Of a DNA stretch of 64,000 nt, positions 1-64,000 are shown one piece after another (the first letter of the stretch is position 1; every line of letters begins with the position of its first letter). This DNA is from Paucibacter sp. Y2R2-4 (GTDB lineage: Bacteria > Pseudomonadota > Gammaproteobacteria > Burkholderiales > Burkholderiaceae_C): assembly GCF_025717535.1 (NCBI RefSeq), contig NZ_JAJIRO010000004.1, positions 124,001 through 188,000 of the forward strand. The letters are read 5' to 3'. The notes below the pieces were generated by a model. It had not been told where the DNA came from and did no database searches. It saw nothing but the letters and a program-made list of their open reading frames with translations. A program made the position numbers and the translations under genes.

Positions 1-106
1 GGCGCTGCAGCAGCAATTGAGCCGCCAGGCCGACGCCAGGGTCGTCGTCAAGCAGCAAAAGGCTGTGGCGTGGTGTCAGGAGGAGGTCGTCGTCTTCTTC
101 ATTCAC
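1..106 (-). CDS. response regulator, N-terminal fragment (partial, runs off the window start)
   Basis: Read leftward from a GTG at 104-106, the frame gives about 35 residues with an acidic start, then a short hydrophobic strand and a triple Asp (LLLLDDDPGV). That is the look of the acidic pocket at the start of a receiver domain. The rest lies outside the window, so the output domain and phospho-acceptor Asp cannot be seen. It is divergent from the MacB-type ABC operon at 250, an arrangement known for sigma-54-type regulators that sit beside such exporters, so a role in controlling that operon is plausible. The frame stays open upstream of the GTG, so the start is uncertain. Confidence 0.5.
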   Translation of the reverse strand, partial: MNEEDDDLLLTPRHSLLLLDDDPGVGLAAQLLLQR

Positions 107-249
107 GGCCTGCAGTTTCGCAGTTTGAGACGCGCGCGCGCCAGACCGGTGTTCGGAAACGGACAGGGGGCTTGGCCGCCACGCGCCCTGCGCCGATGCT
201 GCGAAGCCTGCACCCCTCATTTCTTTGACCGACCGAATCAGGACTCCGC

Positions 250-936
250 ATGATCGAACTCAGCCAACTGAGCAAACGCCACCGCGCCGGTGACGTCGAA
301 ACCACCGCCTTGAACGCCATTGACCTACGCATTGAAGCGGGCGAGTACGTAGCCATCACCGGCCCCTCGGGCTGCGGCAAGTCCACCCTCTTGGGGCTCT
401 TGGGCTTGCTGGACCGGCCCAGCAGCGGCAGCTACCGACTGGAGGGCGAAGACATCAGCCGCAAGTCGGCGCGCGAGTTGGCCGCTATCCGCCGAGGTCG
501 CATCGGCTTTGTGTTCCAGAGCTTCAATCTTGTGGACGACTTGAGCGTGCGAGACAACATTCAGCTGGCCTTGCGCTACGGCTCCATGCCGGTGGCGGGT
601 CAGCGGGCGCGGGTGGACGAGGTCTTGCATCGCCTGGGCCTGGCGCACCGTGCCGAGCACAGACCCAGCCAGCTCAGCGGCGGCCAGCAGCAACGCGTGG
701 CCATTGCCCGCGCCATCGCCGCCCGGCCGGCACTGCTTTTGGCGGACGAGCCCACCGGCAATTTGGACAGCGCCCATGGCCAGGAAGTGATGCGCCTCTT
801 GCGCGAACTCAATGAAGAGGGCACGACCCTGGTGATGGTGACCCACAGCCCCGAGCATGCGGCCCTGGCCTCGCGCACCGTTCGCTTGCTGGATGGCCGG
901 GTGCTGGTGGACGCCCACACGGAGCAGTACGCATGA
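250..936 (+). CDS. ABC transporter ATP-binding protein, MacB/LolD type
   Basis: This 228-residue protein is the cytoplasmic ATPase of an ABC exporter. All nucleotide-binding motifs are intact: Walker A GPSGCGKST at residues 38-46, Q-loop around residue 90, signature LSGGQ at 142-146, Walker B ALLLADEP at 161-168 and the switch His at 199. Length and motif order match the MacB/LolD/FtsE branch, whose members pair with FtsX-like permeases and move lipoproteins, peptides or drugs across the envelope. Its stop overlaps the start of the permease gene by ATGA, so the two are co-translated. No membrane-fusion partner follows, so the substrate is unknown. Confidence 0.93.
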   Translation: MIELSQLSKRHRAGDVETTALNAIDLRIEAGEYVAITGPSGCGKSTLLGLLGLLDRPSSGSYRLEGEDISRKSARELAAIRRGRIGFVFQSFNLVDDLSVRDNIQLALRYGSMPVAGQRARVDEVLHRLGLAHRAEHRPSQLSGGQQQRVAIARAIAARPALLLADEPTGNLDSAHGQEVMRLLRELNEEGTTLVMVTHSPEHAALASRTVRLLDGRVLVDAHTEQYA

Positions 937-3404
937 GTGCCCCCATGAGTATCCAATGGCCTGCCCTGCTCCGCGAAGCCTGCGCCGGCTTGGCCCAGCG
1001 CGCCTCGGCCACCTGGGTGTCTTGCGGCGGCATGATGTTGGCCATGGCGGCCTGCGCCCTGGTGGCGGTCTTGGCGCTCTCGCGTGCCGCCATCGACCCC
1101 GGCGTGCCCGAGCCCGAGCGGGTGGTGATGCTGGACTTCATGAGCCATCAGCCCGGCGAAGAGGCGCGCTGGCAACTGGCCTCGCCGGCCGGCCTGGTGC
1201 CGCTGCTGAAGAGCCGCGGCCTGCCGCTGGAGCTGATCAGCCGCAGCAGCAGCGCCGGCTTCACCTTGCAGCTGAATGCCGATGGGCAAAACCGTTTGGA
1301 GGTGGTGCGCGTGCTGGCGGCCGACCCGGATTTGGCGCCGCTGATGGGCATCAAGGCTCTGCACGGCGATTTGCCGGCCACGCTGCGCCGCCGCGACGCG
1401 ATTGCGCTGACGCCCAAGCTGGTTCACAAGCTCTGGGGCGAGCTGCCGCTGGCCGAGGCCTTGGGCCGCACGGTCGAATGCCGGGGCAAGGCCTATCAGG
1501 TGACGGCGGTGATTCCGGCCATCGACTCGCGCAGCAGCCTGAACGCCGCACACGAGGCCATGGCCAGCTTTGAACTGGAAGGCACCGACTTCCGCGGCGG
1601 CATGTTCGACAGCCCCGAGGCGGTGGAGAGCATTCACCAAGGCAATGCCCAGATCTACGCCCGCTTGCGCCCCGGCACCCGGCCCGAGCAAGTGCTGCCG
1701 CTGCTGGAGCAGGCCTACCAGGCCCACCCGCTTTACGCCAAGCTGCCGGCCGAATGGAAGGACAAGAGCCCCAGCAAGAAAGCGGTCGAGTTTCGCGTTC
1801 TGCCCCTGACGCAATTGCCGCTGGAAGGTCAAGCCATGGTGTGGGACTTGCTGCTCGCCTTAGGCGCCGCAAGCGCTCTGCTCTTCATGCTGGCCGCCAT
1901 CAACAGCATGAATCTGCAAACCGCGCAGCTGCTGCAGCGCCGGCGCGAGACCGCGCTGCGCCGCAGCCTGGGCGCCACCGGCTTTGACTTGCTCAAGCTC
2001 TGGAGTCTGGAACTCTTGCTGAGCCTGCTGATCAGCGCGGCCGGCGCCGCCCTGCTGGTGTGGTGGTTGGCCCCGGCGGTGGCCGACTGGCTGGGCCTGA
2101 GCGCCGAGCGGCCGATTCTGGACGCCCTGCCTTCGCAGGTCTTGCTGGGCCTGGGCGCAGCAGTCCTCGTGCTGCTGCCTTTGAGCTTGGCCTTGCCGGC
2201 CGGCATGGCGTTGCGCCAGGTGCCGGCCCCGGCTTTGCAGGGCCGCACCGCCAGCGAAGGACCGTGGGGCCGGCGTGTGCGCCAAGGTCTACTAACTCTG
2301 CAACTGTGCGGCGCCTTGCTGCTGCTGGCGCTGACCGGTGTGTTGAGCCTGCAGCATCGGCATATGGTGATGGCGGACCGCGGCATTGAAACGCAAAACC
2401 GCTTGGTGCTCAGCGCCATTGTCGAACGCGACTTTGTGCCCAAGATGGATGCCTTTGCCGAAGGACTGCGCCAGCATCCGGCCATCCAGCATTTCGCTTT
2501 CAGTTCGGCCCGCCCGGCCATGGACACCGATGGCCCCAGCGAGTTTCATGTCGGCCCCAAAGGCGACAAGCAAATGCTGCGCATGACCATCGCCTCGCCC
2601 AGCTTTTTTGACACCTATGGCATCAAGGTGCTGGCCGGCGACCCGAAGAGCGGCAGCGGCGAGGGGCGCTTGGTGATCGACGCCAAGGCCGCGCGCCTGC
2701 TCGGCTTTGCCTCGCCGCAAGCCGCTGTGGGCGCGGTGCTGCGCGGCGGCGGTGACCTGGCCAAAGAAGGCCAGGAGCAGCGCCGAGTGGTGGCGGTGGT
2801 GAATGACATCAAGCAAGAGTCGGCCCGCGAGGCGGCCCGCCCGCAAGGCTTCATGCTCAGCGACGAGCCGCAGTGGGACCTGACCGTCTATGGCCCCGAC
2901 CCGGTCGCCCTGCGTCAGGCCTTGGAATCGGTATGGACCAGCCATGGCCCGCCGCTGGCGCATCTGATCTGGACGGCCGATGAGCAGCGCGCCCGTGTCT
3001 ACCACCTGGAGAAGCTGCTCAGCTGGCTGCTGGCTGCTGTGGCCTTGGTGGCGGTGGGCGTGGCCATGTTGGGCGCCTATGCCTTGGTCGCCGACACCTT
3101 GCGCCGCCGCCGTACTGAGCTGGTTCTGCGCCGTTTGCATGGCGCCGGCCATGGCGCCATTGCCCGCGAAGTGGCGGCCGAGTTTGCGTGGCCTTTGGCG
3201 CTGGCGGCCTTGATCGGTCTGCCGCTGGCCTGGCTGTTGGGCCAAGGCTATCTGAGCGAGTTTGTCGACCGCATCGACCTGGCCTCGGGCCTGCTACTGC
3301 CGCTGGCATCGGCTGCCATCCTCACCCTGCTGGTCACCGCCCTGGCGGCCCTGCGCCATGTGCGGCTGGCCCTGGCTTTGCAGCCGATCGAGGCGCTGCG
3401 CTGA
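933..3404 (+). CDS. ABC transporter permease with two FtsX domains (MacB/ADOP-like)
   Basis: The 823-residue inner-membrane protein is the permease partner of the ATPase just upstream. Membrane segments are visible near residues 30-50, 302-325, 358-380, 402-425, 450-472, 693-718, 750-773 and 783-808. That gives two FtsX-like four-helix units, each with a large periplasmic domain after its first helix. The RRRRTELVLRR and RRRETALRRSLGATG stretches after helices are typical cytoplasmic coupling segments of FtsX proteins. The double-FtsX layout resembles the fused ADOP type rather than single MacB. A stem-loop at 3425-3455 follows and probably closes the operon. The substrate cannot be read from sequence. 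Confidence 0.9.
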   Translation: MSAPMSIQWPALLREACAGLAQRASATWVSCGGMMLAMAACALVAVLALSRAAIDPGVPEPERVVMLDFMSHQPGEEARWQLASPAGLVPLLKSRGLPLELISRSSSAGFTLQLNADGQNRLEVVRVLAADPDLAPLMGIKALHGDLPATLRRRDAIALTPKLVHKLWGELPLAEALGRTVECRGKAYQVTAVIPAIDSRSSLNAAHEAMASFELEGTDFRGGMFDSPEAVESIHQGNAQIYARLRPGTRPEQVLPLLEQAYQAHPLYAKLPAEWKDKSPSKKAVEFRVLPLTQLPLEGQAMVWDLLLALGAASALLFMLAAINSMNLQTAQLLQRRRETALRRSLGATGFDLLKLWSLELLLSLLISAAGAALLVWWLAPAVADWLGLSAERPILDALPSQVLLGLGAAVLVLLPLSLALPAGMALRQVPAPALQGRTASEGPWGRRVRQGLLTLQLCGALLLLALTGVLSLQHRHMVMADRGIETQNRLVLSAIVERDFVPKMDAFAEGLRQHPAIQHFAFSSARPAMDTDGPSEFHVGPKGDKQMLRMTIASPSFFDTYGIKVLAGDPKSGSGEGRLVIDAKAARLLGFASPQAAVGAVLRGGGDLAKEGQEQRRVVAVVNDIKQESAREAARPQGFMLSDEPQWDLTVYGPDPVALRQALESVWTSHGPPLAHLIWTADEQRARVYHLEKLLSWLLAAVALVAVGVAMLGAYALVADTLRRRRTELVLRRLHGAGHGAIAREVAAEFAWPLALAALIGLPLAWLLGQGYLSEFVDRIDLASGLLLPLASAAILTLLVTALAALRHVRLALALQPIEALR

Positions 3405-3424
3405 GCGAGGCTTGTTCTGACGGG

Positions 3425-3455
3425 GAAGGCGCCAAGGCTATGTCTTGGCGCCTTC
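3425..3455 (+). terminator. stem-loop after the ABC permease gene
   Basis: A perfect 12-bp inverted repeat (GAAGGCGCCAAG at 3425-3436 pairing with 3444-3455) with a 7-base loop lies 20 bases after the permease stop. No clear T-run follows, so it may be a weak terminator or an mRNA-stabilising hairpin. The rest of the 3405-3550 gap shows nothing recognisable. Confidence 0.55.
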
Positions 3456-3550
3456 ACTTCTCCGCGCCTTTGCGCCCACTCGCCACAGCGCTGATCCCAC
3501 TCGCCCCATCCGGCTTGGCCTGAGGCACCTGGCGCGGCGATGCTGGCGGC

Positions 3551-4828
3551 ATGGAACACACACCTCCTCCTCAAGCCCGCCTCGCCGCAACAGACGGCCA
3601 GCGCCTGTTCTTCCTGGATTGGCTGCGCATTCTGGCGTTTGCGCTGCTGGTGCCTTATCACGTGGGCATGTACTACGTGAGCTGGGGCTGGCATGTCAAA
3701 AGCCCGGCCGCCAGCACCGCTTTGGAGCCCTTCATGCTGCTGAGCGCGCCTTGGCGCTTGGGCCTGCTGTTCTTCATTGGCGGCGTGGCGCTGGCGCAGG
3801 CTTGGGGCCGCTCGCCTGCGGGCCTGCTGCGCCGCCGCAGCGCGCGCTTGCTGCTGCCCTGGTTGTTTGGCATCTTGCTCATCGTGCCGCCGCAAAGCTA
3901 TATTGAGGTGATCCACAAGCTGGGCTACTCGGGGTCTTACCTCGAATTCATGCGGCTCGCGCTGCGAGGCTATGGCGGCTTTTGCCGTATCGAAGAGGGG
4001 CGCCGGCAATGCCTGAGCCTGCCGGCCTGGAACCACCTTTGGTTTCTGCCCTATCTCTGGCTTTACGGCCTGATCGCCTGGGTCCTGATGCGCCGCCTGC
4101 CGGCATGGCTGGACACAACATCCCAGCGTTTGGCCGCGCTCGGGCCCGTGGCTGTGCTGCTGGGCTTGAGCCTGCCGCTGGTGCTGGCTCGGCAGCTGGC
4201 GGGCGCCTTTCCGTCGACTCACAACCTCACCTGGGATTGGTACAACCACGCCCAGTACCTGAGCCTGTTCGTGCTGGGGCTCTTGGCCGCCAAGGCCGGC
4301 GCATCGTTCTGGGCGCGCTTGGGAGATTTGCGAGTGGTCGCATTGCTCGGCGCATTGGCCAGCTGGGGGCTGCTCTTGAGTTACTTCGCTGCTTATGCAG
4401 ACGCCACACCGCCTGAATCCTTGCGGGTGCTGATGCGCGGCATTTGGGGCTTGATGCAATGGTGGGCCATGGTGGCCGCCTGCGGCTTTGCCTACCGTCA
4501 CCTGAACTTCGATTCGGTCTGGCGCCAGCGCCTCAGTGCCGCGGTGTTTTGTGTTTACATCCTGCACCAAACCTTGATCGTGCTGCTGACGCAGGCCCTC
4601 TTGCCTTGGCAGCTCGCTCCTATCCCCGAGGGCCTGCTCTTGATCGGATTGACTTTCGCTCTGTGCACCCTGGGCTATGGCCTGGCCCGCCTGCTGCCGG
4701 CACCACTGGCCCTGCTGCTGGGCGTGGACAAGAAGCGCAACAAGGCACAAAAGCCCCAGCTCGTGCCGCTGCCACAGACTGCCTCCACAATGGCGGCTGT
4801 TTCCACAGCTCCGCCCCACACCCCATGA
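3551..4828 (+). CDS. acyltransferase 3 family membrane protein (OpgC-like)
   Basis: The 425-residue polytopic membrane protein begins with LDWLRILAFALLVPYHVG, which holds the Arg-x10-His pair characteristic of the acyltransferase 3 family (PF01757). About ten hydrophobic helices follow. Members transfer acyl or succinyl groups to sugars on the periplasmic side, for example OpgC on osmoregulated glucans. The acceptor here cannot be deduced. The gene ends in an ATGA overlap with the glyoxalase gene, implying co-translation although no functional link is obvious. The Pro/Lys/Gln-rich tail after the last helix is probably a cytoplasmic extension. Confidence 0.82.
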   Translation: MEHTPPPQARLAATDGQRLFFLDWLRILAFALLVPYHVGMYYVSWGWHVKSPAASTALEPFMLLSAPWRLGLLFFIGGVALAQAWGRSPAGLLRRRSARLLLPWLFGILLIVPPQSYIEVIHKLGYSGSYLEFMRLALRGYGGFCRIEEGRRQCLSLPAWNHLWFLPYLWLYGLIAWVLMRRLPAWLDTTSQRLAALGPVAVLLGLSLPLVLARQLAGAFPSTHNLTWDWYNHAQYLSLFVLGLLAAKAGASFWARLGDLRVVALLGALASWGLLLSYFAAYADATPPESLRVLMRGIWGLMQWWAMVAACGFAYRHLNFDSVWRQRLSAAVFCVYILHQTLIVLLTQALLPWQLAPIPEGLLLIGLTFALCTLGYGLARLLPAPLALLLGVDKKRNKAQKPQLVPLPQTASTMAAVSTAPPHTP

Positions 4829-5271
4829 AATACCTGCACACCATGGTGCGCGTCACCGACCTCGACGCCTCGCTCAAGTTCTACCGCGATGCCCTCGGCA
4901 TGCACGAGGTGCGCCGCAGCGAGCATGAAGCCGGCCGCTTCACCCTGGTCTATCTGGCCGCCCCCGGCGACGAAGCCGGCAAGTACCAGCCCCAGGTGGA
5001 GCTGACCTACAACTGGCCCGACGCCGACGGCCAAGGCGAGGTCTACACCGGCGGCCGCAATTTCGGCCACCTGGCCTTTGCCGTGCCCGATATCTACGCC
5101 GCCTGCCAGCGCTTGATGGACCATGGTGTGGTGGTGGTGCGCCCACCGCGCGACGGCCGCATGGCGTTTGTGCGCTCGCCCGATTTGATCTCGGTCGAGC
5201 TGCTGCAAGACGGCCCGGCCCTGGCCCCGGCCGAGCCTTGGATTTCGATGCCCAATATCGGCGGCTGGTAA
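4825..5271 (+). CDS. gloA: lactoylglutathione lyase (glyoxalase I)
   Basis: The 148-residue enzyme isomerises the methylglyoxal-glutathione hemithioacetal to S-lactoylglutathione, the first step of methylglyoxal detoxification in the cytoplasm. Metal ligands expected from the E. coli enzyme are present: His5 (YLHTMVRV), Glu59 (VELTYNW), His82 (FGHLAF) and Glu125 (SVELL). The frame stays open upstream, but ATG 4825 gives the family N-terminus MKYLHTMVRVTDL and an ATGA overlap with the preceding acyltransferase gene. The length is close to the usual 135-145 residues. The family assignment is firm; choice of nickel or zinc is not visible. Confidence 0.92.
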   Translation: MKYLHTMVRVTDLDASLKFYRDALGMHEVRRSEHEAGRFTLVYLAAPGDEAGKYQPQVELTYNWPDADGQGEVYTGGRNFGHLAFAVPDIYAACQRLMDHGVVVVRPPRDGRMAFVRSPDLISVELLQDGPALAPAEPWISMPNIGGW

Positions 5272-5302
5272 AGGCCAAGCCCGTCGTCAAGGGAGAAGCC
5301 CT

Positions 5303-6709
5303 ATGGGTTTTCACGCCAGCGTCGGCGCGCAAAGCTATGCCTTCAGCAGCCTGGCCGAGCTCTTGGCCAAGGCCAGCCCGGCCCGCTCGGGCGATCAGTT
5401 AGCCGGCCTGGCGGCCGAGAGCGCGCAAGAGCGTGTGGCCGCACGCCGCGCCTTGGCCGAGCTGCCGCTACGCCACTTTCTGAACGAAGCGGTGGTGCCC
5501 TACGAGGCGGACCAGATCACGCGCTTGATTCTGGACAGCCACCAGGCAAACGCTTTTGCGCCGGTGGCGCATTTGAGCGTGGGCGACTTCCGCAACTGGC
5601 TCTTGTCCGATGCGGCAACGTCAGCCGCGCTGAGCGCACTGGCGCCGGGGCTCACGCCTGAGATGGTGGCCGCCGTCAGCAAACTGATGCGCAACCAAGA
5701 CCTGATGCTGGTGTCCAGCCGCTGCCGCGTCGTCACCCGCTTTCGCTCCACCCTGGGCTTGCCCGGCCATCTGGCGGTGCGCCTGCAACCGAACCACCCG
5801 ACCGACAGCCCGGCCGGCATCGTCGCCAGCATCCTCGACGGCCTGATGTACGGCGCCGGCGATGCGGTCATCGGCATCAACCCGGCGGCCGATAGCGTAC
5901 CCGCCATGATGCGCCTGCTGCATCTGCTGGACGACTTGATCCAGCGCCACCAGATCCCCACGCAAAGCTGTGTGCTGACCCATGTCAGCAACACGCTGCA
6001 AGCCATCGAACAAGGTGCGCCGGTGGATCTGGTGTTCCAGTCGATTGCCGGCAGCGAAGCTGCCAATCGCAGCTTTGGCATCGACCTCGCGCTGCTAGAT
6101 GAAGCCCATGCGGCTGCGCTGTCGCTGCGGCGCGGCCATGAACACGTGATGTACTTTGAGACCGGCCAGGGCAGCGCCCTGTCGGCCAATGCCCACCACG
6201 GCGTCGATCAACAAACCATGGAGGTGCGCGCTTATGCGGTGGCGCGGCGCTACCAGCCGCTGTTGGTCAACACGGTGGTGGGCTTCATCGGACCAGAGTA
6301 TTTGTACGACGGCAAGCAGATCATCCGCGCTGGGCTAGAAGACCATTTCTGCGGCAAGCTGCTGGGCCTGCCTATGGGTTGCGACATCTGCTACACCAAC
6401 CACGCCGAGGCCGACCAAGATGATATGGACTCGCTCTTGGTGCTCTTGGCCAGCGCCGGGCTGAACTTCATGATGGGTGTGCCCGGCGCCGACGATGTGA
6501 TGCTGAACTACCAAAGCACGTCCTTCCACGATGCCTTGTTCGCCCGCAAGTTGCTGGGTCTGAAGCGCGCACCGGAGTTCGAGGCCTGGCTGCAGGCCAT
6601 GGGCATCACCGATGCGACCGGCGCGCTCTTGCCGGCAAGACCTGGCCCTGCCCTCTTGGCTGATTCGCTGACTGATTCTCTAATGGCCAGGATTGGCGGC
6701 GTGCCATGA
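5303..6709 (+). CDS. eutB: ethanolamine ammonia-lyase, large subunit
   Basis: The 468-residue protein is the catalytic, adenosylcobalamin-dependent subunit that splits ethanolamine into acetaldehyde and ammonia. Recognisable EutB stretches include LMRNQDLMLVSSRCRVVTRFRS cut short (LMRNQDLMLVSSRCRV), LQPNHPTDSP, DAVIGINPAAD and MGCDICYTNHAEADQDDMD, and the length is close to the E. coli enzyme. It overlaps eutC by ATGA. No other eut gene (permease, reactivase eutA, shell proteins, aldehyde dehydrogenase) lies nearby, so this is the short, microcompartment-free form and partner functions must be elsewhere. No cobalamin riboswitch fits in the 31-base gap before it. ATG 5303 follows a GGGAGAAG ribosome site. 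Confidence 0.95.
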   Translation: MGFHASVGAQSYAFSSLAELLAKASPARSGDQLAGLAAESAQERVAARRALAELPLRHFLNEAVVPYEADQITRLILDSHQANAFAPVAHLSVGDFRNWLLSDAATSAALSALAPGLTPEMVAAVSKLMRNQDLMLVSSRCRVVTRFRSTLGLPGHLAVRLQPNHPTDSPAGIVASILDGLMYGAGDAVIGINPAADSVPAMMRLLHLLDDLIQRHQIPTQSCVLTHVSNTLQAIEQGAPVDLVFQSIAGSEAANRSFGIDLALLDEAHAAALSLRRGHEHVMYFETGQGSALSANAHHGVDQQTMEVRAYAVARRYQPLLVNTVVGFIGPEYLYDGKQIIRAGLEDHFCGKLLGLPMGCDICYTNHAEADQDDMDSLLVLLASAGLNFMMGVPGADDVMLNYQSTSFHDALFARKLLGLKRAPEFEAWLQAMGITDATGALLPARPGPALLADSLTDSLMARIGGVP

Positions 6710-7473
6710 GCGAGCAAGACATCGCCCCCGACCGCTGGGCCGCCTTGCGCAGCCATACGCCGGCGCGCATCGGCATCGGCCGGGCCGGCACCAGCTTGCC
6801 TACCCGCGAGTTGCTGGACTTTGGCGCCGCCCATGCGCAGGCGCGCGATGCCGTCTTGCTGCCGCTAGATGTGGAGGGACTCACTGCGGGATTGATGGCG
6901 GAACAAGGCCTGACCTGCTTGCACGTACAAAGCCGCTGCACCGAGCGCGAGGTCTATTTGCGCCGCCCCGATCTGGGTCGGCGGCTCAACGCGGCCTCCG
7001 CCGAGAGCTTGCGCGCGGCTGCGGGGCCGGCAGTCGATTTGGCGATCGTCCTGGCCGACGGCCTATCGGCCATCGCCTGCCAGCGCCACGGTCTGCCACT
7101 GCTGGGCTTGCTGCGCCAAGAGTTGGCCGGCGACCAACTGCGACGGGCGCCCCACATCATCATTGCCACCCAGGCGAGAGTGGCGCTGGGCGATGACATC
7201 GGCGCCCTGCTGAATGCCCGCGCGGTGCTGATGCTCTTGGGTGAGCGTCCGGGCCTGAGTTCCCCCGACAGCCTGGGCGCCTACCTGACCTTTGCCCCAC
7301 AAGTCGGCCGCACGGACGCCGAACGCAACTGCGTCAGCAATATCCGCCCCGAAGGCCTGCCCTTGGTTATCGCCGCCAAACGCATTGCCTGGCTTTTGCG
7401 TGAATCGCTGCGCCGCCAAATCAGCGGCGTTGCCTTGAAGGACGACAGCGAACGAGCGCTGCTGAGCGAGTAG
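6706..7473 (+). CDS. eutC: ethanolamine ammonia-lyase, small subunit
   Basis: The 255-residue small subunit helps hold adenosylcobalamin in the EutBC complex. Typical EutC stretches are visible: TPARIGIGRAGTSLPT near residue 15, VQSRCTEREVYLRRPDLGRR cut at the family core, IVLADGLSAIA near residue 112 and LGERPGLSSPDSLGAY near 185. It is shorter than the 295-residue E. coli protein, mostly at the N-terminus, as in other non-enteric forms. It starts inside the eutB stop (ATGA), which fits stoichiometric production. Nothing recognisable lies between its stop and the leftward gene at 7518. Confidence 0.95.
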   Translation: MSEQDIAPDRWAALRSHTPARIGIGRAGTSLPTRELLDFGAAHAQARDAVLLPLDVEGLTAGLMAEQGLTCLHVQSRCTEREVYLRRPDLGRRLNAASAESLRAAAGPAVDLAIVLADGLSAIACQRHGLPLLGLLRQELAGDQLRRAPHIIIATQARVALGDDIGALLNARAVLMLLGERPGLSSPDSLGAYLTFAPQVGRTDAERNCVSNIRPEGLPLVIAAKRIAWLLRESLRRQISGVALKDDSERALLSE

Positions 7474-7517
7474 CTCACTCAGCGCCTGTTTCATTCACTC
7501 AATCATTCATTCAGCCC

Positions 7518-7718
7518 TTAGCTTTGCGAGCCACCCGACTGCCGCGCCCTCCAGGCGCGCAGCTCCTGCCGGTACTGATCCATGGCCAGATCATGCAAAT
7601 CAAAAATGCAAGGGTCGCAGCCATTGCCGCAGCAGGCATCCAGATTGGGCTGATGCGGAGGCTTGGGCTTGGGGTCAAAGTCAGTGGCCTGCTGGGCCGG
7701 GTCAGATTGGCTTTCCAT
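7518..7718 (-). CDS. small oxidoreductase-like domain protein (PF09791 type)
   Basis: The 66-residue protein carries the compact cysteine motif CCGNGCDPCIFDLHDLA, the signature of the oxidoreductase-like N-terminal domain that occurs alone in many proteobacteria. The motif is followed by YRQELRAWRAR, as expected for the family. The four closely spaced cysteines suggest metal or redox chemistry, but no activity is established. I take ATG 7718 as start; a TTG two codons earlier is the alternative. It lies downstream of the tRNA-Phe gene on the same strand, separated from it by a terminator. Confidence 0.75.
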   Translation of the reverse strand: MESQSDPAQQATDFDPKPKPPHQPNLDACCGNGCDPCIFDLHDLAMDQYRQELRAWRARQSGGSQS

Positions 7719-7751
7719 CGGCAAGCAGTGTCAGAGAAATCGTCAGAAAAA

Positions 7752-7782
7752 CAAAAAAGCGGCCTTTTTGAGGGGCCGCTTT
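7752..7782 (-). terminator. rho-independent terminator of the tRNA-Phe gene
   Basis: A 9-bp stem (AAAGCGGCC at 7756-7764 with 7774-7782) is followed, reading leftward, by a T-rich tract (TTTTTTGTTTTT). It lies 50 bases past the 3' end of the tRNA and ahead of the small gene ending at 7518. Confidence 0.8.
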
Positions 7783-7831
7783 CTGCTTTGACTTCGCTGC
7801 TAACTCGGTGTCAGCGTTGAAATCTTTGTTT

Positions 7832-7907
7832 TGGTGGCCTGGGGCGGAATCGAACCACCGACACGCGGATTTTCAATCCGCTGCTCTACCAACTGAGCTA
7901 CCAGGCC
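7832..7907 (-). tRNA. tRNA-Phe (anticodon GAA)
   Basis: Read leftward, the 76 bases fold as a standard cloverleaf: acceptor GGCCTGG pairing with CCAGGCC, D-loop AGCTCAGTTGGTAGAGC, anticodon stem around TTGAAAA with anticodon GAA, and T-arm GGTTCGATTCC. The 3' CCA is encoded. It is a single gene with its own terminator, between ntrX and the small PF09791-type gene. Confidence 0.97.
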
Positions 7908-7978
7908 ATCTTTTTGCTTGCTGACTTGTTTCAGAGATCTGTTTCAAATCAGCGAAGACCATGACTATAGCACCTTTT

Positions 7979-8677
7979 TTAGTTCCCGCGCTTATTTCTA
8001 CTGAGATCGACACCTAATTGTTTGAGCTTGCGATACAGGTGGGTGCGTTCGAGGCCGGTTTTCTCGGCCACACGGGTCATCGAGCCGTTCTCTTTGGCCA
8101 GATGGAACTCGAAATAGCTCTTCTCGAAAGCGTCGCGCGCTTCACGCAAGGGGCGGTCCAATTCGAAGCTTTGCTCGGAGGCCAGGCCCATGGACACGGG
8201 CTGCACCGACTGCGGCAGCATGCCCATGCTGGGCGTTGACGAGTACTGCGCCGGCGCTTCGGGGCGGATGTAGCTGATGGGTTGCTGGCCGACCGGCGGC
8301 GCGGGGCGCGGTGCAGTTTTGACCAGTGACTGCTCCACCGCGCGCAGTAGCTTTTGCAGAGTGATGGGCTTTTCCAGGAAGGCAATGGCGCCGAACTTGG
8401 TGGCCTCCACGGCCGTATCGATGGTGCCGTGCCCGCTCATCATGATGACGGGCATGGTCAGCAAGCCTGCGCCGCCCCATTCCTTCAGCAGGGTGATGCC
8501 GTCAACATCGGGCATCCAGATGTCCAGCAGGACCAGATCAGGGCGCATGCGTTCGCGCACGGCACGAGCCTGCGCGGCGTTTTCCGCCAGTTCGATCGTG
8601 TGTCCCTCATCGCTGAGGATTTCGGACAAGAGGGCGCGAATGCCCAGTTCGTCGTCAACTACAAGAATTGTTGCCAT
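7979..8677 (-). CDS. ntrX: NtrX-like response regulator lacking the AAA+ domain
   Basis: The 232-residue cytoplasmic regulator has an intact receiver domain (acidic pair in VVDDE near residue 8, phospho-acceptor Asp in LVLLDIWMPD near 52, Lys in FLEKPI near 104), a Pro/Gln-rich linker and a C-terminal Fis-type helix-turn-helix (VAEKTGLERTHLYRKLKQLG). Classical NtrX proteins carry a sigma-54 AAA+ ATPase domain between these parts; here it is absent, so the protein cannot drive sigma-54 polymerase itself. The gene follows ntrY after 11 bases and must be its partner. The name rests on that pairing and the Fis tail, so a RegA-like name is possible. Confidence 0.8.
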   Translation of the reverse strand: MATILVVDDELGIRALLSEILSDEGHTIELAENAAQARAVRERMRPDLVLLDIWMPDVDGITLLKEWGGAGLLTMPVIMMSGHGTIDTAVEATKFGAIAFLEKPITLQKLLRAVEQSLVKTAPRPAPPVGQQPISYIRPEAPAQYSSTPSMGMLPQSVQPVSMGLASEQSFELDRPLREARDAFEKSYFEFHLAKENGSMTRVAEKTGLERTHLYRKLKQLGVDLSRNKRGN

Positions 8678-8688
8678 GGATACCTAGT

Positions 8689-10962
8689 TCACGCCGGCTT
8701 GATTGCAGCGCCGGCGTCGGCTGCTGCAGTCGCGAGTTTTGAAAATGATAACGAAACTTGCGCACCCACCACCGGCTGGGTTTCATCACCCCCCGCATGC
8801 AGGTTGCTCAAACGGATGCGCGCGCCGTGTTCGTCGGCGATTTTCTTGACCACGGCCAAGCCCAGACCGGTGCCCTTGGTCTTGGTCGTGACGTAGGGCT
8901 CAAAGGCGCGTTTCAGCACCTTCTCGGCAAAGCCGGCACCATTGTCGATGATTTGTAAGCGCAAAGAGCTGGGCTGACCACTTTCATTGACGCTTTGCTG
9001 TGTGCGCACCAGCACATGGCCATCGACTCGGTCTTGTACCGCATCCAGCGCGTTCTGCACCAGGTTGTGAATGACCTGGCGCAGCTGCGTGGCGTCACCC
9101 CGGATGCGGCTGGCCTCATCGGCCAGTTCGGCATGCAGGCGGCCGGCTTCTTGAGCCTCGGCGTAGAGCGTCAGCACTTCGCTGACCAGGGCATTCAAAT
9201 CGAGCGGCTTGAGCTGCGCCGAGGGCAGGCGCGCATAGTCACGGAACTCATTGACCAGTTGCTTCATCGACTGCACCTGGTTGACGATGGTGGCCACCGA
9301 GCGCACCAGCATGGCTTGGTCGGTGCCCTCGAGCTTGGCTTCGAGCTTGTGCTGCAGGCGCTCGGCCGAGAGCTGAATCGGCGTCAAGGGGTTCTTGATC
9401 TCATGCGCCAAGCGCCGGGCCACCTCGCTCCAGGCCGCCGAACGCTGCGCCGAGACCACCTCGGAGATATCGTCAAACACCATCAAGCGGGCCTCGTGCG
9501 GCAGCGGCGCGCCGCGCACCAGCAGGGTCAGCACATCGCCATGGGCGTCGAGCTTGAGCTCGAACGCGTCTTGCCAGTGATCACTCTCGCCGCTGGCCGC
9601 ATTGGCCGGGCTGTATTGCTCGAAGCGCTGGGCGATCTCATCGGCAAAGGTTTGCAAGGCTTCGATCTCGTTCAGGCGATGCCCCTGAAAATCGCTCGGC
9701 GGCAGGCGCAGGATACGGGTCGCCCCGGGGTTGATGGTCTCAACCCGCTGCTGTGAATCAAACACGATCACGCCGGCGGTCAGATTGTCCAGAATCGTCT
9801 GCAAATGGGTGCGGGCGCTTTCCAGCTCGGCCACGCTGCGCTCGACCATGGCGCGGGCGTCGGAGAGCTGCTCGGTCATGTCGGCAAACGAGCGGGTCAA
9901 GCCACCCAACTCATCGCGCGAGCTGAGCATGGGCTTGCGGCTCAAGTCGCCCTGCGCCACCTGGCGCACGCCGTCGGCCAAGAGCAGCAAGGGCCGCGCC
10001 AGCTGGTTGCCCAGGGTGACGGCCAGCAGCAAGGCCGCGAACACCGCCAGAATCAACACCAGGGTCAGCGTACCCAGATACATGCGGCGCAGGCCGTCGC
10101 GCTCCAAGGCGCGCTGCTGGTACTCGCTGCTGGCGGTTTGCACGGCCAAGGCATTGGCCAGCACCGCGCGCGGCACCCGCTGCACCACCATCAAAAATCG
10201 CTCGCCCACGCCGCCGCTGCCCAAGCGCAACTCGGTGTTCGGCAGCAGCGCCAGAGCGCGGATGCGGGCTTGGCCTTGCAGCGCCAGCGCCTCGTCCTCC
10301 AGCCCTTCCAACTGGCTGGCCACATTGGCATTGCGGGCCAGGCGCAGCATGGCGTCGCTGGGTCGATCGGCAATCAAGGAGGTGGTATCACCACCGGAGG
10401 ACATCAAGATCTGCCCGTGACCGCTGACCAAGGCCACGGTGCGTGCGCCCAGTTGCTCGCGCAAGCGTTCCAGCGCCAGCGGTTGCGGCATGCCACTGCC
10501 TTCCGACAAGCGCACTGCCGCCCCTTGGGTCTTGCTGGCCAGGTCAGTTTCCAGTCCGACCAAGGTGCCGCGCCCCAGGTTCAAACCCGCTTCCAAGGCG
10601 CTGGCCAAGCGCACATCAAACCAGCTTTCAATGCTGCGGTTGACGAACTGATAAGACACGCCGTAGATCAGCACCCCCGGCACCACGCCCACCAGCGCGA
10701 AGATGCCGGCCAGTTTCAAAAGCAGCTGACTGCCGAATTTGCCCTTGCGCACCCGCAAGGTCAGGCGCACGGCGGCGGCTCCAATCACCAGCACCAGCAA
10801 GGTGGCGACCGCGGCATTCAGCCAGAACAGCCAGACGTAATGCCGCTCGAAGAAACCACGTTCGGAGGTGGCGCCAATCGACAGAAGAAAGGCCAGCACC
10901 CCGCAAACGCCGGTGACGATCACCATGGAGATGACCCAGGCCCAACGCGCCCGTTTACTCAT
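8689..10962 (-). CDS. ntrY: membrane sensor histidine kinase, NtrY type
   Basis: The 757-residue kinase has the NtrY layout: three N-terminal helices (near residues 8-29, 45-68 and 85-105), a periplasmic region, a fourth helix near residue 300, HAMP, a PAS domain (ILDNLTAGVIVFD), HisKA with LAHEIKNPLTPIQLSAERL, and an HATPase with N-box NLVQNALDA and GTGLGLAVVKKIADEHG. It phosphorylates the regulator encoded 11 bases downstream. NtrYX systems respond to nitrogen, oxygen or redox state; the signal here is unknown. Its ATG is the last of four ATGAG copies in a 14-bp tandem repeat that forms coupled mini-ORFs (see 10958-11013). Confidence 0.9.
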   Translation of the reverse strand: MSKRARWAWVISMVIVTGVCGVLAFLLSIGATSERGFFERHYVWLFWLNAAVATLLVLVIGAAAVRLTLRVRKGKFGSQLLLKLAGIFALVGVVPGVLIYGVSYQFVNRSIESWFDVRLASALEAGLNLGRGTLVGLETDLASKTQGAAVRLSEGSGMPQPLALERLREQLGARTVALVSGHGQILMSSGGDTTSLIADRPSDAMLRLARNANVASQLEGLEDEALALQGQARIRALALLPNTELRLGSGGVGERFLMVVQRVPRAVLANALAVQTASSEYQQRALERDGLRRMYLGTLTLVLILAVFAALLLAVTLGNQLARPLLLLADGVRQVAQGDLSRKPMLSSRDELGGLTRSFADMTEQLSDARAMVERSVAELESARTHLQTILDNLTAGVIVFDSQQRVETINPGATRILRLPPSDFQGHRLNEIEALQTFADEIAQRFEQYSPANAASGESDHWQDAFELKLDAHGDVLTLLVRGAPLPHEARLMVFDDISEVVSAQRSAAWSEVARRLAHEIKNPLTPIQLSAERLQHKLEAKLEGTDQAMLVRSVATIVNQVQSMKQLVNEFRDYARLPSAQLKPLDLNALVSEVLTLYAEAQEAGRLHAELADEASRIRGDATQLRQVIHNLVQNALDAVQDRVDGHVLVRTQQSVNESGQPSSLRLQIIDNGAGFAEKVLKRAFEPYVTTKTKGTGLGLAVVKKIADEHGARIRLSNLHAGGDETQPVVGAQVSLSFSKLATAAADAGAAIKPA

Positions 10963-11013
10963 GCCCTGGTACTCATGCCATCTTGCTCATGCCATCTCGC
11001 TCATGCGCTGGTG
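10958..11013 (-). repeat. four 14-bp tandem repeats covering the ntrY start
   Basis: Four head-to-tail copies of a 14-base unit (CTCATGCCATCTTG and close variants on the + strand) fill the gap between the DUF4390 gene and ntrY. On the coding strand every unit contains GCATGAG. The first three ATGs (at 11004, 10990 and 10976) each open a five-codon ORF ending in TGA that overlaps the next ATG; the fourth ATG, at 10962, is ntrY itself. Confidence 0.85.
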
Positions 11014-11028
11014 CTCGCGCGCTTTGGC

Positions 11029-11703
11029 TCACTGGCCGCCCAGGCTGCGGATGCTGAAGTCGGGGTTCAGGGTCAGATTGCGTTCCAGCGTGAGACCCCA
11101 ACCCTGCGGCGAACCCAGGCCAATTTGCATGGGGCGTGGCAACTGGCTGGTGTCCAGGCGGTAGCTGAACTCAACGTAGTAGCGGCCTTCGTCCTCGATG
11201 TCTTTGGGCTCGGCAATGCGCCAACCCGACACGCCGCGCAGCGCCGTCAAGGCCTCGCCCAGGCTGGCATAACCCTGGTTCAGTCCACCGGTGCTGACCT
11301 TGAACTGGCGGGTCAGCGGCTGCCAAGCCAGGCGCCAGGTGCGGGTGACGCGGGTGGCGCGGTTGTCGCGCCAGTACCAGCGGTAGCGCAGCACGGCCGC
11401 CTCGGCAGTGAAATAGATGGGCACGCCTTTTTTCAGCGCCTCTTCGACAGCCGGCGGCAGCTCAAAACGGGTGCTGAAGCTCAGCTCCAGGCCTTCTTCG
11501 CTGCGCGTGGTGCTGATCTGGTTCAGCTCCACCCCTTCGGCGCGCGCCGCGCCCGGCATCATCCCCAGCAAGAGCAGGCTCAAAAGCAGCGTCGACAGCA
11601 GCGGCTGCAGGCCTCGAAGCCAGCGGCTGGCCAGATGCTTGAGCGCACCACCTCCGAGGGCGAGGCGGCCAATGCTTGCGGCGAAGACGAAGGGCGAAAT
11701 CAA
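11029..11703 (-). CDS. DUF4390 domain protein, exported
   Basis: The 224-residue product has an N-terminal signal-like helix (LLSTLLLSLLLLGMMPGAARA, residues about 35-55) and a mature part starting EGVELNQIST. Stretches such as GLELSFSTRFELPPAVEEAL, GVPIYFTAEA and RYRWYWRD are typical of DUF4390. Members are found between rsmB and ntrY throughout Burkholderiales, as here; no function is established. The longest frame opens with TTG at 11703. No convincing ATG precedes the signal helix, so the start is unsure. The neighbours suggest transcription with rsmB upstream and the ntrYX pair downstream. Confidence 0.82.
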   Translation of the reverse strand: MISPFVFAASIGRLALGGGALKHLASRWLRGLQPLLSTLLLSLLLLGMMPGAARAEGVELNQISTTRSEEGLELSFSTRFELPPAVEEALKKGVPIYFTAEAAVLRYRWYWRDNRATRVTRTWRLAWQPLTRQFKVSTGGLNQGYASLGEALTALRGVSGWRIAEPKDIEDEGRYYVEFSYRLDTSQLPRPMQIGLGSPQGWGLTLERNLTLNPDFSIRSLGGQ

Positions 11704-11822
11704 AATCGGCGACGGGCGAAAAGGTTGAACGGGCGCTAGGCTATCAAAGTTCTTGAATCAAGCCAGGCACTCGCCCAGGATGTTTCTCGGGGTATTCGGG
11801 GGCTGTTTTCGCAGCCTGGGGG

Positions 11823-13181
11823 TCAACTTTTGAGCAACAGCGCGTAATAGAACCCGTCAAGCTGAGATGGTTCCGTCGCTGCAGCCTCGTCGCCATTGTG
11901 TGCGAGCGGCAGTAAGTGCCCTGTGACGCCCTCCACTTCCTGAGCGTTCACCCCGTTTTGGCGTTGCAAAAATGCGTCGATTTGCGCCTGACCCTCGGCC
12001 TTGAAGATGGAGCAAGTGGCGTAAACGAGACGACCACCGGGTTTCAAGGTCAGCCACAAGGCGTCCAGCAAGTCGGCCTGGATTTGCGCCAAATTGGCGA
12101 TATCTGTCGGGCGACGCAGCCAGCGCACGTCCGGATGGCGCCGTACGATGCCCGAGGCGCTGCAGGGCGCATCCAACAAGATCGCGTCGAACAGGCGGCC
12201 ATCCCACCATTTGGCGGTGTCGCGGGCGTCAGCGGCGCGAGTTTCGGCCTTCAGGCCCAAGCGCTTCAAATTGTCTTGCACCCGTTCGAGCCGGCTGGCG
12301 TCGCTGTCCAGGGCCAGCAGATCCAGATCGGCCAGCTCCAGCAGATGCACGGTCTTGCCGCCCGGTGCCGAGCAGGCGTCCAGCACGCGGGCGCCGGCCG
12401 GCAAACCGGCCTGGAGCAACAAAGGCGCGGCCAGCTGCGCCGCCGCATCCTGCACCGACACATCACCCTCGGCAAAACCGGGCAAGGCGCTCACGGGAAC
12501 CGCGCGGTCCAAAACCAAGGCTTGCGGCGCCAAAGGCCCGACGGGCCGGGCCGCAATGCCGGCGGCCGTCAGGCGCTGCAGATAAGCCGAAGTGGCCGCC
12601 TCGGGGCTTGAGCGCCGCGCATTGACCCGCAAGGTCATCGGCGGGTGCTGGTTATTGGCCTTCAGAATGGCCTGCCATTGCTGTGGCCAGTCCTTCTGCA
12701 ATTGCTCGATCCACCACAGTGGATGATTGAACAAGGCCTGCGGCTGGGCGGCCAGGGCCAGCACGATGGCCTCACGCTCGCGCAAAAAACGCCGCAGCAC
12801 GGCGTTGACAAAACCGGCGCTGGCCGGCGCCCGCTTGCGCACCGCGCTGACCACTTGGTCCACCACCGTATGGTCGGCATAAGGGCGCTCTTCAGCGCCT
12901 GGCCAGAGCAGCGCCAAGGCGCTGAGCAGCAGCGGCTCCACCTTGGGCGGAGGGGCTTTGGGGGCCAAGTGCTGACGAGCCGCTTCGGCGGCGCCCAGCT
13001 GGCGCAGCACGTAAAAACTCAGCGACTGAGTGCCGGGGCGCAAGTCCGCCGGGCAGCGCGCCAGCACCTCGGTCAAGGAGCGGCCGGTGCGCACGGCCTG
13101 CACGGCATCGGCCACCTGCAGCATCAAGCGCTGCAGCGGCGGGGAAAGCGTGGGAGAGGAAGAGGAGGAGTTCTGTGTCAC
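11823..13181 (-). CDS. rsmB: 16S rRNA (cytosine967-C5)-methyltransferase
   Basis: The enzyme methylates C967 of 16S rRNA using S-adenosylmethionine. It has the N-terminal NusB-like domain (about residues 20-150) and a Rossmann methyltransferase domain with CSAPGGKTVHLLELAD (SAM motif), the DAPCSASG motif and YATCSIF, which supplies the catalytic cysteine. The frame stays open to 13316, but that extension is low-complexity and overlaps the folE promoter. I choose GTG 13181 (VTQNSSSSSPTL), giving 452 residues, near the family length. It is the first gene of the leftward operon and diverges from folE. Function is firm; the start is moderately sure. Confidence 0.9.
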   Translation of the reverse strand: MTQNSSSSSPTLSPPLQRLMLQVADAVQAVRTGRSLTEVLARCPADLRPGTQSLSFYVLRQLGAAEAARQHLAPKAPPPKVEPLLLSALALLWPGAEERPYADHTVVDQVVSAVRKRAPASAGFVNAVLRRFLREREAIVLALAAQPQALFNHPLWWIEQLQKDWPQQWQAILKANNQHPPMTLRVNARRSSPEAATSAYLQRLTAAGIAARPVGPLAPQALVLDRAVPVSALPGFAEGDVSVQDAAAQLAAPLLLQAGLPAGARVLDACSAPGGKTVHLLELADLDLLALDSDASRLERVQDNLKRLGLKAETRAADARDTAKWWDGRLFDAILLDAPCSASGIVRRHPDVRWLRRPTDIANLAQIQADLLDALWLTLKPGGRLVYATCSIFKAEGQAQIDAFLQRQNGVNAQEVEGVTGHLLPLAHNGDEAAATEPSQLDGFYYALLLKS

Positions 13182-13290
13182 CGACTCAGTGTAGGCGAGC
13201 CGGCTGCGCGCAGCGCTGCAAGACCCGCGCCAGCGAGGTCTTTGCAAAGCAGACACAATGGTCCTGTTACCGCCCCGAAAGAGAAGGCCC

Positions 13291-14016
13291 ATGTCCGGCA
13301 AACTGTCGACCCCCACCGTATCCCTCAGCGCGGCCGAGTTGTCCGCCCTGCCCGCTTCTGAGCGCGTGCGCTACCGCTTGATCAGCGCCGGCTGCCGCCA
13401 CCACGCCAACGACAATATCTCCGCCTTCATTGAAGACGGCGAGTTGGCGGAGTTGCAGGCCGAGGTGCAAGCGCAGATGCAGGGCGTTTTGCGCGCACTG
13501 GTGATCGACACCGACAGCGACCACAACACCCAGGACACCGCCAAGCGCGTGGCCAAGATGTTTGTGCAAGAAATCTTCAAGGGCCGCTACCAGCCGATGC
13601 CGGCGGTGACCGAATTCCCCAATGTCACCCGCTTGAATGAGCTGATGATCGTGGGCCCCATCACCGTGCGCAGCGCCTGCTCGCACCACCTCTGCCCCAT
13701 CATGGGCAAGGTCTGGATCGGCTTGCTGCCTAACGAGCATTCCAATCTGATCGGCCTGTCCAAGTACGCCCGCATCTGCGACTGGATCATGAGCCGGCCG
13801 CAGATCCAGGAAGAAGCCGTCACCATGCTGGCCAATGAGCTGCAAGAGCGGGTGCAGCCCGACGGCTTGGCCATCGTGATGGAGGCCGACCACTTCTGCA
13901 TGCACTGGCGCGGCGTCAAGGACAACGAGTCCAAAATGACCAATAGCGTGATGCGGGGCGCCTTCCTGAAGGACCCGAATCTGCGCCGCGAATTCCTGTC
14001 TTTGATCAAACCCTGA
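13291..14016 (+). CDS. folE: GTP cyclohydrolase I
   Basis: The 241-residue enzyme converts GTP to dihydroneopterin triphosphate, the entry to folate and pterin synthesis. The zinc site is visible as Cys and His in SACSHHLCPIMGKVWIG and the later Cys in ADHFCMHWRGVKD; QDTAKRVAKMF and SNLIGLSKYARI are family landmarks. ATG 13291 sits after GAGAAGG at 13281-13287, so I prefer it to the upstream in-frame codon at 13258. A BLUF photoreceptor gene follows within 30 bases on the same strand. Reduced folate is a photolyase antenna chromophore in many bacteria, which may be relevant to the light genes at 22-27 kb. Confidence 0.95.
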   Translation: MSGKLSTPTVSLSAAELSALPASERVRYRLISAGCRHHANDNISAFIEDGELAELQAEVQAQMQGVLRALVIDTDSDHNTQDTAKRVAKMFVQEIFKGRYQPMPAVTEFPNVTRLNELMIVGPITVRSACSHHLCPIMGKVWIGLLPNEHSNLIGLSKYARICDWIMSRPQIQEEAVTMLANELQERVQPDGLAIVMEADHFCMHWRGVKDNESKMTNSVMRGAFLKDPNLRREFLSLIKP

Positions 14017-14045
14017 GCCTTGCGCGCCTACCGGAGGAATTTCCC

Positions 14046-14468
14046 ATGCTTGTCCGCCTGATGTATGCCAGCCGCGCCAATCAAGCCATGTCGGACCAGG
14101 ACCTGAGCCTGATCCTCAAACAGTCCCGCGAACACAACCCGGCCGAAGGCATCACCGGTCTGCTTTGCTACACCGACGGCATCTTTATGCAGGTGCTGGA
14201 AGGCGGGCGCGACGCCATCAATGCGCGCTACAAGCAGATCCTCACCGATGCACGCCACCATGACGTCATCCTGCTCAGCTACGAAGAAGTGGGCGAGCGA
14301 CAGTTTGCCGGCTGGTCCATGGGCCAGGTCAATCTGCATCGCCTCAACCCCGGCCTCTTGCTGAAGTACTCCGAGACCGGCCGCCTCGACCCCTACCGCA
14401 TGAGCGGCCGCTCGCTGATGGCCTTGTTCCACGAACTGGTCAGCTCGGGCGCCATCGTCTGCAACTGA
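14046..14468 (+). CDS. BLUF-domain blue-light photoreceptor, single domain
   Basis: The 140-residue protein is a stand-alone BLUF domain that binds FAD and senses blue light. The residues that define the photocycle in AppA (Tyr21, Asn45, Gln63, Trp104, Met106) map with a constant offset of 14 to Tyr7, Asn31, Gln49, Trp90 and Met92, so a working photocycle is likely. The C-terminal 45 residues form the usual cap helices, with no effector domain; such short proteins act by binding a partner. It follows folE by 29 bases with ribosome site GGAGGAA, so co-transcription with folE is likely. The output partner is not identifiable here. Confidence 0.93.
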   Translation: MLVRLMYASRANQAMSDQDLSLILKQSREHNPAEGITGLLCYTDGIFMQVLEGGRDAINARYKQILTDARHHDVILLSYEEVGERQFAGWSMGQVNLHRLNPGLLLKYSETGRLDPYRMSGRSLMALFHELVSSGAIVCN

Positions 14469-14497
14469 GGCCGCGCGCTCGGCTCAGCGCGCTCAGC

Positions 14498-15043
14498 TCA
14501 CAGCGAGCGCGCCTCCCGAAAGCCATAGACGCTGGCCAGAATACGGGTCGGAAACTGGGTGATGGCCTCGTTGAAATGGCCCACTGCCTGATTGAAAAGC
14601 TGGCGGGTGAAGCTGCGCTGGCGCTCGATCATCTTCAACTCATCCACCAAGGCAAACAGCTCCGCGTGCTCACGCAACTCGGCGTGGTGGTCGAGCAATG
14701 ACATCAGGCGAGTCAGCGCCGCGGCATGCACTGCGCTGGCCACGCCCAAGCTGGCCACCGGGTCGCCCGCATAGGGCCGCGCCCGCACCGCCTGCGCAGC
14801 GGCCTGCGCCTCGGCCTGCGCCGCATCCAGCGCATCGAAGGTCGCCTGCTCATTGCTGAGCAAAGGCCGCAGAATGGCCAGCAACTTGGCGCAGGTGTTG
14901 GCGCGTGCGCTCAAGTGCTCATCCAGCTGCGCATAAGCCGTGGTGATGGCATTGCGCAAGCTCATCAAGCGGTTGTAGGCGCCGATGCACCAAAAAGTCA
15001 GCAGGGCCAACATGCCCCAGCCCAACCAGCTGAGGTCAAACAT
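14498..15043 (-). CDS. LemA family protein
   Basis: The 181-residue protein has one N-terminal membrane helix ([17 protein letters not shown]) followed by long amphipathic helices, with [22 protein letters not shown] near the N-terminus and [20 protein letters not shown] at the C-terminus. These are the LemA family hallmarks. LemA proteins have a short periplasmic N-terminus and a helical-bundle domain; their role is unclear. It starts at ATG 15043, overlapping the end of queC by eight bases, so it is probably co-transcribed with queC. A longer in-frame start at 15151 would run through queC and is not supported. Confidence 0.83.
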
Positions 15044-15776
15044 AGCCGCCCTGCTGCTTCTGCTCAAACTCGAAGTAACCGCGCGCGCGCAGCTCGCAAG
15101 CGGGGCAGCTGCCGCAGCCATAGCCCCAGGCATGGCGCTGGCTGCGCTCACCCAAGTAGCAAGTGTGGGTGTGCTCGATGATCAACTCATTCAAGGCCAC
15201 GCCCCCGAGCTGCTCGGTCATCGCCCAGGTCTGCGCCTTGGTGATGAACATCAAGGGCGTCTCCAGCGTCATCGGCGCATCCAGCCCCAGGCTCAACGCC
15301 ACTTGCAAGGCCTTGAGCGTGTTGTCGCGGCAATCGGGGTAGCCAGAAAAATCGGTCTCGCACATGCCGCCCACCAGCACCGAGGCGCCACGCCGATAGG
15401 CCAGCGTCGCCGCAAAGGTCAGGAACAAGAGATTGCGGCCCGGCACAAAGGTATTGGGCAAGCCATTGGCCTGCATCTCAATGGCGCGGTCTTCGGTCAG
15501 GGCGGTGGAAGAGATTTGCCCCAGCAGACTCAGGTCCAGCAGATGGTCCTCCCCCAGCTTGGCGCCCCAGGCCAGGAAGCGCGCACTCAGCTCGCTGCGC
15601 ACGGTTTGGCGGCACTCCAGCTCGATGCGGTGGCGCTGGCCGTAGTCAAACCCTAAGGTTTCGACTTCAGCATAACGCTCCAAAGCCCAGGCAAGGCAGG
15701 CCGTTGAATCCTGACCGCCGGAAAACAAAACCAAGGCCTTGCGGTGCTGATTGGCAGGCGAAACAGAGGTACTCAT
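15036..15776 (-). CDS. queC: 7-cyano-7-deazaguanine (preQ0) synthase
   Basis: The 246-residue enzyme turns 7-carboxy-7-deazaguanine into preQ0 with ATP and ammonia, in queuosine tRNA-modification biosynthesis. The ATP pyrophosphatase loop [14 protein letters not shown] lies near residue 20, GQRHRIEL and [13 protein letters not shown] follow, and the zinc cluster at the C-terminus has four cysteines in [19 protein letters not shown] with one more Cys three residues on. I take ATG 15776 ([10 protein letters not shown]) rather than the upstream codon at 15854, which would add a Cys/His/Trp-rich leader not seen in the family. No other queuosine gene is adjacent. Confidence 0.94.
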
Positions 15777-15885
15777 GAGCGGAATTCCAAAGACATGGGC
15801 GCAAGTGTGCCAGGGTCGAGGGCTGGGCACTTGGGAACTGTTGCTCGCACCCAAATCCTCCGAGGGGCAGCCAAGCGGTCCAAGT

Positions 15886-15921
15886 AAAAAGGTCCCGCAA
15901 GCCTCAAGGCTGCGGGACCTT
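15886..15921 (-). terminator. rho-independent terminator of the metalloprotease gene
   Basis: An 11-bp stem (AAGGTCCCGCA at 15889-15899 pairing with 15911-15921) is followed leftward by five T residues. It lies just past the protease stop at 15945 and ahead of queC. Confidence 0.85.
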
Positions 15922-15944
15922 CAGAAGCAAAGTCTTCTCGTCGC

Positions 15945-16140
15945 TTACTTGGAGCAGGTGCTGTTGGCGGGCAGCAAACGAGTCACGGCGCTCAGATCGC
16001 GCAGGTCCACCGCACCGTCTTTGTTGACATCGGCGCGCGGGTCAAAGCCTGCCTGGCCGGCACGCTTGCCAAACGAAGCCTTCACGATGGCAAGGTCGGC
16101 GCAGTCAATCACGCCGTCGCCGTTCGGGTCAACGGCCAGC
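15945..16140 (-). other. dockerin-encoding segment of the metalloprotease gene
   Basis: This 3' part encodes roughly residues 947-1011. Both calcium loops have Asp or Asn at positions 1, 3, 5 and 12, with Gly at position 6, as in type I dockerins. A Cys occurs in the first loop and another in the final ANSTCSK tail, so a disulfide clasp is possible. Confidence 0.85.
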
Positions 16141-18980
16141 TTGATGGTGAAGTCGGCGTTCGAGACATCGAAGAACACATTGCCCAGCGCTTCCACCTTG
16201 ATGCGTGCCTTGCTGGTGGCCAGCACCGGCAAAGTCACCGCACGGCTGCCATTGTTTGGCGTGCTGGCCGCCAAGACATGGGGGTAGCTCAAGCCACCGT
16301 CCACCGACAAGCTGATCTTCACATCGCTGGTGCTGACTGGCGCCGCATTCGTGTTGGCCACATTCCAGGTCACGGTCTGCGTCGAGCCAGCGTTCAGCGT
16401 GAGCGCTGTGTTGGGCGAGGTCACCAAGAAGGGGCCTGCATTCGGCGCCAAGATCAGGCTGGTGGTGGCGCTGTTCACGCCGCCCTTGCCGTCACGTGCA
16501 GTCAGCTTGAAATTCAGCGAAGCCGGGCTGGCGTTCACACCGGCAAAGCCCACGTAATCCGCGGTCGGCAAAAACTCTGAGAAGCACTCAACTTCCTTGA
16601 CCGTTGGCGTGGCCGAGGCTGCCGGGCAGCTGCCGGTCTCAGCATTGGTGTTATTGGCCAGGATCTGCGCCAGATCGGGAAACACACGGGTCGGGTCGGT
16701 GCCCACGATGTTCTCGCCCGGCGAGTTGTAGAGAATCGTGTTGGCTTCCGTGACCTGAGCCGCCACACCAAACTGGCGGAACAGCGGGCCATTCGTCTTG
16801 GTGTTGCTGATCAGGCTGGTGCCGGTAGCGGCACCACGGTCGTTTTGCTCCCACATATAGCTCAGCGTGTCGCCATCGGCGTCACTGGCCGAGCCGGTCA
16901 GCGCAAAAGGCGTGCGCACCGGGATGGTATAGCTGGCAGGCACGCTGACCAGGGGCGCGTTATTGCCCGTAGCGGTGACGGTGCCGCGACGCTGGGTTGG
17001 GCCGCCAGCGACGATCTCGCCCACATAACCGCTGCAGCCATCGGTGCAGCCACCCAAGACCAGCGGGCTGACATTGACCCCTGCCAAGCTGCCGCCGAAC
17101 GTCAAAGTGAAGCCCGCATCGGTCAGCGAGCCGACCGTGACGGTGCCACCGGCGGGCCAGCCGGCAATGGCTTCGATGGCCGCCTTGATGCCGGCCGTGG
17201 TGAAGTTGCCGCCGCGCACAATGTCGGCCGAGGCATTGCCGTTGTAGCTGAGCTGGAATTTGGCCGTGCCGGCAAATCCGGTCAGGGCCGCCTGCTGTAT
17301 TTCGTTCAGGTTGGTCTCGGCGCCCGAGGTGTAGGCGGTGATTTCATCGAAGCTGCGCTGCGACCAATAGGCATCGCTGTGCGGCTGTGAGTTGTCGGTG
17401 CCGCAAATGCCGGCATAAGCCATGATGGACGAGCCGCTGCCCGGCTCCACCGAGGTGCCGGCGTTGCGGTTGCCGCCGGTACAGCTACCGGTCACGCCAT
17501 TGAAAGTGTGGTTACCGGAGAACTGGTGGCCCAACTCATGCGCCACATAGTCCACCGCAAAGAGGTCGCCCACCGGTGTGGGCACGCCGGTGCAGCCCTG
17601 TGCCTTACTGCTGCCGCCCACCACGCCCAAGCTGGCAATGCCGCCGCCATTCAATCCAAAGCCGATATGGCCCACGTCAAAGTTGCTGGCGCCAATCAAA
17701 AGGCCCACTACCGTGCGGTTGCGGGTCAAGGTACTGCTGGCGCAGCCGGCCGCCTGCGCCGTGGTGTAGCAAGCGGTGGCACCGCAAGGACCATTGGCGC
17801 CGGTCATTTGCGCGGCGGTGTCTAAATTGAGCTTGTCATTGTTGTTGACGAGCACCAAGCGGATCGATGTCTCATCCTCGTAGACATGGGTGATCCGGTT
17901 GACCAAGGTGACCTTGGCCGCCGTCACATTGGCAGAGCCGCCGAAATAGCTTGCATAGGTCGGGTCGGTGACCAAGGCCAGTCGATAGGTGCGCAATTGG
18001 TTGCCGGACGAAGCGGTAGGCGTCTGGCTGTCATCCACCACATGGTAGGCCGCTGTGGCGGTGGTGCGACCATCGGAGGCGCTGACTTCATAAGCCCCCA
18101 GATTGCGCGAAGGGTCTGCACGCAAGGTGGCCACCAAAGTGCCATCACGGTCGGCCTGGGCGGTGACAGTCTGGCGTGCCAAGGTGTCCGTCTCAGGGTT
18201 GCGAATCGTCAGCGTCACTGTGGCGCCGGGCACGAAGCCAAAGCCGCGCACTTCCACCGCATCGCCGGCGTGATAGAAGCCGCGCGTCAAATCCAGATGA
18301 GCCTCGTTCAAAGCACCTTCGATCAGTGGACCACGCGTGTTAGGCAGGTCGCCGCGGTGGTAGCTGACGTAAAGGCTGTCGTCCAGATGGTAGTAGGGGT
18401 CGATATACCAAGCCCCACGCGGCGAGCGCACCGAGGCATGCAGGCCCAGCGGAGTGATGTCCATGCGCAAGCTGGCGCGCGGGTCATCAATGCCTTTGCC
18501 GGCATAGGTCTTGATCTCGGGGTGTTTGGCCGCCAGCTCGGACTCCATCACCGGCGACTCAAGCAAGGCAAAGCGCTGATAGCCGCCATCGGGATGCGGC
18601 AAGGAAATTTCCAAGCTGCTCAGCTGTGCAGCTGCGCTGCGCTCTAGCGGCGCGGCGGCCAAATGAGCAGCGAGACCCAGGCGATCCAAGGTGGCGGCGC
18701 GGTACTTGCTCGGCTGAATCGAAGGGGTCGCGCCCTTGGCGGAGGCCTTGGCCGGCGTGGCCCTCACTTCTTGCCAGAAGGCGCCCGTTGCCGCTGCGAG
18801 GGTCACTTCTTGCGCTACATCTTGTGTGCCCAAAGCGCGGCCAGCCGCTTGCGCTGAAGAGAGCGCCGTGATGGCAGCCAAGGCCATGCCGACGGCCAGA
18901 CCGGTGCGGCTGGGCGCAAAGCACGGGGCACTCGAAGCCTGCTTGAGTGCAGCGCCGCGCGATGAAGATTTCGTTGCCAT
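15945..18980 (-). CDS. secreted reprolysin-like zinc metalloprotease with C-terminal dockerin
   Basis: The 1011-residue protein has an N-terminal signal segment (GLAVGMALAAITALSSAQA), a propeptide-like region, and the zinc motif HELGHQFSGNH at residues 481-491, with a Met further on in SSIMAYAGICG as the metzincin turn. Ig-like segments follow. The last 62 residues are a type I dockerin: two EF-hand loops, DPNGDGVIDCADL and DVNKDGAVDLRDL, spaced by about 25 residues. ATG 18980 follows AAAGGA. Dockerins plug into cohesins, and a cohesin-like PEP-CTERM protein is encoded 930 bases away on the other strand. Protease class is firm; substrate unknown. Confidence 0.9.
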   Translation of the reverse strand: MATKSSSRGAALKQASSAPCFAPSRTGLAVGMALAAITALSSAQAAGRALGTQDVAQEVTLAAATGAFWQEVRATPAKASAKGATPSIQPSKYRAATLDRLGLAAHLAAAPLERSAAAQLSSLEISLPHPDGGYQRFALLESPVMESELAAKHPEIKTYAGKGIDDPRASLRMDITPLGLHASVRSPRGAWYIDPYYHLDDSLYVSYHRGDLPNTRGPLIEGALNEAHLDLTRGFYHAGDAVEVRGFGFVPGATVTLTIRNPETDTLARQTVTAQADRDGTLVATLRADPSRNLGAYEVSASDGRTTATAAYHVVDDSQTPTASSGNQLRTYRLALVTDPTYASYFGGSANVTAAKVTLVNRITHVYEDETSIRLVLVNNNDKLNLDTAAQMTGANGPCGATACYTTAQAAGCASSTLTRNRTVVGLLIGASNFDVGHIGFGLNGGGIASLGVVGGSSKAQGCTGVPTPVGDLFAVDYVAHELGHQFSGNHTFNGVTGSCTGGNRNAGTSVEPGSGSSIMAYAGICGTDNSQPHSDAYWSQRSFDEITAYTSGAETNLNEIQQAALTGFAGTAKFQLSYNGNASADIVRGGNFTTAGIKAAIEAIAGWPAGGTVTVGSLTDAGFTLTFGGSLAGVNVSPLVLGGCTDGCSGYVGEIVAGGPTQRRGTVTATGNNAPLVSVPASYTIPVRTPFALTGSASDADGDTLSYMWEQNDRGAATGTSLISNTKTNGPLFRQFGVAAQVTEANTILYNSPGENIVGTDPTRVFPDLAQILANNTNAETGSCPAASATPTVKEVECFSEFLPTADYVGFAGVNASPASLNFKLTARDGKGGVNSATTSLILAPNAGPFLVTSPNTALTLNAGSTQTVTWNVANTNAAPVSTSDVKISLSVDGGLSYPHVLAASTPNNGSRAVTLPVLATSKARIKVEALGNVFFDVSNADFTIKLAVDPNGDGVIDCADLAIVKASFGKRAGQAGFDPRADVNKDGAVDLRDLSAVTRLLPANSTCSK

Positions 18981-19209
18981 CGGATGTCCTTTATGAGGCC
19001 AAATTGGGGTTTGAGCGAACCGGGTGAGGCGCTTTTGCTCCAGGAAAAACCATCGCCTTTTCGGCTGCAAGATCCCGCCCTGAGTGCAAGTCCCCTCCAG
19101 CAAGCGAATTCGCTCGACAAGGTCTTGCATGAGTCTGATTGCGCCAGCTTGCTCACAAGACTGCGAAGATAGATGACAAGCAATGCCGAGAGATAGAGGG
19201 TCAATCCTG
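18981..19209. promoter_or_regulatory. divergent promoter region of the protease and DUF6438-like genes
   Basis: The 229-bp gap lies between two outward-facing start codons. It has ribosome sites on both sides (AAAGGA for the protease, AGAGGG near 19193 for the rightward gene). I could not identify a clear sigma-70 or sigma-54 promoter by eye. Confidence 0.45.
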
Positions 19210-19710
19210 ATGAGAAAAACACCTGCATGGCAGCTTTATGGGCACTGTTTTGCCGCGCTATGGTTGCTGTTTCACGCCCAGACTTCGCTGGCTCAAAACC
19301 AAGTCGGTGCCGGCGAACTAGCGCCCCAATTCAGCAGCATCACCCTTGAGAAAGACTGCTTCGGCTGCGCTGGCGGCGTGAAACTGGTCTTGCTTCGAGA
19401 GGGCTCCGCCACACGCACGGCTCTCGGTCAGGCTCGGCTGGGCACCATCGATCAGCAGCGCACAAGCCCCTTGAGTTCGACAGACTTTGACGCGCTGCTG
19501 CGTGTCATCTTGGAACAGGATTTTCTGAGTCTGCAAAGCATTTATGAGGAGCCCGACCTGCGCGACGGCGACTGGATCAACATCACACTCGCAGGCCCGG
19601 GCGTCGAGAAGACCGTCTTCCAGCGAGCCCAAGCCGGCCCACCCGCGCTGCAGGCCATTGCAGCCGCCATCGCCCATTTAGAAGCTCAGCTCTTCAAAAC
19701 GGCACACTGA
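19210..19710 (+). CDS. small secreted protein, DUF6438-like
   Basis: The 166-residue product starts with a signal peptide (hydrophobic CFAALWLLFHAQTSLAQ), so it is exported. The mature part contains ITLEKDCFGCAGGVKLVLL, then an acidic middle ending YEEPDLRDGDWINITL and a C-terminal helix. The early CFGC-type motif and the pattern of charged strands resemble DUF6438 domains, whose role is unknown; that match is my reading and is tentative. Start ATG 19210 follows AGAGGG. It lies between the dockerin protease and the cohesin protein, in the same direction as the latter, so it could belong to the same surface system. Confidence 0.65.
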   Translation: MRKTPAWQLYGHCFAALWLLFHAQTSLAQNQVGAGELAPQFSSITLEKDCFGCAGGVKLVLLREGSATRTALGQARLGTIDQQRTSPLSSTDFDALLRVILEQDFLSLQSIYEEPDLRDGDWINITLAGPGVEKTVFQRAQAGPPALQAIAAAIAHLEAQLFKTAH

Positions 19711-19784
19711 AGCTCGCAGCCCTATCGAACACCACGGCTTCTTCTCCGGCCACCCTGGAATACGGGCCGGGATTCCCCTCTTGC

Positions 19785-19800
19785 TGGCAATGGCCTGGCA
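19785..19800 (+). promoter_or_regulatory. sigma-54-like promoter before the cohesin PEP-CTERM gene
   Basis: The sequence TGGCAATGGCCTGGCA has GG and GC separated by ten bases, the spacing of -24/-12 sigma-54 promoters. PEP-CTERM genes in related bacteria are known to be under PrsK/PrsR and RpoN. It would leave a leader of about 95 bases. An inverted repeat GGAAT/ATTCC lies just upstream near 19758-19776. Confidence 0.35.
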
Positions 19801-19825
19801 TTGAAAGATGGTCGCCAATGAAGTC

Positions 19826-19853
19826 GGCTGCAGCGGAAGACCCCGCTGCAGCC
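19826..19853 (+). promoter_or_regulatory. stable hairpin in the leader of the cohesin gene
   Basis: A perfect 11-bp stem (GGCTGCAGCGG at 19826-19836 with 19843-19853) and a 6-base loop lie about 55 bases before the start codon. No T-run follows, so it looks like an mRNA leader element rather than a terminator. The ribosome site AAGGAG lies well downstream and stays free. Confidence 0.5.
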
Positions 19854-19907
19854 CATCAACAAAGGCCGCACAGGCAGATCGCCGTCAAGGCAAAGGAGTG
19901 AGTCACC

Positions 19908-20528
19908 ATGGCCCGTCGTCAATCGGACTTGAAACCGGCAACACGCTGGCAGCAGTATCTTGGCGCAGCTTTGCTGCTGGGCGCTTTGTCCACCCAAGCC
20001 CAGGCGGCAGACCCGGTGCTGTCGATCTCTGCCACGCCCAACCCGGCCGTGCAGGGCTCGACCGTCAGCCTGGATGTGCTGATCAGCGGCATCAGCGACC
20101 TCTACGGCTACCAGTTCTCGCTGTCCTTTGACCCCAAGATCCTGCAAGCCAGCGGCGTCAGCGAAGGCTCATTCCTAAGCAGCGGCGGCAACACCTTTGG
20201 CGGCAACGGCACGATCGACAACAGCCTGGGCTCGATCGAACTGGTTTTCAACTCTTTGATTGGTGCCGTGCCTGGCGTCAGCGGCAACGGCACTTTGGCG
20301 CAGATCAGCTTCAATGTGACCGGTGCCGGAAGCAGCACACTGAACTTCAGTGATGTCATCTTCCTGGACTCGAGTCTGGCGGACCTGCCCGTGCAGATCC
20401 AGAATGGCTCACTGCAAGCGCTGCCTGTGCCTGAGCCTGCGTCTTATCTGATGCTGGCCGCCGGCTTGGCCGGCTTGGGTGGCATGCGCCTTCGCAGCAG
20501 GCGCCTGCTGAGCGAACAAACGGCCTGA
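19908..20528 (+). CDS. cohesin-like domain protein with PEP-CTERM sorting signal
   Basis: The 206-residue protein has a signal peptide (AALLLGALSTQAQA), one beta-sandwich of about 130 residues, and a C-terminal VPEPASYLMLAAGLAGLGG helix followed by RLRSRR. The latter is the PEP-CTERM signal processed by an exosortase at the inner membrane. The sandwich pattern (ATPNPAVQGSTVSLDVLISG, YGYQFSLSFDPKILQASGVSEGSFL, GNGTLAQISFNVTGAGSSTLNF) is that of cohesin domains, which bind dockerins. The nearby protease at 15945-18980 ends in a dockerin. ATG 19908 follows AAGGAG at 19892. Cohesin assignment is by pattern, fairly confident; binding to the neighbour is inferred. Confidence 0.85.
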   Translation: MARRQSDLKPATRWQQYLGAALLLGALSTQAQAADPVLSISATPNPAVQGSTVSLDVLISGISDLYGYQFSLSFDPKILQASGVSEGSFLSSGGNTFGGNGTIDNSLGSIELVFNSLIGAVPGVSGNGTLAQISFNVTGAGSSTLNFSDVIFLDSSLADLPVQIQNGSLQALPVPEPASYLMLAAGLAGLGGMRLRSRRLLSEQTA

Positions 20529-20547
20529 CAAAGCCGCCCACGATGAG

Positions 20548-20575
20548 GGCCAGGCCTCTGGCCTTCGTTGTCTTT
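20548..20575 (+). terminator. probable terminator after the cohesin gene
   Basis: A short stem (GGCCAG at 20548-20553 with CTGGCC at 20558-20563) is followed by a T-rich stretch (TTCGTTGTCTTT). It lies between converging genes and may serve the rightward one. Confidence 0.5.
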
Positions 20576-20585
20576 AAAGCGCCCT

Positions 20586-20966
20586 TTAGCTTCCGTACCC
20601 CAGATCCTGCACGGCCTTGAGACGGCCGTCCTCAAAGATCAGCAGTTGCATGAACTGGCTGGGACCGAAGTTATAGGTCCACTCCTCGATGCTGACCAGG
20701 ATCTCACGCTCCTGCTCTAGCACCTGACCGTTCACCGTGCCCGGCCTCGTGCTGTTGAGGGCTCCCTCACGCACGCGGATGATGCGCTTTTCGGTGCGGC
20801 TGTCACGCAGGCTGGGCGCGCCACATTTCTTCAGCACTTCGGCCTTGTGCATGCCCTCGTCAATGACGAAGGAATTGCAGCGAAAGGCCTGCGCCGCCGG
20901 GGCGCACAGCAAGACGGCCAAGGCCAGCATGGCGCCAGCCCAAGAGTTGCGGGGTGTACGGCTCAT
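20586..20966 (-). CDS. DUF2845 domain protein, exported
   Basis: The 126-residue product has a signal peptide ending near AAQAFRC and the DUF2845 core FRCNSFVIDEGMHKAEVLKKCGAPSLRD truncated here to its key parts: FRC at the mature start, then AEVLKKCGAPSLRD. A C-terminal YNFGPSQFMQLLIFEDGRL completes the domain. The family is periplasmic, often paired with other envelope genes, and has no known activity; the two conserved cysteines probably form a disulfide. I choose ATG 20966 after GGAAAG; an ATG seven codons earlier has no ribosome site. It converges on the cohesin gene. Confidence 0.82.
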   Translation of the reverse strand: MSRTPRNSWAGAMLALAVLLCAPAAQAFRCNSFVIDEGMHKAEVLKKCGAPSLRDSRTEKRIIRVREGALNSTRPGTVNGQVLEQEREILVSIEEWTYNFGPSQFMQLLIFEDGRLKAVQDLGYGS

Positions 20967-21005
20967 CGAAGCTGCTTTCCTTTCCATTATTTGGCCAGGG
21001 CCACA

Positions 21006-22301
21006 TCAGCTGCGGACTTCGCCCTGCCCCAGCACCACCCATTTCATCGAGGTCAAACCCTCCAAACCGACGGGGCCGCGGGCGTGCAGCTTGTCGGTGG
21101 AGATGCCGATTTCGGCGCCCAGGCCGTACTCAAAACCATCGGCAAACCGCGTGCTGGCATTGACCATCACGCTGGCCGAATCCACCTCGCGCAAGAAGCG
21201 CATGGCGTTGGCGTGGTTGGTAGTCAGAATTGCATCGGTGTGATGCGAGCCATAGCGGTTGATGTGGGCGATGGCCTCGTTCAGGCTGTCCACCACCTTG
21301 ATGCTGATGATGGGACCCAGATACTCCTCGGACCAATCGGCCTCGGTAGCAGCCAGCACCTTAGCGCCGGGGATGGGCCCCAGCAGCGCCAGCGTGCGCG
21401 GGCAGCCGCGCATCTCTACGCCCTTCTCGGCCAGCAAGGCACCGATATGCGGCAAGAAGTCTGAGGCGCTTTCCGCATGCACCAGCAGCGACTCGGTCGC
21501 ATTGCAGGGGCTGTACTTTTGCGTCTTGGCGTTCATCACCACGGTCAGCGCCAAGCCGAAGTCCACCTCGGCATCGACATAGCAGTGGCAATTGCCGTCC
21601 AGATGCTTGATGACCGGCACCTTGGCCTCGGCGCTGATACGCTCGATCAGGCTCTTACCACCGCGCGGGATGATCACATCCACATGCTCGGGCCGCGAGA
21701 TCAACAAGCCCACCGCAACCCGGTCCGGCGTGTTGATCAATTGCACGCCGGCTGCGGGCAGGCCGGCTTCTTGCAGCGAGGCCTGCACCAACTCGGCCAA
21801 GGCCAGATTGGAATGCAAGGCTTCAGAACCACCGCGCAAGATGCAGGCATTGCCGCTCTTGATGGCCAGCGAGGCCGCCTCGATGGTGACGTTGGGGCGG
21901 CTCTCGTAAATCATGCCGAACACGCCCAGCGGCACCCGCATCTGACCCACGCTGATGCCACTGGGGCGGCGGCGCAAATTCGTGATTTCGCCAATCGGGT
22001 CGGGCATGGCGGCGATCTGCTCGCAGCCCTCGGCCACAGTGGACACCACCTCGGGCGTGAGCTTGAGCCGGTCCAGCATGGGGCCCTTCAAACCATTCGC
22101 CTTGGCGGCGGCCAAGTCTTTGGCATTGGCGGCCTTCAATGCGGGGCCGGCGGCGCGGAGCCGCTTGGCCAGGGCCAAGAGGGCCTGGTTCTTGGCTGCG
22201 GTGGAGGCCGCGGCCATGGCCGCAGCGGCGTTGCGGGCGGCCAGGCCTACGGCGTCCATGTAAACAGTCAGGGCTTTCAGATCGGTGTCGGTTGCGCTCA
22301 T
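21006..22301 (-). CDS. proA: gamma-glutamyl phosphate reductase
   Basis: The 431-residue enzyme reduces gamma-glutamyl phosphate to glutamate-5-semialdehyde with NADPH, the second step of proline synthesis. It is an aldehyde dehydrogenase-fold protein; the catalytic Cys lies in [14 protein letters not shown] near residue 270. Other landmarks are [27 protein letters not shown] and [22 protein letters not shown]. The length fits the family (about 415-430). It follows the DCC gene after 46 bases on the same strand, so read-through from the photolyase operon is possible, though its function is unrelated. proB is not in the window. Confidence 0.95.
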
Positions 22302-22347
22302 GCGGGCATTTTCACCGATGCTCGGGGCCCGGCTATTTCAGGCGGTT

Positions 22348-22746
22348 TCAGTCCCAGCGGCGCGCCCAGCGCTGCAAGGCCGGGCGGCAACGCAGAAATC
22401 CGACATAAGCCCATTCCATCAGCCTGGCCACGCCGGGCAGCGCGCCCAGTCGCGCCAACCAGCGCCAGCCCGGCAAGAGCGCCCACAAGGCCAAAAAGGC
22501 CGCAGCGCCTTGCAGCAAGCGGCCATCGGCAGTTTGCACATGAAAGCGAGCCATCAGCTGCGCTTGGGTGGCGCCCGGCGGCAATGGCGTTGACGCTTGG
22601 CTGACATCGGCATAGTCCACCGCTTGCTGCGCACAAAGCCCTTGGTACAGGCCGATCTCCCGGCGACACAAGGGGCAAGCCCCGTCGTACAGCACCTTCA
22701 ACGCAGGCGCTGGCATGGTTGTCTCTGGCGGCGCTTGCGTGCTCAT
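22348..22746 (-). CDS. DCC family thiol-disulfide oxidoreductase-like protein (DUF393)
   Basis: The 132-residue protein opens with the DCC motif in VLYDGACPLCRREIGLYQ, with the CxxC pair expected of a thioredoxin-like fold. It continues with AQLMARFHVQTADGRLLQGAAAFLALWALLPG, as in DUF393 proteins. Members are predicted oxidoreductases without proven substrates. The start overlaps the stop of the upstream photolyase-like gene by ATGA, so it is the last clear gene of that operon. DCC genes often sit beside photolyase and light-response genes in proteobacteria, so context supports a link. Confidence 0.85.
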   Translation of the reverse strand: MSTQAPPETTMPAPALKVLYDGACPLCRREIGLYQGLCAQQAVDYADVSQASTPLPPGATQAQLMARFHVQTADGRLLQGAAAFLALWALLPGWRWLARLGALPGVARLMEWAYVGFLRCRPALQRWARRWD

Positions 22747-23963
22747 CGTGGGCTTTGCTGGGCCGCCAGCAGTTCAGATGCGACTCGCATGCCACGGGTG
22801 CTGCGCGCCCACCACTGAAAGAAAGAGGACTGCGGCACTGCCACCTCAGGAAACAACAGCGACGCAGGCTCGCAGTCGGCCCATTGGCCCAGCCAGGGCT
22901 GCAGATGCAAGTCCATCACGCTGCGCACCGAAGCGGCACCGGCCAGCGCCTGACCGATCGCCGCGGCATCGTCCGACCATTGCAAGATCGAGTGCCGGGC
23001 CTGCAGTTCCGCCAGCCGCTCGCCCACAAATCGCCAACGGTTTTCACCCCAAGGCCAGGCCTGATGAAAGTCCTTCACCCACAGCATCAGCACGACGGTT
23101 TGCGGCGACAACGTCGGCGGCAACTCGCCCAAGCTCCAGGGATGCAAGAGCCAGACCTCGCGGCCTTGTACCTGGGCAGCGTCGGCAGCGGCCGATCCGA
23201 AAGCTGCCGGTGGCGCGGCACTCAACATGGGTTCAGACACACCCAGAAGGGCTGATACGCCCTCCTCCGCTGCTGCCGAGACGGCAAAATCATCACGCGC
23301 CAGTTGGTCGAGCGTGTCATAACTTGCATCGATCACGCTGCCAGGGCTGTGCCACTCGGCTGGCGCATAGCGCGCCACATTGGCGGCATTGAAGAGATAG
23401 GGCTTGCGGCTGCCGGTGCCGGCCACCCATTGCCAGCTCAGATGATTGCTGGCGAGGTCACCGTCCAGCAGATGGGCATACAGCCAGTCGGCCGCGCAGC
23501 GCCAATGCAGCTTGCGCACATGCACGCAGTAGCTGGCCAGCCACATGCGAGCATGGTTGTGCAGCATGCCGGTGGCGTAGAGGCAGCGCACCGCTTGGTC
23601 CACCACGGGCAGGCCAGTGCGGCCCTGGCGGATGTCATCCGGCAAGGTGGTGGTATAGGCGCTGTCGGGCAAAGGCCCGGCGTGCAGTGAATGAAAAATC
23701 TCCTCACCCCGGTGCTGCCACACATGCCTGAAGTAAGCCCGCCAGCCCAGCTCGAAGACCCATTTGTGCTGCAGATCCAGGTCGCCTCGCGCCAGCACGC
23801 CGGCCAGCACCTGGGGCAAGCTCACCAAGCCATGGGTGATATAGGGCGAAAGACCAGACACCGCGCCATTCAAGAAATTGCGACTCCCCGCATAGGCAGC
23901 CGGGCGCACCGCCTCGATGCGCGCCTGAGCTGCAGCCAGGTTGCCCTCAAAGCGCATGGTCAT
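22743..23963 (-). CDS. photolyase/cryptochrome-like FAD-binding protein with unusual domain order
   Basis: The 406-residue protein begins almost at once with the photolyase FAD-binding domain: YAGSRNFLNGAVSGLSPYIT, HKWVFELGWRAYFRHVWQH, VVDQAVRCLYATGMLHNHAR and DLASNHLSWQWVAGTGSRKP. The usual N-terminal antenna domain is missing before it. After residue about 235 comes a region with a predicted alpha/beta pattern (EVWLLHPWSLGEL, TVVLMLWVKDFHQAWPWG, RWRFVGERLAELQARH) that resembles an antenna domain placed at the C-terminus. The start at 23963 overlaps the upstream photolyase gene by 17 bases. It may repair DNA or act as a light sensor; the substrate is not known. Confidence 0.8.
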   Translation of the reverse strand: MTMRFEGNLAAAQARIEAVRPAAYAGSRNFLNGAVSGLSPYITHGLVSLPQVLAGVLARGDLDLQHKWVFELGWRAYFRHVWQHRGEEIFHSLHAGPLPDSAYTTTLPDDIRQGRTGLPVVDQAVRCLYATGMLHNHARMWLASYCVHVRKLHWRCAADWLYAHLLDGDLASNHLSWQWVAGTGSRKPYLFNAANVARYAPAEWHSPGSVIDASYDTLDQLARDDFAVSAAAEEGVSALLGVSEPMLSAAPPAAFGSAAADAAQVQGREVWLLHPWSLGELPPTLSPQTVVLMLWVKDFHQAWPWGENRWRFVGERLAELQARHSILQWSDDAAAIGQALAGAASVRSVMDLHLQPWLGQWADCEPASLLFPEVAVPQSSFFQWWARSTRGMRVASELLAAQQSPR

Positions 23964-25542
23964 GGGTCCCCTCTTGCGTGGCAGCGAGGGCTCCCACTTC
24001 GCCGCGCCGCAGCGCCGCCGCCCGTTCCGCAATGGCCTGGCGCTGCGCTGCGTCCAAACGTGCCAGATTCTTCACTTGCAAAGCCATGCGAGGGTTCTCG
24101 CTCAAACGACGCTCATGTCGCATCAAAAAGTCCCAGTAAAGCGTGGTGAAAGGGCAGGCGCGCGGGCCCTCGCGCTGTGCCGGGTCGAAGCGGCAGTTGG
24201 CGCAGAACGGGCTCATGCGGGCGATGTACTTGCCGGTGGCCACATAGGGCTTGCTGCCCATCAAGCCCCCATCGGCGAACTGGCTCATGCCCAGGCTGTT
24301 GGGCAGCTCGACCCACTCCACTGCATCCACATACATGGCCAAATACCAAGCGTGCACCTGCTGGGGCCGAACGCCCAACATCAGCGCATAGCTGCCGGTC
24401 ACCATCAGGCGTTGGATGTGGTTGGCATAGCCATGTTGCAAGGTCTGGCCGATGGCGTCACGCAAACAGGCCATCTCGGTCTGGCCGCTCCAGTACCACT
24501 CAGGCAGGTCTTGCTCCGCCTCCAAGGCGTTGCGCTCCAGATAGCCGGGCATCTGCGTCCAATAGACGCCGCGCACATATTCGCGCCAGCCAAGGATCTG
24601 GCGCACAAAGCCCTCCACGCTGCTCAAGGGCGCGTGGCCGCTCTCGAAGGCCGCGACCGCTGCAGCCACCACTTCGCGCGGATTCAGCAGTTTGAGATTG
24701 AGCGCCGCCGACAACTGAGCGTGATAGAGCCAAGGGTCGCCCGGCCACATCGCATCTTGGTAGCGCCCGAACAAGGGCAAGCGCTCGGCCACAAAGGCTT
24801 GCAAGGCCTGCAGCGCCTGGCTTCGCGTCACCGGCCAAGCGAAGCTGTCCAAACTGCCCGGGTGCTGGGCAAAGCGCTCGCGCACCAAGGCCAGCACCTC
24901 GCGGGTCAAGGCATCGGGCTCAAAGCGCAGGCGCTCGGGCATGAAGCCTGGCCCGGCGGCACCGAAGCTGTCGCGGTTGTCGGCGTCAAAGTTCCATTGG
25001 CCGCCCAGAGGCGCGTCTTCGCGCTGCGGGTCCATCAAGATGCGATGCTTTTTGCGCTGCTCCCGGTAGAAGTACTCCAGGCGCAAGGATTTGCGGCCGC
25101 GCGCATGGGCGGCGAACTCCCGCACGCTGCAAAAGAAGTGCCGGTCTTCCCGAATCTCCAGCGGCAGCCCGCAGGCCTGGGCCGCCGCCTTGAGGGCCTG
25201 CAGCACGCGCCAATCGCCGGGCGCCGTCATCAGCAAACGCTCGGGCCGCAAGCGCGCCACATCGGACTGCAACTGCGCGGCCAGGCTACCCGCATTGCCG
25301 ACCTGCTCCAGGCGCATGTAATGCAGCGGCCGGCCCGCTGCTTGCAGGGCTTGAGCGAAATGGCGCATGGCCGCCAGAAACACGGCGATACGTGCTTGAG
25401 CCGAAGGCACATGGCAGGACTCGTCTTGCACCTCGGCCATCCACACGGCGTCGACTGCGGGATCGAAGCCGTCAAAAGCGGCAGCGTCCAGATCCAACTG
25501 GTCGCCCAAGACCAGCACCAAATGGCGCAGTTTGACCACCAC
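23947..25542 (-). CDS. iron-sulfur cryptochrome/photolyase (FeS-BCP, PhrB/CryB type)
   Basis: The protein starts with LRHLVLVLGDQL, the typical opening of the prokaryotic (6-4) photolyase group. Four cysteines occur with spacings of 88, 3 and 13 residues (in EMACLRDAIG, MSPFCANCRF and GPRACPFTT), identical to the 4Fe-4S ligands of Agrobacterium PhrB. It should repair (6-4) photoproducts using FAD, a ribityllumazine-type antenna and the cluster. A TTG nine codons upstream (25569) is possible; I prefer GTG 25542 because homologous starts lie just before the first strand. It overlaps the following photolyase-like gene and sits downstream of HiPIP and DUF2256. Confidence 0.9.
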   Translation of the reverse strand: MVVKLRHLVLVLGDQLDLDAAAFDGFDPAVDAVWMAEVQDESCHVPSAQARIAVFLAAMRHFAQALQAAGRPLHYMRLEQVGNAGSLAAQLQSDVARLRPERLLMTAPGDWRVLQALKAAAQACGLPLEIREDRHFFCSVREFAAHARGRKSLRLEYFYREQRKKHRILMDPQREDAPLGGQWNFDADNRDSFGAAGPGFMPERLRFEPDALTREVLALVRERFAQHPGSLDSFAWPVTRSQALQALQAFVAERLPLFGRYQDAMWPGDPWLYHAQLSAALNLKLLNPREVVAAAVAAFESGHAPLSSVEGFVRQILGWREYVRGVYWTQMPGYLERNALEAEQDLPEWYWSGQTEMACLRDAIGQTLQHGYANHIQRLMVTGSYALMLGVRPQQVHAWYLAMYVDAVEWVELPNSLGMSQFADGGLMGSKPYVATGKYIARMSPFCANCRFDPAQREGPRACPFTTLYWDFLMRHERRLSENPRMALQVKNLARLDAAQRQAIAERAAALRRGEVGALAATQEGTHDHAL

Positions 25543-25547
25543 GCCCT

Positions 25548-25691
25548 TCAAGCCTTGCTGCTTCGGCAAGCGTCGGAGCAGAACTTGACCTCCAGCCAGT
25601 TCCTAGCCCAGCGTTTACGCCAAGTCATGCTGCGCCCACAAGCCACACAGGGCTTGCTCGGCAGGCTGGCCTTATTGCCGCGAAAGCCCAC
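25548..25691 (-). CDS. DUF2256 domain protein, small zinc-finger-like
   Basis: This 47-residue protein reads GNKASLPSKPCVACGRSMTW, then RKRWARNW and VKFCSDACR: the complete DUF2256 family pattern, with two CxxC-like cysteine pairs that probably bind zinc. The frame stays open upstream to 25859 but that part is low-quality translation overlapping the HiPIP gene, and GTG 25691 gives the usual length of about 50 residues. DUF2256 genes are commonly adjacent to photolyase genes in proteobacteria, and here it lies directly before one. The function is unknown. Confidence 0.82.
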   Translation of the reverse strand: MGFRGNKASLPSKPCVACGRSMTWRKRWARNWLEVKFCSDACRSSKA

Positions 25692-25747
25692 CGATGGGCT
25701 CGGCTCGACCTTCAACGCAGGCCGCTGCAAAGACGCCCGGCCCAAGC

Positions 25748-26059
25748 TCAAGCCTTCTTTGCCCAAGCGCTGCACCAAGCCGCAGCCGCCACCTGTTTGC
25801 CAGCAAACAGCGGGCAGCCGCCGGCCTTGTCTCCCGCCTTGCCTTGGTAGAGCGCGCAATTGCCACAGTTCTGGCCGGCCGCGAACTTGGGGTACTTTTT
25901 GGTGTCCACACGCTTGGCGTCCGCCACATAGCCCAGCGCTGCAGCTTGGGCGTCCTTTTCATCGACAGCGGCTTGCGCGAGCGCAGGGCCGGCGGCGATC
26001 CCCGCGCCGGACGCGGCCACGGTCATCAGGAAAACACGGCGTTGAATCAATCGGCTCAT
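25748..26059 (-). CDS. high-potential iron-sulfur protein (HiPIP)
   Basis: The 103-residue precursor has a twin-arginine type signal (QRRVFLMTVAASGAGIAAGPALA) and a mature part of about 74 residues. The four cluster ligands are Cys65, Cys68, Cys82 and Cys96 (CGNCALYQ, GGCPLF, AAWC), with the family spacing. HiPIPs carry a periplasmic 4Fe-4S cluster and shuttle electrons, classically to photosynthetic reaction centres or oxidases. ATG 26059 follows AAGGAG. It is the first gene of the leftward operon with DUF2256 and the photolyases, an unusual neighbour for repair enzymes that act in the cytoplasm. Confidence 0.93.
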   Translation of the reverse strand: MSRLIQRRVFLMTVAASGAGIAAGPALAQAAVDEKDAQAAALGYVADAKRVDTKKYPKFAAGQNCGNCALYQGKAGDKAGGCPLFAGKQVAAAAWCSAWAKKA

Positions 26060-26231
26060 GGGGAACTCCTTGCGATGGCTAACGAGAGGGTTTGGGCACA
26101 GAAAAAACCGTTGAGCGGCTTTAGCTGCTGCGCAAGCATAGGCACTTTCGATTCAAAATGGCGTCAAATCTACAAAGCCCTAGCAGCACCCTCCGTTAAT
26201 CGGCGTCAAACCCGATTCAAAGAAGATCACC
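26060..26231. promoter_or_regulatory. divergent promoter/operator region between HiPIP and the MerR regulator
   Basis: The 172-bp gap contains two copies of GATTCAAA (26150-26157, 26214-26221) and two of GGCGTCAAA (26160-26168, 26202-26210) in swapped order. Such paired repeats between a MerR-type gene and its divergent target operon are good operator candidates. No MerR-type long-spacer promoter was certain by eye. Confidence 0.5.
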
Positions 26232-27356
26232 ATGGCAAGCGACCAGGCAAAAAAAGTCTCAACTGAGGTCAAGCCTCCAGCAACTGCGGCATCAACCGCC
26301 ACCGTCGCCCTGCACCGCAGCGGCGCCGTGGCCCGCATGCTGCGCATGCCCGTGGCCACGCTGCGGGTCTGGGAGCGGCGCTACCAGCTGACCCAGCCCG
26401 AGACCAGCCCCAGCGGCCAGCGCCTGTATTCGGCCGCAGAGATCCAACGCCTGGCCTTGATCAAACGATTGAGCGACCTGGGCCATGCCATCGGCAGCTT
26501 GGCGCGGCTGGACATGGCACAGCTGCAAAAAGTTGCCGCCACCCATGCGCGAGCCTTGAGCGAGTCCAAGGAGCGAAGAGACGCAAGGGCGCATCCGCCG
26601 CTTGAGGGATCGGCTAGCCCCGGAGACCCTGCTAGCCCGACCGCGTCCTGCTGGCGAGTGGCCGTGGTCGACGAAAGCGACGCAACGCTGATGCGACGCC
26701 TCGCCCAGCCCAAGCTGCTGCGCCGACTCGGCCGACCCTTGGAGTTATTCGGACCATTTGCAAGCCCAGCCGAGGCCCGCGCCAGCTTGCGCGGGCAGCC
26801 CCTTGACCTTCTGCTTCAACGCATTGGCCGTTTGCATGAGCATGAGCATGAGCATGAACATGAACATGAAGCGGATGAGGCGCCCCCAAGACCGACCTGG
26901 CAACAGCATGCCGTCTTGTACCGCTTTGCCAGTGAAGCGAACTGCGAGCGTCTGGCCGATGCGGGCATCACGCTCTTGCGCGAGCCGCAAAGTGACAGCG
27001 CGCTAGGCCAATGGTTGAGGCAGCTCTTGCAAGCCACGGTCCAAGCGTCCAGCTCAGGCGCAGCGTCTGTGCCGATTGCCGCGCCCCGCTGGAACGACGC
27101 CGCCTTGGCGGACTTCGCCAGCCTCTCCTCCACCGTCGCCTGCGAATGCCCGCGCCATGTGGCCGAGCTGCTGATGCAGCTTTCACACTTTGAAGCCTAC
27201 AGCGCAGAGTGCGCCCACCGAAGCCCGGCGGATGCACAGTTGCACCAGGACCTGCAGCGGGTGGCAGCGCAGTCGCGGGCCAGCTTCGAAACGGCGCTGG
27301 AGTTGATTGCAATGCACGAAGGTTTGCTCTTGCCGCCTAAGCAAACTCCGTCCTAA
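26232..27356 (+). CDS. MerR family regulator, LitR/CarH-like, with a His-Glu repeat
   Basis: The 374-residue regulator has a MerR helix-turn-helix at about residues 27-95 (GAVARMLRMPVATLRVWERRY, then SGQRLYSAAEIQRL). A disordered linker follows, then a (His-Glu)x6 run at residues 202-213 and a C-terminal helical region with CECPRHVAELLMQLSHFEAYS. LitR/CarH proteins of this layout repress light-inducible photolyase operons and usually bind adenosylcobalamin; I do not find the ExxxH-type cobalamin site, so the sensing mode is open. It diverges from the HiPIP-photolyase operon, its likely target. Its end overlaps the convergent AEC gene by four bases. Confidence 0.82.
   Translation: MASDQAKKVSTEVKPPATAASTATVALHRSGAVARMLRMPVATLRVWERRYQLTQPETSPSGQRLYSAAEIQRLALIKRLSDLGHAIGSLARLDMAQLQKVAATHARALSESKERRDARAHPPLEGSASPGDPASPTASCWRVAVVDESDATLMRRLAQPKLLRRLGRPLELFGPFASPAEARASLRGQPLDLLLQRIGRLHEHEHEHEHEHEADEAPPRPTWQQHAVLYRFASEANCERLADAGITLLREPQSDSALGQWLRQLLQATVQASSSGAASVPIAAPRWNDAALADFASLSSTVACECPRHVAELLMQLSHFEAYSAECAHRSPADAQLHQDLQRVAAQSRASFETALELIAMHEGLLLPPKQTPS
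26835..26870 (+). repeat. six copies of a 6-bp tandem repeat coding (His-Glu)6
   Basis: Three copies of CATGAG followed by three of CATGAA run without a break inside the MerR-type regulator gene. Unit length keeps the reading frame, so copy-number changes would lengthen or shorten the His-Glu tract by two residues. Confidence 0.95.
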
Positions 27357-28339
27357 AGCTGACTCAGCAGCGCCAGCCAAATCGGCGCCGTCGCCACAAA
27401 CAACAAGGTCGAGGCGACGATGGCGGCCGTTGTCTCGGCCTCTTGGGTGCGGTAACGCTGGGCAAAGATCAGCGCATTGGAGCCCGTTGGCAGCGCTGCG
27501 GCCATCACGATGACGGCCAGGGGCGTGCCGTTCAAGCCCAGGCCCCAATGGCCGATCACGAGCACCAGCAGCGGCAAAACCAGCAGCTTGCAGGCCACCA
27601 AGCCCATCACTCGGCGCCAGGTCTTGGGCCAGCCGTAATAGGCCAGCGACATTCCGATCAGGGTCAGGCACAAAGGCACGACGGCCGTGCCCAGCATTTG
27701 CAAGACCTCATCCAGGACCAAGGGCAGCGGCAGGCCGGTGACATGCCAGCCCATGCCTGCCAAGACCGGCAGCACCACCGGGTGGATGACGGTGTTGCGC
27801 ACGGTGCTGCGCAGCGTCGCCAGCAGGCCATGCGCATCGGGCCGGGCGCGCGCCAGATCCAACTCCACCAAGAGCGTCAACACGGTCAAAAGCGTCAGCG
27901 CATGCAAGCTGATGACGGTGATATGGATGGCCAAACCGGCCTCACCGAAGACGCCGGCCGCCAAGGGCACGCCGATTTGCAAGGTATTGCCAAAGGTGGT
28001 GGTGATGGCCTGCACACTGGGCCGCGCCGGCTCAGCCTCGAAAGCACCTCGCCAACGTTGCACGCCATAAACGAGCAAGAGCAAGATCAAGACCGGAATG
28101 AAGAAACCCGCCAAGGTCAGCCAAGGCAGTTGCGCCAAATCGAGCCGCGCGGTGGTTCGAAACAGCAGTGCGGGCACAAAGATGTAGAAGGCGGCATTCG
28201 ACAAAACCCGCGCGGGGTCATTGCCACCGGCTGACCCTGCCTCGGTCGCTTCACCCAGCCAGCGCATCCGCCCCACGAACCAGCCGATGCCGACGGCGAT
28301 GAAAATCGCCAGCAGCTTGAAGAAGACCAGTGCCGTCAT
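27353..28339 (-). CDS. AEC (auxin efflux carrier) family transporter
   Basis: The 328-residue inner-membrane protein has about ten hydrophobic helices, starting with FFKLLAIFIAVGIGWFVGR, and the family features SNAAFYIFVPALLFRTTAR, TTFGNTLQIGVPLAAGVFG and ALPTGSNALIFAQRY. AEC carriers move small carboxylates such as malate or malonate, or other weak acids; the substrate cannot be assigned. The gene lies 22 bases downstream of a sensor kinase gene on the same strand, so the two may be co-transcribed, with the kinase perhaps sensing a related compound. Its stop overlaps the end of the convergent regulator gene. Confidence 0.85.
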   Translation of the reverse strand: MTALVFFKLLAIFIAVGIGWFVGRMRWLGEATEAGSAGGNDPARVLSNAAFYIFVPALLFRTTARLDLAQLPWLTLAGFFIPVLILLLLVYGVQRWRGAFEAEPARPSVQAITTTFGNTLQIGVPLAAGVFGEAGLAIHITVISLHALTLLTVLTLLVELDLARARPDAHGLLATLRSTVRNTVIHPVVLPVLAGMGWHVTGLPLPLVLDEVLQMLGTAVVPLCLTLIGMSLAYYGWPKTWRRVMGLVACKLLVLPLLVLVIGHWGLGLNGTPLAVIVMAAALPTGSNALIFAQRYRTQEAETTAAIVASTLLFVATAPIWLALLSQL

Positions 28340-28361
28340 GGGCAGCGCTGCACGATCCCGC

Positions 28362-30218
28362 TCAAGCGGTGGTCGGCAGGCTCAGCTCGAAGGAGAACTC
28401 ACTGCCCTGCCCGAACTCGCTGTGGACGCGAATCTCGCTGCCCATCTCGCGCACCAGCTGCTGGCTGATGGACAAGCCCAGGCCCGTGCCGCCGAGGCAA
28501 CGGGCATCGTCCACCACCTGCTCAAAGGGTTGGAACAAGCGCCCCAGCTGATGCTGGGCAATGCCAATGCCGGTGTCGCCCACCGCAAACAGCAAACGCA
28601 CCTGAGCGGCCTCAAAGCCCAGCACCTTGACCCGCAGGCTGATCTGCCCCTGGTCGGTGAACTTGACGGCATTCGACAGCAGGTTCAGCAAGACCTGGCG
28701 CAGGCGCTGGCCGTCGACCAAAACCCGGGGCGGCAGTTGCTGGCTGAGGTCAATCTCGAAGCGCAGGCGCTTTTGCTCCAGGCGCAGGCGCACGCTGTCG
28801 CAAGCCATGTCCAGCAAGGCGCGCAAATCCACCGAGCTGGGCTGCAGGCGCACCTTGCCGGCCTCGATGCTGGCGGTATCGAGCACATCAGAAATTAGGT
28901 TCAGCAGATGTTCGCCGGAATCGCGGATCAAACCAATCTTGCTGTGCTGAGCAGCACCCAAGGTCGTGTCCATCTGCAACAACTGGGTGAAGCCCAGGAT
29001 CGCATTCAAAGGCGTACGGAACTCATGGCTCATGGTGGCCAAGAAGCGGCTCTTGGCCTCGCTGGCGGCCTCGGCGCGGCGCTTGGCCTCGCTCAGTTCC
29101 AGGGTGCGTTCGGCCACCAAGTCTTCTAGATGGTCGCGGTGGTGGGTCAACTCCTGCTCGGCCAGGCGGCGCTGGCTGATGTCACTGACCATGCCTTCAA
29201 TGCGTGTGCCTTGGCCATCTGTGGTGGGCACTAGGTGTGCGCTCAACTCCACCCATAACTGCCGACCTTCACGGGTCGAAATCAACAAAGGCACTTGCTG
29301 CAGCAAGCGAAAACGCTGCAAGGCATTCGCCACCCGCTTGTATTCGGGGCGCTCAATCTGCACCAAGGCACGCAGCCGCGTGCCGACCCGCAAGGCCTGT
29401 TCGGGCGAGGAAAAGCCCAGCATCTGTGCCAAAGCCCGGTTCAGGCCCAGCAAACGGCCGCGCGAGTCGGTTTGAAAAATGCCCTCGGCCGCGTTCTCAA
29501 ACAAGCTGCGGTAACGCTCTTCACTGAGCGTCAAGCGCCTTGACGAAGCCAGCAGACGCTCGCTCATTGAATTGAACTGCTGGGTCAGTTGGCCGATTTC
29601 ATCCACATGTGCCACCTCGGCCTGCGCGCCCAACTCGCCGTCGGCCACCCGCTGCGCCAGAGCGCCCAGCTTCTCGACCGGCTGCTTGACGAAGCGATTC
29701 ACCAACAAGAAGCAGCTGCCGATCACCGCAGCAATCACCGCCACCAAGAGGCCGCTGACAAAGCGCCGGATATGGCTGACCTGCCGATCCACCAGCTCGG
29801 TATTGAAGACCAAGACCGCCTGCGCCACCTCGGTGGGCTGCATGTCGGGGCTGCTTTGATAGAGGATGGGGAACTCGCGCCGCAGCGGCCGCAGTGCCGG
29901 TTTGTCGCGCTGACGCAGCAGCGGCACCGCGCTGACACCCGCGCTGCTGAGCTCGATGGACTGGACCTCGGGGTCGGCCATCACGGCGCCGAGCAGGTTT
30001 TCAATCGCGGTGCCGTCGAGGTTCCAGATCGGGGCGGCGAAACTGCGCGCCACCAGATCGGCCATGCGCTGCTGTCTTTGCGCCAGCGAGGCCGAGAGCT
30101 CGCGCTCTTCGCTGCTGCTCCAGTACCAGCCCACCGCCAAGGCCAAGACCGAGGCCACCACCGCAATGCCGGCGATCAGGCGGGTCTGAATTCCGATATT
30201 GACGGGCTGGCGCATCAT
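28362..30218 (-). CDS. membrane-bound sensor histidine kinase (HAMP-PAS-HisKA-HATPase)
   Basis: The 618-residue kinase has two membrane helices (near residues 13-33 and 152-175) flanking a periplasmic sensor region. HAMP follows, then a PAS domain (YRSLFENAAEGIFQTDSRGRL), HisKA with FLATMSHEFRTPLNAILGF, and an HATPase domain with N-box LLNLLSNAVKFTD, DTGIGIA and GTGLGLSISQQLV. No receiver domain is attached and no response regulator gene is adjacent, so its partner is elsewhere. The start (tandem ATG at 30216-30218) follows GAGGGAAGC. It precedes the AEC transporter gene in the same direction. Confidence 0.9.
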   Translation of the reverse strand: MMRQPVNIGIQTRLIAGIAVVASVLALAVGWYWSSSEERELSASLAQRQQRMADLVARSFAAPIWNLDGTAIENLLGAVMADPEVQSIELSSAGVSAVPLLRQRDKPALRPLRREFPILYQSSPDMQPTEVAQAVLVFNTELVDRQVSHIRRFVSGLLVAVIAAVIGSCFLLVNRFVKQPVEKLGALAQRVADGELGAQAEVAHVDEIGQLTQQFNSMSERLLASSRRLTLSEERYRSLFENAAEGIFQTDSRGRLLGLNRALAQMLGFSSPEQALRVGTRLRALVQIERPEYKRVANALQRFRLLQQVPLLISTREGRQLWVELSAHLVPTTDGQGTRIEGMVSDISQRRLAEQELTHHRDHLEDLVAERTLELSEAKRRAEAASEAKSRFLATMSHEFRTPLNAILGFTQLLQMDTTLGAAQHSKIGLIRDSGEHLLNLISDVLDTASIEAGKVRLQPSSVDLRALLDMACDSVRLRLEQKRLRFEIDLSQQLPPRVLVDGQRLRQVLLNLLSNAVKFTDQGQISLRVKVLGFEAAQVRLLFAVGDTGIGIAQHQLGRLFQPFEQVVDDARCLGGTGLGLSISQQLVREMGSEIRVHSEFGQGSEFSFELSLPTTA

Positions 30219-30319
30219 GCTTCCCTCAAGTCTGCGCGGATATTGGCTTGCATTTCACTCCGCAGCATAACGCCAATGTGCATGGGGCCACTCCTAGAGA
30301 AACGAGCGGCCCGCAAAGC

Positions 30320-33004
30320 TCAAGCGGACTTTTTGGCTGCGACTCGCTTGGTGGCGGTCTTGGTCGCAGTTTTCTTCGCCGCCACTTTCTTGGCTGGCGC
30401 TTTCTCGGCTTTCTCAGTCTTGTCCGCTTTTTCAGCGGCAGGCTTGGCCCCGGGCTTGGCGGCGCGCGGCTCAAACTCGAACATCACCTTGCCCTCCTTC
30501 TTGTCATAAGCCAAGAAGGCCTTGAACTTGCGGCGGGTCTTGTTGGAGACGAAGTTTTCCAGCAAGGCGGTCTTGCCCTCGCTGAGCAGCTTTTGCATCT
30601 GGCTGATTTCAATCGGCTGCTGCAAGATGATCTTGCCGCTCTTGAAGTCGCAGCTCACGGCCGCGCCGACGGCATGCTCGCAGACGTAATTGCTGCCATG
30701 CTCGTACACATGGCCGGCGCACTTGGGGCAGGCGCCCAAGGAAGTCTGCGCGCTGAAGTCCACCGGCTCACCGTCGCCTTCCGCCTTTTTGGCGTCCTCA
30801 CCAAAGTCGAATTCCAGCTTCCAGTTGCTGATCTCGTCGTCATAGACCAGGGCCAGCTCGGCGGTAAAGGGCCAGCCCGCCTTGGAGCGGAAGCCTTCCA
30901 GGGGGCCGATTTTCTTGTCCAGCAAGAACTGATCGACCTCATGCAACTCAAAGCTGCGGCCGCCGGGGATCTTGCCGATCGAGAAACCACAGCCCTCGCC
31001 TTCACCGGACTTGCCCTGGCAAGTGAAGCGGCGGTAGTTCTCTTTCACCACGCCGCCGCACTTGGGGCAAGGTGCTTTCAAGGTGGCGTAGTCGCCGGGG
31101 ATGGTGTCGCGGTCGTATTCCTTGGCTTTTTGCACCACCTTCTGCGTCATGGCGGCAATCTCGGCCATGAAGTCATCGCGGTTCAGGCGGCCTTTTTCCA
31201 TCTCGGCCAACTTGAATTCCCAGTTGCCGGTCAGCTCGGGCTTGGTCAGCTCCTGCACATCCAGGCCGCGCAGCAGCGTCATCAGCTGGAAGGACTTGGC
31301 GGTGGGCACCAACTCGCGGCCATCGCGCAAGATGTACTTCTCCATGATCAAGCCTTCGATGGTGGCCGCGCGGGTGGCTGGCGTGCCCAGGCCCTTCTCG
31401 GTCATGGCGGCGCGCAGCTCTTCGTCGTCGATCAGCTTGCCAGCGCCTTCCATGGCGGAGAGCAGCGTCGCTTCGGTGTAGCGAGCCGGCGGCTTGGTGG
31501 CCAGGGCCTTCACATCGGTGCTCTCGGTGCGCACCACCTCGCCGGCGGCCACGGCCACCAGATTGGCGTCGTCTTCTTGTGCTTCCTTGCCGTAAACCGC
31601 CAACCAGCCCGGCTTGACCAACACCTTGCCGTTGGTTTGGAAGTTGTAGTCCTTGCCGGCGGCTGCGACTGTCGAGATCCGCGTGGTGACCAAGAACTCA
31701 GCGGGCGGGAAGAACACCGCCAGGAAGCGCTTGACCACCATGTCGTAGAGCTTGGCCTCGATATCGGTCAGGCTCTTGGGCGCTTGCAGCGTCGGGATGA
31801 TGGCAAAGTGATCCGAGACCTTGGTGTTGTCAAACACCTTCTTGGTCGGCTTGATATAGCCCTCGTTGAGGGCCTTGCGGGCGTGAGCCGCCAGCTCGCG
31901 CAGCGGGCCGGGCAGGTCTTCGCCAGCGATCATCTCGGCGGTTTGCTTGGCCACGGCCAGATAGTCTTCCGGCAGATAGCGAGAGTCGGTACGCGGGTAG
32001 GTCAAGACCTTGTGCTTTTCGTACAAGGCCTGCGCCAGCGACAGCGTGGTCTTGGCCGAGAAACCAAAGCGCGAGTTAGCCTCGCGCTGCAAGGTGGTCA
32101 GGTCGTAAAGCCCGCCGCAGCTTGACGTGGTGGGCTTGCTTTCTTCGGTCACCCGCGCCGGCTGGCCCAGTGCGGCCATGGCGATGGCGTCGGCCTCGGC
32201 ACGGCTCCAGACGCGGTCCGCCTTCAGCTCCGCATCCTCGGGGTTCTTCTTCCATTTGGGATCGAACCACTTGCCCTCGTACTGGCCGGCCTGGGCGTCG
32301 AAATTGGCGCGGATCTCCCAATAGTCGCGCGCCACATGCTTGCGGATCTTTTCTTCACGCTCGACCACGATGGACAGCGTGGGCGTCTGCACCCGGCCGA
32401 CGGTGGTCAAGAAAAAGCCGCCATCGCGCGAGTTGAAGGCCGTCATGGCCCGCGTGCCGTTGATGCCCACCAGCCAGTCGGCCTCAGAGCGGCAACGCGC
32501 CGCATCGGCCAAGGGCAGCATCTGCGCATCGCTCTTGAGCTTGTCAAAGCCATCGCGAATCGCCTGCGGCGTCATCGACTGCAGCCACAGCCGCTCCACT
32601 GGCTTGTTGATGGCGGCCTTGGCGGTGCCCGCGTATTGAACGATCAAACGGAAGATCAACTCCCCTTCGCGGCCCGCGTCACAGGCGTTGATCAGCTGCG
32701 TGACGTCCTTGCGGCGGATCAGCTTGACCAGGGCGTTGAGGCGGCCCTTGACCTTGTCGATGGGGTTCAAGTCGAAGTGCGGCGGGATCACCGGCAAATT
32801 GGCAAAGCTCCATTTGCCGCGCTTGACGTCGAACTCCTCCGGCGCCTTGATCTCCACCAAATGGCCCACCGCCGAGCTCACCACGTACTGCTCGCTCTCG
32901 AAGTATTCGTCGTGCTTGTCGAACTTGCCGGCCATCGGCGTCAGGGCGCGGACGATGTCCTGCGCCACGGAAGGCTTCTCGGCAATGATCAGGGTCTTGC
33001 TCAT
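30320..33004 (-). CDS. topB: DNA topoisomerase III
   Basis: The 894-residue type IA topoisomerase relaxes and decatenates DNA by single-strand passage. It begins with the Toprim fold (SKTLIIAEKPSVAQDI), has INACDAGREGELIFRLI, and the region around TTVGRVQTPTLSIVVEREE. The catalytic Tyr should be in VLTYPRTDSRYLPEDY. Near the C-terminus two zinc-ribbon-like modules are visible (CPKCGGVVKENYRRFTCQG and CPKCAGHVYEHG), then a Lys/Ala-rich tail. The length exceeds E. coli TopB (653 residues) because of these additions, as is usual in Burkholderiales. It is divergent from the SET-domain gene. Confidence 0.95.
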   Translation of the reverse strand: MSKTLIIAEKPSVAQDIVRALTPMAGKFDKHDEYFESEQYVVSSAVGHLVEIKAPEEFDVKRGKWSFANLPVIPPHFDLNPIDKVKGRLNALVKLIRRKDVTQLINACDAGREGELIFRLIVQYAGTAKAAINKPVERLWLQSMTPQAIRDGFDKLKSDAQMLPLADAARCRSEADWLVGINGTRAMTAFNSRDGGFFLTTVGRVQTPTLSIVVEREEKIRKHVARDYWEIRANFDAQAGQYEGKWFDPKWKKNPEDAELKADRVWSRAEADAIAMAALGQPARVTEESKPTTSSCGGLYDLTTLQREANSRFGFSAKTTLSLAQALYEKHKVLTYPRTDSRYLPEDYLAVAKQTAEMIAGEDLPGPLRELAAHARKALNEGYIKPTKKVFDNTKVSDHFAIIPTLQAPKSLTDIEAKLYDMVVKRFLAVFFPPAEFLVTTRISTVAAAGKDYNFQTNGKVLVKPGWLAVYGKEAQEDDANLVAVAAGEVVRTESTDVKALATKPPARYTEATLLSAMEGAGKLIDDEELRAAMTEKGLGTPATRAATIEGLIMEKYILRDGRELVPTAKSFQLMTLLRGLDVQELTKPELTGNWEFKLAEMEKGRLNRDDFMAEIAAMTQKVVQKAKEYDRDTIPGDYATLKAPCPKCGGVVKENYRRFTCQGKSGEGEGCGFSIGKIPGGRSFELHEVDQFLLDKKIGPLEGFRSKAGWPFTAELALVYDDEISNWKLEFDFGEDAKKAEGDGEPVDFSAQTSLGACPKCAGHVYEHGSNYVCEHAVGAAVSCDFKSGKIILQQPIEISQMQKLLSEGKTALLENFVSNKTRRKFKAFLAYDKKEGKVMFEFEPRAAKPGAKPAAEKADKTEKAEKAPAKKVAAKKTATKTATKRVAAKKSA

Positions 33005-33079
33005 GATGGTGATGATTTCTTCTGTTCAGTTGAACGGGGCTTCGCAAAACATGCCAAAGCCCTGCCTACAATCCGGCCT

Positions 33080-33112
33080 CGCGCACGCACGCTCGCACAC
33101 ACGCGCGCACAC
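33080..33112. other. alternating purine-pyrimidine tract between topB and the SET-domain gene
   Basis: About 33 bases of mostly alternating CG and CA steps (GCGCACGCAC, ACGCGCGCAC) lie in the divergent promoter region. Such tracts can adopt left-handed DNA under negative supercoiling. I see no clear promoter boxes around it. Confidence 0.6.
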
Positions 33113-33140
33113 CCATGAATTCAATGTACCTAAAAAGCCG

Positions 33141-33656
33141 ATGAGCTCATCAGCCCGCAAAAAAACTGCTGCCCCCCCTGAAAAGGCCATCAAGCCGGCG
33201 GCAGCCAGCAAGGGTCGGCGCATCCAGGTCAGGAATTCCGGGGTCCATGGGCGCGGAGTCTATGCGCTGGCGCATCTGAATGCCGGCGAGGTGCTGATCG
33301 AGTACACCGGCGAGCGCATCTCCTGGGACGAGGCCATGGACCGCCACCCGCATGATCCGGCCCAGCCCAATCACACCTTTTACTTCCATGTGGAAGACGG
33401 CAGCGTCATCGACGCGCTGCACGGCGGCAACAGCTCGCGCTGGATCAACCATTCCTGCGAGCCCAATTGCGAGGCCGACGAGGTCAATTGCCGCGTCTAC
33501 ATCAAGGCGCTGCGCGACATCTTGCCCGGCGAAGAGCTGTTCTACGACTACGGCCTCACCATCGACGAGCGCTACACGCCCAAGCTGAAAAAAGAGTTTG
33601 CCTGCTACTGCGGCAGCCCGGATTGCCGTGGCACCATGCTGACGCCGAAACGTTGA
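33141..33656 (+). CDS. SET-domain protein-lysine methyltransferase
   Basis: The 171-residue protein has a Lys/Ala-rich N-terminus, then a complete SET domain: RRIQVRNSGVHGRGVYAL, ALHGGNSSRWINHSCEPNCE (the NHSCxPN SAM-binding motif) and GEELFYDYGL with the catalytic-site Tyr. A post-SET-like zinc motif CYCGSPDCRG closes it. It resembles eukaryotic SET proteins, a type also found in bacteria where substrates are mostly unproven. ATG 33141 is the first in frame near the domain. It is divergent from topB and is followed after 11 bases by birA. Confidence 0.9.
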   Translation: MSSSARKKTAAPPEKAIKPAAASKGRRIQVRNSGVHGRGVYALAHLNAGEVLIEYTGERISWDEAMDRHPHDPAQPNHTFYFHVEDGSVIDALHGGNSSRWINHSCEPNCEADEVNCRVYIKALRDILPGEELFYDYGLTIDERYTPKLKKEFACYCGSPDCRGTMLTPKR

Positions 33657-33667
33657 GTTAGCTTGCC

Positions 33668-34636
33668 GTGAACGAAAGCCACCAGAACTGGAACGTCGAA
33701 ACCCTGTGGGAGCAACTGCTTCCCTTGCTGCCGGGCATCAGCATCGAAGTGCTGGCCCGCACCGATTCCACCAACACTGCCCTGCTCGAACGCGTGCGCA
33801 GCGAAAGCCGCAGCGGCGCGCCGCAAGCCTACGGCCGCCGCGCCCACGATATGCAGCCCTGCCTGCTGGTGGCCGAGCATCAAACCCATGGCCGTGGCCG
33901 CATGGGCCGCGCTTGGCTCTCCAGCCCCGGCAGCTCGCTGACCTTTTCGCTCGCTTTGAGCCTGCAGCCGGGCGACTGGTCGGGCCTGTCTCTGGCGGTG
34001 GGCTGCGCGATTGCCGAGGCGCTGGAGCCTTCGGCCAGCCTAGCAGCCGGCGCCAAGCCGCGCCTCACCTTGAAGTGGCCCAACGACCTTTGGCTGGATG
34101 AGCGCAAGCTCGGCGGCATTTTGATCGAAACCGTGCCGGCCGGTGATCGCCGCATGGCGGTGATTGGCGTGGGCCTGAACATCAAGGAACTGGTGCTGGG
34201 CAAGGACGACCCAGACCACGCGGACGGCGCCAAGCAAGACAGCGCCGGCGGCCCCATCAGCCCCATCAACCCCATCAGCCCCTTCAACACCGGCTTTGCC
34301 GCCCTGACCGAACTGCGCCCCGGCTGCAGCGGCCCCGAAGCGCTGGCCCTGATTGCGCCGGCCTTGGTGCAATGCCTCTTGGACTTTGAACAACAAGGCT
34401 TTGCCGCCTGGGCCTCGGCCTATGCCAAGCGCGACCTGACCCTGGACCGCCTGGTGACGGCCGGCGCCACCGAGGGCATCTCCGAAGGCATCAGCGCCCA
34501 AGGCGAGCTGCAAATCAGAACTCGCGACGGGCAGTTGCAAATCATCAGCGGCGGCGAAGTCTCAGTGCGACTGGCCTCGGACCCGCAATCACAGCCGCTG
34601 TCTGAGTTGCAGACCGAACTTCAAGCGACCGACTGA
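33668..34636 (+). CDS. birA: biotin--[acetyl-CoA-carboxylase] ligase
   Basis: The 322-residue enzyme activates biotin to biotinyl-AMP and transfers it to the carboxyl carrier protein of acetyl-CoA carboxylase. Landmarks are STNTALL, the biotin loop EHQTHGRGRMGRAW, LKWPNDLWLDERKLGGIL and IGVGLNIKE. There is no N-terminal DNA-binding domain, so this is the non-regulatory type. An insertion with ISPINPISPF is coded by a 9-bp tandem repeat. The start is GTG 33668 with a weak ribosome site. The usual next gene, coaX for type III pantothenate kinase, is absent here; the SPOR-like gene follows directly. Confidence 0.93.
   Translation: MNESHQNWNVETLWEQLLPLLPGISIEVLARTDSTNTALLERVRSESRSGAPQAYGRRAHDMQPCLLVAEHQTHGRGRMGRAWLSSPGSSLTFSLALSLQPGDWSGLSLAVGCAIAEALEPSASLAAGAKPRLTLKWPNDLWLDERKLGGILIETVPAGDRRMAVIGVGLNIKELVLGKDDPDHADGAKQDSAGGPISPINPISPFNTGFAALTELRPGCSGPEALALIAPALVQCLLDFEQQGFAAWASAYAKRDLTLDRLVTAGATEGISEGISAQGELQIRTRDGQLQIISGGEVSVRLASDPQSQPLSELQTELQATD
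34251..34286 (+). repeat. 9-bp tandem repeat inside birA
   Basis: Three near-identical copies of GCCCCATCA, then a partial fourth, encode a Pro/Ile/Ser-rich spacer between the catalytic core and the C-terminal part. The unit keeps the frame. Confidence 0.8.
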
Positions 34637-34679
34637 TTGACTTCCTGAATCAACCACTGAAAGGCATCAAGACCCCATC

Positions 34680-35423
34680 ATGCTGCGTGCCCTGGTTCTG
34701 CTCTTGCTGCTGCTCAATGGCTTGTTTTTCAGCTGGACCCAGGGCTGGCTGGACGGGGTGATCGGCATCAAGGCCGGCGGCACGCATGAACCCGAGCGCC
34801 TGAATCAGCAAGTCAATCCTGAGAGCATCAAGCTGCTGGAACCTCAGGCTGCAGCCGCACTCCAAACCCGGGTCTGCTTGGAGTCGGGCCTGCTGGGCAG
34901 CGAGGCCGCCTTGAACGAGGCTCAGGCTGCCTTGCAAGGCGCCGGCTTCAGCGCCGCCGATTGGCAGGTCCAACACAGCGAGCAGGCCGGTGTTTGGGCC
35001 GTGGCCTCGATCCGCTTGCCCACCAAGGACTTCCAGGCCCGTAAGGAAGAAACCTACAAAAAACTCAAGATCAGCTTTGAGTACCTCAGCGGCATGCCGG
35101 AGGAAATGCCCACCTTGCTGCTGAGCCGGCATGACAGCGAAAAAGCCGCCAACGCTGCGCTGGAATCACTCTCACAACGGGCGCTGAAGGGCCTACGCGT
35201 GTTGCAATTGCAAACCCCGAGCAAGCGCTACAAGCTCGTGATGCCACAACTGGACGGCCTGCAACAAGGTCGCGTGGCGAACCTGAAAGACGGCGCCGCG
35301 GTCGCGGGCGGCTTCAAGGCCTGCCCGGTTCAGCCTGCGGCAGCAGCTGCCTCCACCGCAGCATCGGCTGCATCGGCGCCCCTCACGGCTTCAAGCGCAG
35401 CCGCGACTGGCCCCAAACCCTAG
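34680..35423 (+). CDS. SPOR-like membrane-anchored protein
   Basis: The 247-residue protein starts with one membrane helix (ALVLLLLLLNGLFFSWTQGWL), followed by a periplasmic region and an Ala/Ser-rich tail. Its helix and RLNQQVNPESIKLL stretch match the proteins that follow birA-coaX in Burkholderiales and are annotated as SPOR-domain proteins. SPOR domains bind denuded septal peptidoglycan. The domain itself is weakly conserved here (VRLPTK-like strands and LSQRALKGLRVLQLQTPSKRYKLV), so I rank the family moderately. It begins 43 bases after birA and converges on the subtilase gene. Confidence 0.65.
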   Translation: MLRALVLLLLLLNGLFFSWTQGWLDGVIGIKAGGTHEPERLNQQVNPESIKLLEPQAAAALQTRVCLESGLLGSEAALNEAQAALQGAGFSAADWQVQHSEQAGVWAVASIRLPTKDFQARKEETYKKLKISFEYLSGMPEEMPTLLLSRHDSEKAANAALESLSQRALKGLRVLQLQTPSKRYKLVMPQLDGLQQGRVANLKDGAAVAGGFKACPVQPAAAAASTAASAASAPLTASSAAATGPKP

Positions 35424-35427
35424 GGCC

Positions 35428-37539
35428 TCAGGCCCGCAGCGGCTGAGGCTGCGGGCGTCGCAACACCCAGGTCGCCAGGCCCAACAAGGCCACCCACAGG
35501 GCGCTGAAAGCGCCGCCGCCTCCGCCGCCACTGCTGCTGCTTTGAGTCGCAGGCGGCGTGGTGACCGGCGCGGCCGCCACATTGACGCTGCTGGTCGCGC
35601 TGTATTTGATGCCCAGGTCATCGGTCACCTCAACCTTAACCGACACAGTGCCGGCCGCACTGGCCGTCATCGTCGTGCTGACCCCATTGCTGGCCGATGA
35701 GAAGCCACTGACCACACCACCGCCGTCGACCAAGGTCCAGGCATAGCTGACCACGCTGCGGCCAGCGCCAAGCGCGCTGCCGGCAGCGCTGAGCGTGATG
35801 AGTTCACCGGCCACTGCGCTGCTGGGCGTAACGGCGATCGCCACCGAGGCGCCGTTGAGCGACTTGGCAGCGGCCACGGCCGCCGCGGCGTCCAGCATGC
35901 CGGCGCCGCAAGTGCTGGTCGTGCAGTAACACTCATCTTGTACGGTGGAGGTGGGCGCCTTGCATTGGGCAATGCCAGCAGTAGCACCCGTGCTCACAAA
36001 AGGCCGGGCCGTGCTCTTGAGCAGACTGAGCACTTCGGTCGAAGTCAGCGAGGGGCGCTGCGACGCCATCAAGGCCACCGTACCGGCCACGATAGGCGCG
36101 GAGAAACTGGTCCCGACCGAGGCTGAGTTGTTCGTGTAGGCCGCATCCGCCAGCACCGGGCCGCGGGTGCCGCTATTGCTGGTGCTCAGCATGGGGTAGA
36201 GGCAGGGATAACCTGTTGCCAAATTTATGCAGTTCCCCCCAGGCGCGGCAATCGCCACCTCCGGGCCAAGGCTGGAGAAGCCCACCTTGCTGCCCACATG
36301 ACGCAAAGCAGCCACCGAGATCACACCCGGGCAATTGCCCGGCAGCCCCACAGCCAGTCCTTCGCTGTTGCCGGCCGCCACCACAACGATGGCCTTGGTG
36401 GCATTGACCTGGGTGATGGTGTCGCGGTACAGCGCCCCGGTGCCGGTGGTGCCACAGCTACCGGTGCCACCCAGGCTCAGGTTCAAGACCTTGGCTGGAT
36501 TCGGATTGGTCGGCAAGCCCGGCACGCTGATACCGGCCGCCCATTTCATGCCGGCCATGATGTCGGAGTCGTAGCCACCGCATTTGCCCAACACGCGGAT
36601 TGGCAAGATCTTCACGCCCCAGGCCACACCGGCAATGCCTTGACCGTTATTGCTGGCCGCAGCAATCAAGCCCGAGACTCGCGTGCCATGCCAAGAGCTG
36701 TTGGTGAGGTCGGCCGAGGTGCAGCCACTGCCCAGCGTACCGCCGTCGATATCCGCCTGACTGACCCAATCGCCGGGGTCGGAAGCGTCGGCGTCGGCGC
36801 CATTGCCGTCATTGGCTGTGGCCACGCCGGCCGAGGTGCTGAAGCCCACCATGTCATAGCCACCGATGAATTGACCGGCTAGGTCCGGGTGGTCCATGCG
36901 AACCCCGGTATCCAGAACGGCTACTACTACAGAGCTGCTGCCCGTACCGAGATCCCAGGCCGCCGGTGCGTTGATACTGGAGACCACTTCACCAGCCGGC
37001 GCTTTCAGATACCACTGATCCAAAGTGCGACTGTAGGTCGCCTGAAGCTTGCCTTGGCTATCCGGAAACTGACCTATAAAAACCGGCGCAGCCGATGTAG
37101 CTCCACCATACAAAGAATCATTCGGCGTCACCGCAAAGTGGCGCCGGCGTTGGTCCACCGCCACCATCTCGATTTCACTGTCTTGGCTCAGGCGCTTGGC
37201 CAAGCTGGCCGAATCGATGCCGCTGGCGGTGAACACATGGGTGCGCTCGTCCAGGCTCAGCCGCGCGCGCAAGCCGCCGCTGGCGTGCAGACCAGTCCGC
37301 ATACCCAGGCCGGTGGCGCGGGTCTGGGCGACATCCATGGCCGAAGACCGGCTCATGCGCGCCGCCATGATTTTGGCGCGCACACTGGCCGCCTCGGGTT
37401 TGAAGCGCACGATCACGCGAGCGGTGTCAGGCGCCGCAGCGGCTGAGTTCGCGGTCTGCGCTTGAGCGACCGGCACCGAAGTCAAAGCGAGCGTCGCAGA
37501 GAGCAGCAGCAGGGGCAGCGAGAGATATTGGGACTTCAT
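35428..37539 (-). CDS. secreted subtilisin-like serine protease (S8) with C-terminal GlyGly-type anchor
   Basis: The 703-residue protease has a signal peptide (LSLPLLLLSATLALTSVPVAQA), a propeptide, and the catalytic triad Asp210 (VLDTGVRMDHPD), His284 (SWHGTRVSGL) and Ser478 (GTSFSAPIVAG). A PKD-like beta domain follows around residues 570-660. The C-terminus is Ser/Gly-rich (SSSSGGGGGGAFS), then a hydrophobic helix and an Arg pair. This resembles GlyGly-CTERM signals cleaved by rhombosortases. I choose ATG 37539 after GGAG; a TTG five codons earlier is less likely. It converges on the SPOR-like gene, with only four bases between. Confidence 0.9.
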   Translation of the reverse strand: MKSQYLSLPLLLLSATLALTSVPVAQAQTANSAAAAPDTARVIVRFKPEAASVRAKIMAARMSRSSAMDVAQTRATGLGMRTGLHASGGLRARLSLDERTHVFTASGIDSASLAKRLSQDSEIEMVAVDQRRRHFAVTPNDSLYGGATSAAPVFIGQFPDSQGKLQATYSRTLDQWYLKAPAGEVVSSINAPAAWDLGTGSSSVVVAVLDTGVRMDHPDLAGQFIGGYDMVGFSTSAGVATANDGNGADADASDPGDWVSQADIDGGTLGSGCTSADLTNSSWHGTRVSGLIAAASNNGQGIAGVAWGVKILPIRVLGKCGGYDSDIMAGMKWAAGISVPGLPTNPNPAKVLNLSLGGTGSCGTTGTGALYRDTITQVNATKAIVVVAAGNSEGLAVGLPGNCPGVISVAALRHVGSKVGFSSLGPEVAIAAPGGNCINLATGYPCLYPMLSTSNSGTRGPVLADAAYTNNSASVGTSFSAPIVAGTVALMASQRPSLTSTEVLSLLKSTARPFVSTGATAGIAQCKAPTSTVQDECYCTTSTCGAGMLDAAAAVAAAKSLNGASVAIAVTPSSAVAGELITLSAAGSALGAGRSVVSYAWTLVDGGGVVSGFSSASNGVSTTMTASAAGTVSVKVEVTDDLGIKYSATSSVNVAAAPVTTPPATQSSSSGGGGGGAFSALWVALLGLATWVLRRPQPQPLRA

Positions 37540-37778
37540 GGTCTGCGACTCCAAAAAACTGGGCGGCGCCGCCAGACCGGCGCAGCTCGGACCAGTTTAG
37601 TCCGCGTCCATGTAACTAAGGCGTAAAGAAGGGCAAATCCAACCCATCAGTTGCGCCGCAACGCAGGGCATATCCCCAGGTGTCAGTAGGCGCGCCTTCG
37701 TTATTCTTCTGCCCCAAATAGACAAGGCGCAAGCAGAGCGAAATACCGCGCTTTTGATACAGCCCAGGGAGGGGTGCC

Positions 37779-38831
37779 ATGAACTCGATCACCAACAGCT
37801 ACTTCAACTTTTCTCGCCTGCGTTTGCGCGGCGCAGGGGCCATCTTTGTTTTAAATCTCTGGGCCTTGGGTCTACACAGTGTGCAAGCACAGACCCTGGT
37901 GCCCGACGAGACAAGCGCACAGACGCTGCAATGCTTGGTCAAGCCGGGCGCTGCACCGGCATTTCCCGAACGTATGCTGGAACAACGCCTAGGCGCCTTC
38001 CTCCGCGTCAAGCTGGTCTTCACCCACCCCGAGCGCGCACCAAGGCAGGAACTGCTGTTTCGATCAGGCGCTCAAGAGCATCAAGACGAGATGGAGCGCT
38101 ATCTCAACAACTACCGCCTGCCTTGCCTGAAGCCCGGACAGACCATCGAAGCGGTGCAGGAGTTCAACTTCGACCCGGACAAGTTCGGCAGCGTGCATTG
38201 GAACGATTTGCGCCATTCGCCGAACAGTTCAGGCAACTTTGACTACGCCTGTATCAAGACTGCTGAACGCAAACTCAGTCATTTTGAAGACCAGGCACTG
38301 AGCTCCAATATCAAGCGCAAGGCAAATGGCAATGTGATCGCCAGCATGCGATTCACCAGGCCTAACGCACCTCCTGAGGTCAAGATTTTGTACGACAACG
38401 GCAATGCGAATTGGCGCAATTCTGTACTGGAGCACTTGTCGGAATACCGAGTGACCTGCCCGGTTCCCGAAGGCGAAGCTATCGTCTTCGAGCAGCAGTT
38501 CAGCTATGCCGCATCCACTCGCAGTTATGACTACGCGCTGAAAGACACCGATATCGTCAAGTTCCTAGGCTTTGTCAAAGACATCGACAAGCAAAAGGTG
38601 AACTTCGATCTGGACAGTATGGCCTGCCCCTTCGAAGTGGTGTGGGGCGTGGGCATGCCCGCAATCAAGAATCGCGTCGGCCAAGTGGGTGCGCCCAACC
38701 CCAATCGCCTAGAGTTCATCGCTTGGCTTGAAACGCTGACCTTGAACGTAGGTCCAGACGTTTTTGATCAGATCTTGGGGAACAAATTCAAGATCTACGT
38801 CCCTTGCGGGAAGATCAATCTGGGCGATTGA
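37779..38831 (+). CDS. secreted protein of unknown function with internal repeats
   Basis: The 350-residue product has a signal peptide (GAIFVLNLWALGLHSVQAQ) and no membrane helix after it. I do not recognise a family. At least two similar units are visible: residues about 50-135 (ending NYRLPCLKPGQTIEAVQEFNF) and 165-250 (ending EYRVTCPVPEGEAIVFEQQF), each with a strand-rich part, a helix, a Tyr-Arg-x-x-Cys motif and a Gln-Glu/Gln-Phe strand. A third, diverged unit may end in KIYVPCGKINL. The unit resembles a TonB C-terminal-like fold in outline, which is speculation. ATG 37779 follows GGGAGGGG. The gene is isolated. Confidence 0.6.
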   Translation: MNSITNSYFNFSRLRLRGAGAIFVLNLWALGLHSVQAQTLVPDETSAQTLQCLVKPGAAPAFPERMLEQRLGAFLRVKLVFTHPERAPRQELLFRSGAQEHQDEMERYLNNYRLPCLKPGQTIEAVQEFNFDPDKFGSVHWNDLRHSPNSSGNFDYACIKTAERKLSHFEDQALSSNIKRKANGNVIASMRFTRPNAPPEVKILYDNGNANWRNSVLEHLSEYRVTCPVPEGEAIVFEQQFSYAASTRSYDYALKDTDIVKFLGFVKDIDKQKVNFDLDSMACPFEVVWGVGMPAIKNRVGQVGAPNPNRLEFIAWLETLTLNVGPDVFDQILGNKFKIYVPCGKINLGD

Positions 38832-39254
38832 AATACATAACAGAGGATTCAGACGGCATCTGATGATGCGTGCAAGATTCCGTTTCGCACTTTGCGGACA
38901 TCCGACTTTGAGCGGCCCTTTGCCGGTCTTAGCGAACGAGCAAAGGCTATGGTTGAGCAGGCCGACTGGGCACTCTGCCCCGCTCCTGTCCCCCGCCCCG
39001 GGGCTTGCGCACGGGTCTCCTCCTTTACCTCGCGGTTCAGCGCGCCCAGCCGTCCTGCTCCGGCAGGATTGGTCGTGGCGCAAGAACAATCGCCGAGGGC
39101 GTCGGGGGTACGGTGAAGCGAAGTAAAGGGGGAGGGACTGGCGCAGCCAGAGCCGGAGGACATGAACGGAACCGTGCGCCCGATGGCCTCGGCCAGAGGA
39201 ACCCTCAAGACTGCCAAGTGCCAACAGCCTCCGTTCACGACCTAGCGAGCACCA
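38832..39254. repeat. gene-free stretch with intergenic palindromic element, copy A (38887-39223)
   Basis: No convincing gene lies here. The element starts GCACTTTGCGG at 38887 and ends CAAGTGCCA near 39223. Its inner arms are CTCCTCCTTTACCTCGCG at 39017-39034 and a 15-of-17 inverted match at 39118-39134. A 19-base block at 38983-39001 recurs exactly, inverted, in copy B (51241-51259). Small ORFs in all frames are by-products of its GC content. Confidence 0.8.
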
Positions 39255-39294
39255 TGAAAAAGGCCGCCCCGCGTTGCCACGGGCCGGCCTTTTT
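39255..39294 (-). terminator. rho-independent terminator of gapA
   Basis: An A-run and GGCCG at one side pair with CGGCC and a T-run at the other, so it works in both directions. It lies 45 bases past the gapA stop. Confidence 0.85.
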
Positions 39295-39339
39295 GGTCTT
39301 GCCTACTCAGGGGCAAGCCTCAATCCATCAAGTCACCAA

Positions 39340-40368
<1,029 letters not shown>

Positions 40369-40384
40369 TCAAAACAGAACATCA

Positions 40385-40412
40385 AAAAAAGGGGTGCGCG
40401 CGGCACCCCTTT
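40385..40412 (-). terminator. terminator after tkt
   Basis: Read leftward, GGGGTGCC pairs with GCACCCC around a GCGC-type loop and is followed by seven T residues. It lies between tkt and gapA. Confidence 0.85.
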
Positions 40413-40424
40413 TGCATTGCTGAC

Positions 40425-42491
40425 TTATTTGCTGCCCTTGCTGGACTTCTTGCCCTTCAGCTTGGCCACACCCAGCGCGACGCGCACGGTATCGGCCACA
40501 TTTTCAGCCGTAAAGCCGAAGTGCTTGAACAGCACCGGGGCCGGGGCCGACTCGCCGTAGCTGTCGATACCGACCACGGCCGCGCAACCATACTTCCACC
40601 AGCCATCGGTGACGCCCATTTCCACCGCAATGCGGGGCGTGCCTTCGGGCAGCACGGACTTTTTGTAGGCCAGGTCTTGCCGATCGAAGACATTGGTCGA
40701 AGGCATGGAGACCACACGCACGCCGATGCCGTCCAGTGCCAGCAGCTCTTGCGCGCGCATGGCCAGTTGGACTTCGGAACCGGTGGCGATGATGACGGCC
40801 TTGGCCTTCTTCTTGATGCCTACATTGCTGGGCTCGGCCAGCACATAGCCGCCCTTGGCGATGTCATCCACCGCAGTCTTCGGCGCGTAAGGCAGGTTCT
40901 GGCGGCTCAGGGCCAGCACGCTGGGGCGCTGGGCGTTGCCGATGGCCATGGTCCAAGCGACCACGGTTTCGGTGGTGTCGGCCGGACGCCAGACATCCAG
41001 ACCCGGGATCATGCGCAGCGAAGCCACATGCTCAATCGACTGGTGCGTTGGGCCGTCTTCGCCCAGACCGATGGAGTCGTGGGTGAACACATGAATAACC
41101 CGCTGCTTCATCAGCGCTGCCATGCGGATGGCATTGCGGCTGTAGTCGCTGAAGGTCAGGAAGGTGCCGCCGTAGGGGATGTAACCGCCGTGCAGGGCCA
41201 CGCCGTTCATGATGGCGGCCATGCCGAACTCACGCACGCCATAGTTGATGTGGCGGCCAGCATTGCTGCTGCCGTCTTCTTCCACGCGGAAAGCGGGTGT
41301 CGACTTGGTGTTGGTCAGATTGGAGCCAGTCAGGTCGGCGCTGCCACCCAGCAACTCGGGCAAGGCGGCGGTGAAGGCTTCCAGCGCCAGCTGGCTGGCC
41401 TTGCGGCTGGCCACGGTCTCGGCCTTGCCGTGAGCGGCAACAACCGCGTCCACCGCGGTCTGCGCGAAGTTGGCGGGCAAGACGCCGGCCATGCGGCGCT
41501 GGAATTCAGCGGCCAGCTCGGGGTGAGCGGTGGCGTAGGCGTCAAATTTCTCGTCCCAGGCGGCTTCCAGCTGGGTGCCGGCGTCCTTGGCGTCCCAATC
41601 GGCATAAACCTCTTGCGGGATGACGAAGGGCTCGTGAGCCCAGCCCAACTGTTCGCGGGTCAGCTTGATTTCTTCAGCACCCAGCGGCTCGCCGTGCGCC
41701 TTGGCGGTGTTGGCGCGGTTCGGCGAACCCTTGCCGATATGGGTCTTGGCGATCACCAGAGTCGGCTTGACGCTGCTCTTCTTGGCTTCGGCGATGGCGG
41801 CGTCCACGGCGTCGACATCATGGCCGTCCACCGGGCCGATCACGTTCCAACCATAGGCTTCGAAACGCTGGGCGGTGTTGTCGGCGAACCAAGGGGCCAC
41901 TTGGCCGTCGATGGAGATGCCGTTGTCGTCATAGATGGCGATCAGCTTGTTCAGCTTCCAGGCGCCGGCCAGCGAGGCGGCTTCATGGCTGATGCCTTCC
42001 ATCAGGCAACCGTCGCCCAGGAACACATAGGTGTGGTGATCGACGATCTGGTGCGCGTCGATATTGAATTCCTTGGCCAGCATCTTCTCGGCCAGGGCCA
42101 GACCGACGGCATTGGTGATGCCTTGGCCCAAGGGGCCGGTGGTCGTTTCAACGCCGGGGGTGATGCCCACTTCGGGGTGACCTGGAGTCTTGCTGTGCAG
42201 TTGGCGGAAGGCCTTCAGCTCTTCGATCGGCAGGGCGTAGCCGGTCAGGTGCAGCAGTGCGTAAATCAGCATGGAGCCGTGGCCGTTGGACAGCACGAAG
42301 CGGTCGCGGTTGGCCCATTGCGGGTTGGCCGGGTTGTGGCGCAGGTGGCGATTCCACAGTGCAACGGCGATATCAGCCATGCCCATGGGCGCGCCGGGGT
42401 GTCCGGAATTGGCTTGCTGCACGGCGTCCATGGCCAGTGCACGAATGGCGTTGGCCATCAAAGTGGGGTTGCTAGCAGCGGTAGTGGCCAT
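40425..42491 (-). CDS. tkt: transketolase
   Basis: The 688-residue enzyme transfers two-carbon units between sugar phosphates in the pentose phosphate and Calvin pathways, using thiamine diphosphate. Landmarks are [18 protein letters not shown] at the N-terminus, the ThDP motif [18 protein letters not shown] with its Asn partner near [11 protein letters not shown], and [16 protein letters not shown] in the pyrimidine domain. The Lys-rich end ([12 protein letters not shown]) is a harmless extension. No Calvin-cycle partners such as Rubisco or phosphoribulokinase occur in the window, so housekeeping metabolism is likely. gapA follows after a terminator. Confidence 0.97.
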
Positions 42492-42953
42492 GGGCTTGTG
42501 AAGAAGGAGTTACGGGGTAACCCGGGATTTTACTTGGACGCCGCGCATTGCCGGCAGCAGAGTTCACAGACAAAGCCGGGAAGTTCAAAAAGCCTCCCCA
42601 AAAGGCCTGAACTGAAGCGAAGCCTGCGAGCCGGACGCCTCGCCTGTGTCTTGTGAGGGCAGCGTAGCCGAACCCGATACCCCCCGACTTGCGGGGGAAC
42701 AAGCCCAACGTCGACATCGGCAAAGACCCCCGAGATGCTTGCGGACCGGCCTCTGGAAGCCGTCAGGCCTCTTCACTAGTCCGATCGGCTCATGCCCTGG
42801 GACGCATTGCAGACATGCCCCCCACTTAGGCTGCGCGAGCTTGTGCGGGGTTCTGTGTGGATTTGTTGGCACTTCGGCGGTGTCAGCCAGTCAGGACAGG
42901 GTTCGTCGCACAACCCATGTTCCAGCCATCGCCAATCATCAGGAGTCCCTCCC
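42492..42953. promoter_or_regulatory. long divergent region between tkt and a PEP-CTERM gene
   Basis: These 462 bases hold no convincing gene. At 42671-42698 lies ACCCGATA with a C6/G5 hairpin-like motif that recurs before the PEP-CTERM gene at 45609. At 42867-42882, TGGCACTTCGGCGGTG has the spacing of a sigma-54 site but a poor -12 part. Ribosome site AGGAG at 42941 serves the rightward gene. Confidence 0.45.
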
Positions 42954-44675
42954 ATGTCCTTCCGTCCCAACGTTCTGAGCAGCCTGGTTGCTGCCGCCCT
43001 CGTCGCCATGGCTTCGCAAGCCAGCGCTCAAGTCTTCAACGGCAACTTGGTCCAAGGTGTCAGCAGCTCGCAGTCGTCCTACATCAAGGGCGCCACCGGC
43101 TACGACATCACTTCCATCATCACCGCCGGTGACGCCGTCGGTGGCTACCGCATGTCCGGCCTGCCAGACGGCCTGGGTGCTTTCGACAACGGCAACGGCA
43201 CTTTCACCGTGCTGATGAACCATGAAATCGGCGCGAACGCCGGCATCGCGCGTGCCCACGGCGGCACCGGTGCTTTCGTCTCCAGCTGGGTCATCGACAA
43301 GGCCACGCTGCAAGTCAAGTCGGGCGGAGACCTGATCCAGCGCGTTTACGGCTGGGATGCCGCCACACAAGCCACTGGCGCCCAAGTGACCGGCGCGGCC
43401 AACCTGTCCTTCCAGCGCTTCTGCTCGGCCGATCTGGCCGCAGCTTCGGCCTACACCTACACCGACACCAGCGGCAAGAGCTACGGCACCAGCTCGCGCA
43501 TCTTCCTGAACGGTGAAGAAGTCGGCACCAGCGCCAACAGCCGCGCCATGGCTCACGTGGCCACCGGCAGCGATGCCGGCAGCAGCTTTGTGCTGGGCAA
43601 GTTCAACCCTGCCACCAATGGCAGCGGTTTGGCTCAGTACTCCGCATATGAGAATCTGGCCGCCAACCCCTTCAGCCAGCTGAAGACCGTGGTGGTGGGC
43701 CAGAACGACGGCGGCACCGGCATCGCATCCAACGCCGTGGCTGTGTATGTGGGCACCAAGACCGACAGCGGCAGCGCTGTGGACCGCGCCGGCCTGACCA
43801 ATGGCGTGATGAAGTACGTCAATGTGGCGGGTAACGCTTCCGAAATCGCCGACTCGAACACCCGCGCCACCAACATCGCCAACGGCAGCCGCTTCACCCT
43901 GAGCGCCACTGCATCGACGACTTTCTCGCGCCCTGAAGATGGCGCCTGGGACGTGCGTGCCGGCAAGCAAAACGTGTACTACTTCGTCACCACCGATCGC
44001 CTCGACGGCACCGAGCTGACCGGCGGCACGCAAGTCGGCGCGACGCGCCTGTGGCGCATGACTTTTGACGACATCGCCAACCCTGACGCTGGCGGCAAGC
44101 TGGACATCTTGGTGGACGGCAGCAAGATGGCTGGCGGCGTGGGTAACAGCCGTGCCAATATGTTTGACAACATGACGGTCAACAAGGACGGCACCATCAC
44201 AATGCTGGAAGACACCGGCGGCGCTGACCATAACGGCAAGATCTGGGAATACAACCTGGAAACCGGCGCCGTCAAGATCATCGCCAAGTCCGACACCACC
44301 CGCTTCGGCGATGTGGTGAATGGCGCCTTCACTGGCCCGGCCTCTGGCAAGACCACCCCGAACGGCAGCACCGGCTACCACACCAATGACGAAGAAACCT
44401 CGGGCATCATCGATGTGACCGACATCTTCGACGCCAATGGCACCACCGGCAAGAAGTACCAGCTGTTCGTGACCCAAGACCACGCCAGCGCTGCCGGCCT
44501 GGACGCCGCAGGCATGCTGGTTGGCGGCAACCCCGCCGGCATAGTTGAAGGTGGTCAGCTGCAATTGATGGTCAGCGACGTTGTCGCCGCTGTGCCGGAA
44601 CCAGAAACCTATGCCCTGATGTTGGCTGGTCTGGGCCTGGTGGGCTTCGCAGCTCGCCGCAAAGCTCAGCGTTGA
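42954..44675 (+). CDS. PEP-CTERM protein, PhoX/DUF839-like beta-propeller
   Basis: The 573-residue exported protein has a signal peptide (LVAAALVAMASQASA) and ends with VPEPETYALMLAGLGLVGF and AARRKAQR, a PEP-CTERM sorting signal for an exosortase. The mature part has repeated strand-turn units: NGTFTVLMNHEIG, RIFLNGEEVG, EDGAWDVRAGKQNVYYFVTTD, and DNMTVNKDGTITMLEDTGGADHNG. The style is that of PhoX-like (DUF839) beta-propellers, which include calcium-dependent phosphatases, but I cannot confirm active-site residues. ATG 42954 follows AGGAG. It is the first of a run of three rightward genes with an oxygenase and another PEP-CTERM protein. Confidence 0.75.
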   Translation: MSFRPNVLSSLVAAALVAMASQASAQVFNGNLVQGVSSSQSSYIKGATGYDITSIITAGDAVGGYRMSGLPDGLGAFDNGNGTFTVLMNHEIGANAGIARAHGGTGAFVSSWVIDKATLQVKSGGDLIQRVYGWDAATQATGAQVTGAANLSFQRFCSADLAAASAYTYTDTSGKSYGTSSRIFLNGEEVGTSANSRAMAHVATGSDAGSSFVLGKFNPATNGSGLAQYSAYENLAANPFSQLKTVVVGQNDGGTGIASNAVAVYVGTKTDSGSAVDRAGLTNGVMKYVNVAGNASEIADSNTRATNIANGSRFTLSATASTTFSRPEDGAWDVRAGKQNVYYFVTTDRLDGTELTGGTQVGATRLWRMTFDDIANPDAGGKLDILVDGSKMAGGVGNSRANMFDNMTVNKDGTITMLEDTGGADHNGKIWEYNLETGAVKIIAKSDTTRFGDVVNGAFTGPASGKTTPNGSTGYHTNDEETSGIIDVTDIFDANGTTGKKYQLFVTQDHASAAGLDAAGMLVGGNPAGIVEGGQLQLMVSDVVAAVPEPETYALMLAGLGLVGFAARRKAQR

Positions 44676-44842
44676 TCGATGGTCCGTGGGGTGGCCTGAG
44701 CCACTCCGCTCGCTTCAAACCCGCCTTCTGAACTGGCCGCGGGGATGAGCTGAGCGCCTGGATGGAGCCTTGCGGCTTCACCCTGGCGCTTTTTGCGTTT
44801 CTCCATGCGCTTTTGTGCTTGCTCTAGAAGCAAGGCCCTCAC
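44676..44842. other. gap between the PEP-CTERM gene and the oxygenase gene
   Basis: The 167 bases contain no clear gene, promoter or terminator. A loose hairpin around GCTTGCGG is not convincing. Confidence 0.4.
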
Positions 44843-45466
44843 ATGACCCTAAGCTTGAATCTGCACAGCATCGAACCCTTGTTCTTCACGCCCCTGGTGA
44901 AGTTTGAGCTGGTCGATGCCAACGCCCTGAATCGCCAATTGCTGGCCGAGGCCCATGCACGCCGCACAGCATCGGCTGGACTGGCGCGCAGCAATATCGA
45001 CGGCTGGCATTCCGAGGACGACTTCTTCGAGCGCGAGGAACCCGGCAGCCTGGCGCTGCGCGGCCAGATCATCGAAGCCGTTCGACAAGCAACCTTGCAG
45101 CTATCGCCCCATTACGACTTCAATCGCTTCGGCATCCAGGCCGAAGGCTGGATCAATATCTTGCCGCCCGGCGGCATGAATGCGCCCCATGACCACCCCG
45201 GCTGGGTCTGGTCGGGCTGCTATTACGTCCACACGCCCGACGGCGATGGTCGTAGCGGAGAGATCGAGTTCATCGATTCCCGCACCAATCTGCGCACCCT
45301 CAGCATCGAAGGCGCGCCCTGCTTTGCCAGTAAGTTCAGCGTACGTCCCAGCGCTGGGCAACTGCTGCTCTTCCCCTCCTATCTGAAGCATTGGGTGGCG
45401 CCCAATCGCGGCGTGGAAGAACGGGTCTCGATTGCCTTCAATGCCCGCTTTGCACGGCGGCGCTGA
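44843..45466 (+). CDS. putative 2-oxoglutarate-Fe(II) oxygenase, TIGR02466 family
   Basis: The 207-residue protein has the iron-ligand pattern of 2OG oxygenases: His and Asp in NAPHDHPGWVWSGCYYV near residue 115, a distal His in SYLKHWVAPN near 180, and an Arg in ERVSIAFNARF for 2-oxoglutarate. These stretches fit TIGR02466, a family of uncharacterised single-domain oxygenases. Its substrate may be a protein or peptide side chain, but that is unproven. It lies between two PEP-CTERM genes in the same direction. ATG 44843 follows AAGCAAGG. Confidence 0.82.
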   Translation: MTLSLNLHSIEPLFFTPLVKFELVDANALNRQLLAEAHARRTASAGLARSNIDGWHSEDDFFEREEPGSLALRGQIIEAVRQATLQLSPHYDFNRFGIQAEGWINILPPGGMNAPHDHPGWVWSGCYYVHTPDGDGRSGEIEFIDSRTNLRTLSIEGAPCFASKFSVRPSAGQLLLFPSYLKHWVAPNRGVEERVSIAFNARFARRR

Positions 45467-45511
45467 GGACAAATGGCGCACAGCGCACACATCACCCACT
45501 GACCGGGCAAG

Positions 45512-45578
45512 ACCCGACCCCCAAGTGCGGGGGTGGCAGTTTGATGACAACAAGTCGTCATATGGCGCAGGCATTGTG
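45512..45578 (+). promoter_or_regulatory. possible sigma-54-type control region of the second PEP-CTERM gene
   Basis: ACCCGACCCCCAAGTGCGGG (start 45512) echoes the motif at 42671. Downstream, TGGCGCAGGCATTGTG at 45563-45578 has GG and GT with ten bases between, close to the -24/-12 pattern but not perfect at -12. The ribosome site GAGG lies at 45596. Confidence 0.35.
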
Positions 45579-45608
45579 ACGGGCAAGCCCAAACGAGGAG
45601 TTCCCAAG

Positions 45609-46928
45609 ATGCAAACCAAGATCACTTTGCTGGCCGCCTTGCTGGCCGCCGGACTGAGCGCCGGCGGCAGCGCTGCCGCGGCGTCAAACAGCTACGACAC
45701 GACCATCCTGGTCGCCAATGACGCCAAGTACAAGCCCACCGTCATGGTCGACCCCGACCTGATCAACCCCTGGGGCATTGCCCTGCGCCCGCCCGGCATC
45801 GGCGGCCACATCTGGACCAGCAATGCCGGCAGCGGCACCACCACCACATATATCGGCGACGTCGGCGGCAAGCCTCTGTATCAAGACGGCCTGAAGGTCA
45901 TCCCCATCAGCCAGGCCAAGGGCGTGGAAGCCTATACCCCGCAAGTGACCGGCCAGGTCTATAACGCCGCCAGCGACATCGCCGGCCAGCCCACCGAGTT
46001 CTACGTCTCGGGCGCTGCCACCAACTGGAACACCGGCGCATCGGCCGGCACCATCTCAGGCTCGGCCAAGTTCGTCTTCGTCACTTTGGACGGCACCATC
46101 AACGCCTGGCGCGCTGGCACCAACCCCGGCATGAACGAAGCTGTGGTGGTGAAGGACTTCTCGGGCAACTGGGCCGGTGCCAATGGTTACCAATACACGC
46201 CCAACTTCACCGGCGTGGCCATGACGACGGCGGGCTTCAAGCTCGACGCCGGCGGCAACAAGGTGGCGGACAACCGGCTCTACGCCACCGACTTCGCCAA
46301 CAACCGCATCATGACTTTCGACAACCAGTGGAACGACATCAGCGCCAGCGTCCACTTCGAGCGGCCGAATGATCTGCAAAACGACTTCATGCCCTTCAAC
46401 ATCCAAGACATCGGAGGTCGCCTGTACGTGGCTTACGCCGCCAGCGAGTACGACCCGCTGATGCCCAGCGAGCCGGTGCGTGCGCCCGCCCATGGCCGCG
46501 TGATCGCCTATGACCGTGATGGTCACATCGTGCAGGACTTCAAGGACCAACTCGATATGAACGCGCCTTGGGGCCTGGCCATGGCACCCACCAGCTTCGG
46601 CGCCTATGGCGGCAAACTCTTGGTCGCCAATTTTGGTGACGGCAGCATCGCCGCGCTGGACCCGGAAACCGGTGCCACCCTGGGCAAGCTGAAGGACGCC
46701 GAAGGCAAGACCATCTTCATCGATGGCATCTGGGGTCTCACTTTCGGCAACGGCGTGAGCCTCGGCGATGCCAACTCGCTCTACTTCACCGCCGGCCCAA
46801 ATCTGGAAGAAGACGGCATTCTGGGCAAGCTGACCGTCAGCGCCGTGCCAGAGCCCAGCAGCTACGCCTTGCTGCTCGGCGGCCTGGGCCTGTTGGGCGC
46901 CGTGGCCCGTCGCCGCCAAGCAAACTGA
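45609..46928 (+). CDS. TIGR03118 family protein with PEP-CTERM signal
   Basis: The 439-residue exported protein has a signal peptide (LLAALLAAGLSAGGSAAA) and ends with VPEPSSYALLLGGLGLLGA plus ARRRQAN, a PEP-CTERM signal. The mature part opens YDTTILVANDAKYKPTVMVD, then DLINPWGIALRPPG, and contains NRLYATDFANNRIMTFDN and APWGLAMAPTSFGAYGGKLLVANFGDG. These mark the TIGR03118 family, predicted to form a beta-propeller; no activity is established. ATG 45609 follows GAGG at 45596. A clear terminator follows at 46976. Confidence 0.88.
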   Translation: MQTKITLLAALLAAGLSAGGSAAAASNSYDTTILVANDAKYKPTVMVDPDLINPWGIALRPPGIGGHIWTSNAGSGTTTTYIGDVGGKPLYQDGLKVIPISQAKGVEAYTPQVTGQVYNAASDIAGQPTEFYVSGAATNWNTGASAGTISGSAKFVFVTLDGTINAWRAGTNPGMNEAVVVKDFSGNWAGANGYQYTPNFTGVAMTTAGFKLDAGGNKVADNRLYATDFANNRIMTFDNQWNDISASVHFERPNDLQNDFMPFNIQDIGGRLYVAYAASEYDPLMPSEPVRAPAHGRVIAYDRDGHIVQDFKDQLDMNAPWGLAMAPTSFGAYGGKLLVANFGDGSIAALDPETGATLGKLKDAEGKTIFIDGIWGLTFGNGVSLGDANSLYFTAGPNLEEDGILGKLTVSAVPEPSSYALLLGGLGLLGAVARRRQAN

Positions 46929-46975
46929 GTTGATACTTATGCGATGGCTTGGCTTACACGCCTTGCCACTACAAC

Positions 46976-47003
46976 AAAGAGCCTGCCCTGCAGGCTCTTT
47001 TTT
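46976..47003 (+). terminator. rho-independent terminator after the TIGR03118 gene
   Basis: A perfect 10-bp stem (AAAGAGCCTG at 46976-46985 with 46991-47000), a 5-base loop and a T-run follow the gene by about 50 bases. Confidence 0.92.
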
Positions 47004-47140
47004 CTGGGTGCGCGTGTGATTGGTCACGCACTGCATTGCAAAAGCTGATGCATTTGTAAGCGTTTGCACTCAAGCTGAAGGCCTGCATTGCGATCGTTAC
47101 GGTTGAGCCCTGAATCAACCGGCGGTCAAGGAGTCAGGCC

Positions 47141-48697
47141 ATGAGCGAAGACCTTGCATCGGCTGTTGCCCCGGCACCCGTCGCCACCGTTCTCTTCGTG
47201 GACGACGAGCCCTCCATCCTGAGCGCCTTGCGGCGTTTGTTTCGCCCCCAAGGCTACAAAGTTCTGATGGCCGAGGGCGGCGCAGCGGGTTTGGCTTTGC
47301 TGGAACTCGAAGCCGTCGATCTGGTGATCTCCGATATGCGCATGCCGGAGATGGATGGCGTTCAATTCCTAGAACAAGTGCGGCAGCGCTGGCCTCATAT
47401 CGTGCGGGTGATGCTGACGGGCTATGCCGACATCACCTCCACCATTGGCGCGATCAATCGCGGCGAAATCCACCGCTACATTGCCAAGCCCTGGGATGAC
47501 CAAGACATCCTGCTGTCCGTCAGCGACGGCTTGAAACGCCAAAGACTGGAGCGCGAGAACCGCGAGCTGGTCGCGCTGACCCAGACGCAAAACGAGCAAC
47601 TACAGGATGTGAACGGGCAGTTGCAGAACGTCAACGCCCAATTGCAATTCGCCAACGATCAGCTGCAAAACAGCAATGAAGACTTGGAGGAGCGCGTCAA
47701 AGAGCGGACTCAAGCCCTGGAAGCTGCCAATGCGCAATTGGGTGAGGCCAACAACCGCCTGGCCGACGCCAACGCTCAGATGGAGAAGGCCAACCAGCAA
47801 TTGAACGCCGCCAATCTGCAGCTGGAAGAGAACTTCGCGTTGTCCATCAGTGTGTTTTCCGGCCTGCTGGAGTTGCGTGATGGCAGCGTGTCCGGCCATG
47901 GCCATCGGGTGGCCAATCTGGCGCGTCGACTCGCCGAGCAAATGGACCTGAGCCCCATCGAGGTGACCGACATCTACAACGCCGGTCTGCTGCATGAGGT
48001 GGGCAAGATCGGCCTGCCCGATGCCTTATTGCAAAAAACGGTGTCGCTGATGACCGGCGATGAATTTGAAATCTACAAACGCCATCCGCAACACGCACAA
48101 GCGGCCCTGATGCCATTGGGCCGACTGCGCCAGACGGCCATCATCATCCGCGCTCAACACGAGCGCCTGGACGGCAAAGGCTTCCCCGATGGTTTGTCGG
48201 GTTATGAAGTGCCATTGGGCGCGCAAATCATCAATGTCGCCTCAACCTTCGAAGCCTTGATCGCCGGTCACTTGGCAGAGAAGTGCTTCTCCACCGAGGA
48301 TGCGGCCAAAGCGGTGTTGGAAGGCCGCGGCAACCGCTATGACGAAGAGGTCGTGGTCGCTTTTGAAGCGGTGTTGAAAGCGCTGGCCGCCGAAGCGGGG
48401 GCCGACGTTGAACTCAGCTCCGCCGAGTTGCGCCCCGGCATGATCTTGACTCGCCCGGTGCTGAGCCCGCATGGCAGCGTGCTTTTGCCCAAGGACTTCA
48501 AGTTCACCTCGGCCGTGGTCAAGCAGGTCTTGGAGTTTGAGCAGCGCCTGGGCCAGCCCTTCAGCTTTTTCATCAAGCAAGTGGTGGACCCCAAGGCGGC
48601 CAAAGCGGCTGCGCCAGCCGCTCCCGCAAGCCAAGGAATAGCGGCACCGCCCCCCGCCAGCGCCAACAAGCCTCAGGCAGCGCCGGTACGCGCTTAA
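47141..48697 (+). CDS. response regulator with coiled coil and degenerate HD-GYP domain
   Basis: The 518-residue cytoplasmic protein has a receiver domain (acidic pair DD at 21-22, acceptor Asp65, Lys116), a coiled coil at about residues 130-230 rich in Gln/Asn heptads, and an HD-GYP-like domain at about 232-430. In active c-di-GMP phosphodiesterases the metal site begins HD and a GYP motif follows; here they are His285-Glu286 (LLHEVGKIGLPD) and Gly347-Phe348-Pro349 (GKGFPDGLSG). Enzyme activity is therefore uncertain. ATG 47141 follows AAGGAG. The PAS kinase gene follows by 22 bases and probably phosphorylates it. Confidence 0.88.
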   Translation: MSEDLASAVAPAPVATVLFVDDEPSILSALRRLFRPQGYKVLMAEGGAAGLALLELEAVDLVISDMRMPEMDGVQFLEQVRQRWPHIVRVMLTGYADITSTIGAINRGEIHRYIAKPWDDQDILLSVSDGLKRQRLERENRELVALTQTQNEQLQDVNGQLQNVNAQLQFANDQLQNSNEDLEERVKERTQALEAANAQLGEANNRLADANAQMEKANQQLNAANLQLEENFALSISVFSGLLELRDGSVSGHGHRVANLARRLAEQMDLSPIEVTDIYNAGLLHEVGKIGLPDALLQKTVSLMTGDEFEIYKRHPQHAQAALMPLGRLRQTAIIIRAQHERLDGKGFPDGLSGYEVPLGAQIINVASTFEALIAGHLAEKCFSTEDAAKAVLEGRGNRYDEEVVVAFEAVLKALAAEAGADVELSSAELRPGMILTRPVLSPHGSVLLPKDFKFTSAVVKQVLEFEQRLGQPFSFFIKQVVDPKAAKAAAPAAPASQGIAAPPPASANKPQAAPVRA

Positions 48698-48719
48698 AGC
48701 CAAGCAAGGCAGCATCACC

Positions 48720-50897
48720 ATGCAAACCTATGCATCCACCGAAACGCTGCCGCCCGCCCGGCAGCCTGGCCTGCCTGGACTGAGCCCAATGTCTGGCAAC
48801 AACATCAAAGACGAAGCGCTGGACCCCTTGCAGGTGCAGACCCTGGAGGCCGTGAGTGCGCCGCTCCTGGTGCATGCCGGCCGCCAAATCATTTATGCCA
48901 ACCCCGCCATGCAGCGACTGCTGGGCTATGACCTGGAGCAGATGCAGAGCTTGCCGCACTACGCTTGGGCCAATGATCCACATGTGGAGGCGTTGAAGGC
49001 CTACGGCGAACGCTGTTTGCAAGAAGACGAGCAATTGCCCGCCTTGGAATGTGAAGCGATGACGGCCACCGGCGCGGTGCGCTACCTGGAGCTAAGTGCG
49101 CGAGGCCTGCAGTCGCCCCAAGGCAAGCGGGTCATCATCAGCTGCCAAGACCTGAGCGATATGCGCCATGTGCAGATGAGCTTGCTCGAAGTGGGCCGGG
49201 TCATGCACCAGATTCTCGAGAACAACCCGGTGCCCACCTTTGTGATCGACAAAGACCACCGCATCACGCACTGGAACGCCGCCTGCGGCCAGCTAACCGG
49301 TGTGGATTCGATGGACGTAGTCGGCAGCACCGAGGCATGGCGACCCTTCTATGACGAGGCGCGCCCGCTGCTGGTGGATTTGATCGTCGACGGCACGGTT
49401 TCGGAGCTGCGTCAGCGCCTGTATGGCGACAATCTGCGCCCCTCCAGCTTGGTGGTGCGGGCCTACGAAACCGAGGATTACTTCCCACAGTTTGGCGAGC
49501 AGGGCCGGTGGATTTTCTGCACCGCCGCGCCGCTGTATGACATCCAGGGCAAGGTGGTGGGCGCCATCGCCACCCTGCTGGATGTGACCGAACGCCGGCA
49601 GGCCGAAGACCAATTGCGCCGCCATCAAGCCGAGTTGGAACACACCGTCGAGGAGCGCACCGCCGAGTTGTCGCGCAGCCATCAGGAGCTGGCCGCTTTC
49701 ATGGAGAACGCTTCGGTCGGCATCATTTACAGCTGCGGCCACCACATCGTGCGCAGCAACAGAAAGTTCGCCGAGGTCTTCGAACTCGAAGCCGCGGACG
49801 ACGCCGAGCTGAAGGCCGCCCGCTTCTTCAGCAGCCCGACTGCCTACCAGGAGTTGGTCAACACTGCCACGCCGGTCCTGAGCCAAGGCCGCCCATTGAT
49901 GCACGAAATGGAGATGCTGACCGCGCGCGGCCACCGTATTTGGGTGCAGATGATTGCCTACCCCGCCAATCCGGCGGATCCACGTTCTGGCGTTTGGTGG
50001 CTGCTGCAAGACCGCAGCGAGGTGATGCGTGCGCAGCGCGAATTGGTCAACAACTACCGCGATATCAAGCAGGCCAACGAACGCTTAGAAGAAGCTCAGA
50101 GTCAGTTGCTGCAGTCGGAAAAAATGGCCTCGATCGGCCAGCTGGCGGCCGGGGTTGCCCATGAGATCAACAACCCGGTGGGCTTTGTCAGTTCCAATCT
50201 GGGCAGCTTGCGGCGCTATGTCGAGCCCTTGCTGGCCTTGGTCAGCTTGTATGGGCGACTCGACCTCTCCGGCCAGTCGCCCGAGTTTGCCAAGCAGATC
50301 CACCAGCTGCAGGAGCAGGCTGATTTGGAGTTCATTCACGAAGACTTGCCACAGCTGCTCAAGGAGAGTGACGAAGGCCTGGGGCGAGTCAAGAAGATCG
50401 TGCAGGACCTGAAGGACTTCTCGCGGGTCGATCAATCGGACTGGCAAGAAGCCGACCTCAATTTGGGCCTGGAATCAACGCTCAATGTGGTGCGGCATGA
50501 AATCAAATACAAGGCTGATGTCAGCAAAGACTTTGCCGAGTTGCCCTTGGTTCGCTGCCTGGCAGGGCAACTCAACCAGGTCTTCATGAATCTGATCGTC
50601 AACGCGGCCCATGCCATCAACCAACGCGGCGAGATCCGCCTGCGCACCATTCATGAAGGCGACTTCGTCTGCGTTGAAGTCGGCGACAACGGCTGCGGCA
50701 TGAGCCCCGAGGTGCAACGGCGTATCTTTGACCCCTTCTTCACCACCAAGCCGGTTGGCCAAGGCACCGGGCTGGGCCTGTCGCTGAGCTTTTCCATCAT
50801 CAAAAAACACGGCGGCCGCATCGAACTGGAATCCGCACCGGGCCAGGGCAGTTGCTTCAAAGTCTGGCTGCCGGTGAATGGTCCTGAAAGCAACTGA
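48720..50897 (+). CDS. cytosolic PAS-domain sensor histidine kinase
   Basis: The 725-residue kinase has no membrane helix. Three PAS-like regions come first (VSAPLLVHAGRQIIYANPAM, NNPVPTFVIDKDHRITHWNA, ENASVGIIYSCGHHIVRSNR), then a coiled coil. HisKA has VAHEINNPVGFVSSNL, and the HATPase has FMNLIVNAAHAIN, DNGCGMSPEVQRRIFDPFF and GTGLGLSLSFSII. The long HisKA insertion around LLALVSLYGRLDLSGQSPEF is usual for this group. It follows the HD-GYP-like regulator gene by 22 bases, forming a likely pair. Ligand unknown; PAS domains could bind haem, flavin or small molecules. Confidence 0.9.
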   Translation: MQTYASTETLPPARQPGLPGLSPMSGNNIKDEALDPLQVQTLEAVSAPLLVHAGRQIIYANPAMQRLLGYDLEQMQSLPHYAWANDPHVEALKAYGERCLQEDEQLPALECEAMTATGAVRYLELSARGLQSPQGKRVIISCQDLSDMRHVQMSLLEVGRVMHQILENNPVPTFVIDKDHRITHWNAACGQLTGVDSMDVVGSTEAWRPFYDEARPLLVDLIVDGTVSELRQRLYGDNLRPSSLVVRAYETEDYFPQFGEQGRWIFCTAAPLYDIQGKVVGAIATLLDVTERRQAEDQLRRHQAELEHTVEERTAELSRSHQELAAFMENASVGIIYSCGHHIVRSNRKFAEVFELEAADDAELKAARFFSSPTAYQELVNTATPVLSQGRPLMHEMEMLTARGHRIWVQMIAYPANPADPRSGVWWLLQDRSEVMRAQRELVNNYRDIKQANERLEEAQSQLLQSEKMASIGQLAAGVAHEINNPVGFVSSNLGSLRRYVEPLLALVSLYGRLDLSGQSPEFAKQIHQLQEQADLEFIHEDLPQLLKESDEGLGRVKKIVQDLKDFSRVDQSDWQEADLNLGLESTLNVVRHEIKYKADVSKDFAELPLVRCLAGQLNQVFMNLIVNAAHAINQRGEIRLRTIHEGDFVCVEVGDNGCGMSPEVQRRIFDPFFTTKPVGQGTGLGLSLSFSIIKKHGGRIELESAPGQGSCFKVWLPVNGPESN

Positions 50898-51467
50898 GCG
50901 GCCCCAAGTCGAGTGGAGGAAGGGATGAACTTGGCACTTTGCGGGCCTTTGCGGCTTGGCGGGTGCCAAGCGCCGCCGGGGGCGTGTTTCCGCTCCTGTC
51001 TGGGCCAGCGGCCCAGCCCTTCGCTAGGCTCAAGCCGTCCTCAGGACGCCTTGAGTCCGAGCTCAGTCCCCCGCCGTCACCTTTCAGGCGCCGGCTCCTC
51101 CTTTACCTCGCGGAATCACGCCCCCGACGCCACTCGGCAATTCCATCGATGTGCGTCCGCATCGAAGTCGCACAAATATGCTGGATCAGGACGCTTGGGG
51201 GCTTTGCGACGCGAGGTAAAGGAGGAGACCCGGGCGAAGTCCGGGGCGGGGGACAGGAGTGGCGTAAAGCCCCCAAGAGGCCTGATCACCGCCAAAACTA
51301 GAAGTATGCAAAGTGCCAATGCCCGCCGATGCCCCGAATCGCTTGGCTGATCGATTTCAGGTTTGAGCAGCGCGCTGAGCAATCGTTAAAGATTTCACAC
51401 CCGCTGCCGACAAGCCCTATGGGCCCTGTTGTTGGAATGAGGCTCCCCCAAAACGGAAGGACGGAAG
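50898..51467. repeat. gene-free stretch with intergenic palindromic element, copy B (50933-51317)
   Basis: Terminal inverted repeats GGCACTTTGC (50933-50942) and GCAAAGTGCC (51308-51317) bracket the element. Inner arms are a perfect 18-bp pair, CTCCTCCTTTACCTCGCG at 51095-51112 and its complement at 51210-51227. A second copy lies at 38887-39223. Bases 51318-51467 hold the porin leader with ribosome site GGAAGGACGGAAG and no other clear signal. Confidence 0.85.
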
Positions 51468-52631
51468 ATGAGAAAACTCCACGCTGTCAGCCTCCAGGCC
51501 ATGGCTGCCGCAACATCGCTGTTGGCACTCAGCATGCCAGCGCAGGCGATTGACTTCAGCTATTCGGGCTTTGCCAATATCACGGCGGGCCGAGTCTTTA
51601 GCGCCAGCGGCGTCGACATCGGCTACCCGAACTCAAGCACCTGGACCCAATGCCCGGCCTGCTATGTGGTCGATTTCTCGCATGGCTCCGTCTATGAGAA
51701 CAAATGGAGCCTGGCGCCCGAGTCTCGCGCGGGTCTGCAGGGTACGGTGAACTTCACCTCCGACTTGTCCTTCACCGGTCAGGTCATGGCTCGCACCGCG
51801 GCCAAAGAGTCCAAGCTCGATCTGGAATGGGCCTTCCTGAGCTACAACCTCAGCCCAAAGTTCACGCTGCAAGCCGGCCGCAAGCGCTTGCCGCTGTTCT
51901 TCTACTCCGACTTCCAAGACGTCAGCTTCGCCTACAACTGGGTGCGCGTGCCGCCCGATGTGTACGGCTGGGCCGTGGTCAACTACAACGGTGCCAACAT
52001 CACCTACCGCGACGATATTGGCGGCTGGGCCGTCAAGTCCAGCGCCTATGTGGGCCAGGAGCATTCCAAAGACAATCCCATCGGCAAGCTGGAGCGCCCG
52101 GAGCGCCAAGACATCAGCTGGGACAATATGATGGGCATTGACTTGGAGCTGAACCGCGACTGGTTCACCGCACGCTTCTCGTACAACAAATCCAAGCAGC
52201 GCTCGGTGGCTCATCTGCCCGAAGGCGAGGTGCAAACCTCCCCCGACCCCGCGGTCTACGGCAAGTCATCGCCGCAATCCTTCAGCTCGGCCTCCTTCAA
52301 TATCGACCTGGACAACTGGATTGGCCGCAGCGAGTTCTCGCGCGTCACCCGCACCCCGGCGCGCGGCAGCTACCAAGGCTTTCTGATCGGCGGCGGCTAC
52401 CGGCTCGGCAAGTTCTTGCCCATGGTGACCTACACCCAGCTGAAGGCTTACAGCTCGGGCGATGACTCCACGCATGTGGAAACCGACAGCAATATCAGCT
52501 TGACCCTGCGCTACCAACTCAATGACAGCAGCAGCTTGAAGCTGCAAGTGGATCGCAGCAACTGGGACTATCTGAACGGCACAAGCACCATGCGCAAGCT
52601 GGTCACGGTGTCTTACGACCTCATCTTCTGA
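51468..52631 (+). CDS. porin-like outer-membrane beta-barrel protein
   Basis: The 387-residue protein has a signal peptide (AAATSLLALSMPAQA) and a mature part of alternating aromatic-rich amphipathic strands, such as DFSYSGFANITAGR, WAFLSYNLSPKFTLQAGRK and FSYNKSKQ. It ends in a phenylalanine (VTVSYDLIF), the C-terminal signal for outer-membrane insertion. No specific porin family is certain; the following PstS-like gene suggests a phosphate or other anion role, which is inference. The two are 14 bases apart and almost certainly co-transcribed. ATG 51468 follows GGAAGGACGGAAG. Confidence 0.8.
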   Translation: MRKLHAVSLQAMAAATSLLALSMPAQAIDFSYSGFANITAGRVFSASGVDIGYPNSSTWTQCPACYVVDFSHGSVYENKWSLAPESRAGLQGTVNFTSDLSFTGQVMARTAAKESKLDLEWAFLSYNLSPKFTLQAGRKRLPLFFYSDFQDVSFAYNWVRVPPDVYGWAVVNYNGANITYRDDIGGWAVKSSAYVGQEHSKDNPIGKLERPERQDISWDNMMGIDLELNRDWFTARFSYNKSKQRSVAHLPEGEVQTSPDPAVYGKSSPQSFSSASFNIDLDNWIGRSEFSRVTRTPARGSYQGFLIGGGYRLGKFLPMVTYTQLKAYSSGDDSTHVETDSNISLTLRYQLNDSSSLKLQVDRSNWDYLNGTSTMRKLVTVSYDLIF

Positions 52632-52645
52632 AACGAGGTCACATC

Positions 52646-53074
52646 ATGACAAGCATGCAGCTTTCAATCACCAAGCAACTCGTGGTCTTGGCCTTGGCAG
52701 GCGCCGGCATGGGTCTGGCTCGGGCCGACGCCGTCGTCATTGTTCACCCCAGCAATGCGGTCAGCATGGACGACGAGCAGGTCAGCAAGATCTTCCTCGG
52801 CCAAACCAAAACCTTCCCTGGCGGCGCCGAGGCCACGCCGGTGGACAACAAGGAAGGCCCCTTGCGCGAGGACTTTGGCAACAAAGTGCTGAAGAAAAGC
52901 CCGGCCCAGCTCAAAGCGCTGTGGGCGCGACAGATCTTCACCGGGGGCGCCAAGCCACCGCGCGAACTGGCCAGCGAAGACGAAGTGCTGAAGTTCGTGG
53001 CCAGCACGCCCGGCGCGATTGGCTATATCGACAGCAGCAAAGCCAATAGCAGCGTGAAAGTCTTGAAACGCTAA
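52646..53074 (+). CDS. short PstS-like phosphate-binding protein
   Basis: The 142-residue exported protein has a signal peptide (LVVLALAGAGMGLARA) and the features of the short PstS-like family: VVIVHPSNAVSMDDEQVSKIFLG, then ARQIFTGGAKPPRELASEDEV and VASTPGAIGYIDSSKA. Full PstS proteins are over 300 residues; these small ones contain only one lobe of the fold and their ligand is not established. No pstCAB genes are near, so it does not belong to a standard uptake operon. It follows the porin-like gene by 14 bases with ribosome site GAGG. A GCCGAGCC hairpin at 53103-53121 follows. Confidence 0.82.
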   Translation: MTSMQLSITKQLVVLALAGAGMGLARADAVVIVHPSNAVSMDDEQVSKIFLGQTKTFPGGAEATPVDNKEGPLREDFGNKVLKKSPAQLKALWARQIFTGGAKPPRELASEDEVLKFVASTPGAIGYIDSSKANSSVKVLKR

Positions 53075-53102
53075 ACCTAGGCGCTCCGATGAGCGATGGC
53101 CT

Positions 53103-53121
53103 GCCGAGCCCTGGGCTCGGC
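53103..53121 (+). terminator. hairpin after the PstS-like gene
   Basis: GCCGAGCC pairs with GGCTCGGC around a 3-base loop, 29 bases after the stop. There is no T-run, so termination is not certain. Confidence 0.45.
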
Positions 53122-53144
53122 ACTCGCCATTAGACTCACGCCCC

Positions 53145-53846
53145 ATGCGAGCCATCATCCTCGCGGCCGGGCGCGGTGAGCGCATGCGGCCGCTCACCGA
53201 CCTCACCCCCAAGCCGCTCTTGTGCGTTCGCGGCAAGCCCTTGATCGAATTTCACATCGAGGCCTTGGCTGCCGCTGGCGTGCGCGACATCGTCATCAAC
53301 ACCGCCTGGCTCAGCGAGCAGTTCCCTGTCGTCCTGGGCGAGGGCAGTCGCTTTGGCGTGAGGCTGCATTACAGCGACGAATCGGCCGAGCCCGTCGGCG
53401 CGCTTGAAACGGCTGGGGGCATTGCGCGCGCCCTGCCCTTGCTCTGCCCACAAGCCACCGACGAGACCTTCTGGGTGGTGGCCGGTGATGTTTTCTTGCC
53501 CGACTTCGGCTTTGCGCCGGCCGAGGCCGAGCGCTTTTCGCAAAGCGATTTGGACGCCCATCTCTGGCTGACCCACAACAGTCCCCACCACCCGCGCGGC
53601 GACTTCGGCATTTCGGCCGAGGGCCTGGCCTTGAGCGAGGTTGCCCCGGACGTGCCGCGCTACACCTGGGCCAGCGTCGGCCTGTTCCGGCGCCGTATGT
53701 TTGAAGCGATCCCGGCGGGCAGCAAAGCGGCCCTGCGGCCCTACCTGGAGGCCGCCATCCAAGAGCGCAAACTGGGCGCCAGCTTGTTGCCCGGGCGCTG
53801 GGTTGACGTCGGCACCCCGGAACGGCTGGCCAGTCTGCAAGACTAA
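53145..53846 (+). CDS. murU: nucleotidyltransferase, probable N-acetylmuramate-1-phosphate uridylyltransferase
   Basis: The 233-residue enzyme opens MRAIILAAGRGERMRPLTDLTPKPLL, of which the glycine-rich loop AAGRGERMRPLTD and PKPLL bind the nucleotide. VVAGDVFLPDFGF gives the metal-binding Asp, and VPRYTWASVGLFRRRMFEAI and GRWVDVGTPERL complete the fold. Length and pattern match MurU of peptidoglycan recycling, which makes UDP-MurNAc from MurNAc-1-phosphate. amgK, the usual partner kinase, is not adjacent, so a different sugar-1-phosphate cannot be excluded. The gene stands alone with about 70 bases on either side. Confidence 0.8.
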   Translation: MRAIILAAGRGERMRPLTDLTPKPLLCVRGKPLIEFHIEALAAAGVRDIVINTAWLSEQFPVVLGEGSRFGVRLHYSDESAEPVGALETAGGIARALPLLCPQATDETFWVVAGDVFLPDFGFAPAEAERFSQSDLDAHLWLTHNSPHHPRGDFGISAEGLALSEVAPDVPRYTWASVGLFRRRMFEAIPAGSKAALRPYLEAAIQERKLGASLLPGRWVDVGTPERLASLQD

Positions 53847-53941
53847 GCCCCCCCACGATCAAAGCCAGCGCTGCGGATTAGCCCGCATAGCGGCACTGCC
53901 GGCCTGAGCCAGAATGCTTGGATCAACTGCATGGATCGGCG

Positions 53942-55906
53942 ATGGCGGCGACCCCTTGGCAAGGCAAAACAATCGTGGCGGTAAATGTCTGGCTGGCGGC
54001 GGCCGTGGCGGCCCTTTTGATGACCGCCGCACTGACGCTTTGGGAATTGCTGCAAACCACGCCCCCCTGGGCCCAGGCCCTGCAATTATTGGGTTTGCTG
54101 TTGAGCCTGTGCGCCTTGCTGGGCCTGACCCGGCAGCAAGCACGCCAGTTGGAGTTGGCCAAGTCTGAGAAGCTGCTCCTGCATCAGCGGGTGTTGGAAG
54201 CCGTCAACGCCATGCCAGCCGGCTTTGATCTCTGGGACAGCGAAGACCGTTTGGTGCTGCACAACCAGGTGCTGGAGCAACAGTTCGCTGCCCTGGGGCC
54301 GCTGCTGCAAGACGGAGCTCGCTTTGAAGACCTGGTGCGCGAATCACTGAAGTTGGGCCTGGTGAAAGAAGCCATGGGGCGCGAGCAAGCCTGGCTGGAC
54401 GAGCGACTGCGCGGCCGCAAAGCAGCCGGCGCCTCCGCCAATCAGCCCATCTTGCATCGCTATGGCGAGCGCTGGACCCATGTTTACCAAACCCGCGTGC
54501 CGAGCGGCGATTTGGTCAGCGTGCGCATGGATGTCACGGATCTGATCGAAACCCAGCAAGAACTCGCTCGGGTGCAGGCCGTGGCCCTGCAAAACCAGCG
54601 CCTGCTGGAGCAGGCCATTGACGCCATGCCCGCCGGCATTGAGATCTTTGACGCGCAAGATCGGCTGGTCAAAGCCAATCGCCGCATGCAGGCTTGGCAG
54701 CCGCACCAAGACTACGCCCAAGCCCAGGGGCAGAGCTTTGAAGCCCTGTTGCGCGCCAGCCTCGCTCACGGCGCTTTACCGGCCGAGGCCATCGGCCGTG
54801 AAGATGAATGGGTGGCCCAGCGTCTGGCCAGCCGAGGCCAAACGCATGAACCGCTGCTGAACCAGCTGCCCAACGGCTTGTGGCTGCAGACCTATGAAAC
54901 ACGCACGCCCGAGGGCTACCTGCTGGCGGTGCATCAAGATGTCAGCGACCTGGTGGCCAAAGAGCAGCAACTGAAGGCCAGCCAAACCGAGTTGGAGGCC
55001 ATCATCCGCACGGCAGCGGTGGCCATCTTCACCATTGACGCGCAAGGCCAGATCTTGAGCTGCAACCCGGCGTCCGAGCGTTTATTCGGTTATGCGCCCA
55101 GCGAGCTGGTCGGCCAAAACATCAATTTGTTAATGGACGAGCCCGAGCGGAGCCACCACGACCACTACCTGCGCCGCTATGCCGAGCGCGGTATGGGCAC
55201 GCTTCGCGGCCGCCCGACCGAGTTCCACGCCCTGCATAAGAGCGGCCGTAGCCTGACCGTGCAAGTGGCGGTTTCGGAAGTACGCAAACCGGATGGTCCG
55301 CTCTTCGTCGGCGTGATCTCAGACCTGACCGAACGCAAACAGTTCGAAACCGAGTTGCAACATGCCAATGAGCGCCTGCTGCGACTGTCCACCACCGATG
55401 CGCTGACCGAGCTGGCGAATCGCCGCCTCTTGATGCAAAAGCTGGAGGAGGAATGGCGCCGGGGTTTGCGCACGGGCACGCCGCTGAGCCTGCTCCTGGT
55501 GGACGTCGATCACTTCAAACTCTTCAACGACCACTACGGCCATCAAGCCGGCGACGAGGCCTTGATCAAAGTGGCGCAAGCGCTCAGCACCAGCGCCAAT
55601 CGCCCCGCCGATCTGGTCGCCCGTTATGGCGGCGAAGAGTTTGTCTTGCTGCTGGCCCAGACCGATGTGGAAGGCGCCATGGCCGTGGCCGAGCGCTGCC
55701 GCGAAGAGCTGCGCTCGGCGGCCATCGAGCATGTCTTGTCCAGCCACAGCGAGTACCTGACCCTCAGCATCGGCATGAGCAGCGCGGTGCCGGTGCGCGG
55801 CGGCTCGGCATCGCAGTGGCTGGCTCAAGCGGACTTGGCCCTTTACCAAGCCAAGGCTCAGGGGCGCGACCGGGTGGTACTTGCACAACTCTTTGGCCCG
55901 GTTTAA
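53942..55906 (+). CDS. diguanylate cyclase with PAS domains and membrane anchor
   Basis: The 654-residue protein has two N-terminal membrane helices (VAVNVWLAAAVAALLMTAALTLW and LQLLGLLLSLCALLGL), three PAS domains (two repeats opening with NAMPAG-like and DAMPAGIEIFD, the third with IIRTAAVAIFTIDAQGQI), and a GGDEF domain with LVARYGGEEFVLLLAQ. The RPAD five residues before GGEEF forms the inhibitory I-site. It should make c-di-GMP. The related HD-GYP-like gene lies 5 kb upstream. I take ATG 53942 (MAATPWQG); a TTG eight codons earlier is possible. It converges on the aldo/keto reductase gene. Confidence 0.92.
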   Translation: MAATPWQGKTIVAVNVWLAAAVAALLMTAALTLWELLQTTPPWAQALQLLGLLLSLCALLGLTRQQARQLELAKSEKLLLHQRVLEAVNAMPAGFDLWDSEDRLVLHNQVLEQQFAALGPLLQDGARFEDLVRESLKLGLVKEAMGREQAWLDERLRGRKAAGASANQPILHRYGERWTHVYQTRVPSGDLVSVRMDVTDLIETQQELARVQAVALQNQRLLEQAIDAMPAGIEIFDAQDRLVKANRRMQAWQPHQDYAQAQGQSFEALLRASLAHGALPAEAIGREDEWVAQRLASRGQTHEPLLNQLPNGLWLQTYETRTPEGYLLAVHQDVSDLVAKEQQLKASQTELEAIIRTAAVAIFTIDAQGQILSCNPASERLFGYAPSELVGQNINLLMDEPERSHHDHYLRRYAERGMGTLRGRPTEFHALHKSGRSLTVQVAVSEVRKPDGPLFVGVISDLTERKQFETELQHANERLLRLSTTDALTELANRRLLMQKLEEEWRRGLRTGTPLSLLLVDVDHFKLFNDHYGHQAGDEALIKVAQALSTSANRPADLVARYGGEEFVLLLAQTDVEGAMAVAERCREELRSAAIEHVLSSHSEYLTLSIGMSSAVPVRGGSASQWLAQADLALYQAKAQGRDRVVLAQLFGPV

Positions 55907-55942
55907 GGGCCAGCCGCTGAGCCTCGGCCAGGGAGGGCCGAC

Positions 55943-56923
55943 TTAGGCGGCGTGGGCCGAGGTGACCGCGTCGATACGGGCCAAAACCTCGGGCGTCAGC
56001 TTGGGCGTCAAGGCCAGAGCGCCAAGATTGTCCTGCAGCTGCGCCAACTTGCTGGCGCCCAAAATCACGGTCGAAACACGCGGATTTCGGTTCGCCCAAG
56101 CGATCGCGAGTTGCGCCACATTGCCGCCCAGTTCAGCGGCGATACCGGCCAACTCGGCCACCGCAGCATTTTTGGCCGGGTCGGTCAGCCCCTCGCGCAT
56201 CCAGCTCATGTTTTCCAGCGCTCCACGGCTGTCGGCCGGCACACCGTTTTTGTATTTGCCGGTCAGCAGGCCCGAGGCCAGCGGGCTCCAGGTGGTCAAG
56301 CCTAGGCCCATATCTTCATACAGACGGGCGTACTCTTGCTCCACCTTGTTGCGGTGGAACAGGTTGTATTGCGGCTGCTCCATCACCGGCTTGTGCAGGT
56401 GGTGGCGCTCGGCGATTTCCCAGGCGGCGCGAATGTCGCTGGCCGACCATTCGCTGGTGCCCCAGTAAAGCGCCTTGCCTTGAGTGATCATGTCGCTCAT
56501 GGCACGCACCGTCTCTTCGATCGGGGTGTGCGGGTCGGGGCGGTGGCAATAGACCAGATCGACAAAGTCCAGCTGCAAACGCTTGAGCGAGCCGTCGATG
56601 GCTTGCATCAGATACTTGCGGTTCAGCGTGTCTTTGCGGTTGACGGTATTGCCCTCACGTTCCAAGCCCCAGAAGAACTTGGTCGAGACGACGTAGTTCA
56701 GACGCGGCCATTTCAAAGCCTTGAAGGCCTCGCCCATCACCACTTCGCTCTGCCCCAGGGCATAGACCTCGGCGTTGTCGAAGAAATTAACACCGGCGTC
56801 ATAAGCCGCAGCCAGCATCTCGGTGGCGGCACGGGTGTCGACCTGCTTGTGATAGGTCACCCAGGACCCCAGGGACAGCTCAGAAACCTGCAGGCCACTT
56901 CGGCCCAGACGGCGATATTGCAT
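55943..56923 (-). CDS. aldo/keto reductase, KCNAB/YghZ-like
   Basis: The 326-residue NADPH-dependent oxidoreductase has the aldo/keto reductase fold starting [21 protein letters not shown]. Catalytic residues are Asp and Tyr in [12 protein letters not shown], Lys in VVSTKFFWG, and His in [36 protein letters not shown] follows at the C-terminus. It is closest in pattern to the potassium-channel beta-subunit and YghZ branch that reduces methylglyoxal-type aldehydes. ATG 56923 is chosen; a GTG seven codons upstream adds only a weak extension. It diverges from the PhoD gene. Confidence 0.92.
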
Positions 56924-57112
56924 AGCACCAACTCCAGCTGCCACGGCAGCGCAAGAAAAACAAGAAAAGGGGTGAGAGGTCCGCAGCGTACCCGAGTCGC
57001 CAGATTCCCGCTGCCCGCCCCCAAGTCAGCGCCGCGCTTCACCCATCAGAGCGAGTCCGAATGCCTGCCAGCTCATGGAGAATGCCGCCCAAACCCAGCA
57101 GGCAGCCACGCG

Positions 57113-58897
57113 ATGAATGAATTGCCCCCTCAATCCGACGCGCTCACAGAGCCAGACACCCAGGCCGGTCGGCGCGACTTCGTGCGCCAATCCTTGGCCC
57201 TGGTCGCCAGCACCAGCGCGGTGCTGGGTACGCTCAGCCTGAGCGCTTGTGGCGGCAGCCCTGCGCCCACGCCGCCACCACCGCCCCCAGCTCCACCGCC
57301 TCCCTCCAGCATCAGCTTCAGTCACGGCGTCGCCAGCGGCGACCCCCTGAAAGACCGCCTGATGCTCTGGACCCGCGTCATTGACACGCAAGACAGCGCG
57401 GCCAGCCTGAGCGTCCGCTGGGAAGTGGCCCTCGATGCCGACTTCAAGTCCTTGGTCAGCAGCGGCGAAGCACTGGCCAGCGCTGACAAGGATCACACCG
57501 TCAAGGTGGACGCCGGCAGCCTACAGCCCGGCCAGAAGTACTTCTATCGATTCACATGCAAAGGCCAGACTTCGCCCACGGGGCGCAGCAAAACCTTGCC
57601 CAAGCAGACCGAGCGGGTCAAGCTGGCGGTGTTCTCTTGTGCCAACTACCCCTCCGGCTTTTTCAACGCCTACGCTGAGGCTGCCAAGCGAGACGACCTG
57701 GACGCTGCCGTTCATCTGGGCGATTACCTCTACGAATATGGCCGCGGCGACTATGGCGACGCGGGTGCCAAGGCCCTGGGTCGCGAGGTCGAGCCCGCGA
57801 ACGAAGCGCTCAGCCTGAATGACTATCGACGCCGCTACGCCCAGTACCGCAGCGACCCGGATCTACGAGCGCTGCACGCCGCTCTGCCCATGATCGCCGT
57901 CTGGGACGATCACGAGGTTTGCGATGACGCCTGGTCGGGCGGCGGCCTCAATCACCAGCCCGCCAGCGAAGGCGCTTTTGCCACCCGCAAGGCAGCGGCC
58001 ATTCAGGCCTATCACGAGTGGCTGCCCATACGCACCGGCACCAAGCCCGACGAGATCTACCGCAGCTTTGCCTTTGGCGACTTGCTGGCCCTGCATATGT
58101 TGGACACCCGGCTGATCGGTCGCGAGCAACAACTGAGCTACAACAGCTTCCGCACGGGCAGCGCTTTCGACAGCGCCGGCTTTGAGGCCCAGCTGAAGCG
58201 TGCCGACCGGCAGCTGCTGGGCGAAACCCAGCACAACTGGTTGCGCCAGCAAATGGCCAACTCCAACGCCACCTGGCAGGTCTTAGGCCAACAAGTGCTG
58301 ATGACGCGCATGAAGATCCCTGCCGCCTTGCGCTTCGAGTTTGATGCCCCAGGCAGCGGACTCAGCCCCAAAGCCTATGCCGAGCTCTTGCTGAAGGCGC
58401 AGTTGTCGCCGGCTACATTGACAGAACAAGAACGCACTTGGTTGGCCCTGCCCGCGCTACCGCTCAATCTCGACGCATGGGACGGCTATGACACGGCTCG
58501 CGAGGCCCTGCTAGCCAGCGCCCAAAATTTGAACAAGAACTTGGTGGTGTTGGCCGGCGACAGCCACAACGCCTGGGCCAGCAATCTGGCAGATCGCGCC
58601 GGTACCGCCGTCGGCGTGGAGTTCGCCACCGCTTCGGTCAGCTCGCCCGGCATCGAGAGCTATCTGGGCCCAGACGCCGCTGCATTGCTGAGCTCTCTGC
58701 TGAGCCAGTTGAATGGCTCAATCGCCTTCGCCAACGTCTCTCAACGTGGCTTCATGGTGATCACCGCGACAGCACAGGAATGCCTGGCCGAATGGGTGTT
58801 TGTCAGCAATATTGCGAGCCGCAGCTATAGCGCCGACGTCGGCCACCGCCTGAAGGTCTTGCCCGGAGCAGGCCAACGCAGCTTGAAATCCGTTTGA
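57113..58897 (+). CDS. phoD: alkaline phosphatase D family protein (PhoD-like)
   Basis: The 594-residue exported phosphatase has a twin-arginine-like start (AGRRDFVRQSLALVAS), then SLSACGG that may serve as lipobox, a Pro-rich linker and the PhoD domain. Metal-binding stretches are FSCANYPSGFF, HLGDYLYEYGRGDYG, IAVWDDHEVCDDAW and VLAGDSHNAWASNL. PhoD enzymes hydrolyse phosphodiesters and monoesters with Fe and Ca and are exported folded by Tat. ATG 57113 gives the expected signal; the frame stays open upstream without meaning. A lipoprotein gene follows 127 bases downstream. Confidence 0.92.
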   Translation: MNELPPQSDALTEPDTQAGRRDFVRQSLALVASTSAVLGTLSLSACGGSPAPTPPPPPPAPPPPSSISFSHGVASGDPLKDRLMLWTRVIDTQDSAASLSVRWEVALDADFKSLVSSGEALASADKDHTVKVDAGSLQPGQKYFYRFTCKGQTSPTGRSKTLPKQTERVKLAVFSCANYPSGFFNAYAEAAKRDDLDAAVHLGDYLYEYGRGDYGDAGAKALGREVEPANEALSLNDYRRRYAQYRSDPDLRALHAALPMIAVWDDHEVCDDAWSGGGLNHQPASEGAFATRKAAAIQAYHEWLPIRTGTKPDEIYRSFAFGDLLALHMLDTRLIGREQQLSYNSFRTGSAFDSAGFEAQLKRADRQLLGETQHNWLRQQMANSNATWQVLGQQVLMTRMKIPAALRFEFDAPGSGLSPKAYAELLLKAQLSPATLTEQERTWLALPALPLNLDAWDGYDTAREALLASAQNLNKNLVVLAGDSHNAWASNLADRAGTAVGVEFATASVSSPGIESYLGPDAAALLSSLLSQLNGSIAFANVSQRGFMVITATAQECLAEWVFVSNIASRSYSADVGHRLKVLPGAGQRSLKSV

Positions 58898-59024
58898 ACA
58901 GCAAAGCGCCGAGAACCCCGTATTCAGGGGCCTGAACCTTGCCCCAAGCTCGGGCGAACCCTGAGGAGAGGCGCGCAAATCACTCCCTAGAATGCGCCCC
59001 TTTTTAAGAATAAGAGGGGCAGAG
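58898..59024 (+). promoter_or_regulatory. leader between phoD and a lipoprotein gene
   Basis: The gap has a loose hairpin CCCCT/AGGGG around an AT-rich loop (about 58997-59019) just before the ribosome site. It also has the motif AGAGGGGCAGAG for the next start. No promoter was certain. Confidence 0.35.
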
Positions 59025-60530
59025 ATGAGCGAGACAAGAAGTGGCCCGCGCTGGGCCGCGCTGTGTGCCAGCGGCATGGCCGCTTGGGCCTTGATCGCCT
59101 GCGGCGGAGGTGGAGGGGGCGGCACAGATTCAAACACCTCCCCTCCAACAAACACCAAGCCCGCCGAGCCAGGCCCACAGCTCAGTGGCCGGGTGATTGA
59201 CGGTTATGTGCGCGGCGCTACGGTTTGGCTGGACCTGAACGGTAACCAAAAGCTGGATGCCGATGAACCCTCGACCATCTCCACTACCGATGGCCAGTAC
59301 ACCCTGCCGCTCACGCCAGCTCAGCAGGACTGCCTGCCGTACACCGTGACCTATGTGGACGTGCCCGTCGGCGCCATCGACCAGGAAACCGGCGAGGTCA
59401 AGCAGGCCTACCAAATGGCCATCCCGCCTCAGTTGCAAACACTGGCAAAAGATCAAAGCCTGCATGCCTCGCCGCTGACCACGGTGCTGTGGGAAGAGTT
59501 GCGCAATGGTCTGAGCAAAGATCCCGCACTCAACAGCTGCCAGGCCTTGAAGCAGGACAAAGTCTTGCGCGACCGCCTCAAGAATGAGCTCGACGACACC
59601 GTCAAGCGTTTGGTGACGCGGCACAACCTTTCCGCTGCGCGCATCTATGCCGACTTTGTGCAGAGCCAGGACAGCGCCGCTCACCAGCTCGCCGTGGACA
59701 TCGTTCGCGGCTTGAAGGCGGGCTTTGCCCTGCGCCGCCAGCTTCAGCAGCAATACGCCGATGCCAGCTACGTTCGCGCCGAGGTCTACCGCGGACGCGG
59801 CACTTCGCCGCACGACCGCCAAGGCGTTTGGTACCGCAGCCACAGCGTCAAAGTGGGCGGGCTGATGCGCACCGAAAAGCATGAGCTCGCCGATGACCTG
59901 AGCACGATGGTGCGAGCCGACTACCTGCGCACCGTCGAGACCCGCCCCCTCAACAACGGCAGCGGTAACTACACGATCTACCGCATCGGCTACCGTTCCA
60001 GCGTCAACACGCCGAGCTTTCGCTGCAATCTGTATGAAGGCCTAGACACCAGCGACAAGGCCGGCGTGGGCTATGAATTGCTGACCCGCTACACCCGCCC
60101 TCAAAGCCTGGACGCGGCGGCTCCATGCCTAAGCGCCAGCAGCGGTGAGATGGACCAAGTGCAGGGCTGGGACTACTACGTGCGCTACAGCCAAGATCAG
60201 GTGGACTACACCACCATGATCAGCATTTCGCCGGGCAGCAGCGGCAGCTCGGAGTTGCAGCCCTGGCAGCGCCTGGCTGACAAATTGAACACCCTGGACC
60301 TCGCCTGGCTGGCGCCCAAACTTAGCAGCGCCGGCTACCGCTTCGACGAAGCCGTCACCCTGCCTTTTGATGACTGGGCCAAACGCGCCGAGGACTACCG
60401 CGGTCTGCAAATCATCAGTGAAAAATTCGCGCGCGACCCTTGGACCCGCACGAGCACCCAGGCCGACGGCACCAGCCGCAAGGAGTGCAGCGGCGACCAG
60501 GGCAAAACCTGGGGCAGCTGCGGCGGCTGA
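59025..60530 (+). CDS. lipoprotein of unknown function with EF-hand-like strand motif
   Basis: The 501-residue product has a lipobox (AAWALIACGGG), so it is lipid-anchored, then a Gly/Thr/Pro-rich linker. Residues about 55-90 (GRVIDGYVRGATVWLDLNGN, then DADEPST) match a carboxypeptidase-regulatory or SdrD-B-like unit. The remaining 400 residues are mixed helix and strand, with RYTRPQSLD and DYRGLQIISEK-type segments I do not recognise. ATG 59025 follows AGAGGGGCAG. It lies between phoD and ubiH in the same direction. It is a genuine coding region but its role is unknown. Confidence 0.65.
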   Translation: MSETRSGPRWAALCASGMAAWALIACGGGGGGGTDSNTSPPTNTKPAEPGPQLSGRVIDGYVRGATVWLDLNGNQKLDADEPSTISTTDGQYTLPLTPAQQDCLPYTVTYVDVPVGAIDQETGEVKQAYQMAIPPQLQTLAKDQSLHASPLTTVLWEELRNGLSKDPALNSCQALKQDKVLRDRLKNELDDTVKRLVTRHNLSAARIYADFVQSQDSAAHQLAVDIVRGLKAGFALRRQLQQQYADASYVRAEVYRGRGTSPHDRQGVWYRSHSVKVGGLMRTEKHELADDLSTMVRADYLRTVETRPLNNGSGNYTIYRIGYRSSVNTPSFRCNLYEGLDTSDKAGVGYELLTRYTRPQSLDAAAPCLSASSGEMDQVQGWDYYVRYSQDQVDYTTMISISPGSSGSSELQPWQRLADKLNTLDLAWLAPKLSSAGYRFDEAVTLPFDDWAKRAEDYRGLQIISEKFARDPWTRTSTQADGTSRKECSGDQGKTWGSCGG

Positions 60531-60551
60531 GCGCTCCACTCACAAGCCTTG

Positions 60552-60590
60552 TGCGGCCGGTATGCGGCCGGTCTGCGGCCGGCATGCGGC
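60552..60590 (+). repeat. 11-bp tandem repeat, about 3.5 copies
   Basis: TGCGGCCGGTA, TGCGGCCGGTC and TGCGGCCGGCA run in tandem, then TGCGGC. They lie between a lipoprotein gene and its terminator. The unit is itself partly palindromic (CGGCCG). Confidence 0.92.
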
Positions 60591-60597
60591 TCTCCAG

Positions 60598-60623
60598 AGC
60601 CCCGCCCCAGGCGGGGCTTTTTT
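60598..60623 (+). terminator. rho-independent terminator after the lipoprotein gene
   Basis: AGCCCCGCC pairs with GGCGGGGCT around a short loop and is followed by six T residues. It ends the phoD/lipoprotein group. Confidence 0.9.
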
Positions 60624-60676
60624 CATGCTCGCTATAGTCCTGGCACTCAGCGCTCAATCCTTGCACCAAACCGTTC

Positions 60677-61927
60677 ATGACCCTGCTCGCTTCGGCCAAG
60701 TCCTCTCCCTCGTCCACTCAACTGAGCTTGGCCATCGTCGGCGCCGGCCCGGTGGGCCTGAGCTTGGCCTTGTTGGCGGCGCGTTTGCTACCGCAGGCGC
60801 AGATCACGCTGTTCGATGCGCGTCCGCAAGACCGCGATGTTTCGGCCGACCCGCGCACCTTGGCCTTGGCTCTGGGCAGCGTGCAATTGCTACAGCGCTT
60901 GCAAGCCTGGGACGACTCGGCCGCGCAAGCGATTCTGAGCGTCTCGGTCAGCCAGGCGCCGCCGAGCTTGCAGCACCCGCTGTTCTCGGTCTTCAACCCC
61001 GGCGCCCATGAGCCCGAGGTCTGCCTGAGCGCGGCCGAGCAAGGCGTGGCTCAGCTGGGTGCGGTCATCAGCTACGGCCATCTGGTCGCGCCGCTGCAAG
61101 CCGCCTGGCTAGCCCGCGCGGCGCAGGAACCGGCTCGCTTGAGCAGCCGTTTCGGCAGCCCAGTGACCGGCCTGAAGGCGCTGGAAGGCAGCGGTGTGGA
61201 AGTGGACGCCGGCATTGCCGAGCGCTTTGATTTGGCCGTGGTGGCCGAAGGCGGCGTGTTCGCCGAGCAAGCGCGCAAAGCGCTGCAGCATGACTATCAA
61301 CAAAACGCCTGGGTCGGCACCGTCACGCTGGCGGACGACAGCCCGGTTGGCGCCGCCTATGAGCGCTTCACCCGCCACGGCCCGCTGGCCTTGCTGCCAC
61401 TGAAGCCAGTGCAAGGTCAGCGCCGTGCCTCGCTGGTCTGGTGCGTGCCGCAGGCCGAGGACGAGATCGCCAGCCTGAGCGCCACGCAGCGCTTGGCAGT
61501 GCTGAACAGCCTGCTGCCGGCCCAGCTCGGCGCCTTACAAGCCATCAGCCCGCTGAAGTGTTTTGCGCTGGGCCTGAATGCCGAGCGCACGCTGGTCGAG
61601 CAGAACTGCATCGTGCGCATCGGCAATGCCGCCCAGACCTTGCACCCGGTGGCCGGCCAGGGTCTGAACCTGGGCCTGCGCGATGCCTATGCCTTGGTCG
61701 ATGCCCTGCGCGGTGGCCAGAGTCTGGCCCAAGCGCTGCGGCGTGTGGAATGGCAGCGCGCGCCAGACCGCTGGAGCATGATGGCCATCACCGACTTCTT
61801 GGCACGCAGCTTCGCCTGGCGCTGGCCAGGCCTGCCCTTTGCCCGCGGCCTCGGACTGGCTGCGCTGCAGGCCGCCACGCCGCTGAAGAAAGCGTTGGCG
61901 CGGCAGATGATGTTTGGGCGGCGCTGA
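60677..61927 (+). CDS. FAD-dependent monooxygenase, UbiH/UbiF family
   Basis: The 416-residue flavoprotein has the GxGxxG FAD loop in LAIVGAGPVGLSLALLAAR near residue 20, a second motif around DRDVSADPRTLALALGSVQLL, and the ribityl-binding GNAAQTLHPVAGQGLNLGLRDA near residue 320. These mark the ubiquinone-biosynthesis hydroxylases UbiH, UbiF and UbiI, which add hydroxyl groups to the aromatic ring. The exact ring position cannot be told by eye. ATG 60677 has no clear ribosome site. The gene is followed by a large palindromic, gene-free stretch. Confidence 0.88.
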   Translation: MTLLASAKSSPSSTQLSLAIVGAGPVGLSLALLAARLLPQAQITLFDARPQDRDVSADPRTLALALGSVQLLQRLQAWDDSAAQAILSVSVSQAPPSLQHPLFSVFNPGAHEPEVCLSAAEQGVAQLGAVISYGHLVAPLQAAWLARAAQEPARLSSRFGSPVTGLKALEGSGVEVDAGIAERFDLAVVAEGGVFAEQARKALQHDYQQNAWVGTVTLADDSPVGAAYERFTRHGPLALLPLKPVQGQRRASLVWCVPQAEDEIASLSATQRLAVLNSLLPAQLGALQAISPLKCFALGLNAERTLVEQNCIVRIGNAAQTLHPVAGQGLNLGLRDAYALVDALRGGQSLAQALRRVEWQRAPDRWSMMAITDFLARSFAWRWPGLPFARGLGLAALQAATPLKKALARQMMFGRR

Positions 61928-62623
61928 GGCTGCTGGCGCAGGCCTTGGGGCGAACTGACTTCAATGGCAGCAGTGTGCCCGGAGCCGAAACTCGAGTTTG
62001 GCTTTGCCGCGCAAAGTTGACTCGGCCCGCCGCCGTGCTCATGGTGCACGGGTCGGCTCTTCCGAGCCGACTCCCCTCGCTGCTCACTACGCAGGTCAGC
62101 GGCAGCAAACTCACTTCGTTCGCTGTGCTCACTGCGTTCAAACAAGTGCTGCCAAGCTAGAAGTTGAAGCGCGCTGCGCGCGCCTGACCCGCTCCGCTGC
62201 GCCCTCGGCCGTGCACAAATCGCCCGTCGGCGGGCCGAGCCAACTTCGGGAGGGGCGGTTGGCAGGAGGAGATGGGGCACGCCGTTCGCGATGCAAGCGC
62301 ACTGCGGCCCGAGTCGTTGCCGGGCGATTTGTGAGGGGCAGAGCAGCGCAGCAACTTGGGGTGCGCGCGCAGCGCGCTTCAACATCTGACTTGGCGCCGC
62401 ATGTCTGAACGAAACGAGCGCAGCGAGTGCAGTGAGTTCGGCGCCGGCCCCAAGTTGCGAGCAGCGCAAGGCAGTCGACCCGTCAGGGGCGACCCCCGAG
62501 CCATGAGCCCGGCGACGGCTCGGGTTGCAGTGCCTCCCGCAACAGAACCAAGTTCCGCTCCGGGCGAACTGTTGCCATTCATGCTTGGCAATCGGCTGGT
62601 CGCCCACGCCTGCTCTCAGCCAG
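61928..62623. repeat. gene-free stretch dominated by a 620-bp imperfect palindrome (61961-62581)
   Basis: Ends pair over 29 positions with 5 mismatches (CAATGGCA type on the left, TGCCATTC type on the right). Inside, a perfect 21-bp arm pair lies at 62163-62183 and 62363-62383, and a perfect 13-bp pair at 62214-62226 (CACAAATCGCCCG) and 62321-62333. Partial matches link the rest. No gene in it looks real. Confidence 0.85.
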
Positions 62624-63208
62624 TCAACCCAAAGCCAGCGCGATCAAGTCGCGCATCATCAAATTGATATTGCTGCGCACCGCGCCTTCATTGGCGAGTC
62701 GCATGCGTTCATTCGGGTCCACCATGGCCGAACCGAACTCAGCCACATACTGGCTGCGCAAGCGCCGCTGGTAAAGCACGGTGCCGCTGCGCTTCTCGAT
62801 GGCGACGTAGGCAATCGTCACCACCACTTTGATGTCCACACCAATCCAAGGTTGCTCCAACTCGACCAACTGCGCTTCGAGTTGATAGTTGCCAGCCCCC
62901 GGACTCAGCGCCAGCATGCCGGTGGAACGCAAAGAGCTGTCCAAGGCTTCTTGCAGCGCTGCATTGCTGATCTTGGAGCCCCAGAACATGCCGGTCGGTT
63001 GGCCGCCAGTGACCGGCGACAAGACCACCTGCGACTTCAAACGCTCGGGCACCCAGCCGCGCATTTGCAGACTTTCAGCGGCGGTCAGGGCCAAGCTGGG
63101 CGGATCGGTGGGCGTGCCGCAAGCGGCCAACACCATGAGCAGCCCCACGCTGGCCAACAGTCGGAAGGTACGGGTCGGCAAACCTCGCACGCTGACACTG
63201 TTTTTCAT
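62624..63208 (-). CDS. lipoprotein of unknown function
   Basis: The 194-residue product has a signal with lipobox (LLMVLAACGTP). I take ATG 63208 because it gives the best signal peptide; the frame stays open further upstream. The mature part contains ESLQMRGWVPERLKSQVVLSP, then SGTVLYQRRLRSQYVAEFG and NINLMMRDLIALALG. I do not recognise a family, though the strand pattern resembles small envelope lipoproteins of unknown role. It follows the nitrilase-family gene in the same direction and may be co-transcribed. Confidence 0.72.
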   Translation of the reverse strand: MKNSVSVRGLPTRTFRLLASVGLLMVLAACGTPTDPPSLALTAAESLQMRGWVPERLKSQVVLSPVTGGQPTGMFWGSKISNAALQEALDSSLRSTGMLALSPGAGNYQLEAQLVELEQPWIGVDIKVVVTIAYVAIEKRSGTVLYQRRLRSQYVAEFGSAMVDPNERMRLANEGAVRSNINLMMRDLIALALG

Positions 63209-63242
63209 CACGACACCTCTCCCCGCTGCGCCCGGCTCATGC

Positions 63243-64000
63243 TTAAAGCTTGCGGTGCTGCAGCGCCGGCAATTGACGACGCACATCCAGCAAACGCTGG
63301 GCATCGACCTCGGCCAATACCAGGCCCTCGCCCTCGGGCAAACAAGCCAGCACCTCACCCCAGGGATCCACGATCATGGAATGGCCCCAGGTTCGTCTGC
63401 CATTTTGATGCCGTCCGCCTTGGGCCGGTGCGATGACATAGGCCTGATTTTCGACCGCTCGTGCGCGCAGCAGCAGTTCCCAGTGCTTTTCGCCGGTGGT
63501 GTAGGTGAAGGCCGCCGGCACGCAAAACAGCTCGCAGGCCGCCTGCCCCGGCTGAAAGCTCATGGCCCGGTACAACTCCGGAAAGCGCAGGTCATAGCAA
63601 ATGCTCAGGCCCACTTTCAGCGCCCCGGCCTGCACAGTGACCGGCTCACTGCCGGCCTCCAGCACCCGGCCCTCGTCGTACTGCTCGCGGCCATTGTCAA
63701 AGCGGAACAAATGGATCTTGTCGTAGCGAGCCGCCAGTTGCCCATCAGGTGCGTAGACGCAGCAGGCATTGCGCACATGGCTGGCATCAGCCCCTCGCAG
63801 CGGCAAAGTGCCGCCCACCACCCACAGGCCCAGCTCGGCCGCGCTTTGAGAAAGCGCCGCCTGGATGGGCGCGCTGAGCGGTGAGGGCTTAGCCTCCAAG
63901 GGCTCCGCTACGGCCAGCTTGTCGGTATCCGCCGAGCCCATCAAGCAAAAGTACTCGGGCAGGGCCACCAGCTCGGCGCCTTGCGCTGCAGCCTCGTTCA
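63243..64000 (-). CDS. carbon-nitrogen hydrolase, Nit1/omega-amidase-like (partial at the window end)
   Basis: The frame is open to the window end, so the N-terminus is cut off. The nitrilase-superfamily triad is complete: Glu in VALPEYFCL, Lys in YDKIHLFRF and Cys in SICYDLRFPELYR. WHLLL-like (HWELLLRARAVENQAYVI) and GHSMIVDPWGEVLA follow. The Nit/omega-amidase branch hydrolyses omega-amides such as deaminated glutathione or 2-oxoglutaramate; the exact substrate is not certain. The lipoprotein gene lies 34 bases downstream. Confidence 0.9.
   Translation of the reverse strand, partial: NEAAAQGAELVALPEYFCLMGSADTDKLAVAEPLEAKPSPLSAPIQAALSQSAAELGLWVVGGTLPLRGADASHVRNACCVYAPDGQLAARYDKIHLFRFDNGREQYDEGRVLEAGSEPVTVQAGALKVGLSICYDLRFPELYRAMSFQPGQAACELFCVPAAFTYTTGEKHWELLLRARAVENQAYVIAPAQGGRHQNGRRTWGHSMIVDPWGEVLACLPEGEGLVLAEVDAQRLLDVRRQLPALQHRKL

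Follow-up and report, generated by a model that had tools for sequence, protein, structure and literature searches.

A dockerin-tailed metalloprotease and a cohesin-bearing PEP-CTERM protein are encoded by neighboring genes

Does a secreted protease dock onto a membrane-sorted protein encoded beside it? A preliminary description of the 64,000-nucleotide stretch of DNA analyzed here (the window) had identified a dockerin on the first protein and a cohesin on the second, and had inferred that the two pair. The protease gene (15945-18980, minus strand) encodes a metalloprotease of the M12B (reprolysin-like) type, predicted to be secreted, which contains Ig/PKD-like regions and ends in a dockerin. 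Its open reading frame (15945-19130, minus strand) scored 105.5 bits against Pfam Reprolysin_2 (cut-off 27). The ATG at 18980 is the likelier start codon, preferred over 19130 because of a signal-peptide-like N terminus, judged by eye, and an upstream AAAGGA. This ATG lies 927 bases from the start of the cohesin gene, and the 930 bp given in the preliminary description is therefore right. The classic zinc motif of the M12B type is HExxHxxGxxH. The window protease carries HELGHQFSGNH (17508-17540, minus strand) together with a second motif, SGSSIMAY; serine stands at the position of the classic glycine, as alanine or serine does in the orthologues listed. Orthologues with 62-86% identity occur in 25 of 49 named loci, and HExxHxxxxxH is kept in all 25. 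With the family profile over its cut-off and the zinc motif present, we assign the protein to M12B. In NCBIfam the protease matched only weakly and in part, to the rhombosortase-dependent M36 model (17.9 bits against a cut-off of 1700). Relatives of the protease in two g76 genomes stop just before the dockerin boundary; neither a Pfam dockerin nor a short cohesin was found in those two genomes, and G076 has a secretin-type cohesin.

The dockerin domain (15948-16133, minus strand; Pfam and alignment A3) scored 35.7 bits against Dockerin_1 (cut-off 22.9, residues 1001-1053). Both calcium loops are intact, as had been claimed: loop 1, DPNGDGVIDCAD, at 16095-16130 and loop 2, DVNKDGAVDLRD, at 15996-16031, both on the minus strand. 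A profile match over cut-off with two intact loops is what a type I dockerin shows at the sequence level. Loop 1 contains a cysteine (codon 16101-16103), for which a C-terminal cysteine (codon 15954-15956) is the proposed disulfide partner. The two cysteines occur together in 39 of the 40 dockerin rows of alignment A3, and both are missing from the same row, L113 (rows L095, L105, L112 and L134 were excluded from alignments A2 and A3). This pattern suggests a disulfide clasp on the dockerin, the disulfide itself being inferred. Loop positions 10-11 read C-A in repeat 1 versus L-R in repeat 2, so that, judged by sequence only, the repeats lack the near two-fold symmetry, with its dual binding mode, that is typical of type I dockerins, though not universal among them. 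Dual and single binding modes of dockerins are discussed in one paper (PMC12484212). The conserved cysteine pair was absent from the preliminary description, as were the wide distribution of the gene pair and the exchange of its cargo.

The anchor gene (19908-20528, plus strand) encodes a signal-peptide-like start, one cohesin domain (20052-20411, residues 49-168) and a PEP-CTERM sorting tail (20424-20504, residues 173-199) composed of PEP, a hydrophobic stretch and an Arg-rich end. Pfam placed both modules above their cut-offs (Cohesin, 50.6 bits versus 24.1; PEP-CTERM, 25.0 bits versus 20.7), in agreement with the earlier reading of this gene, and found no carbohydrate-binding module in the protein. 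The genome encodes two exosortases over cut-off (245 and 227 bits) and 84 PEP-CTERM tails over cut-off. The genome thus has both the tail and the exosortase expected of a PEP-CTERM/exosortase system, from which sorting of the protein is inferred, and GspD of type II secretion is also encoded.

A small secreted protein with a CxxC motif is encoded between the two genes, likely at 19210-19710 on the plus strand. It had been called DUF6438-like; the resemblance stands, but the score of 17.8 bits falls below the curated cut-off of 30, as does that of its relative in L066 (25.9 bits). Every one of the 14 divergent named loci has a homologue between the dockerin and cohesin genes, and each of these, like the window protein, contains the CxxC. 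The other window neighbors tested, queC, folE, DUF2845 and proA, were found only in L089 among the named loci.

The gene pair recurs in related genomes

Only a single cohesin and a single dockerin exceed the Pfam cut-offs in the 5.13-Mb genome; both are the window genes, and they lie 3.9 kb apart. By our own arithmetic, which excludes recurrence in relatives, two random points would fall this close with a probability of about 0.0016. Chance adjacency was considered and is ruled out by genome-wide uniqueness together with recurrence in relatives. With cohesin and dockerin on separate, adjoining genes outside a cellulosome, the locus qualifies as a non-cellulosomal pair.

We scanned 399 genomes of the family and found a cohesin in 50, a dockerin in 68 and both in 29, where 8.5 were expected (hypergeometric P = 8.5e-13). 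All Pfam cohesin-dockerin pairs closer than 20 kb were in fact within 4 kb. The 64 cohesin matches comprised 33 short cohesins, 20 of the secretin type, nine in open reading frames of more than 2000 aa and two others, one in an open reading frame with dockerins (G051) and one fragment at a contig end (G163). From these last 11 only G056, G051 and G163 were fetched (L170, L173 and L143), and none was counted. A dockerin gene lies within 4 kb of 31 of the 33 short, mostly PEP-CTERM, cohesins, and no dockerin neighbor was present in the stretches fetched for the 20 secretin-fused loci. Among the short cohesins, the PEP motif is present in 30, a variant in L156 and L171, and none in the L149 open reading frame, whose dockerin is 1.6 kb away. 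L148 and L156 have only weakly matching dockerins (E = 1e-6 and 3e-4), as does L144 (E = 0.003), and no dockerin was found in 18 kb around the PEP-CTERM cohesin of L145 (G056).

A scan of named genomes, in which the closest loci (a Burkholderiales MAG, Paucibacter and Roseateles) agree with the betaproteobacterial host proposed earlier, found a dockerin neighbor for 43 of 45 cohesins. Its search pattern was derived from cohesins whose pairing was known beforehand, the HMMs for both domains were trained on pairs already found, and the family and named sets have 12 loci in common (L065 and L090 among them). No dockerin was found within 2.7 kb upstream or 1.2 kb downstream of the L123 cohesin, or in the remote loci L136 and L137. 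L128 begins at its contig end.

Starting from the dockerins gave a weaker result. For 20 sampled dockerins without a Pfam cohesin nearby, a PEP-CTERM cohesin neighbor was clear in nine, weak in four and not found in seven (L178, L180, L181, L188 and L192-L194); other orphans lie outside the sample. L180 was scored as having none despite a full-length cohesin HMM match and a sub-threshold PEP-CTERM match in its own open reading frame, and in L181 the cohesin HMM matches are confined to PEP-CTERM tails. The preliminary description had held that genomes routinely carrying one member alone would refute the pairing; cohesins withstand this, dockerins only in part. At the level of the class (368 genomes), a cohesin was found in 22, a dockerin in 42 and both in seven (hand count), and in all seven the two lie within 4 kb or in one open reading frame. 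No Pfam dockerin was found in 15 of the 22 cohesin-bearing genomes, and thus the pairing rule is not universal.

Predicted structures of orthologous pairs

AlphaFold2 models of dockerin-linker-cohesin read-throughs gave a pTM of 0.76 for L117 and 0.80 for L131. The confident complex prediction that had been set as a check was therefore obtained in part: two orthologous pairs reached high pTM, but the chains are artificial single-chain read-throughs of Massilia and Pseudoduganella relatives, not the window proteins. The judgement rests on pTM, which does not score the interface, without coordinates or a decoy pair for comparison. The L117 cohesin domain was predicted with block pLDDT values of 95-98, and the first Foldseek matches of the L117 model were cohesins, the best being 2xdh, the structure of Archaeoglobus fulgidus AfuCoh76. 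The cohesin beta-sandwich is thus supported for the relative L117 only; with the Pfam match, this answers the demand for a cohesin-fold match to 19908-20528.

The pair persists while cargo and gene order change

The named loci show three gene orders: divergent in 14, dockerin gene first in 24 and cohesin gene first in five (L124 was re-assigned by hand and a second L133 entry dropped). Across the pairs, the dockerin is carried by M12B and C25 proteases, GH10 enzymes, a GDSL lipase, a penicillin amidase, and VWA7-like and propeller proteins. The cohesin-dockerin pair is kept while order, cargo and neighboring genes vary, and we conclude that it is co-inherited through rearrangement and cargo exchange. 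This bears on the possibility that the cohesin protein is an inhibitor or secretion chaperone, whose contact would keep the enzyme periplasmic or inactive until release rather than display it. Such a role would be expected to give the same gene adjacency; both proteins do carry export signals, and a conserved CxxC protein is encoded between the genes in the 14 divergent named loci. A specific inhibitor is nonetheless hard to reconcile with cargo of unrelated enzymes and proteins, and most cohesins keep the anchoring tail; we consider this explanation unlikely.

Dockerin and cohesin subtypes also vary in step. Dockerin distances correlated with cohesin distances (Mantel r = 0.81 for 77 pairs, 0.79 for 51 non-M12B pairs), although common ancestry inflates these values, and matched combinations beat swapped ones in 14 of 14 comparisons within 12 genomes, listed by hand, that carry two or more pairs (by just 0.01 in three). 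The three dockerin groups were assigned by a rough rule on sequence letters, under which some almost identical members (L184 and L189) end up apart. On these sequence comparisons, subtypes are largely matched. We doubt very much, then, that the genes are linked only for co-expression or co-transfer, with the dockerin binding some other target (itself, as a self-folding calcium module, or a matrix glycan) and the cohesin another dockerin or none. Orphan dockerins without a nearby cohesin, and secretin fusions that use cohesin domains without neighboring dockerins, leave room for it; matched subtypes, high pTM of the joint models, the lack of any further cohesin or dockerin over cut-offs in the genome, and persistence of the pair through changing surroundings speak against it. 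Taken together, the neighbor counts, subtype matching and models support the pairing that had only been inferred, binding itself remaining an inference.

Comparison with known cohesin-dockerin systems

The locus resembles the AfuDoc75/AfuCoh76 pair of Archaeoglobus fulgidus, whose single dockerin and single cohesin have consecutive ORF numbers and bind strongly and specifically outside a cellulosome (PMC9705933, PMC9012536). That pair is archaeal, and the accessible parts of the two papers mention neither a PEP-CTERM tail nor a series of cargo proteins nor a Cys pair for it. In the PDB, the window cohesin is closest in sequence to scaffoldin cohesins from Acetivibrio and Clostridium that belong to the type II anchoring kind (ScaA, ScaB, SdbA), in which a surface-side cohesin likewise binds a dockerin. 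Such cohesins hold multi-enzyme scaffoldins and are attached to the cell by SLH domains or sortases (PMC9012536), whereas the window system combines one enzyme with a tail of the exosortase type. A non-cellulosomal cohesin fold is also known from glycoside hydrolase modules of Clostridium perfringens (2jh2, 2w1n and 2vo8, among the fold matches listed for L117); there, by entry titles, the cohesin is on the enzyme, and here on the anchor. Secretins of the same family with a C-terminal cohesin (three checked, Pfam Cohesin over cut-off) differ in having secretin domains, no PEP-CTERM and, in the stretches fetched for 20 of 20 loci, no dockerin. The window tail and the genome's exosortases match Gram-negative PEP-CTERM/exosortase proteins; unlike ordinary members, as generally understood, this one seems to serve solely as a receptor for a second protein. 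Although the domain families are those of cellulosomes, it is scarcely tenable that the locus is left over from, or a small part of, a multi-enzyme scaffold like a cellulosome, since the genome's single cohesin and single dockerin leave room for neither a scaffoldin with several cohesins nor a further dockerin enzyme at the cut-offs, contradicting the cellulosome definition of several of each, and Pfam found no carbohydrate-binding module in the cohesin protein.

A proposed plug-and-socket unit for surface display

We think it probable that the two genes form a plug-and-socket unit in which one secreted enzyme stays at the surface through its attachment to an exosortase-sorted cohesin; binding, its calcium dependence and the location are inferred. 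The cohesin protein would be exported via its signal peptide and its tail acted on by an exosortase, leaving one cohesin as a socket on the cell envelope or within the extracellular matrix. The metalloprotease would be exported separately, its C-terminal dockerin serving as the plug. Calcium-dependent binding of the dockerin to the anchored cohesin would then retain the protease at the surface rather than lose it through diffusion. A disulfide between the loop-1 and C-terminal cysteines probably keeps the dockerin closed, which would leave a single binding face (repeat 2) and a single binding mode. Disulfide formation, exosortase processing and proteolytic activity are likewise inferred.

Because the gene pair recurs beside very different enzymes, it may be a general device for holding secreted enzymes at the surface. 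With less assurance, we lean toward an undescribed Gram-negative display platform, in which every exosortase-sorted, single-cohesin socket has its own dockerin-bearing cargo encoded next to it. The cargo comprises proteases, GH10 glycosidases, GDSL lipases and a penicillin-type amidase, among others. On this reading there would be at least three matched specificity classes, the largest being one whose dockerin is clasped by a disulfide and can do without its first calcium loop. Our literature search found no paper with both "dockerin" and "PEP-CTERM". One anchor and one enzyme per locus, recurring with swapped cargo, give the unit a clear proposed function. If correct, this reading would account for surface retention of hydrolases in some PEP-CTERM bacteria, would connect exosortase sorting with cohesin anchoring, and would offer a family of naturally matched, possibly orthogonal pairs for Gram-negative protein display.

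The window pair within its genome

The preliminary description had read the gene at 15945-18980 (-) as a metalloprotease with a dockerin tail and the gene at 19908-20528 (+) as a cohesin with a membrane-sorting tail, and Pfam supported both readings. The first encodes a secreted M12B reprolysin-like metalloprotease (Reprolysin_2, 105.5 bits; cut-off 27) with a signal-peptide-like N terminus, as judged by eye, and weak PKD/Ig matches under their Pfam cut-offs; at its C terminus is a Dockerin_1 domain that scores 35.7 bits against a cut-off of 22.9. The second encodes a protein of 206 residues. Its start resembles a signal peptide, a single cohesin domain follows (50.6 bits, above the cut-off of 24.1), and the protein ends in a PEP-CTERM tail (25.0 bits, above 20.7). 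The PDB sequences nearest to this cohesin were scaffoldin cohesins, mostly type II (ScaA/ScaB, SdbA), the type being taken from entry titles. Across the host genome (5.13 Mb, 9 contigs), the only cohesin and the only dockerin over the curated Pfam cut-offs are those of the window pair. The genome also holds two exosortases over cut-off, 84 PEP-CTERM tails over cut-off (87 listed, three below it) and the type II secretion GspD, and thus has machinery for export and sorting. The window holds two more PEP-CTERM tails, at 44589-44663 and 46842-46916, and both rank within the six best-scoring of the genome.

Cohesin and dockerin genes are inherited together

We searched a genome collection with a cohesin alignment (A1) built from loci already known to be paired. 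This named-genome scan yielded 49 loci, of which 45 held short cohesins, meaning small, mostly PEP-CTERM cohesin proteins. A dockerin gene stood beside 43 of these 45, in keeping with the proposed pairing. Of the unpaired loci, L128 begins at a contig end, and L123 is on a 4.5-kb contig that extends 2.7 kb upstream of it and 1.2 kb downstream. The four loci outside the short-cohesin set comprise two Poribacteria loci (L133, L135) that carry cohesin and dockerin within one ORF, and L136 and L137, where no dockerin was detected. Pairs occur in Paucibacter, Roseateles, Rubrivivax, Pelomonas, Massilia, Duganella, Rugamonas, Pseudoduganella, Janthinobacterium, Pseudorhodoferax, Aquincola and Schlegelella, among others, and in a Methylomirabilota MAG and two acidobacterial MAGs (L130, L134).

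Gene order was divergent in 14 named loci; the dockerin gene came first in 24 and the cohesin gene in five. This count omits a second L133 entry and includes L124 after manual re-assignment, since its dockerin lies at the distal end of a downstream gene. Protease orthologues (62-86% identity) are present in 25 named loci and span both arrangements, divergent in Roseateles/Rubrivivax and tandem in Oxalobacteraceae. Among the named loci, the other window neighbours tested (queC, folE, DUF2845 and proA) were found only in the closest, L089. We conclude that the cohesin-dockerin pair outlives its surroundings.

We also scanned 399 family genomes with Pfam alone, at E-value limits of 0.01 for cohesin and 0.001 for dockerin. 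Cohesin was found in 50 and dockerin in 68, with both in 29 versus 8.5 expected (hypergeometric P 8.5e-13, which is only indicative because related genomes are not independent). By Pfam, a partner lay within 20 kb for 25 of the 64 cohesins and for 26 of the 88 dockerins, and in every such case it was within 4 kb. For a refined count, we retrieved the regions around 56 of the 64 cohesins, excluding eight in giant ORFs, and searched the ORFs with HMMs for dockerin, for cohesin alone and for secretin, all derived from the same loci. The 64 sorted into 33 short, 20 secretin-type and 11 giant, mixed or fragmentary cohesins. A PEP motif was present in the tail of 30 of the 33 short cohesins, and a dockerin domain lay within 4 kb of 31 of the 33. 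The dockerin neighbouring the L144 short cohesin was only weak (E 0.003), and none was found in the surroundings fetched for L145. The 20 secretin-type cohesins are C-terminal domains of secretins (Pfam check on three), and no dockerin was present in the fetched stretch at any of these 20 loci.

In the reverse direction, we sampled 20 of the orphan dockerins, near which Pfam sees no cohesin. Searching with the dockerin and cohesin HMMs gave a clear PEP-CTERM cohesin neighbour for nine (L177, L179, L182, L183, L185, L186, L190, L195, L196), a weak one for four (L184, L187, L189, L191) and none for seven.

Other architectures were also seen. Cohesin domains at the C terminus of secretins are common in the family (L150-L155, L157-L169). 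Cohesin-like proteins of ~320-330 aa with a C-terminal extension lie ~1.5 kb from the dockerin gene at L184, L187, L189 and L149, and the PEP-CTERM match of the L184 protein is internal (residues 193-213). Three ORFs of >7000 aa (G318:C2, G069:C176, G376:C4) hold a cohesin and a dockerin ~90 bases apart.

The cargo changes while the two domains stay

M12B proteases are the cargo in 25 of the 43 paired named loci. Elsewhere Pfam identified GH10 (L114, L116, L120), GDSL lipase/acylhydrolase (L122, L126, L129, L131), penicillin amidase (L124), VWA7-like domains (L127), a PD40 propeller (L132) and a partial M20 match (L119); it recognised no catalytic domain in the cargo of L111, L112, L113, L118, L125, L130 and L134. 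Two loci outside the named set (L074, L075) show this arrangement with a C25 cysteine protease as cargo. The constant elements across loci are cohesin and dockerin, while the cargo changes. In one genus of the family set (g76), two protease relatives stop just short of the expected dockerin start (L204-L207, two genomes). At L113 and L079, the dockerin is near the cargo N terminus rather than the C terminus.

Partner subtypes are largely matched, and relatives of the pair are predicted to dock

We placed 77 distinct pairs by a crude letter rule into three dockerin groups: 48 with a Cys pair, 18 without it and 11 with a C-terminal Cys cluster. For most cohesins (69 of 77), the most similar other cohesin was paired with a dockerin of the same group. 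Dockerin and cohesin distances were correlated (Mantel r 0.81, P 1e-4, 10,000 permutations), and r was 0.79 after removal of the M12B pairs (51 pairs left). To lessen the effect of species history, we took 12 genomes, listed by hand, that hold at least two pairs each and compared true with swapped partners inside them; the true partner fitted better in all 14 comparisons, by a margin of only 0.01 in three.

The dockerin gene is in frame with the cohesin gene downstream of it in L115, L117, L122 and L131. Translating the stops between the two genes as Ser gave artificial dockerin-linker-cohesin chains for AlphaFold2. Single-chain joint models were obtained for two relatives, L117 and L131, and the window pair itself is not covered. 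The L117 chain (280 residues) had a mean pLDDT of 86.1 and a pTM of 0.76; the L131 chain, 231 residues long and without loop 1, had 84.9 and 0.80. Confidence was low in the linkers (pLDDT block means 46-63 and about 40). The relative placement of the two domains appears confident, since the L117 pTM exceeds the value near 0.5 that we estimate for undocked domains; the interface was not inspected and no decoy was folded. The Foldseek matches shown for the L117 model were cohesins, led by a non-cellulosomal cohesin of Archaeoglobus fulgidus (2xdh).

A Cys at loop 1 position 10 and another near the C terminus occur in 39 of the 40 dockerins aligned (A3); the N-terminal dockerin of L113 lacks both. 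From sequence, we infer that the two may form a disulfide clasping the dockerin. Position 10 is one of the usual dockerin recognition positions; if a disulfide engaged it, repeat 2 would remain as the binding face. In line with this idea, L122, L124, L126, L129 and L131 have lost loop 1 and kept both Cys and loop 2.

The small secreted DUF6438-like gene described between the pair is present at 19210-19710 (+), but its DUF6438 match (17.8 bits) is below the cut-off of 30. Each of the 14 divergent named loci has this gene in the same position, with a CxxC kept there and in the window, and it was undetected in tandem-arranged named loci. As a guess, its product might help oxidise the Cys-bearing dockerin.

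A putative surface anchor for one enzyme

We rejected a cellulosome, because neither a scaffold with several cohesins nor a further dockerin enzyme passes the cut-offs in this genome; the likeness is to the cellulosome's anchoring step. Cohesin-dockerin pairs outside cellulosomes are already known (PMC9012536, PMC9705933). A literature search that missed most subscription papers found none joining "dockerin" and "PEP-CTERM", and for "cohesin" and "exosortase" only PMC5244752, on methanotrophic archaea, which gives the function outside cellulosomes as not known. The pair is thus of a known, non-cellulosomal kind, and its PEP-CTERM version appears new within the limits of that search. We conclude that an exosortase-sorted cohesin most likely anchors the protease, with binding, sorting and location all inferred. 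An exosortase would sort the cohesin protein to the envelope or matrix, where each sorted cohesin would hold a single protease by its dockerin tail.
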